Origin: Lignipirellula cremea
GTDB taxonomy: Bacteria; Planctomycetota; Planctomycetia; Pirellulales; Pirellulaceae
Reading direction: 5' to 3'
NCBI RefSeq assembly: GCF_007751035.1
Contig: NZ_CP036433.1
Coordinates: forward strand, 4,135,001 to 4,199,000
DNA: 64,000 bases
Shown: piece by piece, positions 1-64,000 of the stretch
Layout: each line of letters begins with the position of its first letter
Numbering within the stretch: position 1 is the stretch's first letter
Position numbers and translations under genes: made by a program
The notes under the pieces: generated by a model
The model's input: the letters and a program-made list of their open reading frames with translations, nothing else
The model's database searches: none
Told to the model about the DNA's origin: nothing

Positions 1-576
1 GATTTCCGGGGGCAACGCCGCTCCACTTTCGACCTCATGAGCCACGACCAGATAGGCCATCGGCCAGGCCGACTCTCCGTACTGATTGGAAGCGGGCGGG
101 AAGACGTCGTACAGTTCCCATTCCGGTCTCAGCGAGATCGTCGTGCCGTCCAGCGCGAACACGCGTCGCCCGCCGAAGGTGGGCGGAGCGTTGTCGACCA
201 GCGACCGCCAGACGGCGTTGCAGAGCCACATGACGGTCTCCAGCGACAAACGGCTCCGGCCCCGGGAGTACGCCGCGGTGCTGGAAGAGAGGGTCGCTTC
301 TTCGATGCGTTTATTGTCGGGCACGATGTCCGGGCACTGCTCGATCAAGGCCTTGACCGCCTCGGCCATCGAGCAACCGCCGCGTAATCGCTGCCAGACC
401 AACAGCCACAGGACGACGCCAGACGTGTAAATCGTTTGGGCGTGGGAGGGCTGCAACTCATCGGCCTGGCGGAGATCCACGATCTCTTCCAACTGGGCAA
501 ACACGGCGTCAAACTCCGCCGCCCGCGCCTGCTCAGATTTCTGTGCTTTCTGCTTACGTTTCTGTTTGGCCGCCAT
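1..576 (-). CDS. IS4-family transposase, N-terminal 192 residues (cut by window edge)
   Basis: This is the N-terminal part of a DDE transposase identical to the complete copy at 30197-31591 apart from one substitution. Gly150, in the ISLGPEW stretch just after the first catalytic Asp (D143 in FALDGT), is Arg here. The start was taken at the ATG at 576 (MAAKQKRKQ), giving a Lys-rich N-terminus; an upstream in-frame ATG at 621 would add 15 residues. The gene runs off the left edge, so whether the C-terminal half is intact cannot be seen. The Gly-to-Arg change beside an active-site Asp could affect activity, but that is inference. Confidence 0.88.
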   Translation of the reverse strand, partial: MAAKQKRKQKAQKSEQARAAEFDAVFAQLEEIVDLRQADELQPSHAQTIYTSGVVLWLLVWQRLRGGCSMAEAVKALIEQCPDIVPDNKRIEEATLSSSTAAYSRGRSRLSLETVMWLCNAVWRSLVDNAPPTFGGRRVFALDGTTISLRPEWELYDVFPPASNQYGESAWPMAYLVVAHEVESGAALPPEI

Positions 577-614
577 CGCAAGACTCCTTATCAATGAGTA
601 AGAGGTCAGGAAGG

Positions 615-661
615 GGCGCAAATTTCATGCCAAAACATGCGGCGCAAAATTCATGCCAAAA
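615..661. repeat. Subterminal 21-bp direct repeat in the IS (copy 1)
   Basis: Two near-identical 21-bp units lie at 615-635 and 641-661. Each begins GGCGCAAA and ends TCATGCCAAAA, and they are spaced 26 bp apart between the transposase start and the IS end. The same pair is at 31630-31676 in copy 2. Position and form suggest a transposase-binding or regulatory site, but nothing shows this directly. Confidence 0.6.
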
Positions 662-702
662 ACCACCCCAGGCAACGGATTTGGTAAAAACAGTGCCATT
701 GG

Positions 703-760
703 GCTAGCGCCCGGCGGCTGATTGAGAGAAACCTGATTTTATGGTTTGACGCCCCACGAG
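703..760. repeat. Half of a MITE-like inverted-repeat element, flanking IS copy 1
   Basis: These 58 bp are the reverse complement of 30129-30186, the left half of the element that hosts IS copy 2, with only two mismatches (in the outer 15 bp). The half starts at the IS insertion octamer GCTAGCGC and ends with TTGACGCCCCACGAG at 746-760, a degenerate form of the terminal repeat TTGACGCAGCACTAG. The other half should lie left of the window. The host element is therefore in the opposite orientation to the one hosting copy 2. Confidence 0.8.
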
Positions 761-889
761 TGCTGCGTCAAAGCAAAGAGTTCGGGTTCTTCCCATTAGC
801 CGTTTTGGCGATAGCCACGGTTAACTAAAAGGCACAGCGGCTCGCGCGAAAATGGCCAAACCTGAAATGGAAACTTGACGCACCGCTAG
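757..889. repeat. Diverged 133-bp MITE-like element without an IS
   Basis: The 133-bp stretch is bounded by imperfect terminal inverted repeats: CGAGTGCTGCGTCAA at 757-771 and TTGACGCACCGCTAG at 875-889. Its length equals the reconstructed length of the element hosting IS copy 2 (58 + 75 bp once the IS and one target duplication are removed). The left half aligns with that element with one small gap, including a central GGCGATAGCC where the other has GGCGCTAGCC. It overlaps the end of the neighbouring half-element by about 4 bp, so the two elements abut head to tail. Confidence 0.65.
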
Positions 890-1202
890 TCGCCGGAGGC
901 TGGCGACGACAAGGACTGCAGCAGCCGACCGTTGTAACCGTCCTATAAGTAAAGCACGCCCGCCTGGTCGCCTGGCGACGGTTGGTTCGCATTTGGCCGT
1001 TCGCATCTACCGTTAGCAGGACCGGCTCCTTACTGTCATATAACGCCAAAGGGGTGACAATGCGCTGCGTGTCTTCGCTGTAATGCACACCGACCGTGCG
1101 TTCGTTAGAATCGAATCTTGTCTAACGGCTGTTCAGTTTTATCTAACGACAATCCAGGCAGGGTCCACCCTTGCCAGACAGGCGCATGCGAAAGGCGGCC
1201 GG
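890..1202. other. Intergenic region upstream of the LysR gene
   Basis: I see no convincing gene here. A minus-strand open frame starts at 1088 and runs into the MITE-like element. It might be the remnant of a decayed gene, since its first about 50 residues have a protein-like composition, but it has no recognisable motif and its end is made of element sequence. The region must hold the LysR gene promoter, which I could not assign. Confidence 0.4.
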
Positions 1203-2147
1203 ATGGCCAAACGAAATGCCTACAAAGAGATGACGCTCGCACAGCTGCGCAGTTTTTGCGAGGTCTGTCGCGAGGAGGGCTTTGCTCCGGCCGCCCGAAA
1301 TTTGCATCTATCCAGTCCGGCTGTCTGGGAGCAGATCCAGGCGCTGGAGCGGCAACTGGGACTCAAATTATTCCAGCGCCAGGGCAGCGGGGTGAAGCCA
1401 ACGCTGACCGGCCAGCGCGCCCTGGAACTGATCCAACCGCTGCTGCACGGGCTGGATTCCGCACAACGGGTGCTGCAGGAGGAAGCGGGACTGGCGCCGC
1501 AGCAGGTGCGACTGGTCAGCGGCGTCCGCATGATGCAGGAAGAGGCGGCCACGGCGTCGGTCGCTTTCCGACACGCTTATCCCCAGGTGCGATTGTCGTT
1601 GACGCATCCCAAGGAAGAGGACCTGGATCATGCGATCGAGCTGGGGGCCGCTGATCTGGGTTTGACCTTCGACCCCGGTCCGGCGCAGCCGCCGCCGGCG
1701 ACCGTCGTCCATGAGTTGGCGTATGAAATGGATTATTACCTGGCGACTCCGCGGGACCATCCGCTTGCCAGGCGGACCCGGCTCACGTTGCGGGATCTGG
1801 TCAGCCATCCGTTGGTGCTAAGCCGGCCCGAGGATTACTCGCGGCAACGACTGGAGGCAAAACTTTACCAGGAGCAGTTGCTCGACCAGATGCAGGTGGC
1901 GGCCGAAACCAGCACGGCGGCGGTCTCGCTGGCCTGCGTAAGGGCTGGCCTGGGCGTCGCGGTGGTGGTGGCCAATCCGCACGGTTATCTGGCCGACGGG
2001 TTGTTTATGAAGTCGCTACGTCATTGGTTTGGGCCGGCCCGCTTTGTGTTTGTCTGGAAACGAGGCGCTTATCGGCCCCAGTCGCACCTGTTCCTGGCGA
2101 AGTGCATCCAGACGGCGGCGGGCGTTCCTTTGGCAAAGGGGGACTGA
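1203..2147 (+). CDS. LysR-family transcriptional regulator
   Basis: A 314-residue protein of normal LysR length. The winged helix-turn-helix spans about residues 8-66 (TLAQLRSFCEVCREEGF, then AARNLHLSSPAVWEQIQALE and LGLKLFQR), followed by a substrate-binding domain from about residue 95. The ATG at 1203 was chosen because it places the HTH at the N-terminus as in the family; upstream in-frame starts would add 40 unrelated residues. The SPAVWEQI recognition helix fits the family pattern. No divergently transcribed partner is adjacent: the left side is mobile-element sequence and the next gene on the right encodes an S1 protein. The target genes and effector are therefore unknown. Confidence 0.88.
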   Translation: MAKRNAYKEMTLAQLRSFCEVCREEGFAPAARNLHLSSPAVWEQIQALERQLGLKLFQRQGSGVKPTLTGQRALELIQPLLHGLDSAQRVLQEEAGLAPQQVRLVSGVRMMQEEAATASVAFRHAYPQVRLSLTHPKEEDLDHAIELGAADLGLTFDPGPAQPPPATVVHELAYEMDYYLATPRDHPLARRTRLTLRDLVSHPLVLSRPEDYSRQRLEAKLYQEQLLDQMQVAAETSTAAVSLACVRAGLGVAVVVANPHGYLADGLFMKSLRHWFGPARFVFVWKRGAYRPQSHLFLAKCIQTAAGVPLAKGD

Positions 2148-2328
2148 GCGGATGGATCGCGGTTGGGGCTGTTTCGGGCTTTGGGAGCATTTCCTAAAGG
2201 AAAAAGGAGGATTGGCTGGTCACAGGGAGGAATCATTGGTAAATTTCCCTCTATATCCCCGACTTGGCGGCTAGCTCTGCGGTGGAGCCGCCGCTGTCAT
2301 AAGCATGTGATGGTAGCCAAGAAAACTG

Positions 2329-3846
2329 ATGACTGATCCTCAAACTCCGGCCGAGAACGAATCTAACCCTGCTTCTCTTCCCCAGCCGGAAGCCTCATCC
2401 AATCCTCCTGCCGCCGCGCCGACAGAGTCCGCTCCCGCTTCCCCGCCCCCGGATGAAGGCGCTCCCAGTGCTGCGCCGGCGGATGCGGAGAAAACGTCGC
2501 CGCAGATCGGCTCGCAACGCGGTGGTGCTCCCGATGTGGCGCCCCGGGCTTCGGCCACGCCGATTGATGCTCCCAAGCGTCCTTCCGCTCCCCCGCAGCC
2601 CAAGCCGGTCAATCTGAGCGAGATTCCCAAAAGCCTCGACGACGAAGTCGCCGCGGCGTTTGGCGATAAATCGTTTGATCAAATGATGGCCGGCCAGATG
2701 ACGGGCGACAGCACCGAAAGCGAAGAACTGGCGCCGGAAACCAAATGCGAAGGCACGATCGTCCGCATGCATCGTGACGACGCGTTTTTCTCGCTGGGCG
2801 GCCGGAACGAAGGTTTCGCCTCGCTGGCGCAGTTCAAAACGCCGCCGGAAATCGGCGACAAACTCGAAGTCACCGTGGTGCGTTTTAACGCCGACGAAGG
2901 GCTGTACGAGGTCACCGTTCCCGGCGGGTCTGTTTCCGTCGCCGACTGGTCCGACATCAACGAAGGCGGCGTGATCGACGCCCGGATCACCGGCATCAAT
3001 ACCGGCGGTCTGGAGTGCATGGTCAACAACATTCGCGGCTTCATCCCCGCCAGCCAGGTCGCCCTGCACCGGGTGGAAGTGTTCGACGACTACATCGACC
3101 AGAAGCTGCCCTGCGTGGTGACGGAAGCAAACGAAAGCCGCCGCAACCTGGTGCTCAGCCATCGCGCTTATCTCGAACGCGAACGGGAAGCCGAACGCCA
3201 GGAGAAAATGGAGCAGATCGAAGTCGGCCAGATGCACGACGGCGTCATCCGCAGCCTCAAAGACTTCGGCGCCTTTGTCGACATGGGCGGCATCGAAGGG
3301 CTGATCCATATCAGCAAAATGAGCTGGGACCGTATCGAACACCCCAACCAGATTTTCACCGAAGGCCAGAAGGTCAAAGTCAAAATCGAAAAGATCGATC
3401 CCGATACGGGCAAGATTGGTCTGTCGTATCGCGATACTCTGGAAAACCCCTGGGACACCGTGGAAGAAAAATACTCCGTCGGCGCTTCGGTCACCGGCGT
3501 GGTTTCTCGAACCGCTCAGTTTGGCGCCTTTGTCAAACTCGAGCCGGGCGTCGAAGGGCTGATTCACATTTCTGAGCTGGCCCATCACCGGGTCTTCCAG
3601 GTGCGGAACGTGGTCAAGGAAGGGGAAGAGGTCGAAGTCAAAGTCACTTCGGTCGATCGCGAGGCCCAACGGATCGGGCTCTCTCTCAAAGCGGCCACGC
3701 CAATGCCCCAGAAAGAGTCGACCAAACCCGAGGAAGAAGAGGTCGACGAAGCTCCTCGGGAAATGGCCGTCCCCAAAAGGAACGCGCCCCTCAAAGGCGG
3801 ACGCGGCAAAACGTCGGGCGGCGATCAGTTCGGACTGAACTGGTAG
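2329..3846 (+). CDS. rpsA: S1-domain RNA-binding protein (ribosomal protein S1-like)
   Basis: A 505-residue protein with four S1 (OB-fold) RNA-binding domains at about residues 137-200, 212-278, 299-368 and 384-454. The third and fourth carry the classic signatures (DFGAFVDMGGIEGLIHIS and QFGAFVKLEPGVEGLIHISEL). S1 proteins bind mRNA at the 30S subunit and help initiate translation. The first about 130 residues are Pro/Ala/Ser-rich and probably disordered, and the C-terminus is basic and Gly-rich. Enterobacterial S1 has six domains; four-domain forms occur in other phyla. No strong Shine-Dalgarno site is visible before the ATG. A terminator-like hairpin follows 20 bp after the stop. Confidence 0.85.
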   Translation: MTDPQTPAENESNPASLPQPEASSNPPAAAPTESAPASPPPDEGAPSAAPADAEKTSPQIGSQRGGAPDVAPRASATPIDAPKRPSAPPQPKPVNLSEIPKSLDDEVAAAFGDKSFDQMMAGQMTGDSTESEELAPETKCEGTIVRMHRDDAFFSLGGRNEGFASLAQFKTPPEIGDKLEVTVVRFNADEGLYEVTVPGGSVSVADWSDINEGGVIDARITGINTGGLECMVNNIRGFIPASQVALHRVEVFDDYIDQKLPCVVTEANESRRNLVLSHRAYLEREREAERQEKMEQIEVGQMHDGVIRSLKDFGAFVDMGGIEGLIHISKMSWDRIEHPNQIFTEGQKVKVKIEKIDPDTGKIGLSYRDTLENPWDTVEEKYSVGASVTGVVSRTAQFGAFVKLEPGVEGLIHISELAHHRVFQVRNVVKEGEEVEVKVTSVDREAQRIGLSLKAATPMPQKESTKPEEEEVDEAPREMAVPKRNAPLKGGRGKTSGGDQFGLNW

Positions 3847-3865
3847 TCGACCTTCCGACAACTCC

Positions 3866-3894
3866 AGGCGGCCCGGCGACGGCGCCGCCTTTTT
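3866..3894 (+). terminator. Rho-independent terminator after the S1 gene
   Basis: The 7-bp stem AGGCGGC / GCCGCCT has an 11-nt loop and runs straight into a further T tract. It begins 20 bp after the S1 gene stop and ends before the TPR gene start, so the two genes are probably separate units. Confidence 0.7.
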
Positions 3895-3929
3895 CAATGA
3901 CGCATTTAAAACTTCATCGAGGCGAACCG

Positions 3930-5348
3930 ATGTACCGAGCGACCATTTTTCTAGTAGCCGCCTGGACCGTTATCTGCTGGGCCGGCGGAGCCGTTGCCCA
4001 GGAGGATGCAGGGGTCAAAGAGAAAAAGCAGCTCCTGCAGATTTACGAAGATTCCAAAAAAGCAAAAACGGTCGCCGACTTTACCAGCATGGTCGAGGGT
4101 CTGGAGGAGATTAGCGACACCGATCTCGATGACCAGTCGGCCTCGTACCGCAAGCAGCTGCTTAGCTGGGGCTTCAATCGCCGTGGCGAAGCCTATTCCG
4201 ATCAGGCCGCGGAACTCCAGGGCAAAGGGGAAACCGAAGCCGCCGCCAAAGCGCAAGCCGAAGCGTTGTCCGACTTTGAACAGGCCGTCAAATGGGCGCC
4301 CCAGGTCTGGAAGCCGCACCACAACCGGGGCGTCAGCTATGCCCTGGGCGGCAAGTACGAGTCGGCCCTCGCTGATTTCGACGAAGCGATCCGGCTGCAG
4401 CCCGACTATCCCAACGCCTGGTTCAATCGGGGCGAAATCCGATATGCGATGGGTGATTTTGAAGCGGCCCTGTCCGATTACGACAAAGTCCTGAAACTGC
4501 GGCCCGATGACGCCGGCGCCTTGACCAGCCGCGGGCACGCCCGTTTCCAACTGGGGCAGTTCGACCAGTCGCTGGTTGATTACGCCGCAGCTGTGCGGAA
4601 AATGCCGACCAGCGGCATGGCTCGCCTCAACCGCGGCGACGCGTACCTGAGCCTGGGCAAGTATCGTGAAGCAGTCGGCGACTACCTGAAAGCAATCGAG
4701 TATGAAAATCGACTGGGCCGGGCCCGCCAGAGTCTGGCCTGGATCTACGCTGTGTGTCCCGACGATCGCTACCGTAATTCGGCGGTCGCCCTGCGACTGG
4801 CGAACGAAGCGATCCAACTCGACGGCGAAACGGACGCCCGTTATCTCGACACGCTGGCCGCAGCCCAGGCGAACGCTGGCCAGTACGAAGAAGCTGCCGC
4901 CACGGCCGCCAAAGCTCTGGAAGCCGCCGCGGACGACGCCACCCTGGCCGCTTCCCTCCAGGCTCGACTGGCCCTTTACCAGAGCGACCAGGCCTATCGC
5001 CTGGGCATGAAGCTCGACACGGCAGCAGCCAAAGAGACGCCCGTCAGCGACGAGAAGCCTGAACCGGCCAAAGAGAAAGACCCCAAGCCTGCCAATACCG
5101 ACAAGCAGGAAGATAAGCCGGCTGCCGCGAAGGAAAAGAAACCGGAAACCGCAGGCGGAGTGAAGCTGACGCCCGCCCAAGCCAATGAACCGACGCCCGC
5201 CAAAGCCAAGGAACCGACCCCCGCCAAGGAGCCGACTCCGGCGAAAAAGAACGAGCCCAAGCCGGCGAAAGTGAAAACGCCCAAAGCGGAAGAACCGACA
5301 GAGGCAAAGCCCGTGCTTGCTCCGGCCAATCCCCCGTCGGCCGAGTAG
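3930..5348 (+). CDS. Secreted TPR-repeat protein with Lys/Pro/Ala-rich tail
   Basis: A 472-residue protein with an N-terminal signal peptide (MYRATIFLVAAWTVICWAG, cleavage near AVAQ). About five tetratricopeptide repeats lie in roughly residues 95-300, with TPR hallmarks such as HNRGVSYALGGKYESALADF and AWFNRGEIRYAMGDFEAAL. The last about 120 residues are low-complexity, with repeats of the type EPTPAK and KPAKEK, and are probably disordered or a cell-wall-like linker. The ATG at 3930 follows GAGGCG by a suitable distance and gives the signal peptide; a start 33 bp upstream is less likely. TPRs mediate protein-protein contacts; the partner is unknown. Confidence 0.85.
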   Translation: MYRATIFLVAAWTVICWAGGAVAQEDAGVKEKKQLLQIYEDSKKAKTVADFTSMVEGLEEISDTDLDDQSASYRKQLLSWGFNRRGEAYSDQAAELQGKGETEAAAKAQAEALSDFEQAVKWAPQVWKPHHNRGVSYALGGKYESALADFDEAIRLQPDYPNAWFNRGEIRYAMGDFEAALSDYDKVLKLRPDDAGALTSRGHARFQLGQFDQSLVDYAAAVRKMPTSGMARLNRGDAYLSLGKYREAVGDYLKAIEYENRLGRARQSLAWIYAVCPDDRYRNSAVALRLANEAIQLDGETDARYLDTLAAAQANAGQYEEAAATAAKALEAAADDATLAASLQARLALYQSDQAYRLGMKLDTAAAKETPVSDEKPEPAKEKDPKPANTDKQEDKPAAAKEKKPETAGGVKLTPAQANEPTPAKAKEPTPAKEPTPAKKNEPKPAKVKTPKAEEPTEAKPVLAPANPPSAE

Positions 5349-5469
5349 CACACGTCGGCAATTTAGCGCTGCGGTCCAGGCGGCAGGTCGGGATCGCCTG
5401 GGCGTTGCCCAGCAGCGGGCCGCCGGCGCGTCCTTTTCTACCTTCTCTCGATTCTTCCAGGCGACTGCC

Positions 5470-6237
5470 ATGAATGCAAAAACGCTAAAGGAGAAGCTGA
5501 CCAAAGGCGACACCGTCTACGGCACCTTCTTTACCCATTCGGTCTGTCCGGCGATGGTGGAGTTTATTCCGCCCAACTCGCTCGACTTTGTGATCGTTTC
5601 GGCGGAGCATAACGCCCTGGAACTGGCTGAATTCTTGCCGATCCGCTACGCCCTGGCCCTGAAAGGCATTCCCTGCCTGGTGCGGACGCATAGCCGCGAT
5701 CCGTCGGATGTGTCCAAGGTCTGCGACAGCTTCGACGGCGTGGTGGTTCCGTATGTAGAAGACGTCCAGGAAGCGAAGGAACTGGCTGCGGCAGCCGTTT
5801 ATCGTCCGCTCAAAGGGGCTCGTCTTAACACGGTGCTTTCCGGCGGCAAATGGCCCAGCAAGCAGTCGGAGGCCTATATCGCCAAGAAGAACGAAAGCAC
5901 CCTTTTCATCCCCATGATAGAATCTGTTCCGGCCGTAGAAAACCTGGACGAAATCTGCTCCATCCCGGGCGTGAACGCCGCTTTTGTGGGTCCGGGCGAC
6001 CTGACCTGCAGTATGGGCATCCCGGGTGAATACGACCACCCCGATCTGATCGCCATGATGCAGCGCATTATTGATACGGCCGATCGCCACCATGTGGCGG
6101 CCGGTTGCTGGTACGGCGAACGCCGCCAGGTGGTGCGCACGCTTCGCCAGGGCGCTCGCCTTGTCGTTTACTCCAACGACAGCGCCATGCTGGGGCAGGC
6201 GATGCAAAGCGCCTACAGCGAATTCCGCAACATTTAA
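5470..6237 (+). CDS. HpcH/HpaI aldolase family protein
   Basis: A 255-residue TIM-barrel protein of the HpcH/HpaI class II aldolase family (2-keto-3-deoxy-sugar acid or 2,4-dihydroxyhept-2-ene-1,7-dioate aldolases). Visible signatures are SAEHNALEL near residue 40, VRTHSRDP near 74, the metal-binding Glu in PMIESVPAVENLDEI near 151, and GPGDLTCSMG near 176. The ATG at 5470 starts the domain directly; the upstream extension in the same frame is out of character. The substrate cannot be decided. The next gene encodes a secreted hydrolase, so the two may not share a pathway although they are only about 110 bp apart. Confidence 0.85.
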   Translation: MNAKTLKEKLTKGDTVYGTFFTHSVCPAMVEFIPPNSLDFVIVSAEHNALELAEFLPIRYALALKGIPCLVRTHSRDPSDVSKVCDSFDGVVVPYVEDVQEAKELAAAAVYRPLKGARLNTVLSGGKWPSKQSEAYIAKKNESTLFIPMIESVPAVENLDEICSIPGVNAAFVGPGDLTCSMGIPGEYDHPDLIAMMQRIIDTADRHHVAAGCWYGERRQVVRTLRQGARLVVYSNDSAMLGQAMQSAYSEFRNI

Positions 6238-6346
6238 ACCGATTCCGTTTTTTGCCCTGGGTTCGTTGTTCTTCGCAGCGAAGGTCGTGCAGTTTTGCCG
6301 GGCCTTGGTCTGCTCTCCCGGGTTCCCTTCTCGAAGGTCTTCTCGA

Positions 6347-8266
6347 ATGCACAGTTTCCAACACGGACTCCGGCTGGCTGTGGTCCTGCTGTTTGTAACC
6401 GCGGCGATGTCGGTCGCCAAAGAACCGGCCCAGGTGGTCGTCTTTGGCGATTCCGTCACCGCCACACGGGGCGAGCTGAAAATCTACGCCCATCACCTGG
6501 CGGAAGCGTTTCATGCCGACGTGCACAACGCCGGCGTCGGCGGCAACACCACTAGCGACGGGCTCGTGCGTTTTCATCGCGACGTGCTCAGCCGCAAACC
6601 CGATATCGTGATCATCGGTTTCGGCATCAACGACGCCGCGGTCGACGTCTGGAAAGATCCGCCGGCGACGGAGCCGCGCGTGCCGCTGTTCATCTACGAG
6701 GCGAACCTGCGCCACTTCGTCCGCATGTGCAAAAAGCAGGGAGCAACGCCGATCCTGCTCACGCCGAATCCGCTTTCCTGGACCGACAAGCTGCGGGAAC
6801 GCTACGGCAAACCGCCGTACGATACGACCGATGACCATGGTTTCAACGTATTGCTGCCGCAGTATGCAGCGACCGTTCGCCGGGTCGCCCATGAGGAAAA
6901 CGTCGGACTGGTCGATATGAATCTGGCGTTCGAGAAGGAAGGCGCCGCCGACCTGCTGCTCGACGGCATGCACCCCAACGAAGCGGGCCAGGCCCTGATG
7001 TCGGACCTGATGCAGCCGCTGGTCGCCCAGGCGATCGAGCACCCGGCGAAGAAGCCCGCCCCGCCCCAGCCGTTCCAGCCTGGAGCCAAGAGCGAGTCCG
7101 GAATCGAATATGCAGCCGGCGTTAAAGAGCTGGATCATCTGAATATTCATGGGCCGTTCGTCAAGCGACCCGACGGAGCGCTGGTCGCCGTATCGCAAGG
7201 CGGGGCTCTGGAAACCGACGATTTTGGGAAATCCTGGAAGACCTTTCCGATCGCCCAGGGCGACGAGAAAATGATCGTCCGCGGCGAACGGGCCATGCTG
7301 CAGACCGCCTCCGGGGCGCTGGTGCTGGTCTATCTCGACGACGCCCACAAGGACACGATCAAATGGGGCTGGGATAAAGAAAAGAACGCTCCGGTTCCCG
7401 GCACGCGTCGCGATGCGTATGTGGTCCGCAGTCTAGATGGCGGCCATAGCTGGGAGAAACCGCAACGGATTCTGACTGGCTATTGCGGCGCCATTCGCGA
7501 TATCGTGCAGATGAAGAACGGCCGGTTGGTTGTACCGCTGCAGAACCTGCTGATGGAAGAAGCCCGGCACGCTACGGTCGTTTATACGTCTGACGACGAC
7601 GGCGTCACCTGGCAGGAACGGGAAACGCTCGATGTGGGCGGTCGCGGGCATCATGACGGCTCGATCGAAGCCACCCTGGTCGAGCTCAAGGACGGCCGCC
7701 TGTGGATGCTGCTGCGAACCAACCTGGGCTATCTGCTGGAAACCTTCTCCGACGACGGCGTCCGTTGGTCGCCGATGCATCCCACCGCGATTGACGCCAG
7801 TTCGGCGCCGGCCATGGTGGTGCGGCTGGCCAGCGGCCGGCTGATGCTGGCCTGGAACCAGACGTATCCGGAGGGAGAAACCAACTTCGTCCGCAGCGAC
7901 AAGCTGCACTCCCAGCGTCCGGCCAGCTGGCACCGCGGGGAACTGTCGATCGCCTTCTCTGACGACGAAGGCCATACCTGGACCGAACCGGTCGTGGTCG
8001 CCCGCAAGCCGAAAGCCTGGTTAAGCTACCCCTACCTGTCCGAGGTCGAACCGGGTCGCATCTGGGTCACCACCATGCAAGGCGGCGTCCGCCTGGAACT
8101 GCAGGAGAAAGACTTCGTGCAGGAGAAGGTTGAAGTCAAGGAGGAAGTCAAGGAGGAAGTCAAGAAAGAGAAAAAGCCCCAGGGCAAAGCGAAGGACGAC
8201 GTCAAAAAGGACGCCCAGCCCAAGCTTAAAGAAGAAGCCAAAGAGAGCGTCAAGGAAAAGAAGTAA
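6347..8266 (+). CDS. Secreted SGNH hydrolase fused to sialidase-like propeller
   Basis: A 640-residue protein with a signal peptide (residues 1-24). Residues 28-225 form an SGNH/GDSL hydrolase: GDSVT with nucleophile Ser36, Gly65 and Asn67 in GVGGNTTS, Asn95 in GFGIND, and Asp206/His209 in DGMHPN. From about residue 240 to 590 follows a BNR/sialidase-like beta-propeller with several Asp boxes (SLDGGHSW, SDDDGVTW, SDDEGHTW, TDDFGKSW). The last about 50 residues are Lys/Glu-rich repeats (EVKEEVK). Such a protein could deacylate and trim decorated glycans outside the cytoplasm, but the substrate is unknown. The ATG at 6347 starts the signal peptide. Confidence 0.87.
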   Translation: MHSFQHGLRLAVVLLFVTAAMSVAKEPAQVVVFGDSVTATRGELKIYAHHLAEAFHADVHNAGVGGNTTSDGLVRFHRDVLSRKPDIVIIGFGINDAAVDVWKDPPATEPRVPLFIYEANLRHFVRMCKKQGATPILLTPNPLSWTDKLRERYGKPPYDTTDDHGFNVLLPQYAATVRRVAHEENVGLVDMNLAFEKEGAADLLLDGMHPNEAGQALMSDLMQPLVAQAIEHPAKKPAPPQPFQPGAKSESGIEYAAGVKELDHLNIHGPFVKRPDGALVAVSQGGALETDDFGKSWKTFPIAQGDEKMIVRGERAMLQTASGALVLVYLDDAHKDTIKWGWDKEKNAPVPGTRRDAYVVRSLDGGHSWEKPQRILTGYCGAIRDIVQMKNGRLVVPLQNLLMEEARHATVVYTSDDDGVTWQERETLDVGGRGHHDGSIEATLVELKDGRLWMLLRTNLGYLLETFSDDGVRWSPMHPTAIDASSAPAMVVRLASGRLMLAWNQTYPEGETNFVRSDKLHSQRPASWHRGELSIAFSDDEGHTWTEPVVVARKPKAWLSYPYLSEVEPGRIWVTTMQGGVRLELQEKDFVQEKVEVKEEVKEEVKKEKKPQGKAKDDVKKDAQPKLKEEAKESVKEKK

Positions 8267-8482
8267 GCCGACGCCAAAGAGTAGCCGTGTCGCCCGCCCG
8301 ATCGAAACGTTCGGTCAGGCATTGCGGCGTTTGCGTTTCCGGCGACGCAGCGGAAGCGCGATCGACCGGCCCCTGATCCTGCCAGGCAGAAGCGGTTTCC
8401 CTTTTTACCACAGGAACCGCTCGCCGGGGGCTGTAACCGTCGATCTTGTGAATGGCGGCAAATCCCCCGCCACGAACGTTCT

Positions 8483-9964
8483 TTATTCCTTCGCCGGTGG
8501 AACGCTCCGATTCTTGGGCGGGGTGGAAACGCGGAAGACGAGATCGAGGGGAATGCCGTCGGCGTCGTCGGACGGATTGGCTCCGTCGTCCTTGATATTT
8601 TCTCCTACGCTGAACACGGTGGCGTAGTCCGTCTCATTGGCGGGAGGATGGTACCGCAGGGACTGTCCATCGAACGGGTCGAGCGGGACCGTCGGCAGCC
8701 AGTCAGGAGCCAGCTCCGCCAGGGTTTGCGGAAAGGCGCCTGTCTGCTGGCGGAAGCGTTCCAGTGCGATTCCCGCTCTGGCCGTGGCGAGAAAAGCTTC
8801 CGTTCTGGCTCCAGCAACCAGCACCACGGAAACCGGCGGAAAAACGGTGGCCGTTACCACATACCGGACGCCCCCTAGTCCGCTGGTTTCCTGTTTCATC
8901 TGGCTTTCCAGCGTCTTGCCGCTCGCGAGCAGCGCGGGCCAGGGGAGGTCCGTTGCGGCCACCAGCTCGCGGAAGTTTTTTAGCGTGTACGCCAGATCTT
9001 CGTGACGTTTGACTTCGATGCGACCGTCCTCGGGATTCTCTTGCGAGATATCTTCGACAAAGGAAAAGGAGTAGATCGCCAGGACCCGTTCGCCCAGCAG
9101 GGCCGTTTTCAGGCCGGCCTTGGGATCCAGCCCGCGGAGGGCCTCCTGGGTGGCGAGCAGATCCTGTTCACCCCATTCGTTGCCCGGCATCAGGTCCTGC
9201 AGAGAGGACCAGACACTGCCAATGCAAGCCGCGGCGACAAGCTGGGGGATGAACGAAGGCTGCTGCTGGAGCAGGGCGGCCATACTCAGCGTGTCGCGGA
9301 GGGCGCCTGCGGCCCCGGCCGTGTCGCCAGTGTGGGCGTCGTAGTACGCTTTCAGTTTGAGCAAGCGGAACGCCCTTTGGGCGGACGACAGATATTTGAA
9401 CTCCATCAGGCCGCCCTTGGTGTAGCTGATGTCGAACTCGCCCGTCCCCTGCTGGGACGCCTGGTGCAGCAGTTCGAGCAGATCCGCGTGGTCGCCCAGG
9501 AACTGGGCGGCAGCGTCCTCGTCAGGCCAGTAGGCATGTGGAGTGGGTAGATAAGTTCCGTTCGAGAACAACTGGGGAATTGCCTCCGAATCGGCGACGA
9601 ACGCAGGCGCATCGAGTTCCTCGAAAGCCTGGCGCCACAGATCGGCTGCGTCGGATTCGCCGCCTGTTCGGCTCGTAATACTTTTCAGGTCGGCGATTTC
9701 GACCGGTTCGCCCGCTTCGCGAATCAGCGCCAGTTCGGCCTCTGCTGCCTGCTGGGCCTGCCGATTCCAATAGAGCCAGCCGCCGCAACAGCAAAGGCAC
9801 GGGGCCGTCATCAAGAACGCCAGAATGACCAGTCCCCAGCGGAGGCAGCCTTGACGCGAAGGCGTTTCCGCCGGGCGCGGCTTGTCGCCAGGCGGATTGG
9901 TTGAGGCGGCGTCGGAAGTTTTGCTGTCGCGCGGCGGTTCCGGCGTCGAGTGTTCGTCCTGCAT
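8483..9964 (-). CDS. Membrane-anchored hypothetical protein, paralogue of the next upstream gene
   Basis: A 493-residue protein of unknown function. A Pro/Ser-rich N-terminal tail of about 45 residues precedes one transmembrane helix with a CCC cluster (LAFLMTAPCLCCCGGWLYW, about residues 52-72), followed by a large Ala/Leu-rich helical domain. The C-terminus has a DPFDGQSLRYHP ... VFSVGENIKDDG ... DADGIPLDLVFRV arrangement. This resembles the C-terminal loop of GspG-type pseudopilins (DPW-G-x-YxY ... YSxGxDG), a similarity I infer from pattern only. It shares length, topology and most C-terminal motifs with 10066-11580, and even the start context (MQDEHS), so the pair is a tandem duplication. 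Confidence 0.78.
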   Translation of the reverse strand: MQDEHSTPEPPRDSKTSDAASTNPPGDKPRPAETPSRQGCLRWGLVILAFLMTAPCLCCCGGWLYWNRQAQQAAEAELALIREAGEPVEIADLKSITSRTGGESDAADLWRQAFEELDAPAFVADSEAIPQLFSNGTYLPTPHAYWPDEDAAAQFLGDHADLLELLHQASQQGTGEFDISYTKGGLMEFKYLSSAQRAFRLLKLKAYYDAHTGDTAGAAGALRDTLSMAALLQQQPSFIPQLVAAACIGSVWSSLQDLMPGNEWGEQDLLATQEALRGLDPKAGLKTALLGERVLAIYSFSFVEDISQENPEDGRIEVKRHEDLAYTLKNFRELVAATDLPWPALLASGKTLESQMKQETSGLGGVRYVVTATVFPPVSVVLVAGARTEAFLATARAGIALERFRQQTGAFPQTLAELAPDWLPTVPLDPFDGQSLRYHPPANETDYATVFSVGENIKDDGANPSDDADGIPLDLVFRVSTPPKNRSVPPAKE

Positions 9965-10065
9965 GACTATCCTTGGAAATGAAAGGGGACCCGGGCAGCG
10001 ACAAGCGTCGCGCGGGCCAGCGTAAGGTTCGTTGACCGCAATCGTGCAGGCACGATCAGAGGAGG

Positions 10066-11580
10066 TTATTTTTTAAGAGGCGGAACGCCAATTTGCCGGG
10101 GCGACGAGGTAACGCGGAAGACCAGGTCCAGCGGAATGCCGTCGGCGTCCTCTGCTGGATCGCCGTTGTCGTCGACAAGGTTCTGGCCCACACTGTACAC
10201 CGTCGCAGGATCCGTACGGTTCGCCGGAGCAAGGTACCTCAATGGCTGGGAATCGAACGGGTCGAGGGGACGCACATTAGCGGATTGGCCCTCCAGTTGT
10301 CTCAGCTCCTGAGGAAAAACTCCCGTTACCTGGCGAAATCGTTCGAGGGCAATCCCTTCGTATGCGGTGATGTGACGGGCGTGGGTGCTGGCGCAGGCAA
10401 TCAGCACGGCGGCGGCGTTGGGGAAAATGGCGTTGGTTACGGGGTACCGAACGGACCCCAGACCACGGGACTCCTGCTCCATTTCGTCTTCAATCGTCTG
10501 GAAGATGGGGATCGTTTTCGCGAAGGGCTTTTGCATCGCTTGGATCAGTTTTCGATAGTTTTGCAGAGCGTAGAGCAGGTCCTCCGGCTGCTGGATTTCT
10601 TCGGCCTGGAGGATGTCTTCCGGTCCCTCTGCTAACTGCTCCAGAGCGATGTTGTCGCCATACCGAAAAATGGCGATCGCCAAGGCCCGTTCCCCCAGCA
10701 GGGCGGCGCTCAGGGAGGAATGGGTGCGCCCTTGCACAAAAGCCGACTGAACGGCGATTAGATCTTGCTGGTTCCAGTTGTTTCCTGGCATCAGGTCCTG
10801 CAGGGAGGACCAGGCACTTTCGATACAGGCAAAACCAGCGATCTGGGGACGGATCGTTGGTTGCCTTTGCAGCAGACGGGCCAGACCCAGTGTGTCCATC
10901 AGGGCAGCGGCGGCGCCAGACGTGTCGCCGTTATGCGCGGCGCAGTACGCTTTCAGCCTGAGCAGGGAAATGGCTCGGCGGGCCGCTGACAGACCGGCAA
11001 ACTCCGGCCTCTTGTCGACAGAGAAACTGATCGGGAAAACGCCCACGCCTTGCTCGCGTGCCTGGCGCAGCAACGTGAGCGCACGGGCGTGCTTTGTCAC
11101 CAGTCTGTCCGCAACCTGTTTTTTGGGCCACGCCTTACCTGGCGCCGGAGCGGGGCTAACCCCGGAAAGCAGTTCCTCGATCGCGTCGAAATCGGCGATA
11201 AACTGGGGATCGTCCAGCGCCTCGAAGGCCTGGAGCCAGTATTTGGCAGCTTCCGGTTTGTCTTGGTGCCATGACCTCGGCTTGAGTATTTCGCTGATTT
11301 CGAACGGTCCCTCCTGGTCGCGGATGCGGGTCAGTTCCACCTTCAGGGCCTTCCTGGCCTGCCTCTGCAGGTAGTACCATCCGCCGCAGCAAAGCAGGCA
11401 AGGAGAGGCGGCTGCGAACGCCACCATCCCCAGCATCAACAGGCGACAGCCGTTCCGCGAAGGCGTTTCGAGCTGCCGCGGCCTGTCGCGAAGCGGAGCC
11501 GATGCGGCGGACTCCGGCGTCACCTGGCGGGGCGTATCAAGGTCGCGAGGCCGTTCCGCGGGGGAGTGTTCGTCCTGCAT
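10066..11580 (-). CDS. Membrane-anchored hypothetical protein, tandem paralogue
   Basis: A 504-residue protein of unknown function with the same plan as the gene at 8483-9964. It has a disordered Pro-rich N-terminal tail, one helix with a CLLCCGG cluster near residues 50-72, an alpha-helical middle, and a C-terminal block DPFDSQPLRYLAP ... VYSVGQNLVDDNG ... DADGIPLDLVFRV. Shared internal stretches include SAWSSLQDLMPGN and a shared ALLGERALAI. The 100-bp upstream spacers of both paralogues also resemble each other, so the duplicated unit included the upstream region. The first gene (in transcription order) may drive both; no promoter was assigned. Confidence 0.78.
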   Translation of the reverse strand: MQDEHSPAERPRDLDTPRQVTPESAASAPLRDRPRQLETPSRNGCRLLMLGMVAFAAASPCLLCCGGWYYLQRQARKALKVELTRIRDQEGPFEISEILKPRSWHQDKPEAAKYWLQAFEALDDPQFIADFDAIEELLSGVSPAPAPGKAWPKKQVADRLVTKHARALTLLRQAREQGVGVFPISFSVDKRPEFAGLSAARRAISLLRLKAYCAAHNGDTSGAAAALMDTLGLARLLQRQPTIRPQIAGFACIESAWSSLQDLMPGNNWNQQDLIAVQSAFVQGRTHSSLSAALLGERALAIAIFRYGDNIALEQLAEGPEDILQAEEIQQPEDLLYALQNYRKLIQAMQKPFAKTIPIFQTIEDEMEQESRGLGSVRYPVTNAIFPNAAAVLIACASTHARHITAYEGIALERFRQVTGVFPQELRQLEGQSANVRPLDPFDSQPLRYLAPANRTDPATVYSVGQNLVDDNGDPAEDADGIPLDLVFRVTSSPRQIGVPPLKK

Positions 11581-11679
11581 GACTGCCTTTGGAAAAGTAA
11601 GTAGCTCCGCGCGACGACGTGCTTCGCGCGAGGGCGTAAGACTCGGCAGTTGGCTCCGTGCAGAGAGCCGGGCCGGGCG

Positions 11680-12963
11680 TTAAAGTTTGGACCGCTGATC
11701 AATAAAGCGGCGGCCTTTGCCTTCAAAACGCGGCAACGAGCCCAGCGGGGCGTCGGCCACCTCGATCCGCAGGCCGAGACGCAGCTGAAGCTCCTGGGCC
11801 ACGCGTTGCGGTTGCTGCAGGCGATCTTCGACTTCGACACGCAGACAATCCATTTCGTGTTCCGTAAAGGCGGTCAGCCGGTATTCGACGACTTCGGGAA
11901 AGCTGAGCAGGATCTGCTCGATCGAGGCGGGAAAGATATTCACCCCTCGCACCACCAGCATGTCGTCGACGCGGCCCAGCACGCCGCCTTCGAGCAGGAC
12001 GAAGTTGCAGTCGCCCGAGCCGTTCCAGGTGGGCCGAACCAGATCGCCGGTGCGATAGCGGATCACGGGGCTGCCCAGCCGGCCGAGGGTGGTCAGCACC
12101 AGTTCGGAAAGTTCGCCTTCTCCGGCCAGATCGCCGCTGGCCAGGGAACGGAATTCGGCGAGGAACTCGCTTTCATTGATGTAGAGCCCTTGCCGTTGCG
12201 GATCGCTGTATCCCCAGGCGCCGATCTCGCTGGCGCCGGCGTGATCGATCAGCTTCGCATTCCAGGCCGTTTCAATCCGTTCCCGGCGGGCTGGCACGGA
12301 TCCGCCCGGTTCGCCGGCGACGACGATCTTTTTCACGCCCAGCGATGCCGGATCGATATGCTGTTCTCTCGCCGTTTCCGCCAGGTGCAGCGCATAGCTG
12401 GGAGTGCAGAACAGGGCCGTCGCGTGCAGGTTGCGGAGGAGATCCAGCCGGGCGACCGAACTCATTCCGCCGGTGGGAACCGTCAAGCAGCCGCGCGCAG
12501 CAACCGCATCGAACGCGCTCCAGAAACCGATGAACGGCCCAAAAGAAAACGCCATCAGCACGCGGTCGGCTGGCGTCAATTCGGCGGCGTCCAGCACGAA
12601 CTGCCAGTTATGCAGCCACCACTCCCAGTCGTCGGGCGTATCCAGCACGACCATCGGTCGCCCGTGCGTACCGGAAGTACGATGGAAACGGGAGTAACGT
12701 TCCAGCGGCCAGGTCAGGTTGGCGGCCAGATCGCCTTCGTGCTTGCCGGCGACCAGCTCTTCCTTGAAGGTGAAGGGCAGGTTGGCCAGTTCGTCCAGCG
12801 ACGTTAAAGGCAACGCCAGGTCGGAAAACTTTTCGGCGTAGAACCGATTGTGGGGCAGAATCGCGGCCAGCAGTTGATTCAAACGATCCAGTTGATGGTC
12901 GACCAGCGACTGGGAGTCGAGTGTTTCCAATTGCCGGCGGTTTTCAAAGGTCGAGTTTTTCAT
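11680..12963 (-). CDS. Phenylacetate-CoA ligase-like AMP-forming enzyme
   Basis: A 427-residue protein of the adenylate-forming superfamily, closest in pattern to phenylacetate-CoA ligases (about 430 residues). Visible are the ATP-binding loop HRTSGTHGRP near residue 105, the A5-like GASEIGAWGYSD region near 240, RYRTGDLVRP near 320, and the hinge/C-terminal motif GRVDDMLVVRGVNIFP near 342. The ATG at 12963 (MKNSTFENRR) was chosen; the longer frame to 13176 adds 71 Arg/Pro-rich residues unlike the family. The substrate acid is unknown and no phenylacetate-catabolism genes are nearby, so no gene symbol is given. Confidence 0.85.
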   Translation of the reverse strand: MKNSTFENRRQLETLDSQSLVDHQLDRLNQLLAAILPHNRFYAEKFSDLALPLTSLDELANLPFTFKEELVAGKHEGDLAANLTWPLERYSRFHRTSGTHGRPMVVLDTPDDWEWWLHNWQFVLDAAELTPADRVLMAFSFGPFIGFWSAFDAVAARGCLTVPTGGMSSVARLDLLRNLHATALFCTPSYALHLAETAREQHIDPASLGVKKIVVAGEPGGSVPARRERIETAWNAKLIDHAGASEIGAWGYSDPQRQGLYINESEFLAEFRSLASGDLAGEGELSELVLTTLGRLGSPVIRYRTGDLVRPTWNGSGDCNFVLLEGGVLGRVDDMLVVRGVNIFPASIEQILLSFPEVVEYRLTAFTEHEMDCLRVEVEDRLQQPQRVAQELQLRLGLRIEVADAPLGSLPRFEGKGRRFIDQRSKL

Positions 12964-13196
12964 TCCCCAATGATAAATCGTCGTACGGCCGCTGCAATCG
13001 GGCGTTCCCCATTCCGGTCCCTGACGGAGCCTGGACCCGGTCGAGGGTTGGCGCATCAAAACAGGCGGCGTCGGTCGGGGCATTCGCCCTTTCCGTCGCC
13101 GCCTGAGGAGAGGTTTGCGACTTTCAGAAAGTTCGCGCAGGGAGACCGGCTCGGAGCCCTGTCCTGGCTCTGGCAAGTCGGTGCGTTTCCGGGAAA

Positions 13197-14303
13197 TTAT
13201 TCCGCGAAGTCGAGCACGGTCGGACGACCGCTGGTGCGAGACTTCCAGACGCTGCTGCTGGTCGGCAGGGCGTTACGGGTGTCGCTCGGGTTGAGTTTCG
13301 CCGGGGCGCCATGGCTACGGCGGCTGGAGGATTCGGTCGACAGCAGGCTGCGGGGCGAGGCAAAGCTGGCTTCTTCCGACACCGTTGTGGTATGCGAGAT
13401 CGGAGCAACCAGGAAACCAGCGCCAATCGGCGTGCTGGTGGGGGTGCCCACCGGGCCGGGAGCGTCGTCTTCAAACGGGTCGGTCGGACGCGGCGACGGC
13501 GGCGATGTCGGCGGGACCGGGGCCGATTCCTCGTGCGGAATCGGCGGAGCGCCTAGCGAGGTTGCCGGGGCCGACGGCGAATAGTGCGGAATCTCGCTGC
13601 CGTAATTTCCCGACGGGCCACAGCGGCAACCTTCGCTCGGATGGAAGTGACGCGGCGGGCCAAACGAAATGGTCTGTCCGGCGCTGCATCCGGAGTCGCA
13701 ACAACCCGAATCGCAGCAGCCAGAGTCACAGCCGTGATTTTTGCCTTTACAGCCGAGGAACAGGTCAAACAGGCTCTTCCGCTTCCCTTTGCAGCCGCCA
13801 GCGTGGCCGCAACCACAGGTCGGTTCGCAACCACAAGTCGGTTCGCAACCGCAGGTCGGTTCACAACCACAGGTCGGTTCACAACCGCAAGTCGGTTCAC
13901 AACCGCAAGTCGGTTCACAACCGCAAGTCGGCTCGCAACCACAGGTCGGTTCACAACCGCAACTGGGCGGGGCGCCGCAGCAGCCGGACGAATCGCAGTC
14001 GCTGCAGCCGTGGCCGCACGATTTATGGCCGCTAAACAGACTTCGGAACAGGCCGCATTTCTTTTTGCCGCAGCTCGGCTGCGCACCGCAAGTCGGCTCA
14101 CAACCGCAGGTGGGTGTGGCGCTACAGGTGGGTTCACAACCGCAGGTCGGCTGGCAACCGCACGTGGGAGCGACGGCACAGCCGCCTCCGCGGAAGAAAC
14201 CAACCTGGTGGAACAGGCTCCGCGGCGCCGATTGAGCGTAGCCGCTGGCAGCCGTCAGACCGCAAACCAACATGGCGGCCAGTAGTGTGTGGACATTTCT
14301 CAT
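13197..14303 (-). CDS. Secreted Cys-rich CGCEPT-repeat protein
   Basis: A 368-residue protein with a signal peptide (MRNVHTLLAAMLVCGLTAAS, cleavage near GYAQ). The mature N-terminal half is dominated by Cys-Gly motifs: scattered PTCGCEPTC units, then about eight consecutive CGCEPT hexapeptides, then CDSGCCDSGCCDSGC. The C-terminal third is Pro/Ser-rich and Cys-free. Such regular CxC spacing could bind metals or form a disulphide-rich surface structure; neither is shown. I know of no named domain matching it. The gene lies upstream of the acyl-CoA-ligase-like gene with a 233-bp gap, so co-transcription is uncertain. Confidence 0.82.
   Translation of the reverse strand: MRNVHTLLAAMLVCGLTAASGYAQSAPRSLFHQVGFFRGGGCAVAPTCGCQPTCGCEPTCSATPTCGCEPTCGAQPSCGKKKCGLFRSLFSGHKSCGHGCSDCDSSGCCGAPPSCGCEPTCGCEPTCGCEPTCGCEPTCGCEPTCGCEPTCGCEPTCGCEPTCGCGHAGGCKGKRKSLFDLFLGCKGKNHGCDSGCCDSGCCDSGCSAGQTISFGPPRHFHPSEGCRCGPSGNYGSEIPHYSPSAPATSLGAPPIPHEESAPVPPTSPPSPRPTDPFEDDAPGPVGTPTSTPIGAGFLVAPISHTTTVSEEASFASPRSLLSTESSSRRSHGAPAKLNPSDTRNALPTSSSVWKSRTSGRPTVLDFAE
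13808..13967 (-). repeat. 18-bp tandem repeat encoding CGCEPT
   Basis: About eight copies of an 18-bp unit (plus-strand form like CAACCACAGGTCGGTTCG) lie head to tail inside the coding frame at 13197-14303. The unit is a multiple of three, and differences between copies are mostly synonymous (caggtc/caagtc, ttcg/ttca). The amino-acid repeat is therefore under selection, and copy number is likely to vary between strains. Confidence 0.85.
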
Positions 14304-14582
14304 CGACGAACTCCATCCCTGGAATCTAGAAGTTGCTGTGGCGGTATCGCAGAAGACAGGCGCCGCCGGGATTAGCTATCGAACCGCTGCGATAAGAACA
14401 TTCATAACTTTCGATTCCACCCGAGCCTCCTGCCTTATCGGAAACAACGCCCAAAAACGCAGCAGCTTCCCTGATCCGCAAAGTCAATACAGGAATGCTG
14501 TGAAGATGCGATGGATGCGAAGAGTTTACTGACTGTTGGGCGATGAAAGACTTCGCCGCGAGCAGGGGCGCAGAAGAATCGC

Positions 14583-16241
14583 TTAACGCACCGACTGCGA
14601 CTTCATGCGCTGCCGATAATATTTGAGCCCGGGAAAAAAGAAGCAGGCGGCGCTCACGGCGCCAAAGATCAGATGGGCGACCTCTGGCGCCAGAGCCATG
14701 GCGACCGCCGTCAGAAACAGGGCGAGCGACTGCAGGTAAAACGCCCCGCTGAGGATGCCGGCCTTGACGAAAAACACCATGCCGTTGATCAGCCCCAGAA
14801 TGGGCGACAGCTTCAGCGGCTCCAGGCTCAGCCAGGCCTCCAACGGAAACAGCATGGCGATACAAATGATGCTGGCCGCCCAGACATGCGCAATCTGCCG
14901 CTCGACAAACAGCACCGGTCCCATCCGCCGCCGCAGCGCCCAGAACACGGCCGCCCAGGCTCCAAAGCCCGCCGTCCACAGGGCGAAGTAGTAGTACCGC
15001 ACGCCCTGCAGCGAATACTGCATGTCGATCCAGAACACGACATTCGTCAGCAGGCAGGCGACAAAAATCGCCAGGCTGTGCCACATCCACAGCAGGCCCC
15101 AGTTCTCCAGGACGACCGCGTGGTGTGTCTCCCGGAACATGCGGGCAATCACGTGACTGAACCGCCCGCTCCGGGCGGCGATCGGTTCATCGTTGAGGAA
15201 CGCTTCCAGATCGCGGGCCAGATCGTCGGCCGACCGATAACGCAAGTCCGACGGCTTCTGCAGGCAACGCAGCGCGATCATTTCCAGATCGCGATTCGCC
15301 TGGGGATTCAGCACCCGCGGGGGAACCGGCTCCTGTTCGCGAAGCAGCAAAATGGTGTCCAGCGGAGTCGCCGCCTGGAAGGGAGGCCGCCCTGCCAGTG
15401 CGTGGTAGAGCATGGCGCCCAGGCTGTAGACATCGGTCGCCGGGCCCAGGTCGCGAACGCCGTTGGCTTGTTCGGGCGACATGTACGAAGGCGTACCCAG
15501 CACCGCGCCGGTGCGGGTCAGGTTGCCCTGGTCGGTCGCCTGTTTGGCCAGTCCAAAGTCGGTCACGTGCGGCTGACCGTGTTCGTCGAGGAGGATATTC
15601 GAAGGCTTCAGGTCGCGGTGCAAGACTCCTTGCTGATGGGCGAAGTGAATGGCTTTCGCCACGGCGGCGATCAGGCGAGCCGCTTCGCGCGGCGGCAACG
15701 GCCCGGTCGCCAGTAGCTGCAGGAGCGTACTGCCTTCGATGTACTTCATGCTGAAGTAGGAATGGCCGCCCAGTTCGCCCACTTCGTAAACGGGGACGAT
15801 CCCATGGTGATCCAGCCGGGCCGCCGCCTGGGCCTCGGTATAAAACCGTTCCAGATCGGCCGTTGAAGCCAGTTCGCCCCGCAGGATCATTTTCACGGCG
15901 ACTTCGCGGTTCAGGCTTTCCTGGCGGGCCCGATACACCACGCCCATGCCGCCCCGGCCGATCTCCTCCAGCAGTTCGTAGTCGTCGATCAGGCAGGGCG
16001 TTTTCAATCCTTGCCAGCGATCAATGGAGGCGGCGGAGGAGAAGCCCGCGCTGCGATCACTACCGGCGGCGTCGGCGAACATCACCGCGCCCCAGAGAAG
16101 TCGGAGCTCCTCGGCAAACGTCGGATGCTCGGCGCAGACCTCCGCCAGATCGACGGTCTCGCCGCGCTGGGCGGCGTCGGTCAGCTCTCCGAGCAACCGC
16201 GCCAGTTGTTCATCATGTTCAGACGATTCGGACAAATTCAC
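14583..16241 (-). CDS. Membrane-bound Ser/Thr protein kinase
   Basis: A 552-residue Hanks-type kinase. The N-terminal region of about 85 residues is acidic and typical of planctomycete kinases. The kinase domain at about 89-350 has the glycine loop GRGGMGVVYRA, Lys117 in VAVK, HRD at 208-210, DFG at 228-230 and GTPSYMSPEQA. After it come about six hydrophobic helices (residues 375-540), an unusual multi-span C-terminus. No ATG fits the start: the frame is open to 16601 but that extension looks non-coding. I chose the GTG at 16241 (NLSESSEHDEQ follows), with AAGG about 10 bp upstream. Substrates are unknown. Confidence 0.85.
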   Translation of the reverse strand: MNLSESSEHDEQLARLLGELTDAAQRGETVDLAEVCAEHPTFAEELRLLWGAVMFADAAGSDRSAGFSSAASIDRWQGLKTPCLIDDYELLEEIGRGGMGVVYRARQESLNREVAVKMILRGELASTADLERFYTEAQAAARLDHHGIVPVYEVGELGGHSYFSMKYIEGSTLLQLLATGPLPPREAARLIAAVAKAIHFAHQQGVLHRDLKPSNILLDEHGQPHVTDFGLAKQATDQGNLTRTGAVLGTPSYMSPEQANGVRDLGPATDVYSLGAMLYHALAGRPPFQAATPLDTILLLREQEPVPPRVLNPQANRDLEMIALRCLQKPSDLRYRSADDLARDLEAFLNDEPIAARSGRFSHVIARMFRETHHAVVLENWGLLWMWHSLAIFVACLLTNVVFWIDMQYSLQGVRYYYFALWTAGFGAWAAVFWALRRRMGPVLFVERQIAHVWAASIICIAMLFPLEAWLSLEPLKLSPILGLINGMVFFVKAGILSGAFYLQSLALFLTAVAMALAPEVAHLIFGAVSAACFFFPGLKYYRQRMKSQSVR

Positions 16242-16659
16242 TGGCGAGAACCTTGGCGGGATCAAAAGCAACCTGATCAGTATAACCGCACCTTCGCCCG
16301 GCGGAGGGCATGCTGCATCAACCGGGCGACCGCGACGTTCGGCACGATCGACAGCGGTTGCCCCAACTGCCGACATCCCCACACGGGGAGCCGGAAACGC
16401 CTTCTGCGAGAACCAACGCGTCCGTATCTGCGTACCAGAGTGCAGGCGAGAATCGCGTCTCTTCCCATGTTTTATTGAGTAAACCGCAAAAAGGTCCGTT
16501 TCCGGCGGGCGCTGAGCGGCGTGGTTCGGCGGGTTGCTCCGAGGGGCGGGCGGCCGCCTGGCAGGATCGGCGGAACCGTTCCAACCCTCGACATCCGGCA
16601 TTATCTCGGCGTATGATTGGGGGAAGTTACCCCTCGGACAGGTTTGGAGGAGTTTGGCG
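16242..16659. other. Divergent intergenic region between kinase and PDZ-protein genes
   Basis: This 418-bp spacer separates divergent genes and must carry both promoters. Open frames here are extensions of the flanking genes with Arg/Pro-rich composition and no family motif. The only assigned signal is GGAGG at 16646-16650, the ribosome-binding site of the PDZ-protein gene. Confidence 0.4.
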
Positions 16660-18165
16660 ATGGATCATGCGTTGAAGATTTGCCTGGCGCTGGCTTTTTG
16701 CCTGGCGCCGCATGGGGCGCGTGCGGAAGCGATTCCGGTCGACCAGATTGCCCGGCAAGTTCAGCAGCTGGGTTCGGCCCATTATCGTGAGCGAAAGCAG
16801 GCTCAGGCGGCCCTCATTGCCCTCGGCGACAAAGCGGTGCAGCCTTTGAAGTACGCCCTGCAGAGCGACAATCCCGAAGCCACGTGGCGGGCGATTACCA
16901 TCCTGGAAACGATCGCCCTGCATGGCGAACAGGAGGCCGCCGACGACGCTTTGGCCGTGCTGGAAGCGTATGGCGCCGGTGGCGACCCGGAAGTGACCGC
17001 GACGATCAGGCAGCTGCAGTATCGCCTGGTAGTGCAACGGCATCTCGATGGCAGCCGCCAGCTGGCGGCCCAGGGCGCCCGGTTTGAGCAGGGCCAGAGT
17101 GCAGCGGAAGCGGCCGGTCTGGCAGGAACGTACGACGAAACGGTCCCCCGCGAGTTGCTGTCTTATACCTCCGACGTGACGGAGCCTGTCGACTATCCGT
17201 CTCCCCCGGCGACTGCTTTTTCGGAGTTTGGTGGGAGCAAGGATCTCAAGATTTTTTCCGCCAAAGTCGCCACGGCCCGGCCCGTGCTTGATCCCGACGA
17301 TTCTCCGTTAGCGGTCGAAGTCGAAGAGACGGCTCCCGGAAGCATGGGACTCAGCGGCCGTCCGGCAGGGGCGGCGATGACGCTGCCTGAGCCGAAGCCG
17401 TTGACGGCCACGCTCCTGACGCCTTCGACGGAACCCTTGGAAATTGAATCGCCTGTACGCGCAGACGACACGGTCATTGAAGAAACGGCGGTGGAACGCA
17501 CTACGATCGAGGAAGCGGATAACGACGCCCATTTCCGTGAGGCGACGGACGAAATCCTGGCGTTGATCCAGGTCCAGGATCCCAGCGAACCGATTGCAGG
17601 CAGTTCGGCGTTTGAATTCACCGCGCACGAACCGCCCCACATGATGTATCTGACGGCTGCCTGGCGTGGACGGCCTGTCGACCTGAAGTTGCTGTCGCAG
17701 ATGGCGCTGCTGACCGAGATCCAGGTGCAGAACCGCAAGCTGGGACAGGACGAGCTGCAGCAGCTGGCTGCGGCGCCGGGCCTGGTCCGGCTGATGTTGA
17801 CCAACTGCCAGTGCCCGCTGACGGCGCTTAAGAAAATCAAAACAGACCATCCTCAGCTGGAAGTGAGTGCGTTTGGTCCGGCCGTGCTGGGCGTGTCGGC
17901 CGATTTGAGCGAACCGGTCCGCAGTCCCTTCCAGGTGGGCGTGCTGGCGTCCGGCCATGGAGCCGAAGCGGCAGGCGTCAAAATTGGCGATCAGATCACG
18001 GCCGTCGATGGCGAGCCGATCGCCGATTTCTTCGAACTCACCTTCGCTCTGGCCAGCCGTCGGGTGGGCGAACGGGTCAAGCTCAGCATTGTTCGCGAGG
18101 GCAAGCCGATGAGCCTGACCGCCCAGTTGGGCTCCAGCACGCCGACCTATCTGCCCCCGCGGTAA
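16660..18165 (+). CDS. Secreted PDZ-domain protein with HEAT-like N-terminus
   Basis: A 501-residue protein with a signal peptide (ALKICLALAFCLAPHGARA). Residues about 30-110 look like two helical HEAT-type repeats (RERKQAQAALIALGDKAVQPLKYAL). A long acidic, low-complexity linker follows to about 360. The C-terminal domain at about 415-495 is a PDZ fold (GAEAAGVKIGDQITAVDGEPI and GERVKLSIVREG). No protease catalytic motif is present, so it is probably an adaptor in the periplasm rather than a peptidase. The ATG at 16660 follows GGAGG by 9 bp. Confidence 0.8.
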   Translation: MDHALKICLALAFCLAPHGARAEAIPVDQIARQVQQLGSAHYRERKQAQAALIALGDKAVQPLKYALQSDNPEATWRAITILETIALHGEQEAADDALAVLEAYGAGGDPEVTATIRQLQYRLVVQRHLDGSRQLAAQGARFEQGQSAAEAAGLAGTYDETVPRELLSYTSDVTEPVDYPSPPATAFSEFGGSKDLKIFSAKVATARPVLDPDDSPLAVEVEETAPGSMGLSGRPAGAAMTLPEPKPLTATLLTPSTEPLEIESPVRADDTVIEETAVERTTIEEADNDAHFREATDEILALIQVQDPSEPIAGSSAFEFTAHEPPHMMYLTAAWRGRPVDLKLLSQMALLTEIQVQNRKLGQDELQQLAAAPGLVRLMLTNCQCPLTALKKIKTDHPQLEVSAFGPAVLGVSADLSEPVRSPFQVGVLASGHGAEAAGVKIGDQITAVDGEPIADFFELTFALASRRVGERVKLSIVREGKPMSLTAQLGSSTPTYLPPR

Positions 18166-18292
18166 TCGTGAGGACCATTGTCAGGGGCGCTGCCTTCCGA
18201 GGTCTGGGATCGGCTGTTACTTTTGGCTGAGCCCAGCGGGACGAACGCGGGCCTCTGCCTCCCGCCTCTGCTCCGCGCGGGAAACCGCCTTC

Positions 18293-19585
18293 TTAAAACG
18301 CTGGTAGATGGATCGACACGACCGCGCCGTTGCCGGGGGTGGATTCGATCTCCAGCGATCCGCCCAGTCGTTCCACCACGCTGCGGGCCAGGAACAGTCC
18401 CATGCCCATACCCTGGCCGGTGTCTTTGGTGGTGAAGAACGGCTCGCCTGCGCGGGCCAGTGTTTCGGGCGTCATGCCGCTTCCCTGGTCGCGGGTCTCG
18501 AACAGCCAGTCTTCCCCTTCGGGGACCACGCGCAGTTGCACCGTGGCCTCGGGAGCGGAAGCGTCGAGCGCATTCTGCAGCACGCCGCGGAGCGACTGGG
18601 CCATGCTCTGCAGGGGCAGCTGGATCGGGCGAAGGCGATCTTCGTCCGACACCTGCAGATCGATCAGTCCAGGGCGGCGAAGCCCCGAGAGGACGTCGTC
18701 GAGGAACTCGCCAATGGTCAAATGGGAGACTTCCTCGCCCATCATCTGGCCCGCGTTGCCAGCCATGCGATGCAGGATGTTGCGGCAGTGATCCAGCTCG
18801 CTGCGGATCAACTCCACATCTTCGCGCACCGAGGCCGGAGCGTCGGCGTCGACCAGGTGGCGGGAGAGTTCTTTGGCGACCACGGCGATCGTCGACAGGG
18901 GAGAGGCCAGCTCGTGTCCGGCGCCGGCGGCCAGGGTCGCCAGCGCTTCCAGCCGTTCGCTCCGGGCGCGCTGTTGCTCGGCGATGCGTAGTTCGTTTTC
19001 GCGGCGACGCAGCTCTTTGGTCAGACGGGTGATGAAATAGGTCGTTACGGTCGCGCAACCAAAAAACGCCGCCAGCATTCCCTGTTCCCAGAGCGACATG
19101 TGCTGGCCGTTGGAACGCTGTTCCAGCTCGGGAACCGGGCGATGCACGACCAGGATCATGGCGAAACAGATCACCGCGCCTGCTGTCAGCGACCACGCCC
19201 AAGGGCGCGGCAGCACCACGGCTGCCAGGGCCAGATTGACCAGAAAGAACACGGCGAACGGATTGGTCACGCCGCCGGTAAAGTACAGCAGCATGGTCAG
19301 CGACGCCAGGTCGACGGCCATGACGGCGGCCAGCAACGCAGGGTGCGGCGTTTCCGGTCCCGCGACCACTCCCTGTCGGTGACGCAGCCACCAGGCGAGC
19401 GCCAGGTTGGTGATGGCTGTGAAGCCGACTACGCCCAACAAGGGAGCCAGCGGCAACTGGATCTGATAGGCGCCCAGCGCCAGCAGCACCGTCGCCAGTT
19501 GACCGGCTGCGGCCAGCCAGCGCAGTCGCACCAGCCAGGCGGCGTTGAGGCTAACCGCGGCGTTTCGATTGACATCGGCATGCAT
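18293..19585 (-). CDS. RegB/PrrB-like redox sensor histidine kinase
   Basis: A 430-residue protein with six N-terminal membrane helices (about 16-185). The third/fourth helix region contains GGVTNPF at 104-110, the GGxxNPF heptad known in RegB/PrrB/ActS as the quinone-sensing box. The H-box is AAGAGHELASPLSTI with phospho-acceptor His224. Cys267 (ELDHCRNIL) lies where the redox-active Cys265 of RegB is found. The N-box (QNALDAS) and G-boxes (DQGSGM, GQGMGMGL) complete the ATPase domain. Such kinases tune respiratory and redox genes through a RegA response regulator, which is not in this window. Confidence 0.88.
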   Translation of the reverse strand: MHADVNRNAAVSLNAAWLVRLRWLAAAGQLATVLLALGAYQIQLPLAPLLGVVGFTAITNLALAWWLRHRQGVVAGPETPHPALLAAVMAVDLASLTMLLYFTGGVTNPFAVFFLVNLALAAVVLPRPWAWSLTAGAVICFAMILVVHRPVPELEQRSNGQHMSLWEQGMLAAFFGCATVTTYFITRLTKELRRRENELRIAEQQRARSERLEALATLAAGAGHELASPLSTIAVVAKELSRHLVDADAPASVREDVELIRSELDHCRNILHRMAGNAGQMMGEEVSHLTIGEFLDDVLSGLRRPGLIDLQVSDEDRLRPIQLPLQSMAQSLRGVLQNALDASAPEATVQLRVVPEGEDWLFETRDQGSGMTPETLARAGEPFFTTKDTGQGMGMGLFLARSVVERLGGSLEIESTPGNGAVVSIHLPAF

Positions 19586-19677
19586 CGGGGCGGAGACTTT
19601 CTCCCGGCGTTACGCGAGGGCCGGCGCGCGGCAGAGAGAGAACGGCGCGCTTCGCCTGGGGTCGCAGGACGGAATCG

Positions 19678-21678
19678 TTACCGGGCCGGTTTCTCGCCTG
19701 CCGGTTTGTCCTGGTCGGGCTGGTTGTTGTTTGGATTTTCGGCGGGCGGCTTTTCCTTGCCGGAGGATGCTTCTTTCTCTGCAGCCCCCTCTTCTTCGTC
19801 CTCTTCATAATGGACGGGCGTTTGCTGGGGAACAATGGCCAGGATGGTGTCGCCCGCCTGGGGAGGAGTTTCGTTGTCGGCGGTGATAATCCGCACGGTT
19901 CCGCCTTCGCTGATGACGAACATCAGGACGGGAGCGTCGTTGTACTGCACGCGGTAATCGCTCAGCGTGAACTCTTCGGTCAGTTTAGTGCGTTTGATCA
20001 GGCAGGCCCCGCCAGGGCCCAGCAACTGCGACAGCTTTTCATAGGACATGTTCTTGTCGAACAGCCGACGTCCCTGCAGCTGACGGCCGACCGCTTCCCG
20101 GGCGCCGGCTCCGCCTTCGGCCGGCGGCAACTGATAGACGTTCTGGCGTCCGAAGTGGTGGGTGAAGACGCGCACCGCCAGGACATTGACCGTATCGTTC
20201 GGGGTGAGCGCCATCAGCCGGCCGATGCCGCCCAGTTCCAGCTCTTCGGCTACATGCTCTGACAAAATACTGGCGCATTCGGCTCGCATGCCTTCCATGC
20301 GGGCGGCCGCCACGTGGCGGAAGTTGGTGTCGACAACAAGGACCAGCACGCCGTTGTCGTGGAGGGCTTTGGCGATCGTCCGGGCGGCGGTCCCTGCCCC
20401 GGCGATCAGTACGCCTTGCGGATTGGGATCGGCCAGTCCCAGCAGGCGGGCCACCACGCCGGAAAACAGTCCGTAGACCAGAACCGTGCCAAAAATGACC
20501 AGGAAGGCGACCGCGGCCATTTCTTCCGACTGCTCCACCATGTCGATCGAGGTGAAGTGTTTGGCCGCCTTGATGGCGAAGATCGAAGCGACGGCCGCCG
20601 CCACAATTCCTCGCGGCGCCAGGAACGAAAGGAACACTTTCTCCCGCCAGTTAAGATCGCAACCGATCGTCGACAACGCCACCGAGGCGGGCCGCACGAT
20701 CAGGATCATGGCGGCCACAAACACGGCCCCCGGCCAGCCCAGCTGCCAGACCTGGGCCAACTCCACTCGGGAGCCCAGCACAATAAACAGGCAGGCGATC
20801 AGCAGCACCACCAGGTGCTCTTTGAATTCGGCCACATGCTTGAGCGATACGGTTTTCTGGTTGGCCAGATAAATTCCCAGCACGGTGACCGTGACCAGAC
20901 CCGATTCGTTCTGCAGATGGTTCGACCAGGCGAAGGAAGCCAAAGCAGCCGACAGGACAAAGGCCCCCTGCAGAAAGTCAGGGATCCAGTAGCGGCTAAA
21001 GGCCCATTCGATCAGCACCCCCAGCGCCAGGCCGGCCGAACCGCCGACCAGGATCGTTTTGGTCAGCGCCCAGGCGATGATCGGAGCCGAGGCTCCGCTT
21101 TCGCTGGAGATCGCCTCAAAGACCAGCACGGCCAGCACGGCGCCGACCGGGTCGATCACGATCCCTTCCCATTTGACGATCGAACCAATCCGGCGTTTCG
21201 GCTGGATATGTCGCAGCAGGGGGGCGATGACGGTCGGTCCCGTCACCACCAGGATCGCCCCGATCAGCGTTGCCAGGCGGGCGTCAAAACCCAGCACCCA
21301 CCAGGCGGCGATGGCGGTGAGCACCCAGGAGACGATCGCTCCCAGCGTGCAAAGGCGCAGGACGACCCCGCCGGACTGTTTCAGCTCGCTCAAACGCAGC
21401 GTCAGGCCGCCTTCGAGCATGATGATCGCCACCGACAGGGAAACAATCGGGAACAGGAACAGGTCGGAGTCAATCTCCTGGTGGGGCGACAGCCGCTGAA
21501 ACACGGCGTCGGGCGGCAGAAAAATTCCCAGCACCACCCCGAACGACAACAGCAGCAGAATCGAAGGCAGCCGCAATCGCCAGGCCAGCCATTGGGCCGA
21601 GACGCCTAACAGGGCGACGCCGGCCAGATAGTACAGCAGCAAATGCTCGGAGTGTTCCACGCTTGTTCCAGCCAGCAT
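19678..21678 (-). CDS. CPA1-type cation:proton antiporter with TrkA-N domain
   Basis: A 666-residue inner-membrane protein. About 12 hydrophobic helices span residues 8-400, with the antiporter core including GPTVIAPLLRHI and the SESGASAPI... regulatory-type stretch. A cytosolic RCK/TrkA-N domain follows (about 410-540; Rossmann loop IAGAGTAARTIAKAL), then a TrkA-C-like segment. The last about 50 residues are acidic, then Lys/Pro/Asn-rich. It should exchange Na+ or K+ for H+ with nucleotide gating. The start at 21678 (MLAGTSVEHSEH) is favoured; an in-frame start 36 bp upstream is possible. The stop lies 92 bp before the RegB-like gene start, so the two could be co-transcribed. Confidence 0.87.
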   Translation of the reverse strand: MLAGTSVEHSEHLLLYYLAGVALLGVSAQWLAWRLRLPSILLLLSFGVVLGIFLPPDAVFQRLSPHQEIDSDLFLFPIVSLSVAIIMLEGGLTLRLSELKQSGGVVLRLCTLGAIVSWVLTAIAAWWVLGFDARLATLIGAILVVTGPTVIAPLLRHIQPKRRIGSIVKWEGIVIDPVGAVLAVLVFEAISSESGASAPIIAWALTKTILVGGSAGLALGVLIEWAFSRYWIPDFLQGAFVLSAALASFAWSNHLQNESGLVTVTVLGIYLANQKTVSLKHVAEFKEHLVVLLIACLFIVLGSRVELAQVWQLGWPGAVFVAAMILIVRPASVALSTIGCDLNWREKVFLSFLAPRGIVAAAVASIFAIKAAKHFTSIDMVEQSEEMAAVAFLVIFGTVLVYGLFSGVVARLLGLADPNPQGVLIAGAGTAARTIAKALHDNGVLVLVVDTNFRHVAAARMEGMRAECASILSEHVAEELELGGIGRLMALTPNDTVNVLAVRVFTHHFGRQNVYQLPPAEGGAGAREAVGRQLQGRRLFDKNMSYEKLSQLLGPGGACLIKRTKLTEEFTLSDYRVQYNDAPVLMFVISEGGTVRIITADNETPPQAGDTILAIVPQQTPVHYEEDEEEGAAEKEASSGKEKPPAENPNNNQPDQDKPAGEKPAR

Positions 21679-21850
21679 GCAGGTTCGAGCTGCGGCCAAG
21701 GCGACCGCACGCACTGGGAACCCGATTGTATCGGTTCCGTCCGCCGTTTGAGTAGGGGCCGCCCTGGCATGTTGTCAGGGGAAAGCTGGCGCAGCGGTTG
21801 TGGCCCGCCGTCCTGGCCTGCTGCGGCGTGACCAGAAAGTCGCCCGCCCG

Positions 21851-22069
21851 CTACTCGAACGAATCCTTCACGTAGCCCAGGGCGACCGCCGCCCCGATGG
21901 CGATCACCAGCAATCCCAGCAGCAGATAGACGACCCGGGCGCCGGTTCTGCCCAGCATGCCGGAGAAGAACCGCGCGGTGCGCGAGTCCATGAACCAATC
22001 CCAGTCGAAGTACGCGCCGCACATCGAGAAGACGCCGACTGCCATCAACAACCAGCCCGACAGGTGCAT
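21851..22069 (-). CDS. Small two-helix membrane protein, Imm17-like
   Basis: A 72-residue protein with two membrane helices (about 3-20 and 44-65) separated by an acidic/aromatic loop (FDWDWFMDSR). The pattern of a short first helix, an (N/D)WDWF loop and a second helix resembles the immunity protein 17 family, which is common as an orphan in Planctomycetes; this assignment is from memory of the family. The ATG at 22069 follows CAGGAG by a good distance; a GTG at 22087 would add six residues. No toxin gene is adjacent. It lies between mdh and the antiporter, and a perfect hairpin precedes it. Confidence 0.65.
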   Translation of the reverse strand: MHLSGWLLMAVGVFSMCGAYFDWDWFMDSRTARFFSGMLGRTGARVVYLLLGLLVIAIGAAVALGYVKDSFE

Positions 22070-22085
22070 GGCGTTCGACTCCTGC

Positions 22086-22112
22086 ACGCGTTCCCGCCAG
22101 GCGGGAACGCGT
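22086..22112. repeat. Perfect 13-bp inverted repeat between mdh and the small membrane gene
   Basis: The arms ACGCGTTCCCGCC and GGCGGGAACGCGT are separated by one base. A hairpin this long lies 19 bp after the mdh stop but has no T tract on either strand, so an intrinsic terminator is doubtful. It may attenuate or process an mdh-led transcript. Confidence 0.7.
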
Positions 22113-22131
22113 TGTCATGGGGAAATTGCGA

Positions 22132-23148
<1,017 letters not shown>

Positions 23149-23311
23149 CTACGAATATGACCCTCTGCGTAGGCAAGTCAAGTGGGCGCCTTGCCTCCGT
23201 TTGACCCGCAGGCGGAATGCGGGCCACGCCGCGGGAGCCTCGATTCCTGGCACAGGGAATTGTTCCGGAACCGCCTGCCTGGCAGCCGGATTTCTGGACG
23301 GATGCGAGTGG

Positions 23312-23773
23312 TCAGGTGGCCCGTTGGGAAGCGCCCGGTTTCTTTCCACGGGGAAAATCGCACAGGGGAATGCTCGAAGTCGGCTCGGCCAGCAATTCAG
23401 CCAGCGTAGTCTGGGCAAAGGCTTCTTCAAAGGAAGCCAGTGCGTTATCCAGCCGTTGATGCAGCGGGCACAAATGGACCCCGTGCGCGGCCAGCGCGAG
23501 CGGGCACTTGCGGATCCGCTGCAGCGGTTCGACCGCGTTGACCACCTGCAGCAGCGTCAAGGCGTCCGGCGCCACGGCGAGCGAACTGCCGCCGCCGATG
23601 CCGCGGGTTGACTGCACAATGCCGGCCCTGCGCAGCCCCTGGAGCACCTTGGAAAGGTAAGCCGCCGGCACCTTGGTCGCTTTGGCGATCTGGCTGTTGG
23701 TGCGCGCCCTGGGCGCCTGGTCGGCCAGGAATACGACCGCTCGCAGGGCATATTCGACCGTTTGGGAAATCAA
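23312..23773 (-). CDS. Rrf2-family transcriptional regulator
   Basis: A 153-residue regulator. The winged HTH covers residues 1-65 (MISQTVEYALRAVVFLA, VPAAYLSKVLQGLRRAGIV, RGIGGG wing). Potential Fe-S ligands are Cys90 and Cys102 (KCPLAL ... LCPLH) with nearby His100/His105; Cys138 is far away. NsrR/IscR-type members use three cysteines in this region, so the cluster, if any, would have a different ligand set. It is divergent from the protoglobin gene with only 136 bp between, a layout typical of a regulator and its target. A NO- or redox-responsive repressor of the globin is therefore plausible but inferred. Confidence 0.87.
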   Translation of the reverse strand: MISQTVEYALRAVVFLADQAPRARTNSQIAKATKVPAAYLSKVLQGLRRAGIVQSTRGIGGGSSLAVAPDALTLLQVVNAVEPLQRIRKCPLALAAHGVHLCPLHQRLDNALASFEEAFAQTTLAELLAEPTSSIPLCDFPRGKKPGASQRAT

Positions 23774-23840
23774 TCGACTGTCTCCTCGCTAAAGTAGACC
23801 TTGACGTCCAGAATTGCCGCGGTACACTTGGGGGTAAATC

Positions 23841-23854
23841 GGATTTGCATGTCC
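23841..23854. promoter_or_regulatory. Possible Rrf2 operator in the divergent promoter region
   Basis: In the 136-bp gap between the Rrf2 and globin genes, the only AT-rich stretch carries an imperfect dyad GGATTTGCATGTCC (GGA..TGCA..TCC). It lies upstream of both starts and suits an operator serving both genes. Ten of fourteen bases are symmetric, so support is limited. Confidence 0.3.
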
Positions 23855-23909
23855 ATTTTAGCTTTTGTCCGTCGCACAGCCTACCCGCCTTTTGAGCAGG
23901 AGTACTCCC

Positions 23910-24521
23910 ATGAAGCGTATTGACGAACCCCGCCTGGAATCGGACCTTGGCTATCGGTTTGCGTATCTGACCGAGTTCATGGGGTTTTCCGCCCAGGACG
24001 AGCAGACGATACACGACGCGGCCGCCCATCTGGCGCCGGCCGTTCCCGGCCTGGTCGACGCGGTGTACGACAAGCTGTTTTCGTATGACGCAACGAAGCG
24101 GCATTTTGTCGCTCGCCAGTCAGGCTACGAAGGCGAACTGCCTGAGAGTGCCGATGCGCTAAGCCTGGACCACGCCATGATTGAGTTCCGCAAGCAGCAT
24201 CTGGCCCGTTATTTGACCGCTCTGGTCACGCGAAAATACGACGGAAAAATGGTGCTGTACCTCGACACGGTCGGAAAAATCCATACGCCCGATTTTGGCA
24301 GCAAGGAACTGAATGTGCCGCTGGTGCAGATGAACGCCCTGATGGGCTTTGTCGCCGACGCGCTTACCGCCACGATCCTGTCGCTGGGGTTGGAACGCGA
24401 GACCGAAGTGCGAACGGTGCGTGCGTTCAACAAACTACTCTGGCTGCAGAACGACCTGATCAATCGCCATTACCAGGCGCCCGAAGCGATCCAGGACGCC
24501 CTCGCCGGTGCGCAGGCGTAA
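23910..24521 (+). CDS. Protoglobin-like haem protein
   Basis: A 203-residue single-domain globin of the protoglobin/globin-coupled-sensor group. Conserved features are the pre-helical N-terminus with YRFAYLTEFMGFSAQD, the LVDAVYDKLFSYDATKRHF segment, and the proximal haem ligand His125 in VGKIHT, which corresponds to the VGxxH motif of the family. No methyl-accepting, cyclase or PAS domain is attached. It probably binds O2, NO or CO in the cytoplasm; detoxification or sensing cannot be separated. The ATG at 23910 follows GGAG. The divergent Rrf2 gene is the likely regulator. Confidence 0.87.
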   Translation: MKRIDEPRLESDLGYRFAYLTEFMGFSAQDEQTIHDAAAHLAPAVPGLVDAVYDKLFSYDATKRHFVARQSGYEGELPESADALSLDHAMIEFRKQHLARYLTALVTRKYDGKMVLYLDTVGKIHTPDFGSKELNVPLVQMNALMGFVADALTATILSLGLERETEVRTVRAFNKLLWLQNDLINRHYQAPEAIQDALAGAQA

Positions 24522-24550
24522 CCGCCCTGATTCCAGGTCCACCAGGGCGG
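24522..24550. terminator. Hairpin between convergent globin and protease genes
   Basis: Arms CCGCCCTG (24522-24529) and CAGGGCGG (24543-24550) start just after the globin stop and lie 27 bp before the end of the convergent protease gene. There is no T run, so it is at best a weak bidirectional terminator. Confidence 0.4.
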
Positions 24551-24577
24551 ATTCTGGAATCGAATGGCGGCGGGACG

Positions 24578-25762
24578 TTAGTCGCTTTCGCCGAGTTGGA
24601 TCGGGACGTCGAGTTCGCGTCCTTCGCGCACGACGCGGAGGGTGATGATCTGGCCGGGTCGTTTGTTGTCGATCATCGCCATCAGGTCGTCGGCTTCGGT
24701 GACGGCGCGGCCGTCGGCGCCAATGATGCGATCGGCCCAGTTCCGGTCGATGGTGCGTTCTTCAAACAGAAAGGGGCCGCGACGCTTTTGCGTCTTCACC
24801 AGGCGGAAGCCGCGGAGCCCTGCTTTCTCGGCCGGTCCCTCGGGGGCCAGCACCGCCACGACCAGTCCCTGGTCGGTCTGGTACACCTGGGAAATACCGG
24901 TGTAGGCTCGCACGACTCGTCCGTTGGCCAGCAATTGCGGGACCACGCGACCGATGGTGTTGACGGGAATCGCAAAGCCCACGCCAGAGTTCTCGCCGAC
25001 GCGGCTGGCGATGGCGGTATTCATACCGACCAGTTCGCCGCGGCTGTTAATCAGCGGGCCGCCCGAGTTGCCGCGGTTCAGGGCGGCGTCGATCTGAATG
25101 ATCGACTTCATGGTGCGGCCCCCGGTCGAAGGCAGCGACCGGTTCAGGCTGGAGATAATACCGACCGTCATCGTCCTTTCCAGACCAAACGGGTTGCCAA
25201 TCGCGTAAATCTTTTGCCCCACGCGCAACCGGGACGAATCGCCAAAGCGAAGCGGCTTGAGCACCTCAGGCGGCGCCTTGATGAGCAGCACGGCCGTATC
25301 GTTGTGCGGATCCTGGCCGACCAGGGCGGCGTCGTAGTTGTTGCCGTCGAACAGGGTGACGCTGATCTGGCTGGCTCCGGCGATGACGTGGTAGTTCGTC
25401 AAAATGTGACCGGCCGTATCAATCACCGAACCGGACCCAGCGCCTTCGGCCGGCTCCGTCACGCCGAAAAACGTCTCAATCGGGGCCCCTTTGGTGGTGA
25501 TGTTCACCACGCCGCGGTTGGTTGTTTCATAGACCCGAATGTTAACCAGTTCCTCAGGCGTGAATTCCCCCACTTCAGGAATGGGAGCAGGTGGGACGGA
25601 TTTTGCGGGCAGCAGTTGCGGCAGCGAGGCGGTGCGCGGCTGGTTCGCCACGGGGCCCGGAAATTCCTGACCGACTACAGCAGAGGAGAAAGCCAGCGCG
25701 CCCGTTGCCAGGAGGACGCCCAGGAATGCAAGAAGAATCGTTCGAGGGATTGGTTTCTGCAT
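24578..25762 (-). CDS. HtrA/Deg-like periplasmic serine protease
   Basis: A 394-residue S1C-family protease. Residues 1-32 are an N-terminal signal/anchor helix. The trypsin-like domain spans about 75-270 with the triad His125 (LTNYHVIAG), Asp155 (HNDTAVL) and Ser233 (NRGNSGGPL). One C-terminal PDZ domain (about 285-385) carries AEKAGLRGFRLVK and the ADGRAV, DDLMAMI and ITLRVVREGRE blocks. It should degrade or refold misfolded exported proteins. The PDZ has an insertion of basic residues (TQKRRGPFLFEE) not usual in DegP. The ATG at 25762 follows AAAGGG; an upstream open extension to 26290 lacks a signal peptide and is rejected. Confidence 0.9.
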   Translation of the reverse strand: MQKPIPRTILLAFLGVLLATGALAFSSAVVGQEFPGPVANQPRTASLPQLLPAKSVPPAPIPEVGEFTPEELVNIRVYETTNRGVVNITTKGAPIETFFGVTEPAEGAGSGSVIDTAGHILTNYHVIAGASQISVTLFDGNNYDAALVGQDPHNDTAVLLIKAPPEVLKPLRFGDSSRLRVGQKIYAIGNPFGLERTMTVGIISSLNRSLPSTGGRTMKSIIQIDAALNRGNSGGPLINSRGELVGMNTAIASRVGENSGVGFAIPVNTIGRVVPQLLANGRVVRAYTGISQVYQTDQGLVVAVLAPEGPAEKAGLRGFRLVKTQKRRGPFLFEERTIDRNWADRIIGADGRAVTEADDLMAMIDNKRPGQIITLRVVREGRELDVPIQLGESD

Positions 25763-26042
25763 GTCAAACCCTTTGTCTAACGCGAGTACTTGTCTGGCAT
25801 GGAGCGTGGGACGGCAGCGGGCGGCTTCCATGGGGGCGCCGTGGTTAGCCACAGCCTGGGGGTCCCGGGGTGGGTAATGTACGGAAAATGTCGTTCGGGC
25901 CCAAGGTCGTTTGTCGGAGACGGCTCCAACTGGCGAACAGGCCGTTTTGGGTTTACGATGCAAGCTATTCTTATGGCAAGACGCTTCGCCCGGCCCGAGA
26001 GCGGCCGCTGGCGGGGCTATCCCCTCGTAGACCTGTCGAATT

Positions 26043-26753
26043 ATGCCGAAGCTCGTAGTAACCGACCTGAGCAAGACGTTCCCGTCGCGGGATGGCGACC
26101 TGTCGATTCTGGACAGCGTGAATTTCTGCCTCGCCGCTGGTGATTCCCAGGGAGACGACCCGTCGCTGGTCGACAATCTGGCCGTGCTGGGACCCAGCGG
26201 TTCCGGCAAGAGCACGCTGCTGCACATTCTGGGAACTCTCGATGAGCCCAGTGCTGGCAAGGTGCTGCTCGATGACGAAGATCCGTTCACTCTGGCGGAA
26301 AAAGATCTCGCCCGATTCCGGAATCACAACATTGGATTCATCTTTCAGGAACACCATTTGCTCCCCCAGTTATCGGTAGTGGAAAACGTGGTGGTGCCGG
26401 CGATGGCCGACGGCCGTGTGGGGGCCGAACTGCTGGAACGGGCCCATGATCTGGTCGATCGGGTCGGCCTGTCAGAGCGCCGAAGTCACCGCCCTGCCGA
26501 GCTTTCCGGCGGCGAACGCCAGCGAGCGGCTGTCGCCAGGGCCCTGCTGCTGAAGCCGAAACTCCTGTTGGCCGATGAGCCGACCGGTAGCCTGGATCGA
26601 GCGAATGCCCAATCCATAGGCGAGTTGCTGCTCGATTTGCAGCAGCAAGAGGGAACTTTGTTGGTGGTCGTCACTCATAGCGAGGAACTTGCCGCCCATT
26701 TAAAACGCCGATTGCGACTGATCGAAGGAAAGTTGACCGAAGTCACCGATTGA
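26043..26753 (+). CDS. LolD-like ABC transporter ATP-binding protein
   Basis: A 236-residue ABC ATPase of the LolD/MacB-like class. Walker A GPSGSGKST is at about 50-58, a Q-loop QEHHLLPQ near 101, the signature LSGGERQR near 154, Walker B LLLADEPTG near 175, and the switch His in VVTHS near 211. Between the first beta-strands there is an extra acidic stretch (GDSQGDDPSLVDN), not usual in LolD. These ATPases power lipoprotein release or MacA/B-type export with an FtsX/LolC-like permease, but no permease gene is beside it; the partner must lie elsewhere. Confidence 0.88.
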   Translation: MPKLVVTDLSKTFPSRDGDLSILDSVNFCLAAGDSQGDDPSLVDNLAVLGPSGSGKSTLLHILGTLDEPSAGKVLLDDEDPFTLAEKDLARFRNHNIGFIFQEHHLLPQLSVVENVVVPAMADGRVGAELLERAHDLVDRVGLSERRSHRPAELSGGERQRAAVARALLLKPKLLLADEPTGSLDRANAQSIGELLLDLQQQEGTLLVVVTHSEELAAHLKRRLRLIEGKLTEVTD

Positions 26754-26822
26754 TTCGCCGCACAAGAAGCGACCACGCCGCGAGACCTGCGTCTCCTGAG
26801 TGCTTTGGAATGCCTGCTCTTT

Positions 26823-29800
26823 ATGAATCTAGATCAACTTGTTGACTGCCTGGACAATCCGCTCGACGCCAAACCCTGGCTCGCGCAGCTCAACGTACGC
26901 GATGCACAGCGGGGCCACGCCAACCTGATGAGCATCGCCGAGTCGGGCGTGCCGCTGGAACTGATGGTGGTGCTGGCCCAGCAACTGGAAGAGCATCTGC
27001 CCTCGGTGAGCGATCCGGATCGGGCGCTGAACAGCTTTGAGCGATTCTTCTCCGCTTCGCGCAGTCCGCTCGGTCTGGCCTCGTTGCTGGAGCGAGATCC
27101 CGACGCGCTGCCGATCCTGCTGCAGATTTTTTCCGCCAGTGCGTACCTGACGGATATCATGGTGCGCGATCCAGAAAGTTACGACCTGCTGCGCATTACC
27201 GAAGGCCAGCCGATTTCCCGCGAGGTGCTGGTCAACGAATTGTGCACTGAAGTCGACGCCCTGTCCGACGAAGCGCTAGTGATGGCCGATCTTCGCCGGT
27301 ACAAACAGCGGGAAACGCTCCGCATCGCCTATGGCGACCTGATCCGGGGACAGCACATTTCCACGGTCACCCGGCAGATTTCTTTCCTGGCCGACGCCAT
27401 CTGCGAAGCGGCCCTGCGTTTTGCCCGCAAGGCGCTAGAGCTCAAGCGGGGCGTTCCACGGCGGGCGGACGGGCAGCCGGCCCGGTTTGTGGTGCTGGCG
27501 CTGGGCAAGCTGGGCGGGCAGGAGCTGAATTACTCCAGCGACATCGATCTGGTCCTGGTGTACGACGAAGATGGTCAGACCGAGGGCCCCAAGGCGGTGG
27601 AGAACCGCGAATTCTTCGATCGTCTGGCCAAGAATTTCGTCAAACTGTTGACGACCTCGACCGACCTGGGCGTCACCTACAGGGTCGACTTGCGGCTGCG
27701 GCCCGACGGTGGGCAGGGGCCGATTGTGATCTCGCGCGATAGCGCCCTGCGATACTACGATAATTACGGCCGCACCTGGGAGCGGCAGGCTTTTATGAAG
27801 GCTCGCCCGATCGCCGGCGATATCGACCTGGGCGAGGAACTGCTGCGACAGCTGGAGCCGTGGATCTATCGACGGTATCTCAGCCGGGCCGATATTACCG
27901 GCGTCAAAGCGGTCAAACGCCGGATCGAGCAGCGGGCCAGTCGCGAAGGGGACGACCATCGCAACATTAAAACGGGCCACGGCGGCATTCGGGATATCGA
28001 GTTCGTTATTCAGTTCCTGCAGCTGCTCAACGGAGCCGACCTGCCCGACACGCGGACCGGCAATACGCTGGCGGCGATCGTGGCGCTGGAGGCGTGCGGC
28101 TGCCTGACCCACCAGGAACGGCTGATCCTGGAAGAGAATTACGCCTTTTTGCGGAAGGTCGAACATCGCCTGCAGATGATGTTTGACCTGCAGACGCACG
28201 ACCTGCCGGACGATCCGGAAGAAATGCGGAAGCTGGCGATTCGAATCGGTTACAAGCAGGGGCCGCATCGATCCCCCTTGGAAGCGTTCCAGGCTGACCT
28301 GGAAAGCAAGACCACGCTTAACCGGCAAATCCTCGATCACCTGCTGCACGACGCCTTTAGCGACGAACAGCCGGCGGCGCCTGAAGTCGACCTGATCCTG
28401 GACCCGGATCCCAGCCAGGCCGATATCGCCCAGGTGCTGGGCCGCTATGGCTTTCAAAATGTGACTTCGGCCTATCAAAACCTGATGGCGCTGGCGACGG
28501 AGAAAATCCCCTTCCTGTCGACGCGCCGCTGCCGCATGTTTCTGGCCGCCATTGCGCCGCACCTGCTGGAAGCGATCGCCAAAACGCCGGATCCGGATTC
28601 TACGCTCACCAACCTCAGCAATGTCAGCGACTCCCTGGGCGGCAAAGGCGTCCTTTGGGAGCTGTTCAGTTTTAACCCGCCGACCCTGATGCTGTATGTG
28701 CGGTTGTGCGCGGCGGCCCCTTACCTGGCCGGCATTCTGACTAGCAGCCCCGGCATGATCGACGAGCTGATGGACTCGCTGGTGATGGACAAACTTCCCG
28801 GGTATGACTGGCTGGACCGGACGCTCAGCGAGCTGTGCCGCGGCGCCGAAGACCTGGAGCCGATCCTGCATAGCTTCAAGAACGCCGAGCATCTCCGCGT
28901 CGGTGTGCGCGATATTCTGGGGAAGGAAGATATTCGCGATACGCACCGCGCGCTGTCGGACCTGGCGGAAGTCTGCCTCAAACAGATTGCCCAGAGCGAG
29001 TACAACAAGCTGGTCGAAAAACACGGCCATCCGACCATCGGCGCCGGCGAGCGGGCCGGCGAACGCTGTGAAATGATCCTGCTGGCCCTGGGGAAGCTGG
29101 GCGGCCGCGAGCCCAACTACCATAGCGACCTGGATGTGGTTTTTCTCTACGAAGCAGAAGGGAAAACCGAGCACCGGCGTCCCGACCGCAGCACCACCAA
29201 CCAGCATTTTTTCAGCCAGCTGGCTCAGCGGATCATCAAGGTGGTCTCCCAGCTGGGTCCGTTTGGGCGACTATACGAGATCGACGCCCGACTACGGCCG
29301 ACCGGCAAGAGCGGGGCCCTCGCCCTGTCTCTTCCCGAGTTTCAGCGGTACTTCGACTCGGGCACTGGCGCGTTGTGGGAGCGTCAGGCGCTGTGCAAGG
29401 CCCGGACGCTTTACGGTTCGGCTGCCAGCCAGCAGCGCGTGCTGGAGGTGGTTCGCGAGATTCTGACGGCCCGGCCCTGGCAAAAAGAATACGCCGGCGA
29501 GATTTATCAAATGCGGCAGCGGTTGGAGGAAACGGCCAGCCACTGGAACATCAAACGCGGCGCCGGCGGAACGATTGACATTGAGTTTGCCGTACAGATG
29601 CTGCAGCTGCGGCATGCGGCCGAAACGCCTGGCGTGGTGCTGCCTGGCACGCTCAGCGCCATTGCCGCCTTGAGCGAGGCCGGCTATCTGGATCCGCTGG
29701 ATGGCGCCGCCCTGGCGGAAGCGTATCGTTTCTTGCGGAATCTGGAAGCGCACCTGCGGCTGATGAACACGACCGCCCGGCACGATCTGCCGGAGTCCCC

Positions 29801-29927
29801 CGCCGACCAGAAGAAGCTGGCCTTTCTGTTGGGCTATCCTTCGCCCGAACAGTTACTGGCGGCGGTTGACCGGCACAAAACCGAAACGCGGCGTCGGTTC
29901 GAAAGGATCTTCGCGTTGCAAAGGTGA
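26823..29927 (+). CDS. glnE: Glutamine synthetase adenylyltransferase/deadenylylase
   Basis: A protein of about 1034 residues, slightly longer than the Escherichia coli enzyme. It contains two nucleotidyltransferase domains in tandem: the N-terminal deadenylylase has LGKLGGQELNYSSDIDLV near 232 and the C-terminal adenylylase has LGKLGGREPNYHSDLDVV near 763. Each is followed by a GlnD-uridylyltransferase-type helical region (RHGGIRDIEF-like GHGGIRDIEFV near 388; GAGGTIDIEFAV near 918). It controls glutamine synthetase by reversible adenylylation in response to PII and glutamine. The ATG at 26823 was preferred over the TTG at 26805. It follows the ABC ATPase gene by 69 bp. Confidence 0.95.
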   Translation: MNLDQLVDCLDNPLDAKPWLAQLNVRDAQRGHANLMSIAESGVPLELMVVLAQQLEEHLPSVSDPDRALNSFERFFSASRSPLGLASLLERDPDALPILLQIFSASAYLTDIMVRDPESYDLLRITEGQPISREVLVNELCTEVDALSDEALVMADLRRYKQRETLRIAYGDLIRGQHISTVTRQISFLADAICEAALRFARKALELKRGVPRRADGQPARFVVLALGKLGGQELNYSSDIDLVLVYDEDGQTEGPKAVENREFFDRLAKNFVKLLTTSTDLGVTYRVDLRLRPDGGQGPIVISRDSALRYYDNYGRTWERQAFMKARPIAGDIDLGEELLRQLEPWIYRRYLSRADITGVKAVKRRIEQRASREGDDHRNIKTGHGGIRDIEFVIQFLQLLNGADLPDTRTGNTLAAIVALEACGCLTHQERLILEENYAFLRKVEHRLQMMFDLQTHDLPDDPEEMRKLAIRIGYKQGPHRSPLEAFQADLESKTTLNRQILDHLLHDAFSDEQPAAPEVDLILDPDPSQADIAQVLGRYGFQNVTSAYQNLMALATEKIPFLSTRRCRMFLAAIAPHLLEAIAKTPDPDSTLTNLSNVSDSLGGKGVLWELFSFNPPTLMLYVRLCAAAPYLAGILTSSPGMIDELMDSLVMDKLPGYDWLDRTLSELCRGAEDLEPILHSFKNAEHLRVGVRDILGKEDIRDTHRALSDLAEVCLKQIAQSEYNKLVEKHGHPTIGAGERAGERCEMILLALGKLGGREPNYHSDLDVVFLYEAEGKTEHRRPDRSTTNQHFFSQLAQRIIKVVSQLGPFGRLYEIDARLRPTGKSGALALSLPEFQRYFDSGTGALWERQALCKARTLYGSAASQQRVLEVVREILTARPWQKEYAGEIYQMRQRLEETASHWNIKRGAGGTIDIEFAVQMLQLRHAAETPGVVLPGTLSAIAALSEAGYLDPLDGAALAEAYRFLRNLEAHLRLMNTTARHDLPESPADQKKLAFLLGYPSPEQLLAAVDRHKTETRRRFERIFALQR

Positions 29928-29994
29928 AGCCGAAGTTCACCGCCGAGATCCAGGAGATCAGGCGCAGGAGGGATGAAGAACCCTTCGGTCGCCT

Positions 29995-30065
29995 GTAGCT
30001 GAACTCGCCAGAGTTTGGCCGCGTTTGCCAGAAGACTCGCTTCCAAGTCTGGCAACTTCGGCTAC
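29995..30065. repeat. REP-like imperfect palindrome downstream of glnE
   Basis: The 71-bp unit begins GTAGCTGAACTCGCCAGA and ends TCTGGCAACTTCGGCTAC; 14 of the 18 bases in the two arms match. It can fold into a long hairpin and sits in the 3' gap after glnE. A similar sequence core (GCCGAAGTTCACC) occurs at 29930. This looks like a dispersed intergenic repeat family; other copies are needed to confirm. Confidence 0.55.
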
Positions 30066-30178
30066 ATGCTGGCTGACGCTCCTGGCTGGGATCAACGGGG
30101 TCGTTTTTCCCTTGATCCCTGGCGATCCCTAGTGGTGCGTCAAACCATAAAATCAGGTTTCTCTCAATCAGCCGCCGG

Positions 30179-30186
30179 GCGCTAGC
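30179..30186. repeat. Target-site duplication, left of IS copy 2
   Basis: The octamer GCGCTAGC directly precedes the left inverted repeat and is repeated directly after the right end at 31718-31725. An 8-bp duplication is within the range known for IS4-family elements. Confidence 0.85.
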
Positions 30187-30196
30187 CCAATGGCAC

Positions 30197-31591
30197 TCAC
30201 TTTGGCTCGTTTTCGGGTTGGTTCCAGGGTGGAGATCTTTTTTTAAAATGCGAGGATTTGGAGCGGCGTTTGTAGCTTTCGCGGGAGTAGCTCCGGCCGG
30301 GGCGGTTCGGCAATTTCTCTCGCGCAGCGTACTTGAGCGCTCGTGCGTAAGCCGTGCGCCAGGCGCCGGCGTCGGGGAATGTTTTTTGGAGCAGGAAGAT
30401 GCGGAACACGTCCCACACGCCGGTGAAGCTGAGCCGCCGCGGCGGTACGTTGGCCTGTTCCGCCGCCTGTTTGCGGAACTGGATCGTCAGGTTATAGGCC
30501 ACGATCGACGCCATCAGTTCTTTGCGGAACATCTCAGGACTCTTGGCGAGGATGTTCTCGATGTCGAGCGTCACCTTGATCTGTGAGAGATCTGTTTCCA
30601 CACGCCACCGCTGACTATACAAATCGGCGATGACGTCCAATTCGTCGGTCAGGTCGGTCGCCAGATGGATTGTTTCGCCGTGGACGCTTTCGAACACGTG
30701 CAGCCGAATCGGCAGCGAGAAGTCCTCCGGCAATTGAGGATTGTCGCGCAGCTCGCGGCGACTGGGCGTCCATTGTCCTCGATACGTTTTCCAGTCCTCG
30801 CCTTGTTCGATCAACTCGGCGTCCTTTTGCAGCCGGCGAAAGCGGTCCTTCTTCATCCGCACCACGAAGCGTTGATTGGCCGTGTGGAACTCGTAGGCGA
30901 CACGCGTAATGCCGTAAGCTGTGTCGACCAGAATCACCGAATCGGCCGGGATGCGTTGTAAATGATCGTGGATCAGGCTGGTTTCCGAGACCGCCTGGTC
31001 GCCGTACATCGCACCGATTTCCGGGGGCAACGCCGCTCCACTTTCGACCTCATGAGCCACGACCAGATAGGCCATCGGCCAGGCCGACTCTCCGTACTGA
31101 TTGGAAGCGGGCGGGAAGACGTCGTACAGTTCCCATTCCGGTCCCAGCGAGATCGTCGTGCCGTCCAGCGCGAACACGCGTCGCCCGCCGAAGGTGGGCG
31201 GAGCGTTGTCGACCAGCGACCGCCAGACGGCGTTGCAGAGCCACATGACGGTCTCCAGCGACAAACGGCTCCGGCCCCGGGAGTACGCCGCGGTGCTGGA
31301 AGAGAGGGTCGCTTCTTCGATGCGTTTATTGTCGGGCACGATGTCCGGGCACTGCTCGATCAAGGCCTTGACCGCCTCGGCCATCGAGCAACCGCCGCGT
31401 AATCGCTGCCAGACCAACAGCCACAGGACGACGCCAGACGTGTAAATCGTTTGGGCGTGGGAGGGCTGCAACTCATCGGCCTGGCGGAGATCCACGATCT
31501 CTTCCAACTGGGCAAACACGGCGTCAAACTCCGCCGCCCGCGCCTGCTCAGATTTCTGTGCTTTCTGCTTACGTTTCTGTTTGGCCGCCAT
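30197..31591 (-). CDS. IS4-family transposase (DDE, intact)
   Basis: A 464-residue transposase with the catalytic Asp143 (FALDGT), Asp223 (ILVDTAYG) and Glu332 inside the IS4-family Y-(2)-R-(3)-E-(6)-K signature (Y325, R328, E332, K339; read as YSQRWRVETDLSQIK). The N-terminus is Lys-rich and the C-terminus strongly basic (SYKRRSKSSHFKKR). The ATG at 31591 was chosen; a start at 31636 would add 15 residues. The gene is intact and almost identical to copy 1, so it is probably active. Confidence 0.93.
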   Translation of the reverse strand: MAAKQKRKQKAQKSEQARAAEFDAVFAQLEEIVDLRQADELQPSHAQTIYTSGVVLWLLVWQRLRGGCSMAEAVKALIEQCPDIVPDNKRIEEATLSSSTAAYSRGRSRLSLETVMWLCNAVWRSLVDNAPPTFGGRRVFALDGTTISLGPEWELYDVFPPASNQYGESAWPMAYLVVAHEVESGAALPPEIGAMYGDQAVSETSLIHDHLQRIPADSVILVDTAYGITRVAYEFHTANQRFVVRMKKDRFRRLQKDAELIEQGEDWKTYRGQWTPSRRELRDNPQLPEDFSLPIRLHVFESVHGETIHLATDLTDELDVIADLYSQRWRVETDLSQIKVTLDIENILAKSPEMFRKELMASIVAYNLTIQFRKQAAEQANVPPRRLSFTGVWDVFRIFLLQKTFPDAGAWRTAYARALKYAAREKLPNRPGRSYSRESYKRRSKSSHFKKRSPPWNQPENEPK

Positions 31592-31629
31592 CGCAAGACT
31601 CCTTATCAATGAGTAAGAGGTCAGGAAGG

Positions 31630-31676
31630 GGCGCAAATTTCATGCCAAAACATGCGGCGCAAAATTCATGCCAAAA
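31630..31676. repeat. Subterminal 21-bp direct repeat in the IS (copy 2)
   Basis: The units at 31630-31650 and 31656-31676 correspond to those at 615-635 and 641-661 in copy 1. They sit between the transposase start and the right inverted repeat. Confidence 0.6.
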
Positions 31677-31717
31677 ACCACCCCAGGCAACGGATTTGGT
31701 AAAAACAGTGCCATTGG

Positions 31718-31725
31718 GCGCTAGC
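31718..31725. repeat. Target-site duplication, right of IS copy 2
   Basis: This octamer GCGCTAGC matches 30179-30186 exactly. Beyond it the MITE-like element resumes with CCCCGG and a T8 tract. Confidence 0.85.
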
Positions 31726-31796
31726 CCCCGGTTTTTTTTGGCAGCACCGCAGCACGGCCGAAATCGCTCACTCTAAGATTGAAGATTGACGCAGCA

Positions 31797-33080
31797 CTAG
31801 CGTCGATCATCCGCCAAGCCGAAGAGGCGTTTCATCGCGTCGATCAGCCCGTGCGGCGCGCCTTGCTGGGCTTCATCGCGCAGGGCTTCCAGCGGCGGGT
31901 GCAGCAGTTTGTTCACCAGGCGGTCGAACGCGCGTTTCACCTCTTCGTGCACCTTGGGGTCGGAGGCGGCCAGCTTGTTGAGCAGTCGGGCCAGCTCCTG
32001 ATTCTTGATCTCTTCCGCCTGGGTTTTCAGACGGCGGATCGTAGGGGCGGTGATGCGGTGGTTGAGGTCGGCCATGAAGCGGGCCGTTTCGCTTTCGATG
32101 ATCCGCTCGGCTTTGGGCCACTCTTTTTCCCGCGACTTCCGGTTCTTGTTGCAGACGGCGGCCAGGTCGTCGATCGAATACAGATACACGCCGACGCAGT
32201 CGCCGATCGCCGGCTCCAGGTCCCGCGGCACGGCCAGGTCCAGCATCAGCAGCGTGCGCTGGAATCGTTTCGCCTCGATGGAATGGTAATCGGCCAGGGT
32301 GATAATGGGCTCGGTGGCGCCGGTCGTGCTGATGACCAGATCGGCCTCGATCAGCAGCGGTAAACGCTGTTCCCACGGCGCCGACTTGCCGCCGAACTTG
32401 GCCGCCAGCAGTTCGGCCCGTTCCAGGCTGCGATTGACGATCGTAATATCCCGGGCGCCTTCGGCGACCAGGTAGGTCAGCGTTTCTTCTCCCATTTCCC
32501 CGGCGCCATAGACCAGCACCTTTTTGTCGTCGAAGCGTTCGAACACGCCTTTGGCGTAATCGGCGACGGCGACACTGGGGATGCTCACCCGTTTGCGACT
32601 CAGGGCGGTCTCGGTGTTGACGCGTTTGGCGACGCGGATCGCCGCCTGGAATGCGGAGTGGGTCAGCGGGCCGGTGGCGTCGTCGCCGGTGGCTGTATCG
32701 TAGGCCTGTTTGACCTGCGACAGGATCTGCGCCTCGCCAATGACCATGCTGTCGAGGCTGGCGGCGACCGTGAACAGATGCCGCACGGCGTCTTCACCGG
32801 TGCGTTCGAACAGGTCGTCGAAGATCTCCATCGCGGTGACGCCATGGTACTCGGCGATAAAATCAACGATGTCCTGGTGCGAAGGACAGCCCAGCGGATC
32901 TTCAGCCGCGGTGTACAGTTCTACGCGGTTGCACGTCGACAGCAGGACGGCTTCGCTTTTGGGGAAGCGGACGCGCAGCTGGGCCAGCGCATCGCGGATT
33001 TGCGCGGGGCTGAACGAGATCCGCTCGCGTACTTCGACCCGTGAATTGTGGTGGCTGCAGCCAATGACCTGGAGTTTCAT
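31797..33080 (-). CDS. hemA: Glutamyl-tRNA reductase
   Basis: A 427-residue enzyme reducing glutamyl-tRNA to glutamate-1-semialdehyde, the first committed step of C5 tetrapyrrole synthesis. The catalytic Cys50 lies in LLSTCNRVEL, GEAQILSQVKQAY is near 119, and a Rossmann loop YGAGEMGEETL near 190 binds NADPH. The C-terminal helical dimerisation domain is present. The start overlaps the end of the CcsA-like gene by 4 bp (ATGA), so the two are translationally coupled. The TAG stop at 31797-31799 is formed by the terminal repeat of the adjacent MITE-like element, so the C-terminus may have been altered by its insertion. Confidence 0.95.
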   Translation of the reverse strand: MKLQVIGCSHHNSRVEVRERISFSPAQIRDALAQLRVRFPKSEAVLLSTCNRVELYTAAEDPLGCPSHQDIVDFIAEYHGVTAMEIFDDLFERTGEDAVRHLFTVAASLDSMVIGEAQILSQVKQAYDTATGDDATGPLTHSAFQAAIRVAKRVNTETALSRKRVSIPSVAVADYAKGVFERFDDKKVLVYGAGEMGEETLTYLVAEGARDITIVNRSLERAELLAAKFGGKSAPWEQRLPLLIEADLVISTTGATEPIITLADYHSIEAKRFQRTLLMLDLAVPRDLEPAIGDCVGVYLYSIDDLAAVCNKNRKSREKEWPKAERIIESETARFMADLNHRITAPTIRRLKTQAEEIKNQELARLLNKLAASDPKVHEEVKRAFDRLVNKLLHPPLEALRDEAQQGAPHGLIDAMKRLFGLADDRR

Positions 33081-33991
33081 CGGCGGCCTCCGGTCGTCGC
33101 CTGGGCGACCAGGGGAATCGGCAAAACGGCAGGAACCGAGCCGCCCCGATCCGATGTTTGCGGCGCGACCGCGTGCTGGGTCCAGAGGACGACTCCCAGT
33201 TCTAATCCCAGGAAGAGAAAGCTGGCGACCACCAGGTAGGCGACCTTCCTGCCGCGACGGGCCGGGCGATACACCACATTAAATAGCGACGCTGCTACCA
33301 GCCAAAGCAGGAGCACGCCCGACGACCAGATTACCGGATCGGTCCAGGCGATCGAATTGTCGCCGGAGCGGATCAGGTTCATCACAATACCGCTGACCAG
33401 GCCCAGCAACAGGAAGACAGAGGAGAGCACCAGTGCGTATTCACTGGCCCACTGCAGTCGTTCCAGGCTGGGCAGCGTGAGTCGCTCGCTGGGCGGCAAC
33501 TTATGTTTCAGTCGATAGGACTGCACCAGGAACATCACGCCGGCGGCAAAGCCGAGCGTCACCACGGCCGTTCCTGACAGCAGCGCCAGTCCATGGACGG
33601 CACGCCAGCCAAACAGGGCCCTGTCGGCGTCGAACGACTCGACATCGCGGAACAGGTAGGCCACAAAGATCAGGATCATCACCAGCGGCATCATGAACAG
33701 GCCGAACGAAGCCTCTGGCCGCCGGAAAAGAATCCACAGATACGCCGCAACCACGATCCAGGCCGCCATCAGGCACCAATCGTACCAGCTCGACAGGGGA
33801 GCCCCGTCGCCTTCGACGGCCCTGCGTCCCAGATAGATCGAGTGGGCCAGCAGGCCGGCGGCGGCGAACGTCATAATGACGGCCAGCCGAATCGAAGCGC
33901 GCACGAACAGCCGCGACACTTCCAGTCCTAGCACTACCAGATAGCTGGCGGCAAAACAGGTAATCGAAATTCCGGCGATGAATTGGCTCAT
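33077..33991 (-). CDS. CcsA/HemX-like cytochrome c assembly family membrane protein
   Basis: A 304-residue protein with about eight membrane helices, matching the CcsA/CcmC/HemX superfamily. Conserved-looking His/Trp positions are in LLAHSIYLG, SSWYDWCLMAAW, WRAVHGLALL and the penultimate WTDPVIWSSGVLLLW region. A gene of this kind upstream of hemA is common (hemX), where it is thought to modulate HemA level or handle haem. The tryptophan-rich haem-handling loop expected in true CcsA is not clearly complete. It overlaps hemA by 4 bp and is the first gene of the pair. Confidence 0.82.
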   Translation of the reverse strand: MSQFIAGISITCFAASYLVVLGLEVSRLFVRASIRLAVIMTFAAAGLLAHSIYLGRRAVEGDGAPLSSWYDWCLMAAWIVVAAYLWILFRRPEASFGLFMMPLVMILIFVAYLFRDVESFDADRALFGWRAVHGLALLSGTAVVTLGFAAGVMFLVQSYRLKHKLPPSERLTLPSLERLQWASEYALVLSSVFLLLGLVSGIVMNLIRSGDNSIAWTDPVIWSSGVLLLWLVAASLFNVVYRPARRGRKVAYLVVASFLFLGLELGVVLWTQHAVAPQTSDRGGSVPAVLPIPLVAQATTGGRR

Positions 33992-34397
33992 AAGACAGCG
34001 CGAAACCGCAGCGGTCGGCCCCGCGAAGCCGCGGGCAAGGGTGGGAGGATTTCTCTCAATCTTCCCCCAAATTGCCGCACGCGTCTAGCTGGCAAAGGTG
34101 CAGACGGACCCAATCCACCGCCGAGCCGACGGGTTTCTGCAGCTTACGCAGGCCGATCCGGTTGCCCCGCCTGCGACGATAGCTGCTGGCGTCGCCAGGT
34201 CAGGTCGTTCCGCCTGGCGGCAAGCGGGGCAGTTTGTACCTGGCAGAATGGAAGTCTGCGTAATTTGCGATGGGTTTTCCGATTATTTTAAATTTGACGA
34301 AAGTTCCGATTGTAGCGATTCCGATAACTGTTCTATCCGAGGTCTCGTTGAGTGAGCGGACCTTTGGTTGTTTGCAAAACCGAGTTGAGGAATTCGC
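33992..34397. other. Divergent intergenic region, AT-rich near 34270-34330
   Basis: This 406-bp gap lies between the divergent CcsA-like and Gly-rich-protein genes. I see no gene. The stretch 34270-34330 is clearly less GC-rich and probably holds the promoter of the downstream secreted-protein gene; GAGG at 34385-34388 is its ribosome-binding site. Confidence 0.45.
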
Positions 34398-35819
34398 ATG
34401 ATCAAGTTACCCCCCATGAGCCGAGCGGCCAGTTGGGCGACCCTAATCGCAGCCGCGATTGTCGTTCCGCAGGCATCCGCCCAGCAGACGATGAAATTGT
34501 CTCCAACCAGCGAATACGAGTCGGCCTCCCGTGCCGCAGGCGCTCCGGCGCCGGGTCCTCGGGCGGTGCAGGCTGGGTACACGCCGGCCCATTTGCGGAC
34601 GGCCAGCCGACCGGGCTCCGGGCCGACGATGATGTCGTCTACCCACCAGGGGATGGTCGAGCATAGTGTGATGTCTCAGGGCGGAGTGCCCCAGGCGGTC
34701 ATGCAGGGCGAGCCTGGCGTGTATAGTTCGGGCCCCTATCCGGGCGAAGTGGGCGACGGCAACTGGGCCGAGCATGGCGGCTATGTGGAGCACGGCGGAT
34801 ACGTCGAGCAGGGCGGTTATGGCCCCGGCGGTTATGGCCCTGGCGGCTGTGATTCGTGCGGCGGCGGTGGCTGCAGCAGCTGCAGCACCTGTGGAATCGG
34901 CGGCTGGCTGTTTGGCGGCGGCGGTGGTTGCGGCGGATGCGCCGACGGCCAGTGCGGCGGCGGTTGCCGGGAGAACTTCCGCGGCCTGCATCTGTGGGAT
35001 CCTCGCTGTCGCAGCATCAACTGGTGCAACTTTGAGTTCTTCACCGGCGTGCAGAGTTTCTCGGGAACGCCCAATGGCGGCGGCCAGGGGAGCTTTGGTT
35101 TCCACGAAGGTTTCAACTGGTCGCGTCAGGTGCCCTGCCTGCTGTGCGGAGAGCTTTCTGTGCAGGCCGGTTTTATGGCGACGCAGAACAACTTTGAAGA
35201 AAGTGCGATCAGTCCGGAAAGCCGCAACCAGCAGTTTGTCACGCTGGGTCTTTATCGCCGGGTGGACTGGGGTCTGCAGTTCGGCGTGGCGATGGATTAC
35301 CTGAACGACGAATGGTACACCCAGGCGGATGTGTCGCAGTTGCGTTCAGAAATCAGCTGGGTCTATCCGTGCGGCCAGGAGTTTGGCTTCCGCTACACGG
35401 CGGGCGTGTCGGATTCGACGGACCAGCCGGGCGTGGCTTTCGGCAACGCCACCAGCTTTGACACCACGGTGATCGACACCTATCGGTTCTTCTTCCGTCA
35501 GCGTCTGCAGCGGGGTGGAATCGCCGAGATCTACGGCGGCTTTTCGGAAAACGGCAATGGCCTTTTTGGCGCCGACCTGCAGATTCCGGTAAACGATTGC
35601 TGGGCCGTGCGAACCGGTTTCAATTACCTGGCGGCGGGAGAAAACGATCAGGTTGGTCTACTGACCCAGCAGCCTAACGCCGTCAACGAAAGCTGGAATG
35701 TCGGCTTTTCGCTGGTCTGGTACCCGTGCGGCTACTGCAACAAAACCAACGGCTACAACCAGCCCCTGTTCCCGGTGGCGAACAATGGCTCCTTCCTGAT
35801 CGACCGCAACTTCCAGTAA
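34398..35819 (+). CDS. Secreted Gly/Cys-rich protein with beta-barrel-like C-terminus
   Basis: A 473-residue exported protein with a signal peptide ending near ASAQ. Residues about 40-125 are low-complexity. Residues about 125-205 contain GGY repeats (EHGGYVEHGGYVEQGGYGPGG) and Cys-Gly clusters (CDSCGGGGCSSCSTCG). From about residue 205 to the end alternating aromatic strands (FEFFTGVQSF, WGLQFGVAMDYL, WNVGFSLVWYP) suggest an outer-membrane beta-barrel or beta-rich domain. Similar large families occur in Planctomycetes; I cannot name a function. A strong intrinsic terminator follows. Confidence 0.8.
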   Translation: MIKLPPMSRAASWATLIAAAIVVPQASAQQTMKLSPTSEYESASRAAGAPAPGPRAVQAGYTPAHLRTASRPGSGPTMMSSTHQGMVEHSVMSQGGVPQAVMQGEPGVYSSGPYPGEVGDGNWAEHGGYVEHGGYVEQGGYGPGGYGPGGCDSCGGGGCSSCSTCGIGGWLFGGGGGCGGCADGQCGGGCRENFRGLHLWDPRCRSINWCNFEFFTGVQSFSGTPNGGGQGSFGFHEGFNWSRQVPCLLCGELSVQAGFMATQNNFEESAISPESRNQQFVTLGLYRRVDWGLQFGVAMDYLNDEWYTQADVSQLRSEISWVYPCGQEFGFRYTAGVSDSTDQPGVAFGNATSFDTTVIDTYRFFFRQRLQRGGIAEIYGGFSENGNGLFGADLQIPVNDCWAVRTGFNYLAAGENDQVGLLTQQPNAVNESWNVGFSLVWYPCGYCNKTNGYNQPLFPVANNGSFLIDRNFQ

Positions 35820-35895
35820 GTCGACGATCGTAAGAGACACGGCGCCCTCAACAGGCGCCACAAACAACTCGGTTGGCTTCGGCCGCCTCACTCAG

Positions 35896-35927
35896 CCGGC
35901 TGCGAATTTTCGCAGCCGGTTTTTTTT
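35896..35927 (+). terminator. Strong rho-independent terminator
   Basis: A perfect 11-bp stem (CCGGCTGCGAA / TTCGCAGCCGG) with a TT loop is followed by T8. It lies 76 bp after the Gly-rich-protein gene and in the gap to the convergent DUF1080 gene. Confidence 0.95.
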
Positions 35928-35992
35928 GCTTCAGGGCCGTCCCGCGGGAGAGAATCAGGCGGGTTCCTGGCCTGCGGCAGGAAGCCGCGATG

Positions 35993-36670
35993 CTAGTCAA
36001 GCTTCTTCAGCTGGATGTCCTTGAACTGGACCCGCATCGGCGGACCGGCGTGCAGCTGCAGGGCCAGGATGCCGTCGAGCTTCCGTTTGTCTTCCTGGTG
36101 ATCAACCAGATCGACCGTGGTGACGCCGTTGAGTTTTTGAACCAGGTGGTTCCCCTTGGCGATGATCACGTATTCGTTCCAGTCCCCTTTTTTCAGGGCG
36201 TTGACGATTTCTTCTTCGGTGGCGGTGCGTTCCACGGTTTTGCGGCCGCCGTTTTCATCGACGACGACTTTCTCCCCGCGTTTGGCCAGCACGCCGCGGC
36301 CCTTTTCTTCATACAGCACGCCGACCCAGTTCATGGCGTCGTCGAAGTCGGCCTGGTAGCCGCCGACGACCGAGTTGCCCAGGTCCCGGCTGCGATACTG
36401 CACGCCGGAGTTGCCGCCTTCGATGCGGAATTTAACGCGCAGCTCGAAATCGCCGGGTTCGGCCTTGCGATAAATGAGAAAAGTGTTTCCTTTGGTCGGG
36501 TTTTCGGCGGTGGTCTGGCCGGTGATGACGCCGTCCTGGACGGACCAGAACGCTTCTTTTCCTTCCCAGCCGTTTAACGTTTTGCCATCGAACAGGGATT
36601 CAAAGCCTTCTTCGGCCTGCGCCAGGAGGGGGGTCGCCAGCAGCAGGGCGGCGATGAGAAAGCACTTCAT
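35993..36670 (-). CDS. Secreted DUF1080 (3-keto-disaccharide hydrolase-like) protein
   Basis: A 225-residue protein with a signal peptide (MKCFLIAALLLATPLLAQA) and a single DUF1080/concanavalin-type domain. Markers are ESLFDGKTLNGWEG at the start, GVITGQT, the FELRVKFRIEGGNSGVQYRS core, and a C-terminal MRVQFKDIQLKKL strand. Proteins of this family cleave 3-keto-glucosides or bind glycans and are very abundant in Planctomycetes. The ATG at 36670 follows AAAGGA; the frame extends 13 residues upstream without purpose. No dehydrogenase forming 3-keto sugars is adjacent. Confidence 0.87.
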   Translation of the reverse strand: MKCFLIAALLLATPLLAQAEEGFESLFDGKTLNGWEGKEAFWSVQDGVITGQTTAENPTKGNTFLIYRKAEPGDFELRVKFRIEGGNSGVQYRSRDLGNSVVGGYQADFDDAMNWVGVLYEEKGRGVLAKRGEKVVVDENGGRKTVERTATEEEIVNALKKGDWNEYVIIAKGNHLVQKLNGVTTVDLVDHQEDKRKLDGILALQLHAGPPMRVQFKDIQLKKLD

Positions 36671-37137
36671 TAACAGGGTCCTTTCGTTCAGTTTTGTAGC
36701 AGTGGTCAATGCATGTCGCCTCGACGTACAAGGCGCGGCAGCCTATTGTATCACCCGCATGGCCCCGACGCCGGAACCGCGCCAACCGTTTTTTTGCATG
36801 CAGTTTGAGGCCAAAACCCGGCCCATTCCATCCTTGTGCGGGGCGCCTTAACCCGAGGTACGGGAACGGTCTGCGACAAATTACATAACTATTACACAAG
36901 AGGCGCAAGCCTGTAACCTCGCTTGCGTCGATGCCGTTTACAATTCCGTTGTTCAAGAATCGCTGACCATCTGTCAGCCCCATGCAGTTGACCGGCTTCT
37001 CCCTTGCGGTCCGTCAACCATTCGGCAACCCTTTACCCCCATTCACAACCTTTGTACGTCAGCTAGCATTGCGATCCACTTGCAATGCCCATCACCCCAG
37101 GCAAACCCCTGACGAAACACCAAGCGAAGGACTTGTC
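36671..37137. other. Divergent intergenic region upstream of the desaturase gene
   Basis: A 467-bp spacer between divergent genes, with no credible coding frame apart from an upstream extension of the desaturase gene that lacks family similarity. The stretch around 36880-36960 is relatively AT-rich and may hold the desaturase promoter; AAGGA lies just before the desaturase ATG. Confidence 0.4.
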
Positions 37138-38235
37138 ATGAATACCGATTCTGCAATCAACGTGGCCGAAAACGGCAAGCCCGCCATGCGGCAAGCCCAC
37201 GCGACCGCCTCTTCGCGGACGCACGAACCCCAGCATACGTCCCTCTCTCAGAAAGAACCGGTCCAGCAGCCCCAGGCGGAACGTTATCCGCAGGGAATCG
37301 ACTGGTACGTGATGGGCTGGGTCGTCATTTTGCACATGGGCGCCCTGGCGGCTCCGTTCTTTTTCACCTGGCAGGCAGTGGTTGTCGCCCTGGTGATGCA
37401 CTGGATCACTGGCGGCATTGGCATCTGCCTGGGTTACCATCGCTTGTTCACCCACGGCAGCTTTCGCACGTTCCGTCCTGTGCAGTGGGCGATTGCCAGC
37501 ATTGGCGGCCTGGCGGGGGAAGGCTCGATCCTGAACTGGGTCGCCGACCACCGGAAGCACCATGCCCATAGCGACCAGGAAGGCGATCCCCATTCGCCGC
37601 GTGAAGGTCTGGCCTGGAGCCACATTCTGTGGCTGGCCCGTGCTTACACGCCGGAGCAGCTGGCGACCCATCATCGCCGCTGGGCTCCCGATTTGCTCAA
37701 AGACCCGGTGCTGATGTTTATCGGCCGCATGTTCCTGCCGATGCAGATCGCCTTTGGCCTGGCCATGCTGGGAATCGGCTACGCCATTGGCGGCTTCTAC
37801 TTTGGCATGTCCCTGTTGACCTGGGGCGTGTTCCTGCGCCTGGTCGGCGTGATGCACTCGACCTGGTTCGTGAACTCGGCCAGCCATGTGTGGGGTTACG
37901 TCAACTACAAAACGACCGACGACAGCAAGAACAACTGGTGGGTCGCCCTGGTCACCTACGGCGAAGGCTGGCACAACAACCATCACGCCTATCCGCGTAT
38001 GGCCAACCACGGTCATCGCTGGTGGGAAATCGACGTCACCTTCTGGGCGATCCGCACGATGCAGTGCCTGGGTATCGCCTGGGACGTGGTCGACTACAAG
38101 AAAAAGTCCGACTCTCTGGCCAAAACCAGCGTCCAGCAGGTCGAAGAGGCGGAAACCGACAAGCTTGCCTGGAATCGTGGCGAACTGCAGGCCGAAGTCG
38201 AAGTGCAGCCGACGCCCGAACCGGCCAACCTTTAA
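37138..38235 (+). CDS. Acyl-CoA/acyl-lipid delta-9-type fatty acid desaturase
   Basis: A 365-residue membrane di-iron desaturase. All three histidine boxes are present: HRLFTH near residue 102, HRKHHAH near 140 and HNNHH near 282. There are two pairs of membrane helices. The N-terminal about 50 residues are polar and the C-terminal 40 are acidic. It introduces a cis double bond into saturated acyl chains and probably adjusts membrane fluidity with temperature. The ATG at 37138 follows AAGGA at a good distance. Single gene with its own terminator. Confidence 0.92.
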   Translation: MNTDSAINVAENGKPAMRQAHATASSRTHEPQHTSLSQKEPVQQPQAERYPQGIDWYVMGWVVILHMGALAAPFFFTWQAVVVALVMHWITGGIGICLGYHRLFTHGSFRTFRPVQWAIASIGGLAGEGSILNWVADHRKHHAHSDQEGDPHSPREGLAWSHILWLARAYTPEQLATHHRRWAPDLLKDPVLMFIGRMFLPMQIAFGLAMLGIGYAIGGFYFGMSLLTWGVFLRLVGVMHSTWFVNSASHVWGYVNYKTTDDSKNNWWVALVTYGEGWHNNHHAYPRMANHGHRWWEIDVTFWAIRTMQCLGIAWDVVDYKKKSDSLAKTSVQQVEEAETDKLAWNRGELQAEVEVQPTPEPANL

Positions 38236-38347
38236 GAACGCCTGCGAAGAACGACTGTTTCTGCACGCGGCGTTCACCAGAAAAGGCCGGAACCTGCCGC
38301 CTGCAGTTCCGGCCCGCAACGCGGGACATTGATCGAGAGAAATTCAA

Positions 38348-38383
38348 AAAGCCGGAATGGTGAACACCATTCCGGCTTTCTTT
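38348..38383. terminator. Bidirectional intrinsic terminator
   Basis: A perfect 14-bp stem (AAAGCCGGAATGGT / ACCATTCCGGCTTT) with a GAAC loop has T-rich ends on both strands. It lies between the convergent desaturase and cupredoxin-like genes and can serve both. Confidence 0.93.
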
Positions 38384-38422
38384 ATGGAACTGCCTGGTGG
38401 GAGAACCCGGGGGCTGGTTCGC

Positions 38423-39361
38423 TTACAGCCCTTCAAACAGGCCGCGGGAAATGGACATTTTCCCTTTGTTCTGCACGCCCGGTTTCACGGTTTCCGTAAA
38501 GCGGCCCCGTTTCCATTCGACAAACTGGCCGTTGAGCAGGCCTTCGGTGACATAGCCGGGCGATTCATGCCAGACCTGGAAGGTCCAGTCGCCGGGCGGC
38601 AGGTTTTTGATTTCGACGCGGCCGTCGGCGTCGCTGACGGCCATATAAGGGTGCGTTTGAATCAGCAGATGAGCGTTCATCCAGCCATGCATGGTGCAGA
38701 GGACGGGGTACGGGGCGCGCATTGCTTCGGTAAAGCCCACTTCTTCAAACTGTCCATCGACCGGCACAATGCGATTGAAGGAAGGGTTGCCGGAGTCGCC
38801 CAGATCGACCTTGGTGTTGTGTCCGACTTTATCAAGATTGCGGACGACCAGCCTTTGCCCCGTCTGCAGGGTGCGGATATGGGGTTCGAAGCGGCAGTTC
38901 TTGTTTTCCAGAAACACGTCGCCCGTCGCCTGGGCGGCGTAATCAGGATGAGCCTGGATGGGGTCGCCGTCCCGGTTGTACAGCCAGACCACCACATTCT
39001 TGACGCCGCCGTTGTCCGGATTGACGATCAGCTTTTCATTGGGCGGCGGGACGGTCGAGCAGTAAGCGGCGTCGACCGATTGCATGTTGAGCGAAGGCAA
39101 TTTGGGCGCCGGACCGTCGAGCACGAAGCGCAGCCGCAGCGTTCCCCATTCCGGGTCGCCGGGGTCGGCCTCCTCCCAGAACTTCGCTTCGTCCGCGTCG
39201 GGCGTCGCGGGAACGCCGGAATCGACGGCGGGCGATTTGCCGGCAGTCGACGAATCGCCTGGGCCCTTGGTCGCTTCGCCGCCTCCGCTGCAGCCGACCT
39301 GGGGGAAGAGAAAACAGGCCAGCGCCGCCAACTGCAGCAGCCTGGAGCGAGAGAGCCTCAT
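38423..39361 (-). CDS. Cupredoxin-like lipoprotein
   Basis: A 312-residue protein with a lipoprotein signal peptide (lipobox about FPQVGC, Cys near 23) and a Ser/Gly linker. The central part (about 60-240) resembles cupredoxin/methylamine-utilisation-type proteins: a His in KVGHNTKVD and the C-x-M-H-x-x-M block PVLCTMHGWMNAH are type-1 copper ligand candidates. After it comes a carboxypeptidase-regulatory-like segment (VSDADGRVEIKNLPPGDW). It probably carries electrons or binds copper at the membrane surface. The ATG at 39361 starts the signal peptide; the open frame upstream is unrelated. Confidence 0.82.
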   Translation of the reverse strand: MRLSRSRLLQLAALACFLFPQVGCSGGGEATKGPGDSSTAGKSPAVDSGVPATPDADEAKFWEEADPGDPEWGTLRLRFVLDGPAPKLPSLNMQSVDAAYCSTVPPPNEKLIVNPDNGGVKNVVVWLYNRDGDPIQAHPDYAAQATGDVFLENKNCRFEPHIRTLQTGQRLVVRNLDKVGHNTKVDLGDSGNPSFNRIVPVDGQFEEVGFTEAMRAPYPVLCTMHGWMNAHLLIQTHPYMAVSDADGRVEIKNLPPGDWTFQVWHESPGYVTEGLLNGQFVEWKRGRFTETVKPGVQNKGKMSISRGLFEGL

Positions 39362-39462
39362 GGCAGGGGTTCCTTGGTAACACGGGGGGACAGCAGGGCC
39401 GCCCGCCCCGCGATCGGATGTGGATCGCCCGGCGATAGCGGTTTGCTTTCCAGGACGGGGGG

Positions 39463-40890
39463 TTACTCGGGACGCTTCGTCTTGTCGCCGATCTGATCCA
39501 TCTTTTGCCGAATTTTGGCGTCGAGTTCGCTGATTGCCTGGGTGACTTCGGGCAGGTCGGAATGGATCAGGTTTTTCTGCTCGGCCGGGTCGTCGACCAG
39601 GTCGTAGAGTTCGTCCCGATCGGGATTCAGGAAGTCGCGGATCAGCTTCCACTGGGCCGTGCGGTACATCCGCATGTGGGTGTGGCTTTGGTGATGGGTG
39701 CTGTACTCGGCGTAAGAGTCGTTCTCCCAGTCGGCAGGAGGAGAGCCGCGCAGCACGGAGCCGATATCGCGGCCACGGATTTTTTCCCCAGGCGGCAGCT
39801 GGGCCCCGGCGATGGCGACCAGCGTCGGATACCAGTCCAGGTTGCCGACGGTGGATTCCACCACCAGACCAGGCTTCACCACCCCTGGCCAGCGGACCAG
39901 CGTCGGCACGCGGATGGAATTGTCATACATATTGGGCCGCTGTCCCTTGGGAATGTTGGGCTCGGCGGCCGGCGGCTCGGTCAGGACCCAGTGGCCGTTT
40001 CCTTTGTGCCAGATGCCGTTATGCCCCATGTTGTAGCCGTGGTCGCTGGTATAGATCACCACCGTTTTGTCGGCCAGTTTCTCTTCGTCGAGGGTCTGCA
40101 GAATGCGGCCCACGTTGCGATCCACGCTGGCGACGCTGGCCAGATATTCGCGAGTCATTTTCTTGACCCGTTCGACATCGAGTTTGGGGTAGTCAGGGTT
40201 GGGGATGGTGGGATTCAGCTCTTCAAACGGCTCCCAGTCGGCGTCGGCGACGGGCAGCCAGCGAGCGTGCGGGGCGCGGTAATGGACGCACAGCAAGAAC
40301 GGATCGGCTTTGTTGGTGCGGATAAACTCGATCGCGTGGTCAGTCAGAATGTCGGGGGTCAAGCCTTCAAACTTGCGGGTCTCTCCATCTTTTTCCAGCT
40401 TCGGGTTCACCGGCGAATTTCCGCCGCCGAGAAAGCCCATAAAGTAGTCGAAGCCTGTTTTTTGCGGGTGAAACTGTGGTTTGTCGCCCAGATGCCACTT
40501 GCCGACGAGCCCCGTTTTATAGCCAGCGGCCTGGAGTACTTCGGGCCAGGTCACGGTTTTGGGATCCAGGCCCAGGTTGTCTTCGGGGCCAGGGCGGATC
40601 CAGTCGGTAATGCCCAGTTCTGTGCCATAACGGCTGGTCATCAGGCTGGCGCGGGAGGGACTGCACACGGGCGTGGTGGTAAACGCATTCACCAGATACG
40701 CGCCCTCGCGGGCCAGGCGATCCATGCTGGGCGTTTTGGCGTGCCGATGCCCGGCGGCGCCCAGGGCCCAGGGAGCCTGGTCGTCGGCCAACAGAAAGAG
40801 AATATTCGGCCGCATGTCAGCCGCACTGGCTGCTGCGGCAGGCAAAAGGAATCCCAGGGCGCAAATGCCAATCCAGAACGTTTTCATCAT
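39463..40890 (-). CDS. Secreted sulfatase
   Basis: A 475-residue formylglycine-dependent sulfatase. The signal peptide is residues 1-25 (ending ASAA). Metal-binding Asp36/Asp37 are in LLADDQAP. The modification motif CSPSRA begins at Cys76, followed by ASLMTSRYG. Further family blocks are VGKWHLG, TVVIYTSDHGYNMG and the C-terminal YDLVDDPAEQKNL. Planctomycetes carry many such enzymes for sulfated polysaccharides; the exact substrate is not readable. Start at the ATG pair 40885-40890. An anaerobic or aerobic maturase is not in the window. Confidence 0.93.
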   Translation of the reverse strand: MMKTFWIGICALGFLLPAAAASAADMRPNILFLLADDQAPWALGAAGHRHAKTPSMDRLAREGAYLVNAFTTTPVCSPSRASLMTSRYGTELGITDWIRPGPEDNLGLDPKTVTWPEVLQAAGYKTGLVGKWHLGDKPQFHPQKTGFDYFMGFLGGGNSPVNPKLEKDGETRKFEGLTPDILTDHAIEFIRTNKADPFLLCVHYRAPHARWLPVADADWEPFEELNPTIPNPDYPKLDVERVKKMTREYLASVASVDRNVGRILQTLDEEKLADKTVVIYTSDHGYNMGHNGIWHKGNGHWVLTEPPAAEPNIPKGQRPNMYDNSIRVPTLVRWPGVVKPGLVVESTVGNLDWYPTLVAIAGAQLPPGEKIRGRDIGSVLRGSPPADWENDSYAEYSTHHQSHTHMRMYRTAQWKLIRDFLNPDRDELYDLVDDPAEQKNLIHSDLPEVTQAISELDAKIRQKMDQIGDKTKRPE

Positions 40891-41136
40891 AGGTTTTACA
40901 CTGCAGAGAAGAGTAGACGTTATCTTGTTGCGAGTCACGACGTACAACCGATCGTCCCCAGGGCGAGGTGTCGGATTGTTGCGACTGCCGCCTGGAGAAA
41001 CTCGAATTGATTTCACAGGGAGCTCCCGGTATCGTCACGGCCCCTTTTCCTATTTAATGTGACGGTTGCTGACCGCCGCCGCAAGACGCACCGCGCCAGG
41101 TGCGTCGCCGATTCTTCCTTCATTTGCGACACCGCT

Positions 41137-41934
41137 ATGCTTGCCGAACATCTCATTGCACTGGTTGCGCTCACTGCGATGGAGATCGTGCTGGGGATCG
41201 ATAATATCGTCTTCATTGCGATCCTGAGCGGACGGCTGCCGGAAGAACAGCAGCCCAAGGCGCGGCAACTCGGCCTGCTGCTGGCGCTGGGCACGCGACT
41301 GCTGCTGCTCTGCTCGCTGACCTGGATCATGGGCGCCGATGAGCCGATTTTCCATCTGTCGGACCTGGGCGTCCTGACGGACTGGCTGCAGACAGAAGAT
41401 CACCAGGAGATCAACGGCATTTCCATCCGCGACCTGATTTTGCTGGGCGGCGGATTGTTCCTGCTGGTCAAAAGCACGCTGGAAATCCATGAGCGGATGG
41501 CGGACGACGACTCCCATGAGTCGGATGCCAAAAAGCATCCCAGCTTTGCCTCCGTGCTGGTGCAGATCGCCTTGCTGGACATTGTGTTTTCGCTGGATTC
41601 CGTCATTACGGCGGTCGGCATGGTCGACGTGGGCGACCACGCCAGTTTGTACGACATGTTCTTTGGCGGGCTGTGGGTGATGATTACGGCGGTGATTCTG
41701 GCCGTCGTGGTGATGATGATCTTTGCGGAAACGGTCTCCCGCTTTATCAAGCAGAATCCCACGCTGAAGATGCTCGCCCTGAGCTTCCTGATCCTGATCG
41801 GAGTGATGCTGCTGGCCGAAGGCTCCGGCGCCCATATCGACAAAGGCTACATTTACTTCGCCATGGTTTTCGCCCTGGGAGTCGAAGTGCTCAACCTGCA
41901 GGTCCGCCGCCGTTCGGCCAAAAAAGCCGAGTAA
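41137..41934 (+). CDS. TerC family integral membrane protein
   Basis: A 265-residue protein with about seven membrane helices and the TerC signature acidic residues: EIVLGIDNIVFIAIL in the first helix and DIVFSLDSVITAVGM in the fifth. TerC-type proteins are linked to tellurite resistance and, more recently, to manganese export and metalation of exoenzymes. The start at 41137 places the first helix right at the N-terminus. It is divergent from the sulfatase gene. No ter operon partners are present, so a manganese-efflux role is more likely than tellurite resistance; this is inference. Confidence 0.9.
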   Translation: MLAEHLIALVALTAMEIVLGIDNIVFIAILSGRLPEEQQPKARQLGLLLALGTRLLLLCSLTWIMGADEPIFHLSDLGVLTDWLQTEDHQEINGISIRDLILLGGGLFLLVKSTLEIHERMADDDSHESDAKKHPSFASVLVQIALLDIVFSLDSVITAVGMVDVGDHASLYDMFFGGLWVMITAVILAVVVMMIFAETVSRFIKQNPTLKMLALSFLILIGVMLLAEGSGAHIDKGYIYFAMVFALGVEVLNLQVRRRSAKKAE

Positions 41935-42224
41935 GGCAACCTGACAGAGGCAAGCTTGTAGTAGACCTGTCCACTACAAAGAAGGAAGCAGGCGCCTTGG
42001 GGACGCAGCTGGTTGGCTGGACGTCCCTTTTTTATTGGGCGGCGGCGATCCTTCCCTGCTTGCCTGGCTTGAGCTTCCTGCCGCCGGGAATCAGAATGGT
42101 GGCGCGTTCCGGCGGGAGCGGGTTGCCAGTCCGTTTGCCGGCAGACTAAAGTTGAATTGAGGGAGCCTGCGGATCTGACCGGCCGGGGCGTCTCCCTGCC
42201 ATTGCACCGCCTTTGAGAGCTGTC

Positions 42225-43739
42225 ATGCAAAATCCTCTGCGTAATCTGCCTTCGGTAAACGATTTGATGGACCGTCCCGCCCTCCGCGATATGCTCGACA
42301 CGGTCAGTCGCAGCGTAGTGGTGTCGGGCGTGCGATCGTTCCTCGACAACCTGCGACAGGATATCCGCACCGCCGCGGTCGACTTCAAACCGCCCACCCC
42401 GGGCGAGCTGGCGGAGCGGATCGCCGAATGGATCTCACGGGAAGAAACGCCCAAGTTGCGGCCCGTAGTCAACGGCACCGGAGTGCTACTGCATACGGGA
42501 CTCGGCCGCGCGCCGCTGGCGGAAGAAGCGATCGCGGCGATGGGCGAAATCGCGCGAGGTTACGCCACCCTCGAAGTCGACGCCGTCACCGGCGAACGCT
42601 CGCAGCGCATCGGCGCGGTTGAAAGCCTGCTGTGCGAACTGACCGGCGCCGAAGCAGCCGCCGTGGTCAACAACAACGCGGCCGCCACCATGCTGACTTT
42701 GACCGCACTGGCTCACGGTCGTGAAGTGATCGTCTCCCGAGGGCAACTGATCGAAATCGGCGGGAGCTACCGCCTGCCCGAAGTGATGACGACCGCCGGA
42801 GCCCAGCTTCGCGAAGTCGGAGCGACCAACAAAACGCGGATCGATGATTATCGCAACGCCCTCTGTCAGGAAACGGCCGCCCTGCTGCGGGTGCATCCCA
42901 GCAACTACGTCGTCGTCGGGTTTGCCTCGCAGCCGACGCTGGAAGAGCTGGTCTCATTGGGACGTTCCCGCCGCATCCCCGTGATTGACGATATCGGTTC
43001 CGGCGCTCTGATCGACTTGTCCCGCTATGGCCTGCACGATGAGCCGATCGCCCGCGATAGCATCAGCCAGGGCGCCGACCTGGTGCTGTTCAGCGGCGAC
43101 AAACTGCTGGGCGGTCCGCAGTGCGGCGTGATCGTGGGACGCAAGGAATGGGTCGACAAACTAGTGCGGCACCCCCTGATGCGAGCGATCCGGGTCGATA
43201 AAACGACGCTCGCCGCGCTGGGGGCGACGCTGGAAATGTATCGCGACGCCGGGAAAACGGCGCAGCGCGTGCCGCTGTTGATGCTGCTGGATACCCCTTT
43301 GGAAAATCTCAAGCATCGAGCCGAACGCCTCGCTCCGCAAATCGCAGCAACTTCCGGCGTCGCCAGCGCCGTGGCGGTCGAAACCAGCGCCTGCCTGGGC
43401 GGCGGCAGCCTGCCGACCCAGCAGATTCCCAGCTGGGCCATCGCCGTGCGGCCGCAGTCGATGTCGGTTGATCAGCTTGCCGCTTCGCTGCGAAACGGAC
43501 TGCCTTCCCTGTTCGGCCGCGTCCACAAGGACCAGCTGCTGATCGACCTCAAGGCCGTCTTCCCTTATCAGGACATGCAGATCGCCGCCGCCTTTGAAAC
43601 GCTTGGCGGCAAGCCGAAGGCGTCGACTGCCGCCTCAGGCGAGCTCCTCGCCAGTACGGGCGAAAGCGCGATGGAACCATCGACCGGCGACGCTCCGTCG
43701 CCGGACGCCGCTCCTCCCGCGGAAGATACGGCCGAGTAA
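42225..43739 (+). CDS. selA: L-seryl-tRNA(Sec) selenium transferase
   Basis: A 504-residue PLP enzyme converting seryl-tRNA(Sec) to selenocysteinyl-tRNA(Sec) using selenophosphate. The N-terminal helical domain has PSVNDLMD; the core has RPVVNGTGVLLHTGLGRAPL, AAAVVNNNAAA, DDIGSGALIDL and the PLP Lys293 in LFSGDKLLGGPQ. The last about 45 residues are an Ala/Ser/Pro-rich tail beyond the usual end. The ATG at 42225 was used; a TTG at 42213 is possible. selB, selD and tRNA(Sec) are not seen nearby, though in many genomes selA and selB are adjacent. Confidence 0.93.
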   Translation: MQNPLRNLPSVNDLMDRPALRDMLDTVSRSVVVSGVRSFLDNLRQDIRTAAVDFKPPTPGELAERIAEWISREETPKLRPVVNGTGVLLHTGLGRAPLAEEAIAAMGEIARGYATLEVDAVTGERSQRIGAVESLLCELTGAEAAAVVNNNAAATMLTLTALAHGREVIVSRGQLIEIGGSYRLPEVMTTAGAQLREVGATNKTRIDDYRNALCQETAALLRVHPSNYVVVGFASQPTLEELVSLGRSRRIPVIDDIGSGALIDLSRYGLHDEPIARDSISQGADLVLFSGDKLLGGPQCGVIVGRKEWVDKLVRHPLMRAIRVDKTTLAALGATLEMYRDAGKTAQRVPLLMLLDTPLENLKHRAERLAPQIAATSGVASAVAVETSACLGGGSLPTQQIPSWAIAVRPQSMSVDQLAASLRNGLPSLFGRVHKDQLLIDLKAVFPYQDMQIAAAFETLGGKPKASTAASGELLASTGESAMEPSTGDAPSPDAAPPAEDTAE

Positions 43740-43836
43740 ACCGGGCCTTCAGGTCATTCGCGCAACCCGCGGCCGGAGTCGTGTTTCCGGCTGTCCCGAC
43801 GTCTCTTTCTTCTTCTCTTTGCGGATCTGTGTCGCC

Positions 43837-46800
43837 ATGTTTCGATTGTCTCTTGCCGCGGCGTTCCTGGCGGCGCTTGGCGGCGTTTCGCTGCAGGCGC
43901 AGAATGTGGCTCCGACCGACGCCATCCCGGCGGAGGAGCAGCAACCCAAGTTTCACCTGCCGCCCGGCTTTGAAATTCAATGCGTGCTGAGCGAGCCGGA
44001 AATCGGCCAGCCGATGAACTTGAACTTCGACGCCCGCGGCCGGCTCTGGGTGACGCACTCGATCGAATACCCGTATCCGGCGGCCGGTGAAGGGGTCGAG
44101 CCCCGCCCCGAACGCTTCGCCGGCGGCGACGGCAATGCGCCCCGCGACCGGTTGACCATCGTGGAGTCGCTCGCGGCTAATGGCAAGGCGGAGCGGATCA
44201 CGCACTTTGCTTCCGGCCTCAACATCCCCATCGGCCAGACGCCGCTGGGCGACGGCAGCGAAGCGATCGTCTACAGTATTCCCAGTATCTTCCACGTGCG
44301 CGACACCAACGGCGACGGCCAGGCCGACCAGAAAGAGACGCTCTATGCGGGCTTTGGCAACCGTGATACGCACGGCATGTCGAACGCCTACACCCGCTGG
44401 ATCGACGGCTGGATCTATGGCTGCCACGGTTTCACCAACAGCTCGACCATTCGCGACGGCAGCGGGCACGTCACGTCGATGCGGTCCGGCAATACGTATC
44501 GCTTCCGCGCCGACGGATCCCGCTTTCAACAATTCACGTTTGGCCAGGTCAATCCGTTTGGACTGACCTTTGATCCGCTGGGGAACCTGTTCGACAGCGA
44601 CTGCCACACGCTGCCCGTTTATCTGCTCATTCGCGGGGCCCTGTATCCGCACTTCGGCAACAAGCCCGACGCCCTGGGATTTGGTCCGACGATGATCGAC
44701 CATAATCATGGTTCGACCGGCATCTGCGGGCCGGCCTACTACTCGGCCGATCACTTTCCAGCCGGGTATCGCGACAGCATTTTTATCTGCAATCCGGTGA
44801 CCGGCCGGGTGCATCGGGACCAACTCAAACGGGTTGGTTCGACTTATCTGATCGATTCGCAGCCCGACTTTATCCAGTGCGACGATCCTTGGTTCCGGCC
44901 GGTCGATGCGATCGTCGGTCCCGACGGCGCCCTGTATGTGGCCGACTTTTACAACGCCGTCATCGGCCATTACGAGGTTCCGCTGCCGCACCCCAAACGG
45001 GACCGCACCCATGGCCGCGTCTGGCGGATCGTCTATCGCGGCACGAACGGCGACGCCCCGTCGCCGACGAGCGTCGACCTGACCCGTCTCACGCCGGAGC
45101 AACTGGGCGAGCGACTGGCCGATCCGAACCTGCAGGTGCGCGTCGCGGCGACCAACTATCTGCTGGACGCCTTTCCCGATCAGGCTGGCGACATCGCTCT
45201 GCCGCTCCTCCGTAGCGAGTCGGCGGAACAGCGCGTGCATAGCCTGTGGATCCTGGAACGCCTGGGCAAGTTGAATGATTCGGCCCTGCGCCAGTTGGCT
45301 GCCGACCCTGACCGGATGGTGCGGGTCCACGTGATGCGCATGCTGGCCGAGCGGGAAACCTGGCAGGAACTGGAAACCAGGATCGTCCGGCAGGGCCTGT
45401 ACGACGATGATCCGTTTGTGGTTCGCACCGCGGTTGACGCGCTAGGCTTGCACCCGGCGCTGGAAAACATCGCCTTGTTGCTGCAGTGCTGGTCCGACGC
45501 GATCGAAGGCGACACGCACCTGGTGCATACAGTGCGGATTGCGCTGCGACATCACCTGCGCGACGCCCGCTTTGTGAAAGCGTTGCCCGGAGTGCGTTAC
45601 GCTGGCGAGTCACTGCAGAAGCTGCAGCAGATGGCGGCCGTTTCCGAGAGTGCGCCCGCGCTCGGCTGGCTGGCGGCCACGCCAGCCGATCAGTTGTCGC
45701 CGGGAGTCCTTCAAAGTGCGGCCCCCTGGATCGCCCGCCTGGGCGACGACGATCAGCTGCGACGGTGGATTACGGTTTGCCAGGAAAAATTCGCCGGCAA
45801 AACGCTGCCCCAGGCGAACCTGATAGCTTCGATGGCGGCGGGTCTGGAGCAGCGGGGCCTGCAGCCCGAAGCGAGCGTCCCGCTGAAAGCCTGGTGCGAA
45901 CAATTGTCGGTCCCGTTGCTGGCCGAGATTCAAGCCGGATCGTATGACGCGAAGCAGGGACCGGCGGCCCTGGCCCTGGTGGGCCGATTCGGGGCGTCCG
46001 AGCTGGCGCCGAAATTAGGGATGCTGGCCGGCGATGCGAAACAGACCGGGGAACTGCGCGTGGCGGCCGCCCAGGCGCTAATTGCCCTGGACGCTCGTCC
46101 CGAGGGGCTCGCCGCCCTGCAGTCGCTGCTTGCCGATGCGACGGCGGGGCTCGATATCCGACGCACGGCGGCCCAGGCGCTGGGGGCTGTCGATGCCGAA
46201 GCGGCCCGTTCCATGCTGGTCGACGCCGCTCCGCATTCGGCCGCTCCGCTGCAGCGGGAGATTGCCCTCGCACTATGCCAGACTCGGGCCGGCGCGGAGC
46301 AACTGCTGGGGGCGATCGCACTGGGCAAAGCGTCTGCCCGGTTGCTGCAGGACCAGACCGTCGGCGAGCGTTTTGCAGGGCAAGCGACCGCCGAGATGAA
46401 AACGCAGGCCGCCATGCTGACGCGGGACTTGCCTTCGGTGGAGTCACGACTGGCCGAATTGATTACCGAGCGGGCGGCCGCCTTTGCGGACCAGCCTGTT
46501 TCGGTGGAACGAGGCGAGCAGGCCTTCAAAAAGCATTGCGGCGCCTGCCACCGTTTTGGTCCCACCGGCCCGGCGATTGGCCCGCAACTGGATGGCGCCG
46601 GCAAGCGGGGCGTTGCTCGTCTGCTGGAGGATGTGCTCGACCCGAATCGGAACGTCGATGCGGCATTTCGCACGGTGAATGTGCTAACCAGCGACGGCAA
46701 GGTGATCAGCGGTCTCAAGCAGCGCGAAGAAGGGGAGGTCTTGGTGCTGGCTGACCAGCGCGGGCAAGAGATTCGCATTCCGCGGGACGACATCGATCAG

Positions 46801-46899
46801 ATTCGCAATTCGCCGTTGTCGCTCATGCCGGCCAACATGGCGGAAGCTTTGCCGGAAAAGGATCTCTACGACCTGCTCAGCTATCTGCTCAGCAAGTAG
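43837..46899 (+). CDS. PVC-type propeller/HEAT/cytochrome c protein
   Basis: A 1020-residue exported protein. After a signal peptide (ending near LQAQ) comes an about 350-residue beta-propeller of the membrane-bound dehydrogenase type (FHLPPGFEIQCVLSEPEIGQPMNLNFDARGRLWV and similar blocks). A helical HEAT-repeat region follows (about 400-850), then a C-terminal c-type cytochrome/PVC haem domain with CGACH at 901-905 and GLKQREEGEVLVLADQ near 970. Family members are typical of Planctomycetes and are presumed to oxidise sugars or similar substrates and pass electrons to the haem. Substrate unknown. Confidence 0.9.
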   Translation: MFRLSLAAAFLAALGGVSLQAQNVAPTDAIPAEEQQPKFHLPPGFEIQCVLSEPEIGQPMNLNFDARGRLWVTHSIEYPYPAAGEGVEPRPERFAGGDGNAPRDRLTIVESLAANGKAERITHFASGLNIPIGQTPLGDGSEAIVYSIPSIFHVRDTNGDGQADQKETLYAGFGNRDTHGMSNAYTRWIDGWIYGCHGFTNSSTIRDGSGHVTSMRSGNTYRFRADGSRFQQFTFGQVNPFGLTFDPLGNLFDSDCHTLPVYLLIRGALYPHFGNKPDALGFGPTMIDHNHGSTGICGPAYYSADHFPAGYRDSIFICNPVTGRVHRDQLKRVGSTYLIDSQPDFIQCDDPWFRPVDAIVGPDGALYVADFYNAVIGHYEVPLPHPKRDRTHGRVWRIVYRGTNGDAPSPTSVDLTRLTPEQLGERLADPNLQVRVAATNYLLDAFPDQAGDIALPLLRSESAEQRVHSLWILERLGKLNDSALRQLAADPDRMVRVHVMRMLAERETWQELETRIVRQGLYDDDPFVVRTAVDALGLHPALENIALLLQCWSDAIEGDTHLVHTVRIALRHHLRDARFVKALPGVRYAGESLQKLQQMAAVSESAPALGWLAATPADQLSPGVLQSAAPWIARLGDDDQLRRWITVCQEKFAGKTLPQANLIASMAAGLEQRGLQPEASVPLKAWCEQLSVPLLAEIQAGSYDAKQGPAALALVGRFGASELAPKLGMLAGDAKQTGELRVAAAQALIALDARPEGLAALQSLLADATAGLDIRRTAAQALGAVDAEAARSMLVDAAPHSAAPLQREIALALCQTRAGAEQLLGAIALGKASARLLQDQTVGERFAGQATAEMKTQAAMLTRDLPSVESRLAELITERAAAFADQPVSVERGEQAFKKHCGACHRFGPTGPAIGPQLDGAGKRGVARLLEDVLDPNRNVDAAFRTVNVLTSDGKVISGLKQREEGEVLVLADQRGQEIRIPRDDIDQIRNSPLSLMPANMAEALPEKDLYDLLSYLLSK

Positions 46900-46965
46900 G
46901 GAACCGAAGGTAACTACTGTCGATTCGGGTTTTCGTTTTGCGAAATCGTTTGCGCAGAAAGACGT

Positions 46966-46982
46966 CTTTTGCTCCGCAAAAG
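46966..46982. repeat. Small perfect hairpin after the cytochrome gene
   Basis: CTTTTGC and GCAAAAG with a TCC loop lie about 65 bp after the stop; flanking GAAAGA and TCTTTC extend the symmetry. It may be a terminator but the T tract is inside the stem. Confidence 0.35.
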
Positions 46983-47148
46983 AACGCGATCTTTCACGGA
47001 GTGAGAGTCGACTGTCCGGCGTCAGTTCCTGCTCAAAACGACGAACCCGAATCCTTCCGGCGTTTCGGCGGGCGTTGATCCTGGACGGGAGTGGTTGGTC
47101 CGTCCATAATGGCGCCCAACCATTATCCTGGTGCGTGGAGAGTAATCG

Positions 47149-48282
47149 ATGAATCGTCGTGTTTCAGTATTTGTCGTGGCGTGGGTTTTTTCCGTTTTAG
47201 CGCTGGCCGTTTCGGGCCAGGCCTGGGAGAAGAAAGCAAAAATGAGCGTTGAGAGTTCGTCGTACGGAAAGACGGCCGATGGCAGCCCGATCACCCTGTA
47301 TACCTGCACCAATGAGAATGGGCTGGTGCTGAAAATGATCGACTATGGGGCGATCGTGGTTTCGATGCAGACGCCGGATCGGGACGGCAAGCTGAAGAAT
47401 ATTACGCTCGGCCATGACTCGCTGGCCGGCTATGAAATGAAGCATCCCCATTACGGCAGCACGATCGGCCGGTACGGGAACCGCATCGCCAAAGGGAAAT
47501 TCACCATCAATGGCCAGGAGTATTCGCTGGCCATCAACAACGGGGTGAACCACCTGCATGGCGGCCTGGTCGCGTTTGATCGCGTGGTGTGGAAGTCAGA
47601 GCCGGTCGAGACCGCCGACGCCGTCGGCGTAAAATTCACCCGCCTCAGCAAGGATGGCGAAGAAGGCTATCCGGGCAACCTCGACGTGACGGTCGTTTAC
47701 ACGCTCACCCAGAACAACGAACTGCGCATCGACTACACGGCGACGACCGACAAGCCGACGCATCTCAATCTGACCAACCACAACTACTGGAACCTGGCGG
47801 GCGCCGGAGCCGGGAAGATTCTCGACCACCAGCTGCAGGTCAACGCCGACCAGTATGTGCCGGTCGACGATAACCTGATCCCCACCGGCAAGCTGGCCGA
47901 CGTGGCCGGCACGCCGCTTGATTTTCGCGAGTTCCATCGCGTGGGCGAGCGGATCCAGCAGATCGAAGCCGATCCGATTGGTTACGACCATTGCTACGTG
48001 ATCCAGCGTTCCCAGCCCGGCATGGCGGTCGCCGCCAAGGTGAAGGACCCGTCCAGCGGCCGCACGATGGAAGTCTCCACCACGCAGCCCGGCATCCAGT
48101 TCTACTCCGGCAATTTCCTCAACGGCTCCGAAGCGGCCCATGGCCATCAGCAGTACGAAGGTTTTTGCCTGGAAACCCAGCATTACCCCGACACGCCCAA
48201 CCAGCCCACCTTTCCCACGACGCTGCTCAAGCCGGGGGAAACCTATCACCAGACGACCGTGCATCGCTTCGGCGTGGAATAG
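47149..48282 (+). CDS. galM: Secreted aldose 1-epimerase
   Basis: A 377-residue galactose mutarotase-type protein with a signal peptide (ending near VSGQA). Family markers are NHLHGG near 134-139, the TNHNYWNLAG block near 205, and CLETQHYPDTPNQPTFP near 340 with the catalytic Glu. It interconverts alpha and beta anomers of free hexoses. Export suggests action on sugars released outside the cytoplasm by nearby secreted glycan enzymes, which is inference. Start at the ATG at 47149. Confidence 0.92.
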   Translation: MNRRVSVFVVAWVFSVLALAVSGQAWEKKAKMSVESSSYGKTADGSPITLYTCTNENGLVLKMIDYGAIVVSMQTPDRDGKLKNITLGHDSLAGYEMKHPHYGSTIGRYGNRIAKGKFTINGQEYSLAINNGVNHLHGGLVAFDRVVWKSEPVETADAVGVKFTRLSKDGEEGYPGNLDVTVVYTLTQNNELRIDYTATTDKPTHLNLTNHNYWNLAGAGAGKILDHQLQVNADQYVPVDDNLIPTGKLADVAGTPLDFREFHRVGERIQQIEADPIGYDHCYVIQRSQPGMAVAAKVKDPSSGRTMEVSTTQPGIQFYSGNFLNGSEAAHGHQQYEGFCLETQHYPDTPNQPTFPTTLLKPGETYHQTTVHRFGVE

Positions 48283-48411
48283 GGCCGGCAGGCCGTAAAC
48301 CCGGTCAGGTTGGTCTTGCCGTTGGGACGGCAGAACGGGTATGTAGGATGTATAGGGCGGCGACGTTCGTTTGTCGCGGCCGAATTGCGCATTCATGGAA
48401 GGATGGCGACA

Positions 48412-49809
48412 ATGGGGATGCGTCTTGTACTCCTGGGTCTTTGTGTGCTGGCGGCAAGCGGTTGCCAGCCTTCGGACGTTCAGCAGACGGCGGCCAGTCT
48501 GGAAGCGATGGGGCGTTTCGAAGGCGACGTGATCGCTTCCTGGGACGCCGACGGACGTAACATGACGCTCCGCGAGGCGTTTGCCTTTGTGGATTCCAAG
48601 GAACGTCGCTGGCTGGCGCCTGCCGGATCGGTCGTGAATGGCGCTTCCATCCCGGCCGCTTTCTGGACGGTGATCGGCGGTCCTTTCGAAGGCAAATATC
48701 GGAACGCCTCCGTGGTTCACGATGTGGGCTGCGAAGAAATGACCCAGACCTGGGAAGACGTGCATCGCATGTTTTACGAAGCCTGCCGCAGCGGCGGCGT
48801 CGATGAAAACACGGCCAAAGTCCTGTATTATGCGGTCTACCATTTTGGCCCGCGCTGGAAAGTGCAGACGGAAACGGTCGTCGAAAACCAGGTGAACGCC
48901 AACGGCCAGATGGTCGAACAGCCGGTCGATGTGCAGACCGTGGTGCGGCTGGATCCGCCGCCGCCGACCGTCGAGGAAATCGCCCAGGTTAATGAGTTCA
49001 TTTCGGAAGAAGATCCCCAGTTGGCGACGATCGAAACGGTGCGTCGTGATACGCTGCATTGCCATTGCGGCAAGCTGAAGGACGGCCATACCCATTCCCA
49101 CGATCATGACCATGATCACGCTCGCCCGGAAAAAGGGGTGGTTTCGCTCCAGACCGAAGCGCTGCCGATCGGCGGCAAGGAACCGCAGCGACTGCCCGAG
49201 GTCGATACCTCGTCCCATTCTCCGCTGCTGAAAAAGTTTGAAGGCCGAGGACGATGGGCCCGAGGCGGTTTCGCCCAGTTTAACGGCAGCGGTCGCTCCC
49301 GATACAGCGGCCACGATCGCTCGCCAGCAGGCGGCCAGGAACGTACGCATTTCAGCGGACAGGATCGCACCCAGTTCAGCAGCCAGGAACGTACGCATTT
49401 CAGCGGCCAGGAACGTACCCAGTTCAGCAGCCAGGATCGCTCGCAGTTCGGCAGCCAGGAAGGTTCTCCGTACGGACAGCGCAGCGGACGTTCGTTCGAT
49501 CGCGACAACGGCGGCGCCCAGGCTACGCTGGCTCCGCCGCAGATGCCGCAGCAGCAGGTTGCGCTGCCGGCGATCACGCCGGAAGAAACCCAGTGGGCGA
49601 CGACGGTGGTGCAGCAATACCTGGAGAAAGAGTCGAGCAAGGTGCGTCCGGCTGACTACCAGGTGGAGCGGTTGCGGTACGGCTATCGCGTGCTGGTGCA
49701 GTTCATTCACCAGGCTGAAGATGGCGAGGCCTATACGTATGCCGGCGGCAGCACCAGCATTCGGCTGAATCCGCAGGGCCAGATCATGGAAATGATCAAC
49801 GGGAGCTGA
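48412..49809 (+). CDS. DUF1353 lipoprotein with His-rich stretch and octapeptide repeats
   Basis: A 465-residue putative lipoprotein (lipobox VLAASGC). Residues about 45-165 match DUF1353 by pattern (WLAPAGSVVNGASIPAAFW, VVHDVGCEE, FYEACRSGGV, YYAVYHFGPRW), a domain known from phage-related and bacterial proteins of unknown role. A His-rich segment near 215-240 (HCHCGKLKDGHTHSHDHDHDH) could bind metal ions. Residues about 307-350 are tandem octapeptides (SGQERTHF type). The C-terminal 80 residues form a compact region ending GGSTSIRLNPQGQIMEM. The ATG at 48412 sits 9 bp after GGAAGG. Confidence 0.82.
   Translation: MGMRLVLLGLCVLAASGCQPSDVQQTAASLEAMGRFEGDVIASWDADGRNMTLREAFAFVDSKERRWLAPAGSVVNGASIPAAFWTVIGGPFEGKYRNASVVHDVGCEEMTQTWEDVHRMFYEACRSGGVDENTAKVLYYAVYHFGPRWKVQTETVVENQVNANGQMVEQPVDVQTVVRLDPPPPTVEEIAQVNEFISEEDPQLATIETVRRDTLHCHCGKLKDGHTHSHDHDHDHARPEKGVVSLQTEALPIGGKEPQRLPEVDTSSHSPLLKKFEGRGRWARGGFAQFNGSGRSRYSGHDRSPAGGQERTHFSGQDRTQFSSQERTHFSGQERTQFSSQDRSQFGSQEGSPYGQRSGRSFDRDNGGAQATLAPPQMPQQQVALPAITPEETQWATTVVQQYLEKESSKVRPADYQVERLRYGYRVLVQFIHQAEDGEAYTYAGGSTSIRLNPQGQIMEMINGS
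49330..49461 (+). repeat. 24-bp tandem repeat encoding (S/G)xQ(E/D)R(T/S)(H/Q)F
   Basis: About five and a half in-frame units of 24 bp lie inside the DUF1353 lipoprotein gene, alternating SGQERTHF- and SSQERTQF-type octapeptides. The pattern suggests a two-unit (48-bp) higher-order repeat from earlier duplication. Confidence 0.85.
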
Positions 49810-49840
49810 TTCGCCCCCGATGGCAAAGCAGGGCCGTAGT

Positions 49841-50575
49841 TCACGGCCCGTTTCCGGCGTCGACTTGTGCGGCGGCGCCCAGTACGGCCGCCAGCGCCAT
49901 GGCGGCCGTTTCCACGCGCAGGATCCGCGGTCCCAGACTGATCCAACGCCAGCCCGCTGCTTCCGCCAGGGCGACTTCTTCGTCGGTAAAGCCGCCTTCG
50001 GGACCGATCGCGCAGCATACCCCAGCCGCCGGCGACGCAGCCGTCGCCAGGGAGTACAGCGGTTGGCCGCCGGGATGCGCCAGCCAGCGCGCCGCCTGCG
50101 GATCGGCCGCCTGGACCCAGTCGGGCAGCGTTGCTCCCTCCGTAATCTCCATGAGCCGGTTCCGCCCGCACTGTTTGCTGGCTTCGATGACCGTTCTCCG
50201 CAATCGGTCCAGCACGTTGTCGCTCAGGCGAGCGACCTGACGGGTCGTTTCCAGGGGAACCAGGGTGGAAACGCCCAGCTCGACGAGTTTTTCGACCATC
50301 GTCTTTTGGCGATCCCCTTTGGGCAGCGCGGCGGCGATGGTGATGCGGCAGGGGGACTCGCGGTCGATCTCGCGGCGTTCCAGAATGCGGACCTCGACGG
50401 CGGACCGGCGGATGCTGGCGACCTCGGCGGCGAATTCGGCTCCGGAGTTATCGAACACGATCAGCGGATCGCCGACTTTCGCCCGCATGACGCGGGTCAG
50501 GTGCTGGGCTTCCAGCGGGCCGAGTTCAATGGCGGGACCGGCGACCGGCGTTTCAGAAAAGAAGCGTTGCGACAT
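49841..50575 (-). CDS. rsmE: 16S rRNA m3U1498 methyltransferase
   Basis: A 244-residue SPOUT-family enzyme that methylates U1498 of 16S rRNA. The N-terminal PUA-like domain has LEAQHLTRVMRAKVGD; the knot domain has AALPKGDRQKTMVEKLVELGV, EASKQCGRNRLMEI, the SAM-binding IGPEGGFTDEE near 195, and LGPRILRVETAA near 220. Length and motifs are those of the family. It is convergent with the DUF1353 gene and has no operon partner. Confidence 0.95.
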   Translation of the reverse strand: MSQRFFSETPVAGPAIELGPLEAQHLTRVMRAKVGDPLIVFDNSGAEFAAEVASIRRSAVEVRILERREIDRESPCRITIAAALPKGDRQKTMVEKLVELGVSTLVPLETTRQVARLSDNVLDRLRRTVIEASKQCGRNRLMEITEGATLPDWVQAADPQAARWLAHPGGQPLYSLATAASPAAGVCCAIGPEGGFTDEEVALAEAAGWRWISLGPRILRVETAAMALAAVLGAAAQVDAGNGP

Positions 50576-50736
50576 GCGGTCTCTTGGGGTGGAATGTCAG
50601 CCGTCAGGCCTGGCGGAGTGTTGAAGGCGAAAGGGGAAAGTCCGTATCGACTTGGTGTCGCGGTTGCTCCATAATAAGCCGCAGAATGCCCTGCCGGGTG
50701 ACTTCTCCTAAGTTCTCCATGGAAAGGATGCTAAAC

Positions 50737-51096
50737 ATGAGCAGTAGTCCCGACAAGCCCGCCGCCGAAGGCGCGGCGGCCGAACCGCAAGCGGCCCGCC
50801 GGCGGATTGAAATCGACGACTCGCAGGCGATCACTGCGTACGCGAATTTCTGCCGGGTCACTGGCGCTTTTGAAGAGCTGCTGATCGATTTCGGCCTGAA
50901 CGCCGAAGCTCCGGGCATGGAGCAGACCAAACCGGTCAAGATCGACCAGCGGATCATTGTGAACTACTGGACAGCCAAGCGGATGCTGGCGGCGTTGCAA
51001 CTGTCGGTCGCCCGACACGAACAACTGTTCGGCGTGCTGGAAACAGATATCCACAAGCGCGTTCGTCGCCCCGCTGGCGAGCAGGAAAAGAAGTAG
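50737..51096 (+). CDS. DUF3467 family protein
   Basis: A 119-residue protein of unknown function. An Ala/Pro-rich N-terminus of about 30 residues precedes a conserved core (ANFCRVTGAFEELLIDFGLNAE, KIDQRIIVNYWTAKRMLAALQLSVARHEQLFG) that matches DUF3467 by pattern, including the VxxNYxT/AKR block. The C-terminus is basic. The ATG at 50737 follows AAGGA by 9 bp and is clearly better than longer starts. It stands alone between rsmE (divergent) and pheA (convergent). Confidence 0.85.
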   Translation: MSSSPDKPAAEGAAAEPQAARRRIEIDDSQAITAYANFCRVTGAFEELLIDFGLNAEAPGMEQTKPVKIDQRIIVNYWTAKRMLAALQLSVARHEQLFGVLETDIHKRVRRPAGEQEKK

Positions 51097-51304
51097 CAGA
51101 CCGCCTTCGCGAACTGCCGGGAGAACGAACTCGCAAGGCAGGTCGGCGGAGAACGGCCGGCCGTGCGGTGAGGGAGTGCCGCCCCAGGTGACTTTGCTCC
51201 CTGTGCGACTTGATTCCCTATGCGCTTTGCCCAACAGCCCGCATTCTCGCGCGCCTGCTGTACTGATGGCGATGGCAGGGAAGCGTCGCGAAGGGAAGCG
51301 TCGC

Positions 51305-52390
51305 CTAGTCGACGGGAGTGGCTTTCTGGTAGGAACCCAGGACTTCCAGACGTTCGGCCTTCTTTTCCAGTGCGGCCAGGGCTTTGGTCACCTCGGCGTC
51401 TGTGCGGTGGCCTTCCATCTCGACAAAGAACAGGTATTCGGCGTCGGGCCCGTGGACGGGGAAGGATTCAATCCAGGTCAGATTGAGTCCGCCGCGTTTG
51501 AAGATCGCCATGGCGTCGGCCAGGGCGCCAGGTTCATGAGGAATCTGAAACATGGCGGCCGTTTTGTCGTTGCCGGTCCGCTTGCCGGGTTCGCTGCCAA
51601 TGACGGCGAACCGGGTGAGGTTATAAGGGTTGTCTTCGATCTTTTCGGCGATTGCCCTGAGTCCATAATTGACGCCCGCTTGCCGACTGGCAACGGCGGC
51701 AATGCCGGGACGTTCTGCCGCCAGGCGGGCCGCCGCGGCCGTGCTGGTGACTTCGACCACCTTGGCGCCAGGCAGGTGCTTGGAGATCCAGTTGCGGCAC
51801 TGGGACAGCGCCTGGGGCTTGCTGTAAACTTCGCGCACTTCGTCGTGTGAACACATTCCGAGCAGATAGTGGTGGATCCGCAGCTGCACTTCGCCGCAGA
51901 TCTGCACCGGCAGTCGGGCGAACATGCCCAGCGTATCGACCACTCTTCCATCGGTCGAGTTTTCGATCGGCACAATGCCATAGTCGGCCTGGCGGCGATT
52001 GATGGCCTCAAACACGGCGGCAATGGTCGCCAGTCCCTGCATTTCGACATTGGCGCCGAATCGCTCGATGGCGGCCAGATGGCTGTAGCTGAACTGTGGT
52101 CCCAGATAGACAATGTTCAGCGGCTTCGCCAGCTGACGAGAGCCGCTTAGCATCTCGCGAACCATGCCGCGCAGGTAGGGCTCGGCCAGCGGGCCTTTAT
52201 TGGCTTTCAAAATCTTTTCGATCACGGCCTGTTCATGGTCCGGATCATACGACGATTGTCCCGCTGTCTGGCGCGCTTCGGCGCGGTCGGAGGCCAGGGC
52301 CGTGCGCTCTGAGAGCAACTTGACCAGATCCCGATCCAGCCGATCCAGTTTTTTATCAATTTCCGCAAGGGAGGATTTGCGTTTGGCCAT
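51305..52390 (-). CDS. pheA: Chorismate mutase/prephenate dehydratase (P-protein)
   Basis: A 361-residue bifunctional enzyme of phenylalanine synthesis. The AroQ chorismate mutase domain is residues about 5-90 (IDKKLDRLDRDLVKLLSERTALA). The prephenate dehydratase domain (about 97-270) has LGPQFSYSHLAA, VPIENSTDGRVVDT and LTRFAVIG; the C-terminal ACT domain (about 282-355) has PGALADAMAIFKRGGLNLTWIESFP and probably mediates Phe feedback inhibition. The ATG at 52390 (MAKRKSSLAEID) was chosen; the longer frame has no family match. Single gene. Confidence 0.94.
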   Translation of the reverse strand: MAKRKSSLAEIDKKLDRLDRDLVKLLSERTALASDRAEARQTAGQSSYDPDHEQAVIEKILKANKGPLAEPYLRGMVREMLSGSRQLAKPLNIVYLGPQFSYSHLAAIERFGANVEMQGLATIAAVFEAINRRQADYGIVPIENSTDGRVVDTLGMFARLPVQICGEVQLRIHHYLLGMCSHDEVREVYSKPQALSQCRNWISKHLPGAKVVEVTSTAAAARLAAERPGIAAVASRQAGVNYGLRAIAEKIEDNPYNLTRFAVIGSEPGKRTGNDKTAAMFQIPHEPGALADAMAIFKRGGLNLTWIESFPVHGPDAEYLFFVEMEGHRTDAEVTKALAALEKKAERLEVLGSYQKATPVD

Positions 52391-52635
52391 AAGAGACGGA
52401 TCCGCAAAGGCGAGGGCGGGGATGGAGAAAGCCAGAGGCGCACCGAATGGAGCCGAGTGTAATCGGCCTGGGCGCGAGTGCAACCATTGACGCCGCTTTG
52501 AGATCGCGAATTCGGGGAATCAGGGGGAGGCGAAAACCCCCTGAACGGCACTTTCGTTCAACGTTTCCACTGCGAAACGCCGTTTTCGCCGCTTTCCGGC
52601 CCCTGCAGGATTTTCGAAAGGGCGCAGCGGCACGA

Positions 52636-53085
52636 TCAGGGGAAGGCCGCATCGCGGAACAAGGCGTCGCATTCTTCACGCAGGATTCCCCCTTCCACCA
52701 GGCAGGCGCCCTGGGGAAACCGTGCGACGACTTCGGCGGCGGGAATCTCGATCTGGCGCCATCCGAGTTCCTGCAGCCGGGCAATGTCGACGCCGAAATA
52801 GACCTCGCCGATGCCCGACCATAAAATGGCGGACTGGCACATGGGGCAAGGTTCCGCCGTGGTGTAAAGCGACAACGGGGACCAGTCGCCGGGGCGATGC
52901 TCGGTGGCGCAGCGGTTGATGGCGTCGATCTCGCCATGCCAGGTCGGATTGAGGGAACTGCGGTTGAAACCGTCCGCCACAATCTGGCCGTCCCGTCGGT
53001 CGACAATGACCGCGCCAAAGGGATGGACCTTATTGTTCCGCGCGGCTTGAATCGCTTTCTGCATGTAGTAGTCGTGGGGCTGCAT
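52636..53085 (-). CDS. Nucleoside/cytidine-type deaminase (guanine deaminase-like)
   Basis: A 149-residue zinc deaminase of the CMP/dCMP-deaminase superfamily. Zinc ligands are His50 and the PCPMC pair Cys80/Cys83, with catalytic Glu52 in WHGEIDAI. HPFGAVIVDRRDGQIVADGFN is the family N-terminal block. It resembles guanine deaminases more than TadA, but the substrate is not certain. The start at 53085 follows GGAG. It is divergent from the cytochrome/HEAT gene, with a 269-bp gap. Confidence 0.88.
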   Translation of the reverse strand: MQPHDYYMQKAIQAARNNKVHPFGAVIVDRRDGQIVADGFNRSSLNPTWHGEIDAINRCATEHRPGDWSPLSLYTTAEPCPMCQSAILWSGIGEVYFGVDIARLQELGWRQIEIPAAEVVARFPQGACLVEGGILREECDALFRDAAFP

Positions 53086-53354
53086 TGGACCACTCCTTTC
53101 TTCCATCTCGATCGTATCCTGCAGGACGGGGGAATCATAGGCGACCCCCGCAGCAGGAAAGCCTTGGCGGGGTCGCAGTGGTCCCGCAAGGAGGGGTTCC
53201 GGCCGCACAGGCCAGGCGTTTGCGTCCAGCCGACTTCGGTATAAGATGTTTAGTTTGTGTGGTTGCGATATCCACTGCGATGCGGCGCGCAGGACGGCCG
53301 TCCTGTGCTCTCGCGAATGTGACGATCTTCTTTGACGATGACCCAGGTGCCCCG

Positions 53355-55124
53355 GTGACAAAACTCCTTCTTCGCTTCGCCTTGTTGACGTTCCTCGCAG
53401 GCGGCCTGGCCGCTGTGACGGTGTCGCCGGCCGCCGCCCAGAGCGGTTCCATCTATATTCGCTTCTTTGAGAAAGCCTCGCCAACCGCGCAAGGGAAATA
53501 CCTGGAGCTGATCGCTAAATTTGGATCGCCGGAAGATCTGCGCTGGCTGCTGGATCATACGGTCGATCCGGCCGGTTTTAACGCGGAGAACCGGGACGAA
53601 CTCCGCTTGAAAAGCCTGGCCGGCCTGGCCGTCGCCGCCGCTAATAACAAGAAGCAGCCAACCGGCGACCTGACCGATATCGGGCCGCTGCTCCAGTCCG
53701 AAAACCTGGAGATCCGTCTGGCCGTCTTTCGCCTGATTGGGTTGTGGAAACTGGAAGCCATGGCCGAACCGCTGCAGCAAACGGTCCTCTCCAGTCCCGC
53801 GAATGGACCCGTTCAGTCGGCGGCGCTCGCGGCGTTAAGTTCGTTGGGCGGCGAAAAAGCGAAAGAGACTTTCATGAAACTCGCCGCTGACGACCAGCCG
53901 CTGGCGAACCGGGAGCTGGGCATCGCGGGACTGGCGGGCGTCGACCTGCCGCTGGCCGCCAAGGCAGCCGCCGGCTTGCTGGCGACCGCCGACTTCCAGG
54001 AGCCGCCCGGCTTGCTGATGCAGGGTTTCCTGGACCAGCAGAACGGCAGCCAGGAACTGGCCAAAGCGCTGCAGGGGACGGAGCTGTCGCGCGACCTGGC
54101 CCGGCTGATGCTGCGTTACCTGTTTTCTGTCGGCCGGAACGACGAGGAACTGGCGACCGTGCTGAATACGCAAGCCGGCATCACGGAAACGCTCAAGCCG
54201 CTGGACCGCGACGAGCTGCTGGCGCTGGCCCATGAAGTGCAAACGGCCGGCGATCCGGCCCGCGGCGAGGCGATCTTCCGGCGGAACGACCTCAGCTGTT
54301 TCAAGTGCCACGCTCTCAGCGGAGCCGGCGGAAAAGTAGGCCCCGACCTGAGCGCCGTTGGCGGCAGTTCGCCGGTTGAGTACGTGATTACCTCGATCAT
54401 GTTTCCCAGCCAGGATATTAAAGAGGCTTACCTGACCCGCAAGGTGTTCACGCTCCGCGGCAAGGTTTACCAGGGCGTGGTCGTCGATCGGGATGACAAG
54501 CGGCTCATCCTGCGCGACGCCACCGGCGTAGAGACGACCATCCCCGAAGAAGATATCGACGAAGAGGCCGAAGGCAAGTCGCTGATGCCGCAGGGGTTGC
54601 CCAACTTTCTCACGCACGCCGAATTCCTCGATCTGGCCGCGTTCATTTCCCAGCTGGGCAAGCCGGGACCGTACGCCGTGCGGAAAGAGCCGACCATCCA
54701 GCGGTGGCGCGTGCTGCGGGAAGTTCCACCCGCACTGGTCGCCGACGTTCCCCACGACGAGATCTTCGCCCAGCAGGTGCTGGCCGCGGCAGATAACGCC
54801 TGGGAGCCGGCCTATGCGATGACGGCCGGCGCTTTGCCGCTGGGACCGCTGGCCCCGGCTGATCAGCCGGTGTTGTATCTGTACGGCGAGGTCGAAGCGG
54901 CCGTCGCCGGGCCGGTGCAGTTGTCGCTGGATTCGCCCGAGGGCGTGGTCGCCTGGATCGATGGCGACCGGATCGCGGCCGGGCAGTCCTTTGAACTGCC
55001 GACCGGCAAGCACCGGATCACGCTTCGCGTCGACACCCGCGAGCGTGCGGCCGACGCGCTGCGGGCGGTGGTCGAAAAGACAAGCGGTTCTTCCGCCGAC
55101 TTCCAGGTGGTCGGCGGCCCGTGA
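53355..55124 (+). CDS. Exported HEAT/cytochrome c protein with PVC-type haem domain
   Basis: A 589-residue protein. A GTG start at 53355 gives a signal peptide (TKLLLRFALLTFLAGGLAAV, ending near AAAQ); earlier in-frame ATGs add non-family sequence. Residues about 30-290 are HEAT-like helices. The c-type haem motif CFKCH is at 315-319, followed by GPDLSAVGG, SPVEYVITSIMFPS and the PVC-type GKVYQGVVVDRDDKRLILRDATG block. The C-terminal 150 residues are beta-rich, possibly a carbohydrate-binding-like domain. It is the second such cytochrome in the window and lacks the propeller of the first. Confidence 0.85.
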   Translation: MTKLLLRFALLTFLAGGLAAVTVSPAAAQSGSIYIRFFEKASPTAQGKYLELIAKFGSPEDLRWLLDHTVDPAGFNAENRDELRLKSLAGLAVAAANNKKQPTGDLTDIGPLLQSENLEIRLAVFRLIGLWKLEAMAEPLQQTVLSSPANGPVQSAALAALSSLGGEKAKETFMKLAADDQPLANRELGIAGLAGVDLPLAAKAAAGLLATADFQEPPGLLMQGFLDQQNGSQELAKALQGTELSRDLARLMLRYLFSVGRNDEELATVLNTQAGITETLKPLDRDELLALAHEVQTAGDPARGEAIFRRNDLSCFKCHALSGAGGKVGPDLSAVGGSSPVEYVITSIMFPSQDIKEAYLTRKVFTLRGKVYQGVVVDRDDKRLILRDATGVETTIPEEDIDEEAEGKSLMPQGLPNFLTHAEFLDLAAFISQLGKPGPYAVRKEPTIQRWRVLREVPPALVADVPHDEIFAQQVLAAADNAWEPAYAMTAGALPLGPLAPADQPVLYLYGEVEAAVAGPVQLSLDSPEGVVAWIDGDRIAAGQSFELPTGKHRITLRVDTRERAADALRAVVEKTSGSSADFQVVGGP

Positions 55125-55179
55125 TTCGGATTTTGTCGCCGTGAAAGATCAGTTGTCCGCAGCTTCCGGATCAGGGTAG

Positions 55180-55255
55180 GGCAGGTTTCCAACTTGCCAT
55201 CGCTCTCACCTTCCGTCTTTGAATCGCAGGGTAAAAAGCAGGTTGAAAACCTGCT
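55180..55255. repeat. Two palindromic repeats upstream of the Gfo/Idh gene
   Basis: GGCAGGTTTCCAACTTGCC at 55180-55198 (one mismatch) and AGCAGGTTGAAAACCTGCT at 55237-55255 (perfect 8-bp arms, 3-bp loop) share the core GCAGGTT. They look like copies of one dispersed palindromic repeat family. Confidence 0.55.
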
Positions 55256-55374
55256 CCCCAAAAAGGGATTCTTGCGCGCCGGTTGAGAATGCGGGGCAAC
55301 TCGTTAAGCTGCGAACTTGCAGTATTCGCCGGTTGGTGGCGACGCTGCCTGGCGCTTCGCCCCAAGGAATTGTC

Positions 55375-56490
55375 ATGAGTGAAAAACTTTTCAACGTTGC
55401 AATGGTCGGCCTGGGTTTTGGGGCCGAGTTTATTCCCATTTATCAGTCGCACCCCAACGCCCATGTGCACGCGATCTGCCGGCGGAACGAGGCCGAGCTG
55501 AACCGCTGCGGCGACCTGCTGGGGATCGACCATCGTTATACCCAGTACGACCAGGTGCTGGCCGACCCGCAGATTGACTTCGTCCATATCAATTCGCCCA
55601 TCCCCGACCATGGGAAAATGGCGATACAGGCCCTCCAGGCGGGCAAGCATGTGATGTGCACCGTGCCGATGGCGACCACCATCGAAGAGTGCGAAGAGAT
55701 CTGCCGCCTTGTCCAAGAGACGGGCCTCAAATACATGATGGCGGAAACAGTCGTCTACAGCCGCGAGTTCCTGTTCATCAAAGAAATGTACGAACAGGGC
55801 GAGCTGGGCAAAATCCAGTACATGGCCGCCTCGCATCCGCAGGATATGGAAGGCTGGCCCGACTACTGGGAGAGCATGATCCCGATGCACTACGCCACGC
55901 ATGTGGTCAGCCCCGTGCTGGGACTGGTGAACGGCCGGGCCGAGCATGTGTCCTGCTTTGGCTCCGGCTCGATCGATGCCCGTCTGGCCGCCAAGTCGGG
56001 CAACGCGTATGCGGTAGAGTCGTGCCATATCAAAATCAAAGACACCGATATCGCCGCGCACATCTGGCGGTTTCTGTTCGACACGGCCCGCCAGTATCGC
56101 GAGAGCTTCGATGTGTACGGGACCAAAAAGAGTTTCGAATGGTCGCTGATCGAAGGCGATCCCCACGTGCTGCATACGGCCAAACTGCCCGAGGCGGAAA
56201 TCCCGCTGCGGATCGAAGTGCCCGACTACGCCCATCTGTTGCCGGAGCCGATCCAGAAGTTCACGCAAACGATCGAAGACGCCGAGCACCGGTCGTTCAT
56301 CCAGGGCGGCGGCCACGGCGGCTCGCACCCGCACATGGTGCACGAGATGCTGTCGGCCCTGATCGAAGATCGCGATCCCTGGCCCAATGCGGTGCAAAGC
56401 GCCAACTGGACCTGCGTCGGCATCTGCGCCCATCAATCGACGCAGAAGGGCGGAGAAATCGTCAAACTGCCGGCGTTCACGTTAGAATGA
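55375..56490 (+). CDS. Gfo/Idh/MocA family oxidoreductase
   Basis: A 371-residue NAD(P)-dependent dehydrogenase. The Rossmann loop is VGLGFGAEFIPIY near residue 11, and the conserved EKP-like segment is replaced by the TVPMATT loop near 97. The C-terminal alpha/beta domain carries YVVY-like METVVYSREFLF and the SHPQDMEGWPDYWESMIPMHYATH block. Such enzymes act on sugars or inositols; the substrate is not readable. The ATG at 55375 follows AAGGA. It precedes the DUF1559 array by 86 bp but shares no obvious function with it. Confidence 0.88.
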   Translation: MSEKLFNVAMVGLGFGAEFIPIYQSHPNAHVHAICRRNEAELNRCGDLLGIDHRYTQYDQVLADPQIDFVHINSPIPDHGKMAIQALQAGKHVMCTVPMATTIEECEEICRLVQETGLKYMMAETVVYSREFLFIKEMYEQGELGKIQYMAASHPQDMEGWPDYWESMIPMHYATHVVSPVLGLVNGRAEHVSCFGSGSIDARLAAKSGNAYAVESCHIKIKDTDIAAHIWRFLFDTARQYRESFDVYGTKKSFEWSLIEGDPHVLHTAKLPEAEIPLRIEVPDYAHLLPEPIQKFTQTIEDAEHRSFIQGGGHGGSHPHMVHEMLSALIEDRDPWPNAVQSANWTCVGICAHQSTQKGGEIVKLPAFTLE

Positions 56491-56576
56491 TCAATGGAGG
56501 GCGGCTACATCCGCCCATCCTGTCTGGTTCGCCCGGCATCCTGATTTTGCCAAACCTTGTTCCTTGAAAGAAAACC

Positions 56577-57440
56577 ATGGCGATTGACTTTACCTGTCCG
56601 CATTGCGGGCATCATACGTCGGTCAACGAAAAGTTTGCCGGTTCTACCGGACCCTGCACCAACTGTCATGAAACGGTCACGATACCTGGGGCTTCGGCCG
56701 CAGGCGCTTCGCCGGGCCCTGCTCCTCGCAAGAGTTCGGGCGGCAAGTCGGTGCTGTTCGTTGTGCTGGCCGTGCTGGCGGTGGTGGGCTTTCTCTGTTG
56801 CGGCGGCATGACGTTGCTGTTGGCTCCGGCGGTGATCGCGGCGCGGGGTGCGGCCCAGAAGACCGCGTGCAGTGGGCACATGAAAATGATCAGCCTGGGC
56901 CTCATGGGTTACAGTGACCAGAACCGGACCTATCCTCCGGCGTTCACCACCGACGAGAACGGCAAGCCGATGCATTCCTGGCGTGTGTTGATCCTGCCGT
57001 ATCTGGAAGAGTCGGCCTTGTATGAGCAGTACGATTTTGATGAGCCGTGGGACGGCCCCAACAACAGCAAGCTCATGGACAAGTGCCCTGAAGTTTTCCG
57101 CTGTCTGGCGGACGACGGCGATCCCAACGCCTCGAGCTACCAGGTCGTCGTTGACGAGAAAACGGGCTGGAAGGCGAATGACGGCGTCCGCGTGCAGAGC
57201 ATCACCGACGGTATCTCCCAAACCATCGCCGTTGTCGAGGTTCGCCAGCCGGGGCAGAACTGGCTCGATCCCACGCCGCTGAAAATCGCAGACATCCCGC
57301 TGGGCAAACCGCATTCGGGCGGCATGAACGTGGTGTACTTCGACGGCTCGACCCATTTTTTGCCTGCCAATGTGGATCGCGAAACGCTCCGCCGTTTGCT
57401 CCAGATCAACGATGGCGAAGTGATCACCTCGGACTTCTAG
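56577..57440 (+). CDS. Zinc-ribbon/DUF1559-like membrane protein 1
   Basis: A 287-residue protein and first member of the array. Residues 1-35 form a zinc ribbon with Cys7, Cys10, Cys27 and Cys30 (C-x2-C-x16-C-x2-C). A Gly/Ala-rich linker leads to one transmembrane helix (about 58-86, CCGG in it). The remainder is DUF1559-like: the SCNNLK-type segment is degenerate here (ACSGHMKMISLG), followed by the array-wide block TDENGKPMHSWRVLILPYLE, DFDEPWDGPNNS, and the closing FDGSTHFLPA with a C-terminal NDGE. No prepilin peptidase motif is present. Confidence 0.87.
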   Translation: MAIDFTCPHCGHHTSVNEKFAGSTGPCTNCHETVTIPGASAAGASPGPAPRKSSGGKSVLFVVLAVLAVVGFLCCGGMTLLLAPAVIAARGAAQKTACSGHMKMISLGLMGYSDQNRTYPPAFTTDENGKPMHSWRVLILPYLEESALYEQYDFDEPWDGPNNSKLMDKCPEVFRCLADDGDPNASSYQVVVDEKTGWKANDGVRVQSITDGISQTIAVVEVRQPGQNWLDPTPLKIADIPLGKPHSGGMNVVYFDGSTHFLPANVDRETLRRLLQINDGEVITSDF

Positions 57441-57490
57441 GAGGCTTGTACTTCCGGTTCAACCGCTTTCAGCCTGCGAGACCTTTGGCC

Positions 57491-58423
57491 ATGGAATTTA
57501 CCTGTAGCTACTGCGGCCATCGGGGGAGCGCGAGCGATGATCGCGCCGGTCAGACTCGCCCCTGCGAGAACTGCGGGGGAACGGTCACGCTGCCCGCCGC
57601 CAGGTCGACGTATGCGTCGGGTGGACCGGCGCCCGGCCAGCCTCCTGGCCGGCGTTCGGGGGGCAAACTGGCGAGCTGCCTGCTGATTGCTGTCCTGGGG
57701 CTGGTCGGCTGCTTTTGCTGCTGCGGCGTGGGCGCGGTGTTTTTGCCCCGCATGCTGGAACCGGCGATCGAAGCGGCGCGGGAAGCGGGGGTCGAGTCGG
57801 TTGAAAGCACCGCCTGCAGAAACCAGCTCAAGCAGATTGGTCTCGCTCTGGCCAGTTACTACGACCAGCACGACGAATTCCCGCCGGCTTTCTACACGGA
57901 CGAAAACGGCCAGCCAATGCACTCCTGGCGGGTGCTGCTGCTGCCGCATCTCGACAAGTCGCCCTTGTACGCACAGTACGATTTTGACGAGCCCTGGGAT
58001 GGGCCGAACAACCGCCGACTTATGGAACATTGCCCTGAAGTCTTTCGTTGCCCTGCCGACCAGGGCGACCAGAACGCCAGCAGCTACCAGGTCGTCGTCG
58101 GCCCGGGAACGGGCTGGCAAGCGAACAAAGGCCCGTCAATGCAGGAGATTCCCGACGGGCTAAGCCGAACGATATCCGTCATCGAAGTCCATGGGAAAGA
58201 GCGGAACTGGCTGGACCCCGCTGCTTTGAAGCTGGAAGACGTGCTGCCGCCCGCGGAAAAAATGCCGGGCCCGACCGTCGACCAGGACGACCCGCATGGC
58301 GGAGTCAGACATACCGTGTTCTTCGACGGTTCCGTCCACGATTTGCCTGTTGACCTCTCTCCCGCGACGCTCCGCCAGTTGCTTGAGACCAAGGACGGTG
58401 AACCGGTTGATATGGATTTTTAG
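57491..58423 (+). CDS. Zinc-ribbon/DUF1559-like membrane protein 2
   Basis: A 310-residue paralogue, the longest of the complete members. The zinc ribbon (Cys5, Cys8, Cys25, Cys28) is followed by an Arg/Pro-rich linker, a helix with CFCCCG near 74-80, then AARE-type residues and CRNQLKQIGLAL. The core contains ENGQPMHSWRVLLLPHL and FDEPWDGPNNRRLM. The end reads VFFDGSVHDLPVD. The frame continues 45 bp upstream, but the ATG at 57491 begins the zinc ribbon exactly as in the other members. The gap to the previous gene is 50 bp. Confidence 0.87.
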   Translation: MEFTCSYCGHRGSASDDRAGQTRPCENCGGTVTLPAARSTYASGGPAPGQPPGRRSGGKLASCLLIAVLGLVGCFCCCGVGAVFLPRMLEPAIEAAREAGVESVESTACRNQLKQIGLALASYYDQHDEFPPAFYTDENGQPMHSWRVLLLPHLDKSPLYAQYDFDEPWDGPNNRRLMEHCPEVFRCPADQGDQNASSYQVVVGPGTGWQANKGPSMQEIPDGLSRTISVIEVHGKERNWLDPAALKLEDVLPPAEKMPGPTVDQDDPHGGVRHTVFFDGSVHDLPVDLSPATLRQLLETKDGEPVDMDF

Positions 58424-58483
58424 AAGAACGAGTTTCCCTCTTCACCGGTCCTCCTCGCCTTCCCTCTAATCTGCGAGATTCGC

Positions 58484-59392
58484 ATGGCGATTGATTTCAC
58501 TTGTCCTCACTGCGGTCATCAAACTTCGGCCAGCGAAGAGTACGCCGGCTCCAGCGGTCCGTGCGCGAACTGTGGAGCGATGGTGACGCTGCCTGGCGAA
58601 AAGTCCCGTTTTGCGGAGTCCGCAAGCACTTCAAAGCCGGCTCCCGCCAAGCGTTCCGGCGGCATGTCGACGCTCTTTATTGTACTGGGGGTGCTGGCGG
58701 CGGGCGGCCTGGTTTGTTGCGGCGGCGTGGCGCTGCTGCTGCCCGCGGTGGAAACAGCGCGTGAATCGGCCCGACGCGCCCAGTGCGACAATAATCTGAA
58801 ACAGATCGGTATCGCCCTGCACATGTATCATGAGGCGCACAGGTCTTTTCCGCCGGCGTTTATCACTGACGAAAACGGCAAGCCGATGCACTCCTGGCGA
58901 GTGTTGATTCTGCCTTACATGGAACAGGCGGGCTTGCACAACCAGTACGATTTCGACGAACCGTGGGATGGCCCGAATAACCGTCAGCTGATGGAGCGGT
59001 GTCCCAGCGTGTTTCGCTGCCCGTCGGACCCAGGCGACCCGAGTTCCACCCTGTACCAGGTCGTGGTCGGTCCGGGCACGGGCTGGAAGGCGAACGCAGG
59101 AACAAAGATCCAGGATATTACCGACGGAACCTCGCGCTCGATCGCAGTTTTCGAAGCCGATGGCCCGGGGAGGAACTGGCTCGACCCAACGGCGTTGACG
59201 CTGGACGAAGTCCTGCCCGCCGCCGAGAAAACGCCCGGCCGGGAAGCCGACCCGCGGCATCCGCATCCGGGCGGCCGGCAAATCATGTTCTTTGACGCCT
59301 CGACCCGTTTTTTATCCGAGAGTATCGACCCGAAAGTGTTGCGGCAGTTGCTTCTGATCAACGACGGCGAGGTGATCAACGGCGGGTTCTAG
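58484..59392 (+). CDS. Zinc-ribbon/DUF1559-like membrane protein 3
   Basis: A 302-residue paralogue that best preserves the ordinary DUF1559 context: after the helix comes LLLPAVETARESARRAQCDNN and LKQIGIALHMYHEAH, the same order as in classic prepilin-like members, but with the FTLVE processing motif absent and a four-Cys ribbon (Cys7, 10, 27, 30) placed 45 residues upstream. The conserved FDEPWDGPNNRQLM and VVGPGTGWKANAG blocks are intact. The end is MFFDASTRFLSE, with Ala replacing the usual Gly. Confidence 0.88.
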   Translation: MAIDFTCPHCGHQTSASEEYAGSSGPCANCGAMVTLPGEKSRFAESASTSKPAPAKRSGGMSTLFIVLGVLAAGGLVCCGGVALLLPAVETARESARRAQCDNNLKQIGIALHMYHEAHRSFPPAFITDENGKPMHSWRVLILPYMEQAGLHNQYDFDEPWDGPNNRQLMERCPSVFRCPSDPGDPSSTLYQVVVGPGTGWKANAGTKIQDITDGTSRSIAVFEADGPGRNWLDPTALTLDEVLPAAEKTPGREADPRHPHPGGRQIMFFDASTRFLSESIDPKVLRQLLLINDGEVINGGF

Positions 59393-59435
59393 GACGTTCG
59401 TCCGGCCCGTCGCTTCTACCGGCTGGGAGACCCCT

Positions 59436-60338
59436 ATGGCGATTCCATTCACCTGTCCCCACTGCGGCCATCGAACGGCGGCGAGTGAAGCGTACGCCGG
59501 CTCCAGCGGTCCTTGCGCCCACTGCGGCGCCATCGTTAAGCTCCCCGGCGCCAAAGCGGAACTGGCGTCCCCGGGCAAGTATCTCGTCCATTCCGGTGTC
59601 GTCCGCTCCCGCGGCAAGGGCTTGAACGTCCTCAGTGTGGTGGTGCTGGCGGTGGTCGTGGCGGCGTGCGGCTACCTGTTGTTTCCGGCGATCTCCACGC
59701 CGCGCGAAGCGTCCCGGCGCAGCCACTGTTCCAATAACCTGAAGCAGATCGGCCTTGCCCTGCACGGATACCACGATCAGTACCGGGTTTTCCCGCCGGC
59801 GTTTATCACCGACGAAAACGGCCGGCCCATGCATTCCTGGCGGGTGCTGATTCTGCCGTACATGGAATACGGCGAACTTTACAAAGAGTACAATTTCGAC
59901 GAACCTTGGGATGGGCCGAAAAACCGTCAGCTGATGGAGCAGTGTCCGCCGATCTTTCACTGCCCTTCCGACGAGGGCGACAAGAATTCCACCCGGTACC
60001 GGGTGGTCGTCGGTCCCGGGACGGGCTGGAAGGCGAACGCGTCGATCACCATCAGGGACATTGCCGACGGCACAAGCAACTCGGTCGCGGTCCTCGAAAC
60101 ACTGCGGCCGGGGAGGAACTGGCTCGACCCCGCGCCGCTTACGCTGGACGAGGCCTTGTCGCCGCCTCAGGAACAGACAGACTGGACATCAGGCCCGCGA
60201 TTCCCGCATCTCAACGGCCGGCAGGCGGTGTTCTTTGACGGTTCGACGCATTTTCTCCCCGCCGATCTCGATGCGGAGAAACTGGGCCGCCTGCTGCTGA
60301 TCAACGACGGCGAAGAGATCCCCAGGGATCTCTTCTAG
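59436..60338 (+). CDS. Zinc-ribbon/DUF1559-like membrane protein 4
   Basis: A 300-residue paralogue. The ribbon has CPHC and CAHC pairs. The linker VKLPGAKAELASPGK is shared with members 5 and 6, marking a subgroup. The helix (about 63-84) is followed by SRRSHCSNNLKQIGLALHGYHDQ. Compared with neighbours one core Asn is replaced (FDEPWDGPKNRQLM). The GGGAG ribosome-binding site precedes the ATG. It ends with VFFDGSTHFLPADLD. The 43-bp gap to member 3 has no terminator, so the array could be one transcript. Confidence 0.88.
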   Translation: MAIPFTCPHCGHRTAASEAYAGSSGPCAHCGAIVKLPGAKAELASPGKYLVHSGVVRSRGKGLNVLSVVVLAVVVAACGYLLFPAISTPREASRRSHCSNNLKQIGLALHGYHDQYRVFPPAFITDENGRPMHSWRVLILPYMEYGELYKEYNFDEPWDGPKNRQLMEQCPPIFHCPSDEGDKNSTRYRVVVGPGTGWKANASITIRDIADGTSNSVAVLETLRPGRNWLDPAPLTLDEALSPPQEQTDWTSGPRFPHLNGRQAVFFDGSTHFLPADLDAEKLGRLLLINDGEEIPRDLF

Positions 60339-60354
60339 AACGCTCACGCGACGA

Positions 60355-60523
60355 ACGGCCCCCTGCCTGGGAGACGAACATGGCGATCGCTTTCACCTGT
60401 CCCCACTGCGGCTATCAAAGGTCGGCGAGTGAAGCGTACGCCGGCTCCAGTGGTCCGTGCGCCAGCTGCGGAGCCATCGTCAAACTCCCCGGCGTGCAGG
60501 CGGAACTGGCGTCGCCGGGCAAG
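60355..60523 (+). repeat. 169-bp direct repeat, upstream copy (5' end of DUF1559 protein 5)
   Basis: This stretch matches 61305-61473 (offset 950 bp) with only a handful of differences, covering the ribosome-binding site, the zinc ribbon and the linker. Beyond it the two genes diverge sharply. Confidence 0.85.
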
Positions 60524-61288
60524 CTTCCGGTCAATCCCGATGTCGACCGTGCTGGCGGTATGTCGCCTTTCCAGGCGAGCATCGTCGTGCTGGTGGCTTT
60601 CGCATTTGTCTGCGTCCTGCTGGGCGGGCTGACGACGCCGTCCATGTCACCTCCGCGTCGGGTGACCGATCGTCGCGAGTGTGTTAATAATCTGCACGCC
60701 ATTAGCAGCGCCCTGCTAAAATTCTATGTGATGAAAGAGGGTTTTCCGCGGGCATATATCACCGATGAGAACGGCCAGCCGATGCATTCCTGGAGGGTGC
60801 TGCTACTGCCGCATCTGGACCAGGAGGCCCTCTACAGGCAGTACGATTTCAACGAACCGTGGGACGGCCCGAATAACCGCAAGCTCATGGACCGATGTCC
60901 TGACGTCTTTCGCTGCCCGCCCCACGAAGGCGACAGGAATTTCACCCGGTACCAGGTGGTTGTCGCGCCCGGCACAGGCTGGAAGGCGAACGAGCGGATG
61001 AAATTTCCGGAGTTTACCGACGAATTGTTGAACACCATTATGGTCATCGAAACCGACGGACCAGGAACCAACTGGCTCGACCCGACGCCGTTGACGCTGG
61101 AGGAAGTCTTGCCGCCGCCCCGGAAAAAGTCCTTCTGGGCGGCAAGTCCCCCAGCTCCCCATCCCGGCGGCAGGCATGCGGTGAACTTTGACGGCCGGGT
61201 CCATTTCCTTCCCGACGATATCGAAGCTGACGAGCTGCGTCGCCTGTTGCTGATCAACGATGGCGCGACGGGCAGCGATGAGCACTAA
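60380..61288 (+). CDS. Zinc-ribbon/DUF1559-like membrane protein 5
   Basis: A 302-residue paralogue with the most changed middle: LPAV is absent and ECVNNLHAISSALLKFYVMKEGF replaces the usual CxNNLKQIGLAL run, though the downstream TDENGQPMHSW and FNEPWDGPNNRKLM blocks are kept. Its 5' end (from 25 bp before the ATG to about codon 48) is nearly identical to member 6 at the DNA level. The extreme C-terminus (ATGSDEH) also differs from the others. It may be under relaxed constraint or specialised. Confidence 0.87.
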   Translation: MAIAFTCPHCGYQRSASEAYAGSSGPCASCGAIVKLPGVQAELASPGKLPVNPDVDRAGGMSPFQASIVVLVAFAFVCVLLGGLTTPSMSPPRRVTDRRECVNNLHAISSALLKFYVMKEGFPRAYITDENGQPMHSWRVLLLPHLDQEALYRQYDFNEPWDGPNNRKLMDRCPDVFRCPPHEGDRNFTRYQVVVAPGTGWKANERMKFPEFTDELLNTIMVIETDGPGTNWLDPTPLTLEEVLPPPRKKSFWAASPPAPHPGGRHAVNFDGRVHFLPDDIEADELRRLLLINDGATGSDEH

Positions 61289-61304
61289 CCCCCTCATGTT
61301 GCAG

Positions 61305-61473
61305 ACGGCCCCCTGCCTGGGAGACGAACATGGCGATCGCTTTCACCTGTCCCCACTGCGGCTATCAAACGTCGGCGAGTGAAGCGTACGCCGGCTCCAG
61401 TGGTCCGTGCGCCAGCTGCGGAGCCATCGTCAAGCTGCCCGGCGTCAAAGCGGAGCTGGCGTCGCCGGGCAAG
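61305..61473 (+). repeat. 169-bp direct repeat, downstream copy (5' end of DUF1559 protein 6)
   Basis: The partner of 60355-60523. The identity includes non-coding bases before the ATG, so it reflects recent duplication or gene conversion rather than protein-level constraint alone. Confidence 0.85.
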
Positions 61474-62241
61474 ATTCCCGCCGCCAAGGATCTCGAAGGT
61501 TCCCGCGGCAAGGAACCGACATTCGCCACCTGGGCGATGGTGGTGGTGATCGCCATGGTTTGCTGCGGTGGCCTGGTGGCGCTGCTGTTGCCGACCATAG
61601 AGCCCACCCGCACTCCTGCCCGGCGTTCCGCCTGTACCAATCACCTGAAACAGATTGGGCTCGCGCTGCAAAGTTACCACGATCAGAACGGGGCATTTCC
61701 GCCGGCGTATATCACCGACGAGAACGGGCGGCCGATGCATTCCTGGCGGGTGCTAATTCTACCGTACCTGGAAGAACAGCAACTGTACAACGCGTACCAT
61801 TTTGACGAACCATGGGACGGCCCGAATAACCGCCAGCTCCTGACGGAATGTCCGAACGCTTTTCGCTGCCCCTCTGACTTTGGCGACAAGAACGCCGCCA
61901 GCTACCATGTGGTTGTCGGGCCCGGCGCCGGCTGGAAGGCGAATGAGGGAACGCGCCTGGAGGAAATCACCGACGGAACGCCCCAGACGATCGCGGTCAT
62001 TGAGGGCCGACGACCGGGAATCCACTGGCTCGACCCGACACCGATGAGGCTGGACGAATTCCTGGCCGCCGCCGAAAGAACCGCCGGTGAGGACGGCCAT
62101 CCGGACCTGCTGCATCCGGGCGGCAGAATGGCCGTGTTTTTCGACGGCTACGTCCGTTTTCTCAATAACGGTCTCGACCCGAAAGTGCTCCGTCACATGT
62201 TCCAGATCGACGATGGCAATGACGTCAGCTGGGCTTACTGA
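61330..62241 (+). CDS. Zinc-ribbon/DUF1559-like membrane protein 6
   Basis: A 303-residue paralogue. The ribbon and linker nearly match member 5, while the rest (helix with CCGG, LLLPTIEPTRTPARRSACTNH, LKQIGLALQSYHDQN) follows the standard pattern. The core has HFDEPWDGPNNRQLL and VVGPGAGWKANEG. Its end FFDGYVRFLNN lacks the Ser of the FDGS motif. The mix of a shared 5' end with a divergent 3' part suggests recombination with member 5. Confidence 0.88.
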   Translation: MAIAFTCPHCGYQTSASEAYAGSSGPCASCGAIVKLPGVKAELASPGKIPAAKDLEGSRGKEPTFATWAMVVVIAMVCCGGLVALLLPTIEPTRTPARRSACTNHLKQIGLALQSYHDQNGAFPPAYITDENGRPMHSWRVLILPYLEEQQLYNAYHFDEPWDGPNNRQLLTECPNAFRCPSDFGDKNAASYHVVVGPGAGWKANEGTRLEEITDGTPQTIAVIEGRRPGIHWLDPTPMRLDEFLAAAERTAGEDGHPDLLHPGGRMAVFFDGYVRFLNNGLDPKVLRHMFQIDDGNDVSWAY

Positions 62242-62286
62242 ACGGTTCGCCCTGACAGCCGCTCCGCCCCTGCCGGAAAGAGACAA

Positions 62287-63180
62287 ATGGCGATTGAATT
62301 CACCTGCCCCCACTGCGGCCATCATACGTCGGCGACGGAAGCGTACGCCGGATCCAGCGGTCCGTGCGCCAACTGCGGAGAGTTGGTGACGCTCCCCGGT
62401 GTCCGGGCGGAGCTGGCCTCGCCGGGGCGGTCTCCTGTCGCTCCTGGCAAACGTATCGGCTGCTTTTGGATAGTATTCCTGGCGATCGGTGCGATCGGCC
62501 TGGCGGCGCTGCTTTCGCCGCCTTCGTGTCGCAGGGGCGGACCGTCCGCGCGAAGCCGGTGCAGCAACAACCTCAAACAGATTGGTCTCGGTTTGCACGG
62601 GTACTACGATGCGTATCAGGCTTTTCCGCCGGCGTACATCACCGACGAGAACGGCAAGCCGATGCACTCCTGGCGGGTGCTCATTCTGCCGTACATGGAA
62701 CTGTCGGCTGTGCACGCGAAGTATGATTTCGACGAACCGTGGGATGGCCCGAACAACCGCCGGGTAATGTCGGAGCTGATCCCGGAAGGTCTGCCCGTCT
62801 TTCGGTGTCCGTCCCAGCATGGCGACAAGAACATGACCAGCTACCACGTGGTTGTCGGTCCGGGAACAGCCTGGAAGGCGAACGAGGGACTGACGGTCCA
62901 GGAGATCGCCGATGGCACGCGCAACTCGATTGCCGTGATCGAAGCCCCGCAACACCAACGACACTGGCTCGATCCCACGCCGCTGGCGCTCGCCGACGCA
63001 TTGCCACCGGTCGAACAGGAGCCAGGCCAGGCGGCCGACCCGCGCCAGCCGCATGGCAACGGCAGGAATGCCGTGTATTTCGATGGCTCGACACGTTTTC
63101 TGTACTCCGACATGCCTCCAGAAATGCTGCGTCGGATGATTCTGATTAACGACGGCGAAGAGATCGACTGGGACTATTAG
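62287..63180 (+). CDS. Zinc-ribbon/DUF1559-like membrane protein 7
   Basis: A 297-residue paralogue. The ribbon has CPHC and CANC pairs; the linker PGVRAELASPGR is short. The helix (about 58-78) starts directly after a KRIGC segment and is followed by a CRRGG stretch, then RSRCSNNLKQIGLGLHGYYDAY. The DFDEPWDGPNNRRVM core and FDGSTRFLYS end are conserved. It has an extra SELIPEG insertion before VFRCPSQHGD compared with the other members. Confidence 0.88.
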   Translation: MAIEFTCPHCGHHTSATEAYAGSSGPCANCGELVTLPGVRAELASPGRSPVAPGKRIGCFWIVFLAIGAIGLAALLSPPSCRRGGPSARSRCSNNLKQIGLGLHGYYDAYQAFPPAYITDENGKPMHSWRVLILPYMELSAVHAKYDFDEPWDGPNNRRVMSELIPEGLPVFRCPSQHGDKNMTSYHVVVGPGTAWKANEGLTVQEIADGTRNSIAVIEAPQHQRHWLDPTPLALADALPPVEQEPGQAADPRQPHGNGRNAVYFDGSTRFLYSDMPPEMLRRMILINDGEEIDWDY

Positions 63181-63226
63181 CCCGTACGCGTTTTTGCTCG
63201 ACCTGCTCCCAGCACCTGAGGCGAAG

Positions 63227-64000
63227 ATGGCGATTGAATTCACCTGCCCGAAATGCCAGCATCGTACGTCGGAAAGCGACGAGTACGCCGGCTCCAGCTG
63301 TCTCTGCGCCAACTGCGGAGAAACGGTCATGCTCTCCGGCGCCCCGGGCGATCGGTCGTCGTCGCGTCGCGATCCTGTCGTCGGGGGGCCGCTCGTCCAG
63401 ACTTCCGGCGGCAAGTCGCGGGCGCGCTGGGTGCTCGCGGGGCTGGGGGTCTGCGGAGCCCTGGCGGCGCTCTTGTTGCCGGCGTTCCTGGCGGCGTGCT
63501 CCCATGTTCGAAAAGCCGAGTGCAGGCATCAGCTCTCAAAAATCGGCTACGCCCTGGCCGCGTACCAGGAAGTGCATGGGTCCTTTCCACCAGCGTACAT
63601 CACGGACGAAAACGGGAAGCCGATGCACTCCTGGCGCGTCCTCCTTCTGCCGTACCTGGGACAGCATGAACTGTACGCGCGGTACGATTTCAACGAATCA
63701 TGGGACAGCTCGAACAACTACCAAGTCGGAGAACAGTGCCCCGCGGAATTTCACTGTCCGTCCGATCCGAGCGATAAGAAGATCAGCCGCTACCAGGTGG
63801 TCGTCGGCCCCGGCACAGGCTGGAAGGCGAACGAGGGAGTGCGGATCGAGGAGATCACCGACGGCACGAGCCAAACGATCGCCGTCCTGGAGGTGCAAAC
63901 GGGGAGAAACTGGCTCGACCCCACTCCCTTGACCCTGGACGACGTATTGCCGCCACTCGAACAGACGCGAGGCCAGTCGGCCAGCCGATTTGAGACGCAT
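63227..64000 (+). CDS. Zinc-ribbon/DUF1559-like membrane protein 8 (cut by window edge)
   Basis: The frame from the ATG at 63227 stays open for 258 codons to the window end. The ribbon is CPKC ... CANC, preceded by GAGG as ribosome-binding site. The helix is about residues 72-90 and is followed by ECRHQLSKIGYALAAYQEV. The core is diverged: FNESWDSSNNYQVGEQ replaces FDEPWDGPNNRQLM. Sequence remains typical through LDPTPLTLDDVLPPLEQT. The missing C-terminus should hold the FDGS motif. Confidence 0.85.
   Translation, partial: MAIEFTCPKCQHRTSESDEYAGSSCLCANCGETVMLSGAPGDRSSSRRDPVVGGPLVQTSGGKSRARWVLAGLGVCGALAALLLPAFLAACSHVRKAECRHQLSKIGYALAAYQEVHGSFPPAYITDENGKPMHSWRVLLLPYLGQHELYARYDFNESWDSSNNYQVGEQCPAEFHCPSDPSDKKISRYQVVVGPGTGWKANEGVRIEEITDGTSQTIAVLEVQTGRNWLDPTPLTLDDVLPPLEQTRGQSASRFETH

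Follow-up and report, generated by a model that had tools for sequence, protein, structure and literature searches.

The window analyzed here is a stretch of 64,000 nucleotides from Lignipirellula cremea, and its minus strand carries an open reading frame of 368 codons, starting with ATG, that encodes the cysteine-repeat protein P0001 (Table 1). The protein has 45 cysteines, 44 of them at or after residue 25, and they are concentrated in arrays that are separated by basic hydrophobic inserts. A candidate ribosome-binding site precedes the start codon, and GGAG-type sites were also found 5' of the start codons of relatives that were printed out and inspected. The initial annotation called the protein secreted, and this description is backed by an N-terminus that resembles a signal peptide when read by eye and by a helix in the AlphaFold2 (AF2) model. 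Signal-peptide-like starts, recognized by eye and by rule, are present in P0001 and its relatives, and export of P0001 is likely. The sequence CCDSGC adjoins inserts in all three paralogues of P0001 too. The bulk of the tail of P0001 has no aligned counterpart among the 19 other members of the family profile described below.

Table 1. Features of the cysteine-repeat gene in the window, its paralogues in the same genome, and leader RNA sites (among others) of related loci
Feature	Position	Strand	Basis or length
Whole ORF, cysteine-repeat protein P0001, 368 aa	13197..14303	(-)	ORF and translation
Candidate ribosome-binding site GGAG, ATG 7 nt further on	14311..14314	(-)	sequence
Signal-peptide-like N-terminus, aa 1-24	14232..14303	(-)	sequence by eye; AF2 helix at residues 4-18
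First, irregular Cys array, aa 48-78, including single CGCEPT units at aa 54 and aa 66	14070..14162	(-)	sequence
Basic hydrophobic insert 1, aa 79-95 (GKKKCGLFRSLFSGHKS)	14019..14069	(-)	sequence; aligns with inserts of relatives
Main array of 8 consecutive CGCEPT units, aa 115-162	13818..13961	(-)	Tandem Repeats Finder and unit count
Basic hydrophobic insert 2, aa 172-191 (KGKRKSLFDLFLGCKGKNHG)	13731..13790	(-)	sequence
CDSGC, three copies, aa 192-206	13686..13730	(-)	sequence
Pro/Ser/Thr-rich tail, aa 207-368, 2 Cys only	13200..13685	(-)	alignment; pLDDT blocks 35-54
Paralogue	C1:3763878		187 aa
Paralogue	near C1:6155 kb		482 aa
Paralogue	near C1:1278 kb		420-aa open frame; 395 aa from likely start
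Leader RNA site	L032:4477-4596		120-position covariance model R1
Leader RNA site	L044:2671-2793		120-position covariance model R1
Leader RNA site	L045:4753-4885		120-position covariance model R1
Leader RNA site	L051:4825-4959		120-position covariance model R1
Leader RNA site	L106:1501-1624	(-)	120-position covariance model R1
Leader RNA site	L107:1501-1629	(-)	120-position covariance model R1

An ORF for a Ser/Thr kinase (PF00069, window positions 14583-16601, minus strand) lies 279 nt upstream of the P0001 gene in the same orientation; hydrophobic stretches close to the C-terminus of the kinase can be seen by eye. Downstream, also on the same strand, is an AMP-ligase gene whose best NCBIfam matches are PaaK models, under their cut-offs. 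When 29 relative loci and the window were compared, no cluster of neighboring genes exceeded 11 loci and the clusters stayed within groups of related loci. A conserved partner gene was therefore set aside, and the neighborhood, where annotation in the relatives covers two neighbor families only, indicates no functional partner. Elsewhere in the same genome, locus L015 (C1:8071913-8075098) contains a minus-strand open frame of 666 residues with long runs of PMGDAGE/K and GQGE-type repeats.

The initial annotation described about eight perfect CGCEPT units and took the synonymous variation among them as a sign of selection for the periodic CxC motif. There are eight consecutive units and two single ones, thus ten CGCEPT in P0001. 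Tandem Repeats Finder reported an 18-bp array at 13810-13962 with 8.5 copies and 88% matches, and a 54-bp reading of the same array scored slightly higher. Within the eight-unit array only four DNA columns vary, every one of them a third codon position, and none of the 11 departures from the consensus changes the encoded residue. The probability of synonymous-only change by chance was 5e-7 when the 11 changes were counted and 0.005 in a more cautious version based on the four variable columns; both values are a rough guide, with changes taken as independent, transitions weighted 3:1, and gene conversion between units ignored. When residues 41-210 were shuffled 2000 times, CGCEPT never formed a run of more than one unit. 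The commonest short spacings between cysteines in P0001 are 6 (27 pairs), 4 (15 pairs), and 2 (13 pairs).

The relatives are under purifying selection: dN/dS was between 0.019 and 0.233 in 17 pairs, which were hand-chosen among related rows, share members, and include four with dS above 1. Together with the synonymous differences inside the array, these ratios support selection for the cysteines. A broken repeat frame in relatives had been named as a finding that would speak against the initial annotation, and none was seen. The frame is whole in 28 of the 28 loci, out of 32, that contain a whole gene; the other four could not be fully judged for frame, L041 because of an N run and L049, L050, and L052 because they are truncated. 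The gene ends of L033 and L035-L037 were rechecked for frame. An expansion at the DNA level in a dispensable gene, in frame by chance, would account for a repeat that is visible in the DNA and varies in number among relatives, but it is extremely unlikely in view of the synonymous-only differences, the dN/dS of 0.02-0.23, the conserved start region and ribosome-binding site, and the wide distribution. P0001 is not a chance product.

The genome encodes three paralogues of P0001, four members in all. A pattern scan of a collection of species genomes with P0001 gave, as the initial annotation had proposed to look for, repeats in other planctomycetes: 32 loci were confirmed, every record was titled as planctomycete, and Rhodopirellula, Rubripirellula, Aeoliella, and other Pirellulales were among them. 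We built a profile, A1, from 20 members (P0001 and 19 relatives, including the paralogue L010) and applied it at E <= 1e-6, with the own genome counted in each sample. It matched 108 of 196 genomes of the order sample, including 32 of 35 from the same family (Pirellulaceae), and three genomes of that family gave no match. In the class sample 59 of 297 genomes matched, namely 33 of 36 from the same family, 25 others from the same order, and one from another order. Across the phylum the matches were 4 of 294, every one from the same family. These counts are partly circular, because relatives that serve as rows of A1 turn up again in the samples. P0001 by itself reached 18 of 60 relatives at E <= 1e-3, its own genome included, and therefore the breadth of the family emerges only with the profile.

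P0001 shares with this Pirellulales family a probable export signal, PxCG units, and basic hydrophobic inserts between the arrays; its match to A1 (E = 3.9e-49) is so by construction, since P0001 is one of the rows. Short-type members start, for example, with MRRVIVPALLA...ASAFGLF, and their Cys arrays are parted by basic inserts, two in most. Longer-type members start with MKWNIL or MKRTIL...QSFGFDLLDRMLG and end with PPAPVVDPSA...VR or similar. Divergent forms are P0001 and the 482-aa paralogue, in which a long tail or head is poor in Cys. The number of PxC units per protein ranges from 7 to 16 across the 26 short-type loci between L022 and L053. Judged by titles and the beginnings of abstracts, the family was not found in the literature, where the string CGCEP leads only to one paper, on Candida. 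The family is unnamed and common in one order, and it is of a kind already known, the Cys-rich exported repeat proteins of planctomycetes.

Searches against Pfam and NCBIfam gave no match above cut-off for P0001 or for 27 members (E up to 0.1 for the members). The only Pfam match listed for P0001 at E up to 10 was the procyclic acidic repetitive protein (PF05887), which was rejected at 14.9 bits against a curated cut-off of 100 bits. At E up to 0.1 this profile also matched 9 of the 27 members (best E 1.4e-4), and we read these matches as reflecting a common Glu-Pro repeat composition. PDB sequences gave three weak matches, the best (E = 0.023) to a Thr-Pro repeat. The YTV cell-wall protein family (PF07639) was rejected as well, with no match for P0001 at E up to 10 and none among the 27 members at E up to 0.1. 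Elsewhere in the same genome the PF07639 profile gave 17 matches in four regions (C1:3914739-3915836, 1228186-1228416, 1347761-1348057, and 7521140-7521244), the first of which sits inside a 539-aa open frame with 75 Cys. YTV-domain proteins are described as Cys-rich cell-wall proteins confined to Planctomycetales in one report (PMC8567305). They are exported, as the P0001 family probably is, and like it they are Cys-rich and repetitive. This genome has both, but the YTV repeats are longer and aromatic (e.g. CYTVCKPVWETKTRE in L054).

Two further groups of Cys-rich proteins were compared. The high-sulfur keratin-associated proteins of hair consist of short Cys, Pro, and Ser/Thr repeats and have a role in the disulfide matrix. 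They are described as Cys-rich proteins without a specific fold (PMC12101200). Some members of the P0001 family resemble them, with the sequence CCAPEPTCC in L043. The hair proteins are animal and intracellular, and the resemblance would be convergence at most. Chlamydiae and planctomycetes belong to one superphylum. The chlamydial proteins OmcA and OmcB are, to our knowledge, free of any hexapeptide array, and a homologue of them was rejected as no such Pfam or NCBIfam match was found among the 27 members at E up to 0.1. OmcA and OmcB are Cys-rich as the P0001 family is, and are thought to help structure the envelope according to one paper (PMC2811131).

To see what the unit requires, we counted matches to the pattern [EDANQ]-P-[ASTVIEG]-?-G-?-[EDNQ], in which Cys is not required; since P and G are fixed by the pattern, the count measures the two Cys positions only. 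The set consisted of 50 proteins (P0001, 28 of the 32 pattern-scan loci, the three paralogues, and 18 other relatives), whose rows are related; L041 with its N run and the fragments L049, L050, and L052 were omitted. The first Cys was present in 426 of 426 units. At the second position Cys was found in 362, and the other units had Ala (29), Val (22), Ile (7), Phe (3), Met, Thr, or Leu (1 each), while His or Asp occurred in none of the 426. The invariant element is therefore P-x-C-G rather than CxC, which is ruled out as invariant by the 64 units with another residue at the second position. The emphasis of the initial annotation on a periodic CxC motif thus holds for the first Cys, which is obligatory, and not for the second, which is replaceable. 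In tallies of 53 proteins, some of them untrimmed, PxCGC made up 0 of 14 PxC units in L060 and 0 of 11 in L075, and L071 and L077 each had a single PxCGC unit. PxCC units numbered six in L043, six in L048, and eight in L096. L060 and L077 both come from genome G030, their PxC is followed by GC in 0 of 14 and 1 of 14 units, and the units are mostly EPxCGV or EPECGA; these two proteins are a natural test of what CxC is for.

Metallothioneins have dense CxC motifs, and P0001 could be thought of as a metallothionein-like metal sponge outside the cytoplasm, in which the CGC pairs and acidic residues would bind soft metals, for instance copper, zinc, or cadmium, as a store or shield; the initial annotation had also named soft metals. 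The density of CxC, the acidic residues, and the presence of His in many inserts would suit such a role, and so would the lack of a predicted fold for the apo sequence and odd numbers of Cys, which would also suit free thiols. Neither P0001 nor any of the 27 members matched a metallothionein profile, and compared with metallothioneins P0001 is longer, probably exported, and Pro-rich, with a second Cys that is dispensable in its family. The CxC chelate is dispensable, because the second Cys is replaced, mostly by A, V, I, or F and never by His or Asp in 426 units, and because L060 and L075 have no PxCGC. The mostly hydrophobic replacement mildly argues against a strict metal site. Moreover, no neighbor cluster is common to all loci (the largest has 11), though few neighbors are annotated. 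We regard the metal sponge as unlikely, if still tenable.

The number of Cys in the mature proteins, with cleavage sites guessed by rule, was even in 25 of the 50 proteins and odd in the other 25. One fixed set of intramolecular disulfides was set aside on account of this parity. A lipobox-like stretch was seen in 3 of the 50 proteins (L040, L042, and L060), and therefore the members need not all share one mode of export.

The CGC units might instead act like protein disulfide isomerase, as a redox catalyst or buffer that shuffles the disulfides of other envelope proteins. One paper (PMC4316792) quotes -167 mV as the reduction potential of CGC and mentions CGC peptides with isomerase-like activity. 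In L023-L026 a thioredoxin-reductase gene lies convergent, 189-428 nt downstream; only the copy at L024:5626-6681(-) was annotated (TIGR01292, above cut-off), and those in L023, L025, and L026 are its cluster mates. This neighbor may be chance synteny, because it is convergent and belongs to one cluster of four related loci. Against a catalyst, the second Cys is missing in 64 of 426 units and the PxCGC units number 0, 0, 1, and 1 in L060, L075, L071, and L077. A redox role is thus improbable.

The charge of the chain follows its cysteines. We took all 12-residue windows beyond residue 30 and classed them by Cys number alone. Across the 50 proteins, the mean net charge was +2.3 in windows with at most one Cys and -1.5 in windows with at least three. 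The low-Cys mean was above the high-Cys mean in 48 of 50 proteins, and in 49 of 50 when the stretch past the last Cys was left out. From residue 25 on, the chain is net negative in 45 of 50. Acidic, Cys-dense stretches thus alternate with basic, Cys-poor, hydrophobic inserts. A separate count in which inserts were positive in 47 of 50 proteins is not evidence for this, as its rule demanded a net positive charge or at least two His and the result is partly by construction.

The helical amphipathicity of the inserts was about at shuffle level (mean z 0.4), and because it is barely above that of shuffles, binding of membranes by the inserts is weakly supported. This bears on the possibility that P0001 is a secreted precursor or agent acting on membranes, with cationic GLLxRLFxKK inserts as the active peptides and the Cys arrays as spacers or a stabilizing frame. 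The Cys-poor stretches are indeed cationic and often hydrophobic, but their amphipathicity and the presence of the family in 32 of 35 genomes of the same family, which would be unusual for a weapon as far as is generally known, make this a very improbable explanation.

AF2 models of P0001 (27 sequences; mean pLDDT 45.2, pTM 0.19) and of L032 (17 sequences; mean pLDDT 40.7, pTM 0.12) were both without confidence, and a defined fold was set aside. The sole helix in either model lay in the signal region. Such low confidence would be expected of disorder, and a shallow, repetitive alignment gives the same result.

For short-type genes of the Rhodopirellula/Rubripirellula group, an alignment of 10 loci 5' of the gene contains long invariant stretches and a predicted multi-stem structure. 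Where measured, this leader RNA lies 34-40 nt before the start codon. Among 57 sources, the covariance model R1, built from these loci, recovered its own 10 rows and L088 at E < 1e-20 on the strand of the gene; 10 of these 11 strong sources are thus rows of the model, and L088 repeats L034. Fainter echoes came from the opposite strand. In L064 the region 5' of the gene matched weakly on both strands (E = 3.5e-5 on the strand of the gene). No R1 match was found in the window or in the paralogue loci of the same genome. Among 149 genomes of the same family, eight matched at E <= 0.01 and none had a second site. Three of the eight (G163, G175, and G783) correspond to L034, L041, and L045, already in the model. 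Of the other five, G307, G769, G739, and G011 have the element 34-40 nt 5' of a member gene, and the match in G080 (E = 0.009) falls inside an ORF.

The pairing covaries: with 12 sequences, both partners change in 8 of 37 pairs, compared with 3.2 in shuffles (none of 500 reached 8) and with 0-4 when the partners were slid, in an alignment that was fitted to the model and is hence biased towards structure. Further pair types were less striking, numbering 23 against 20.6 in shuffles, of which 20 in 500 reached that count. The long central helix has 15 pairs, and 13 of them are constant. Fold z-scores of six single sequences were -4.0, -0.4, -3.8, -1.6, -3.5, and -2.4. At Rfam's own thresholds, four loci and window positions 10000-20000 were all without a match; at E up to 5, L032 gave only chance-level matches (best 0.35) and L045 none. 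We infer from its position that the leader RNA is transcribed with the gene or regulates it.

The charge pattern, the replaceable second Cys, and the Cys parity fit a disordered matrix protein with variable, partly intermolecular disulfides more readily than they fit a fixed fold or a CxC metal site of the strict kind. We give about an even chance to P0001 being exported and having a structural role in the cell envelope or in an extracellular matrix, cross-linked by variable disulfides. After export, the disordered arrays would oxidize and cross-link within and between chains. As in the matrix proteins of hair, there would be many cross-links, interchangeable instead of set in fixed pairs. The first Cys of each unit would be the obligatory cross-linker, and the second, if present, would add a further link. 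The basic inserts would tether the chains, with the outer membrane, an anionic polymer, or acidic arrays on neighboring chains as the partner. The number of units could drift by gain or loss of repeats, because no defined fold would depend on it. The genome contains two VKOR matches and no DsbB match, and the former would provide a possible route for forming disulfides.

The initial annotation had suggested a disulfide ladder in the proteinaceous cell envelope, and its envelope reading seems plausible. An early report, cited in PMC2754498, describes a planctomycete protein sacculus with disulfide bonds, and Cys-rich YTV proteins are described in planctomycete walls (PMC8567305). A broader proposal is that the Pirellulales envelope is partly a prokaryotic counterpart of the high-sulfur matrix proteins of hair: disordered, alternately charged chains would first come together by electrostatic attraction between acidic Cys arrays and basic inserts and would then be locked by promiscuous disulfides, with a dedicated leader RNA controlling synthesis in the Rhodopirellula/Rubripirellula group. 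We consider this proposal speculative and, taken as a whole, rather unlikely.

How the unusual planctomycete envelope is held together is a long-standing question, for which the YTV proteins are named candidates in the wall (PMC8567305). The cysteine-repeat family is a further concrete set of genes to test for a role in the envelope, and it may make up a sulfur-cross-linked portion of the cell surface. If the matrix reading is true, it would mean convergence on disordered, Cys-Pro-rich cross-linking proteins outside animals.
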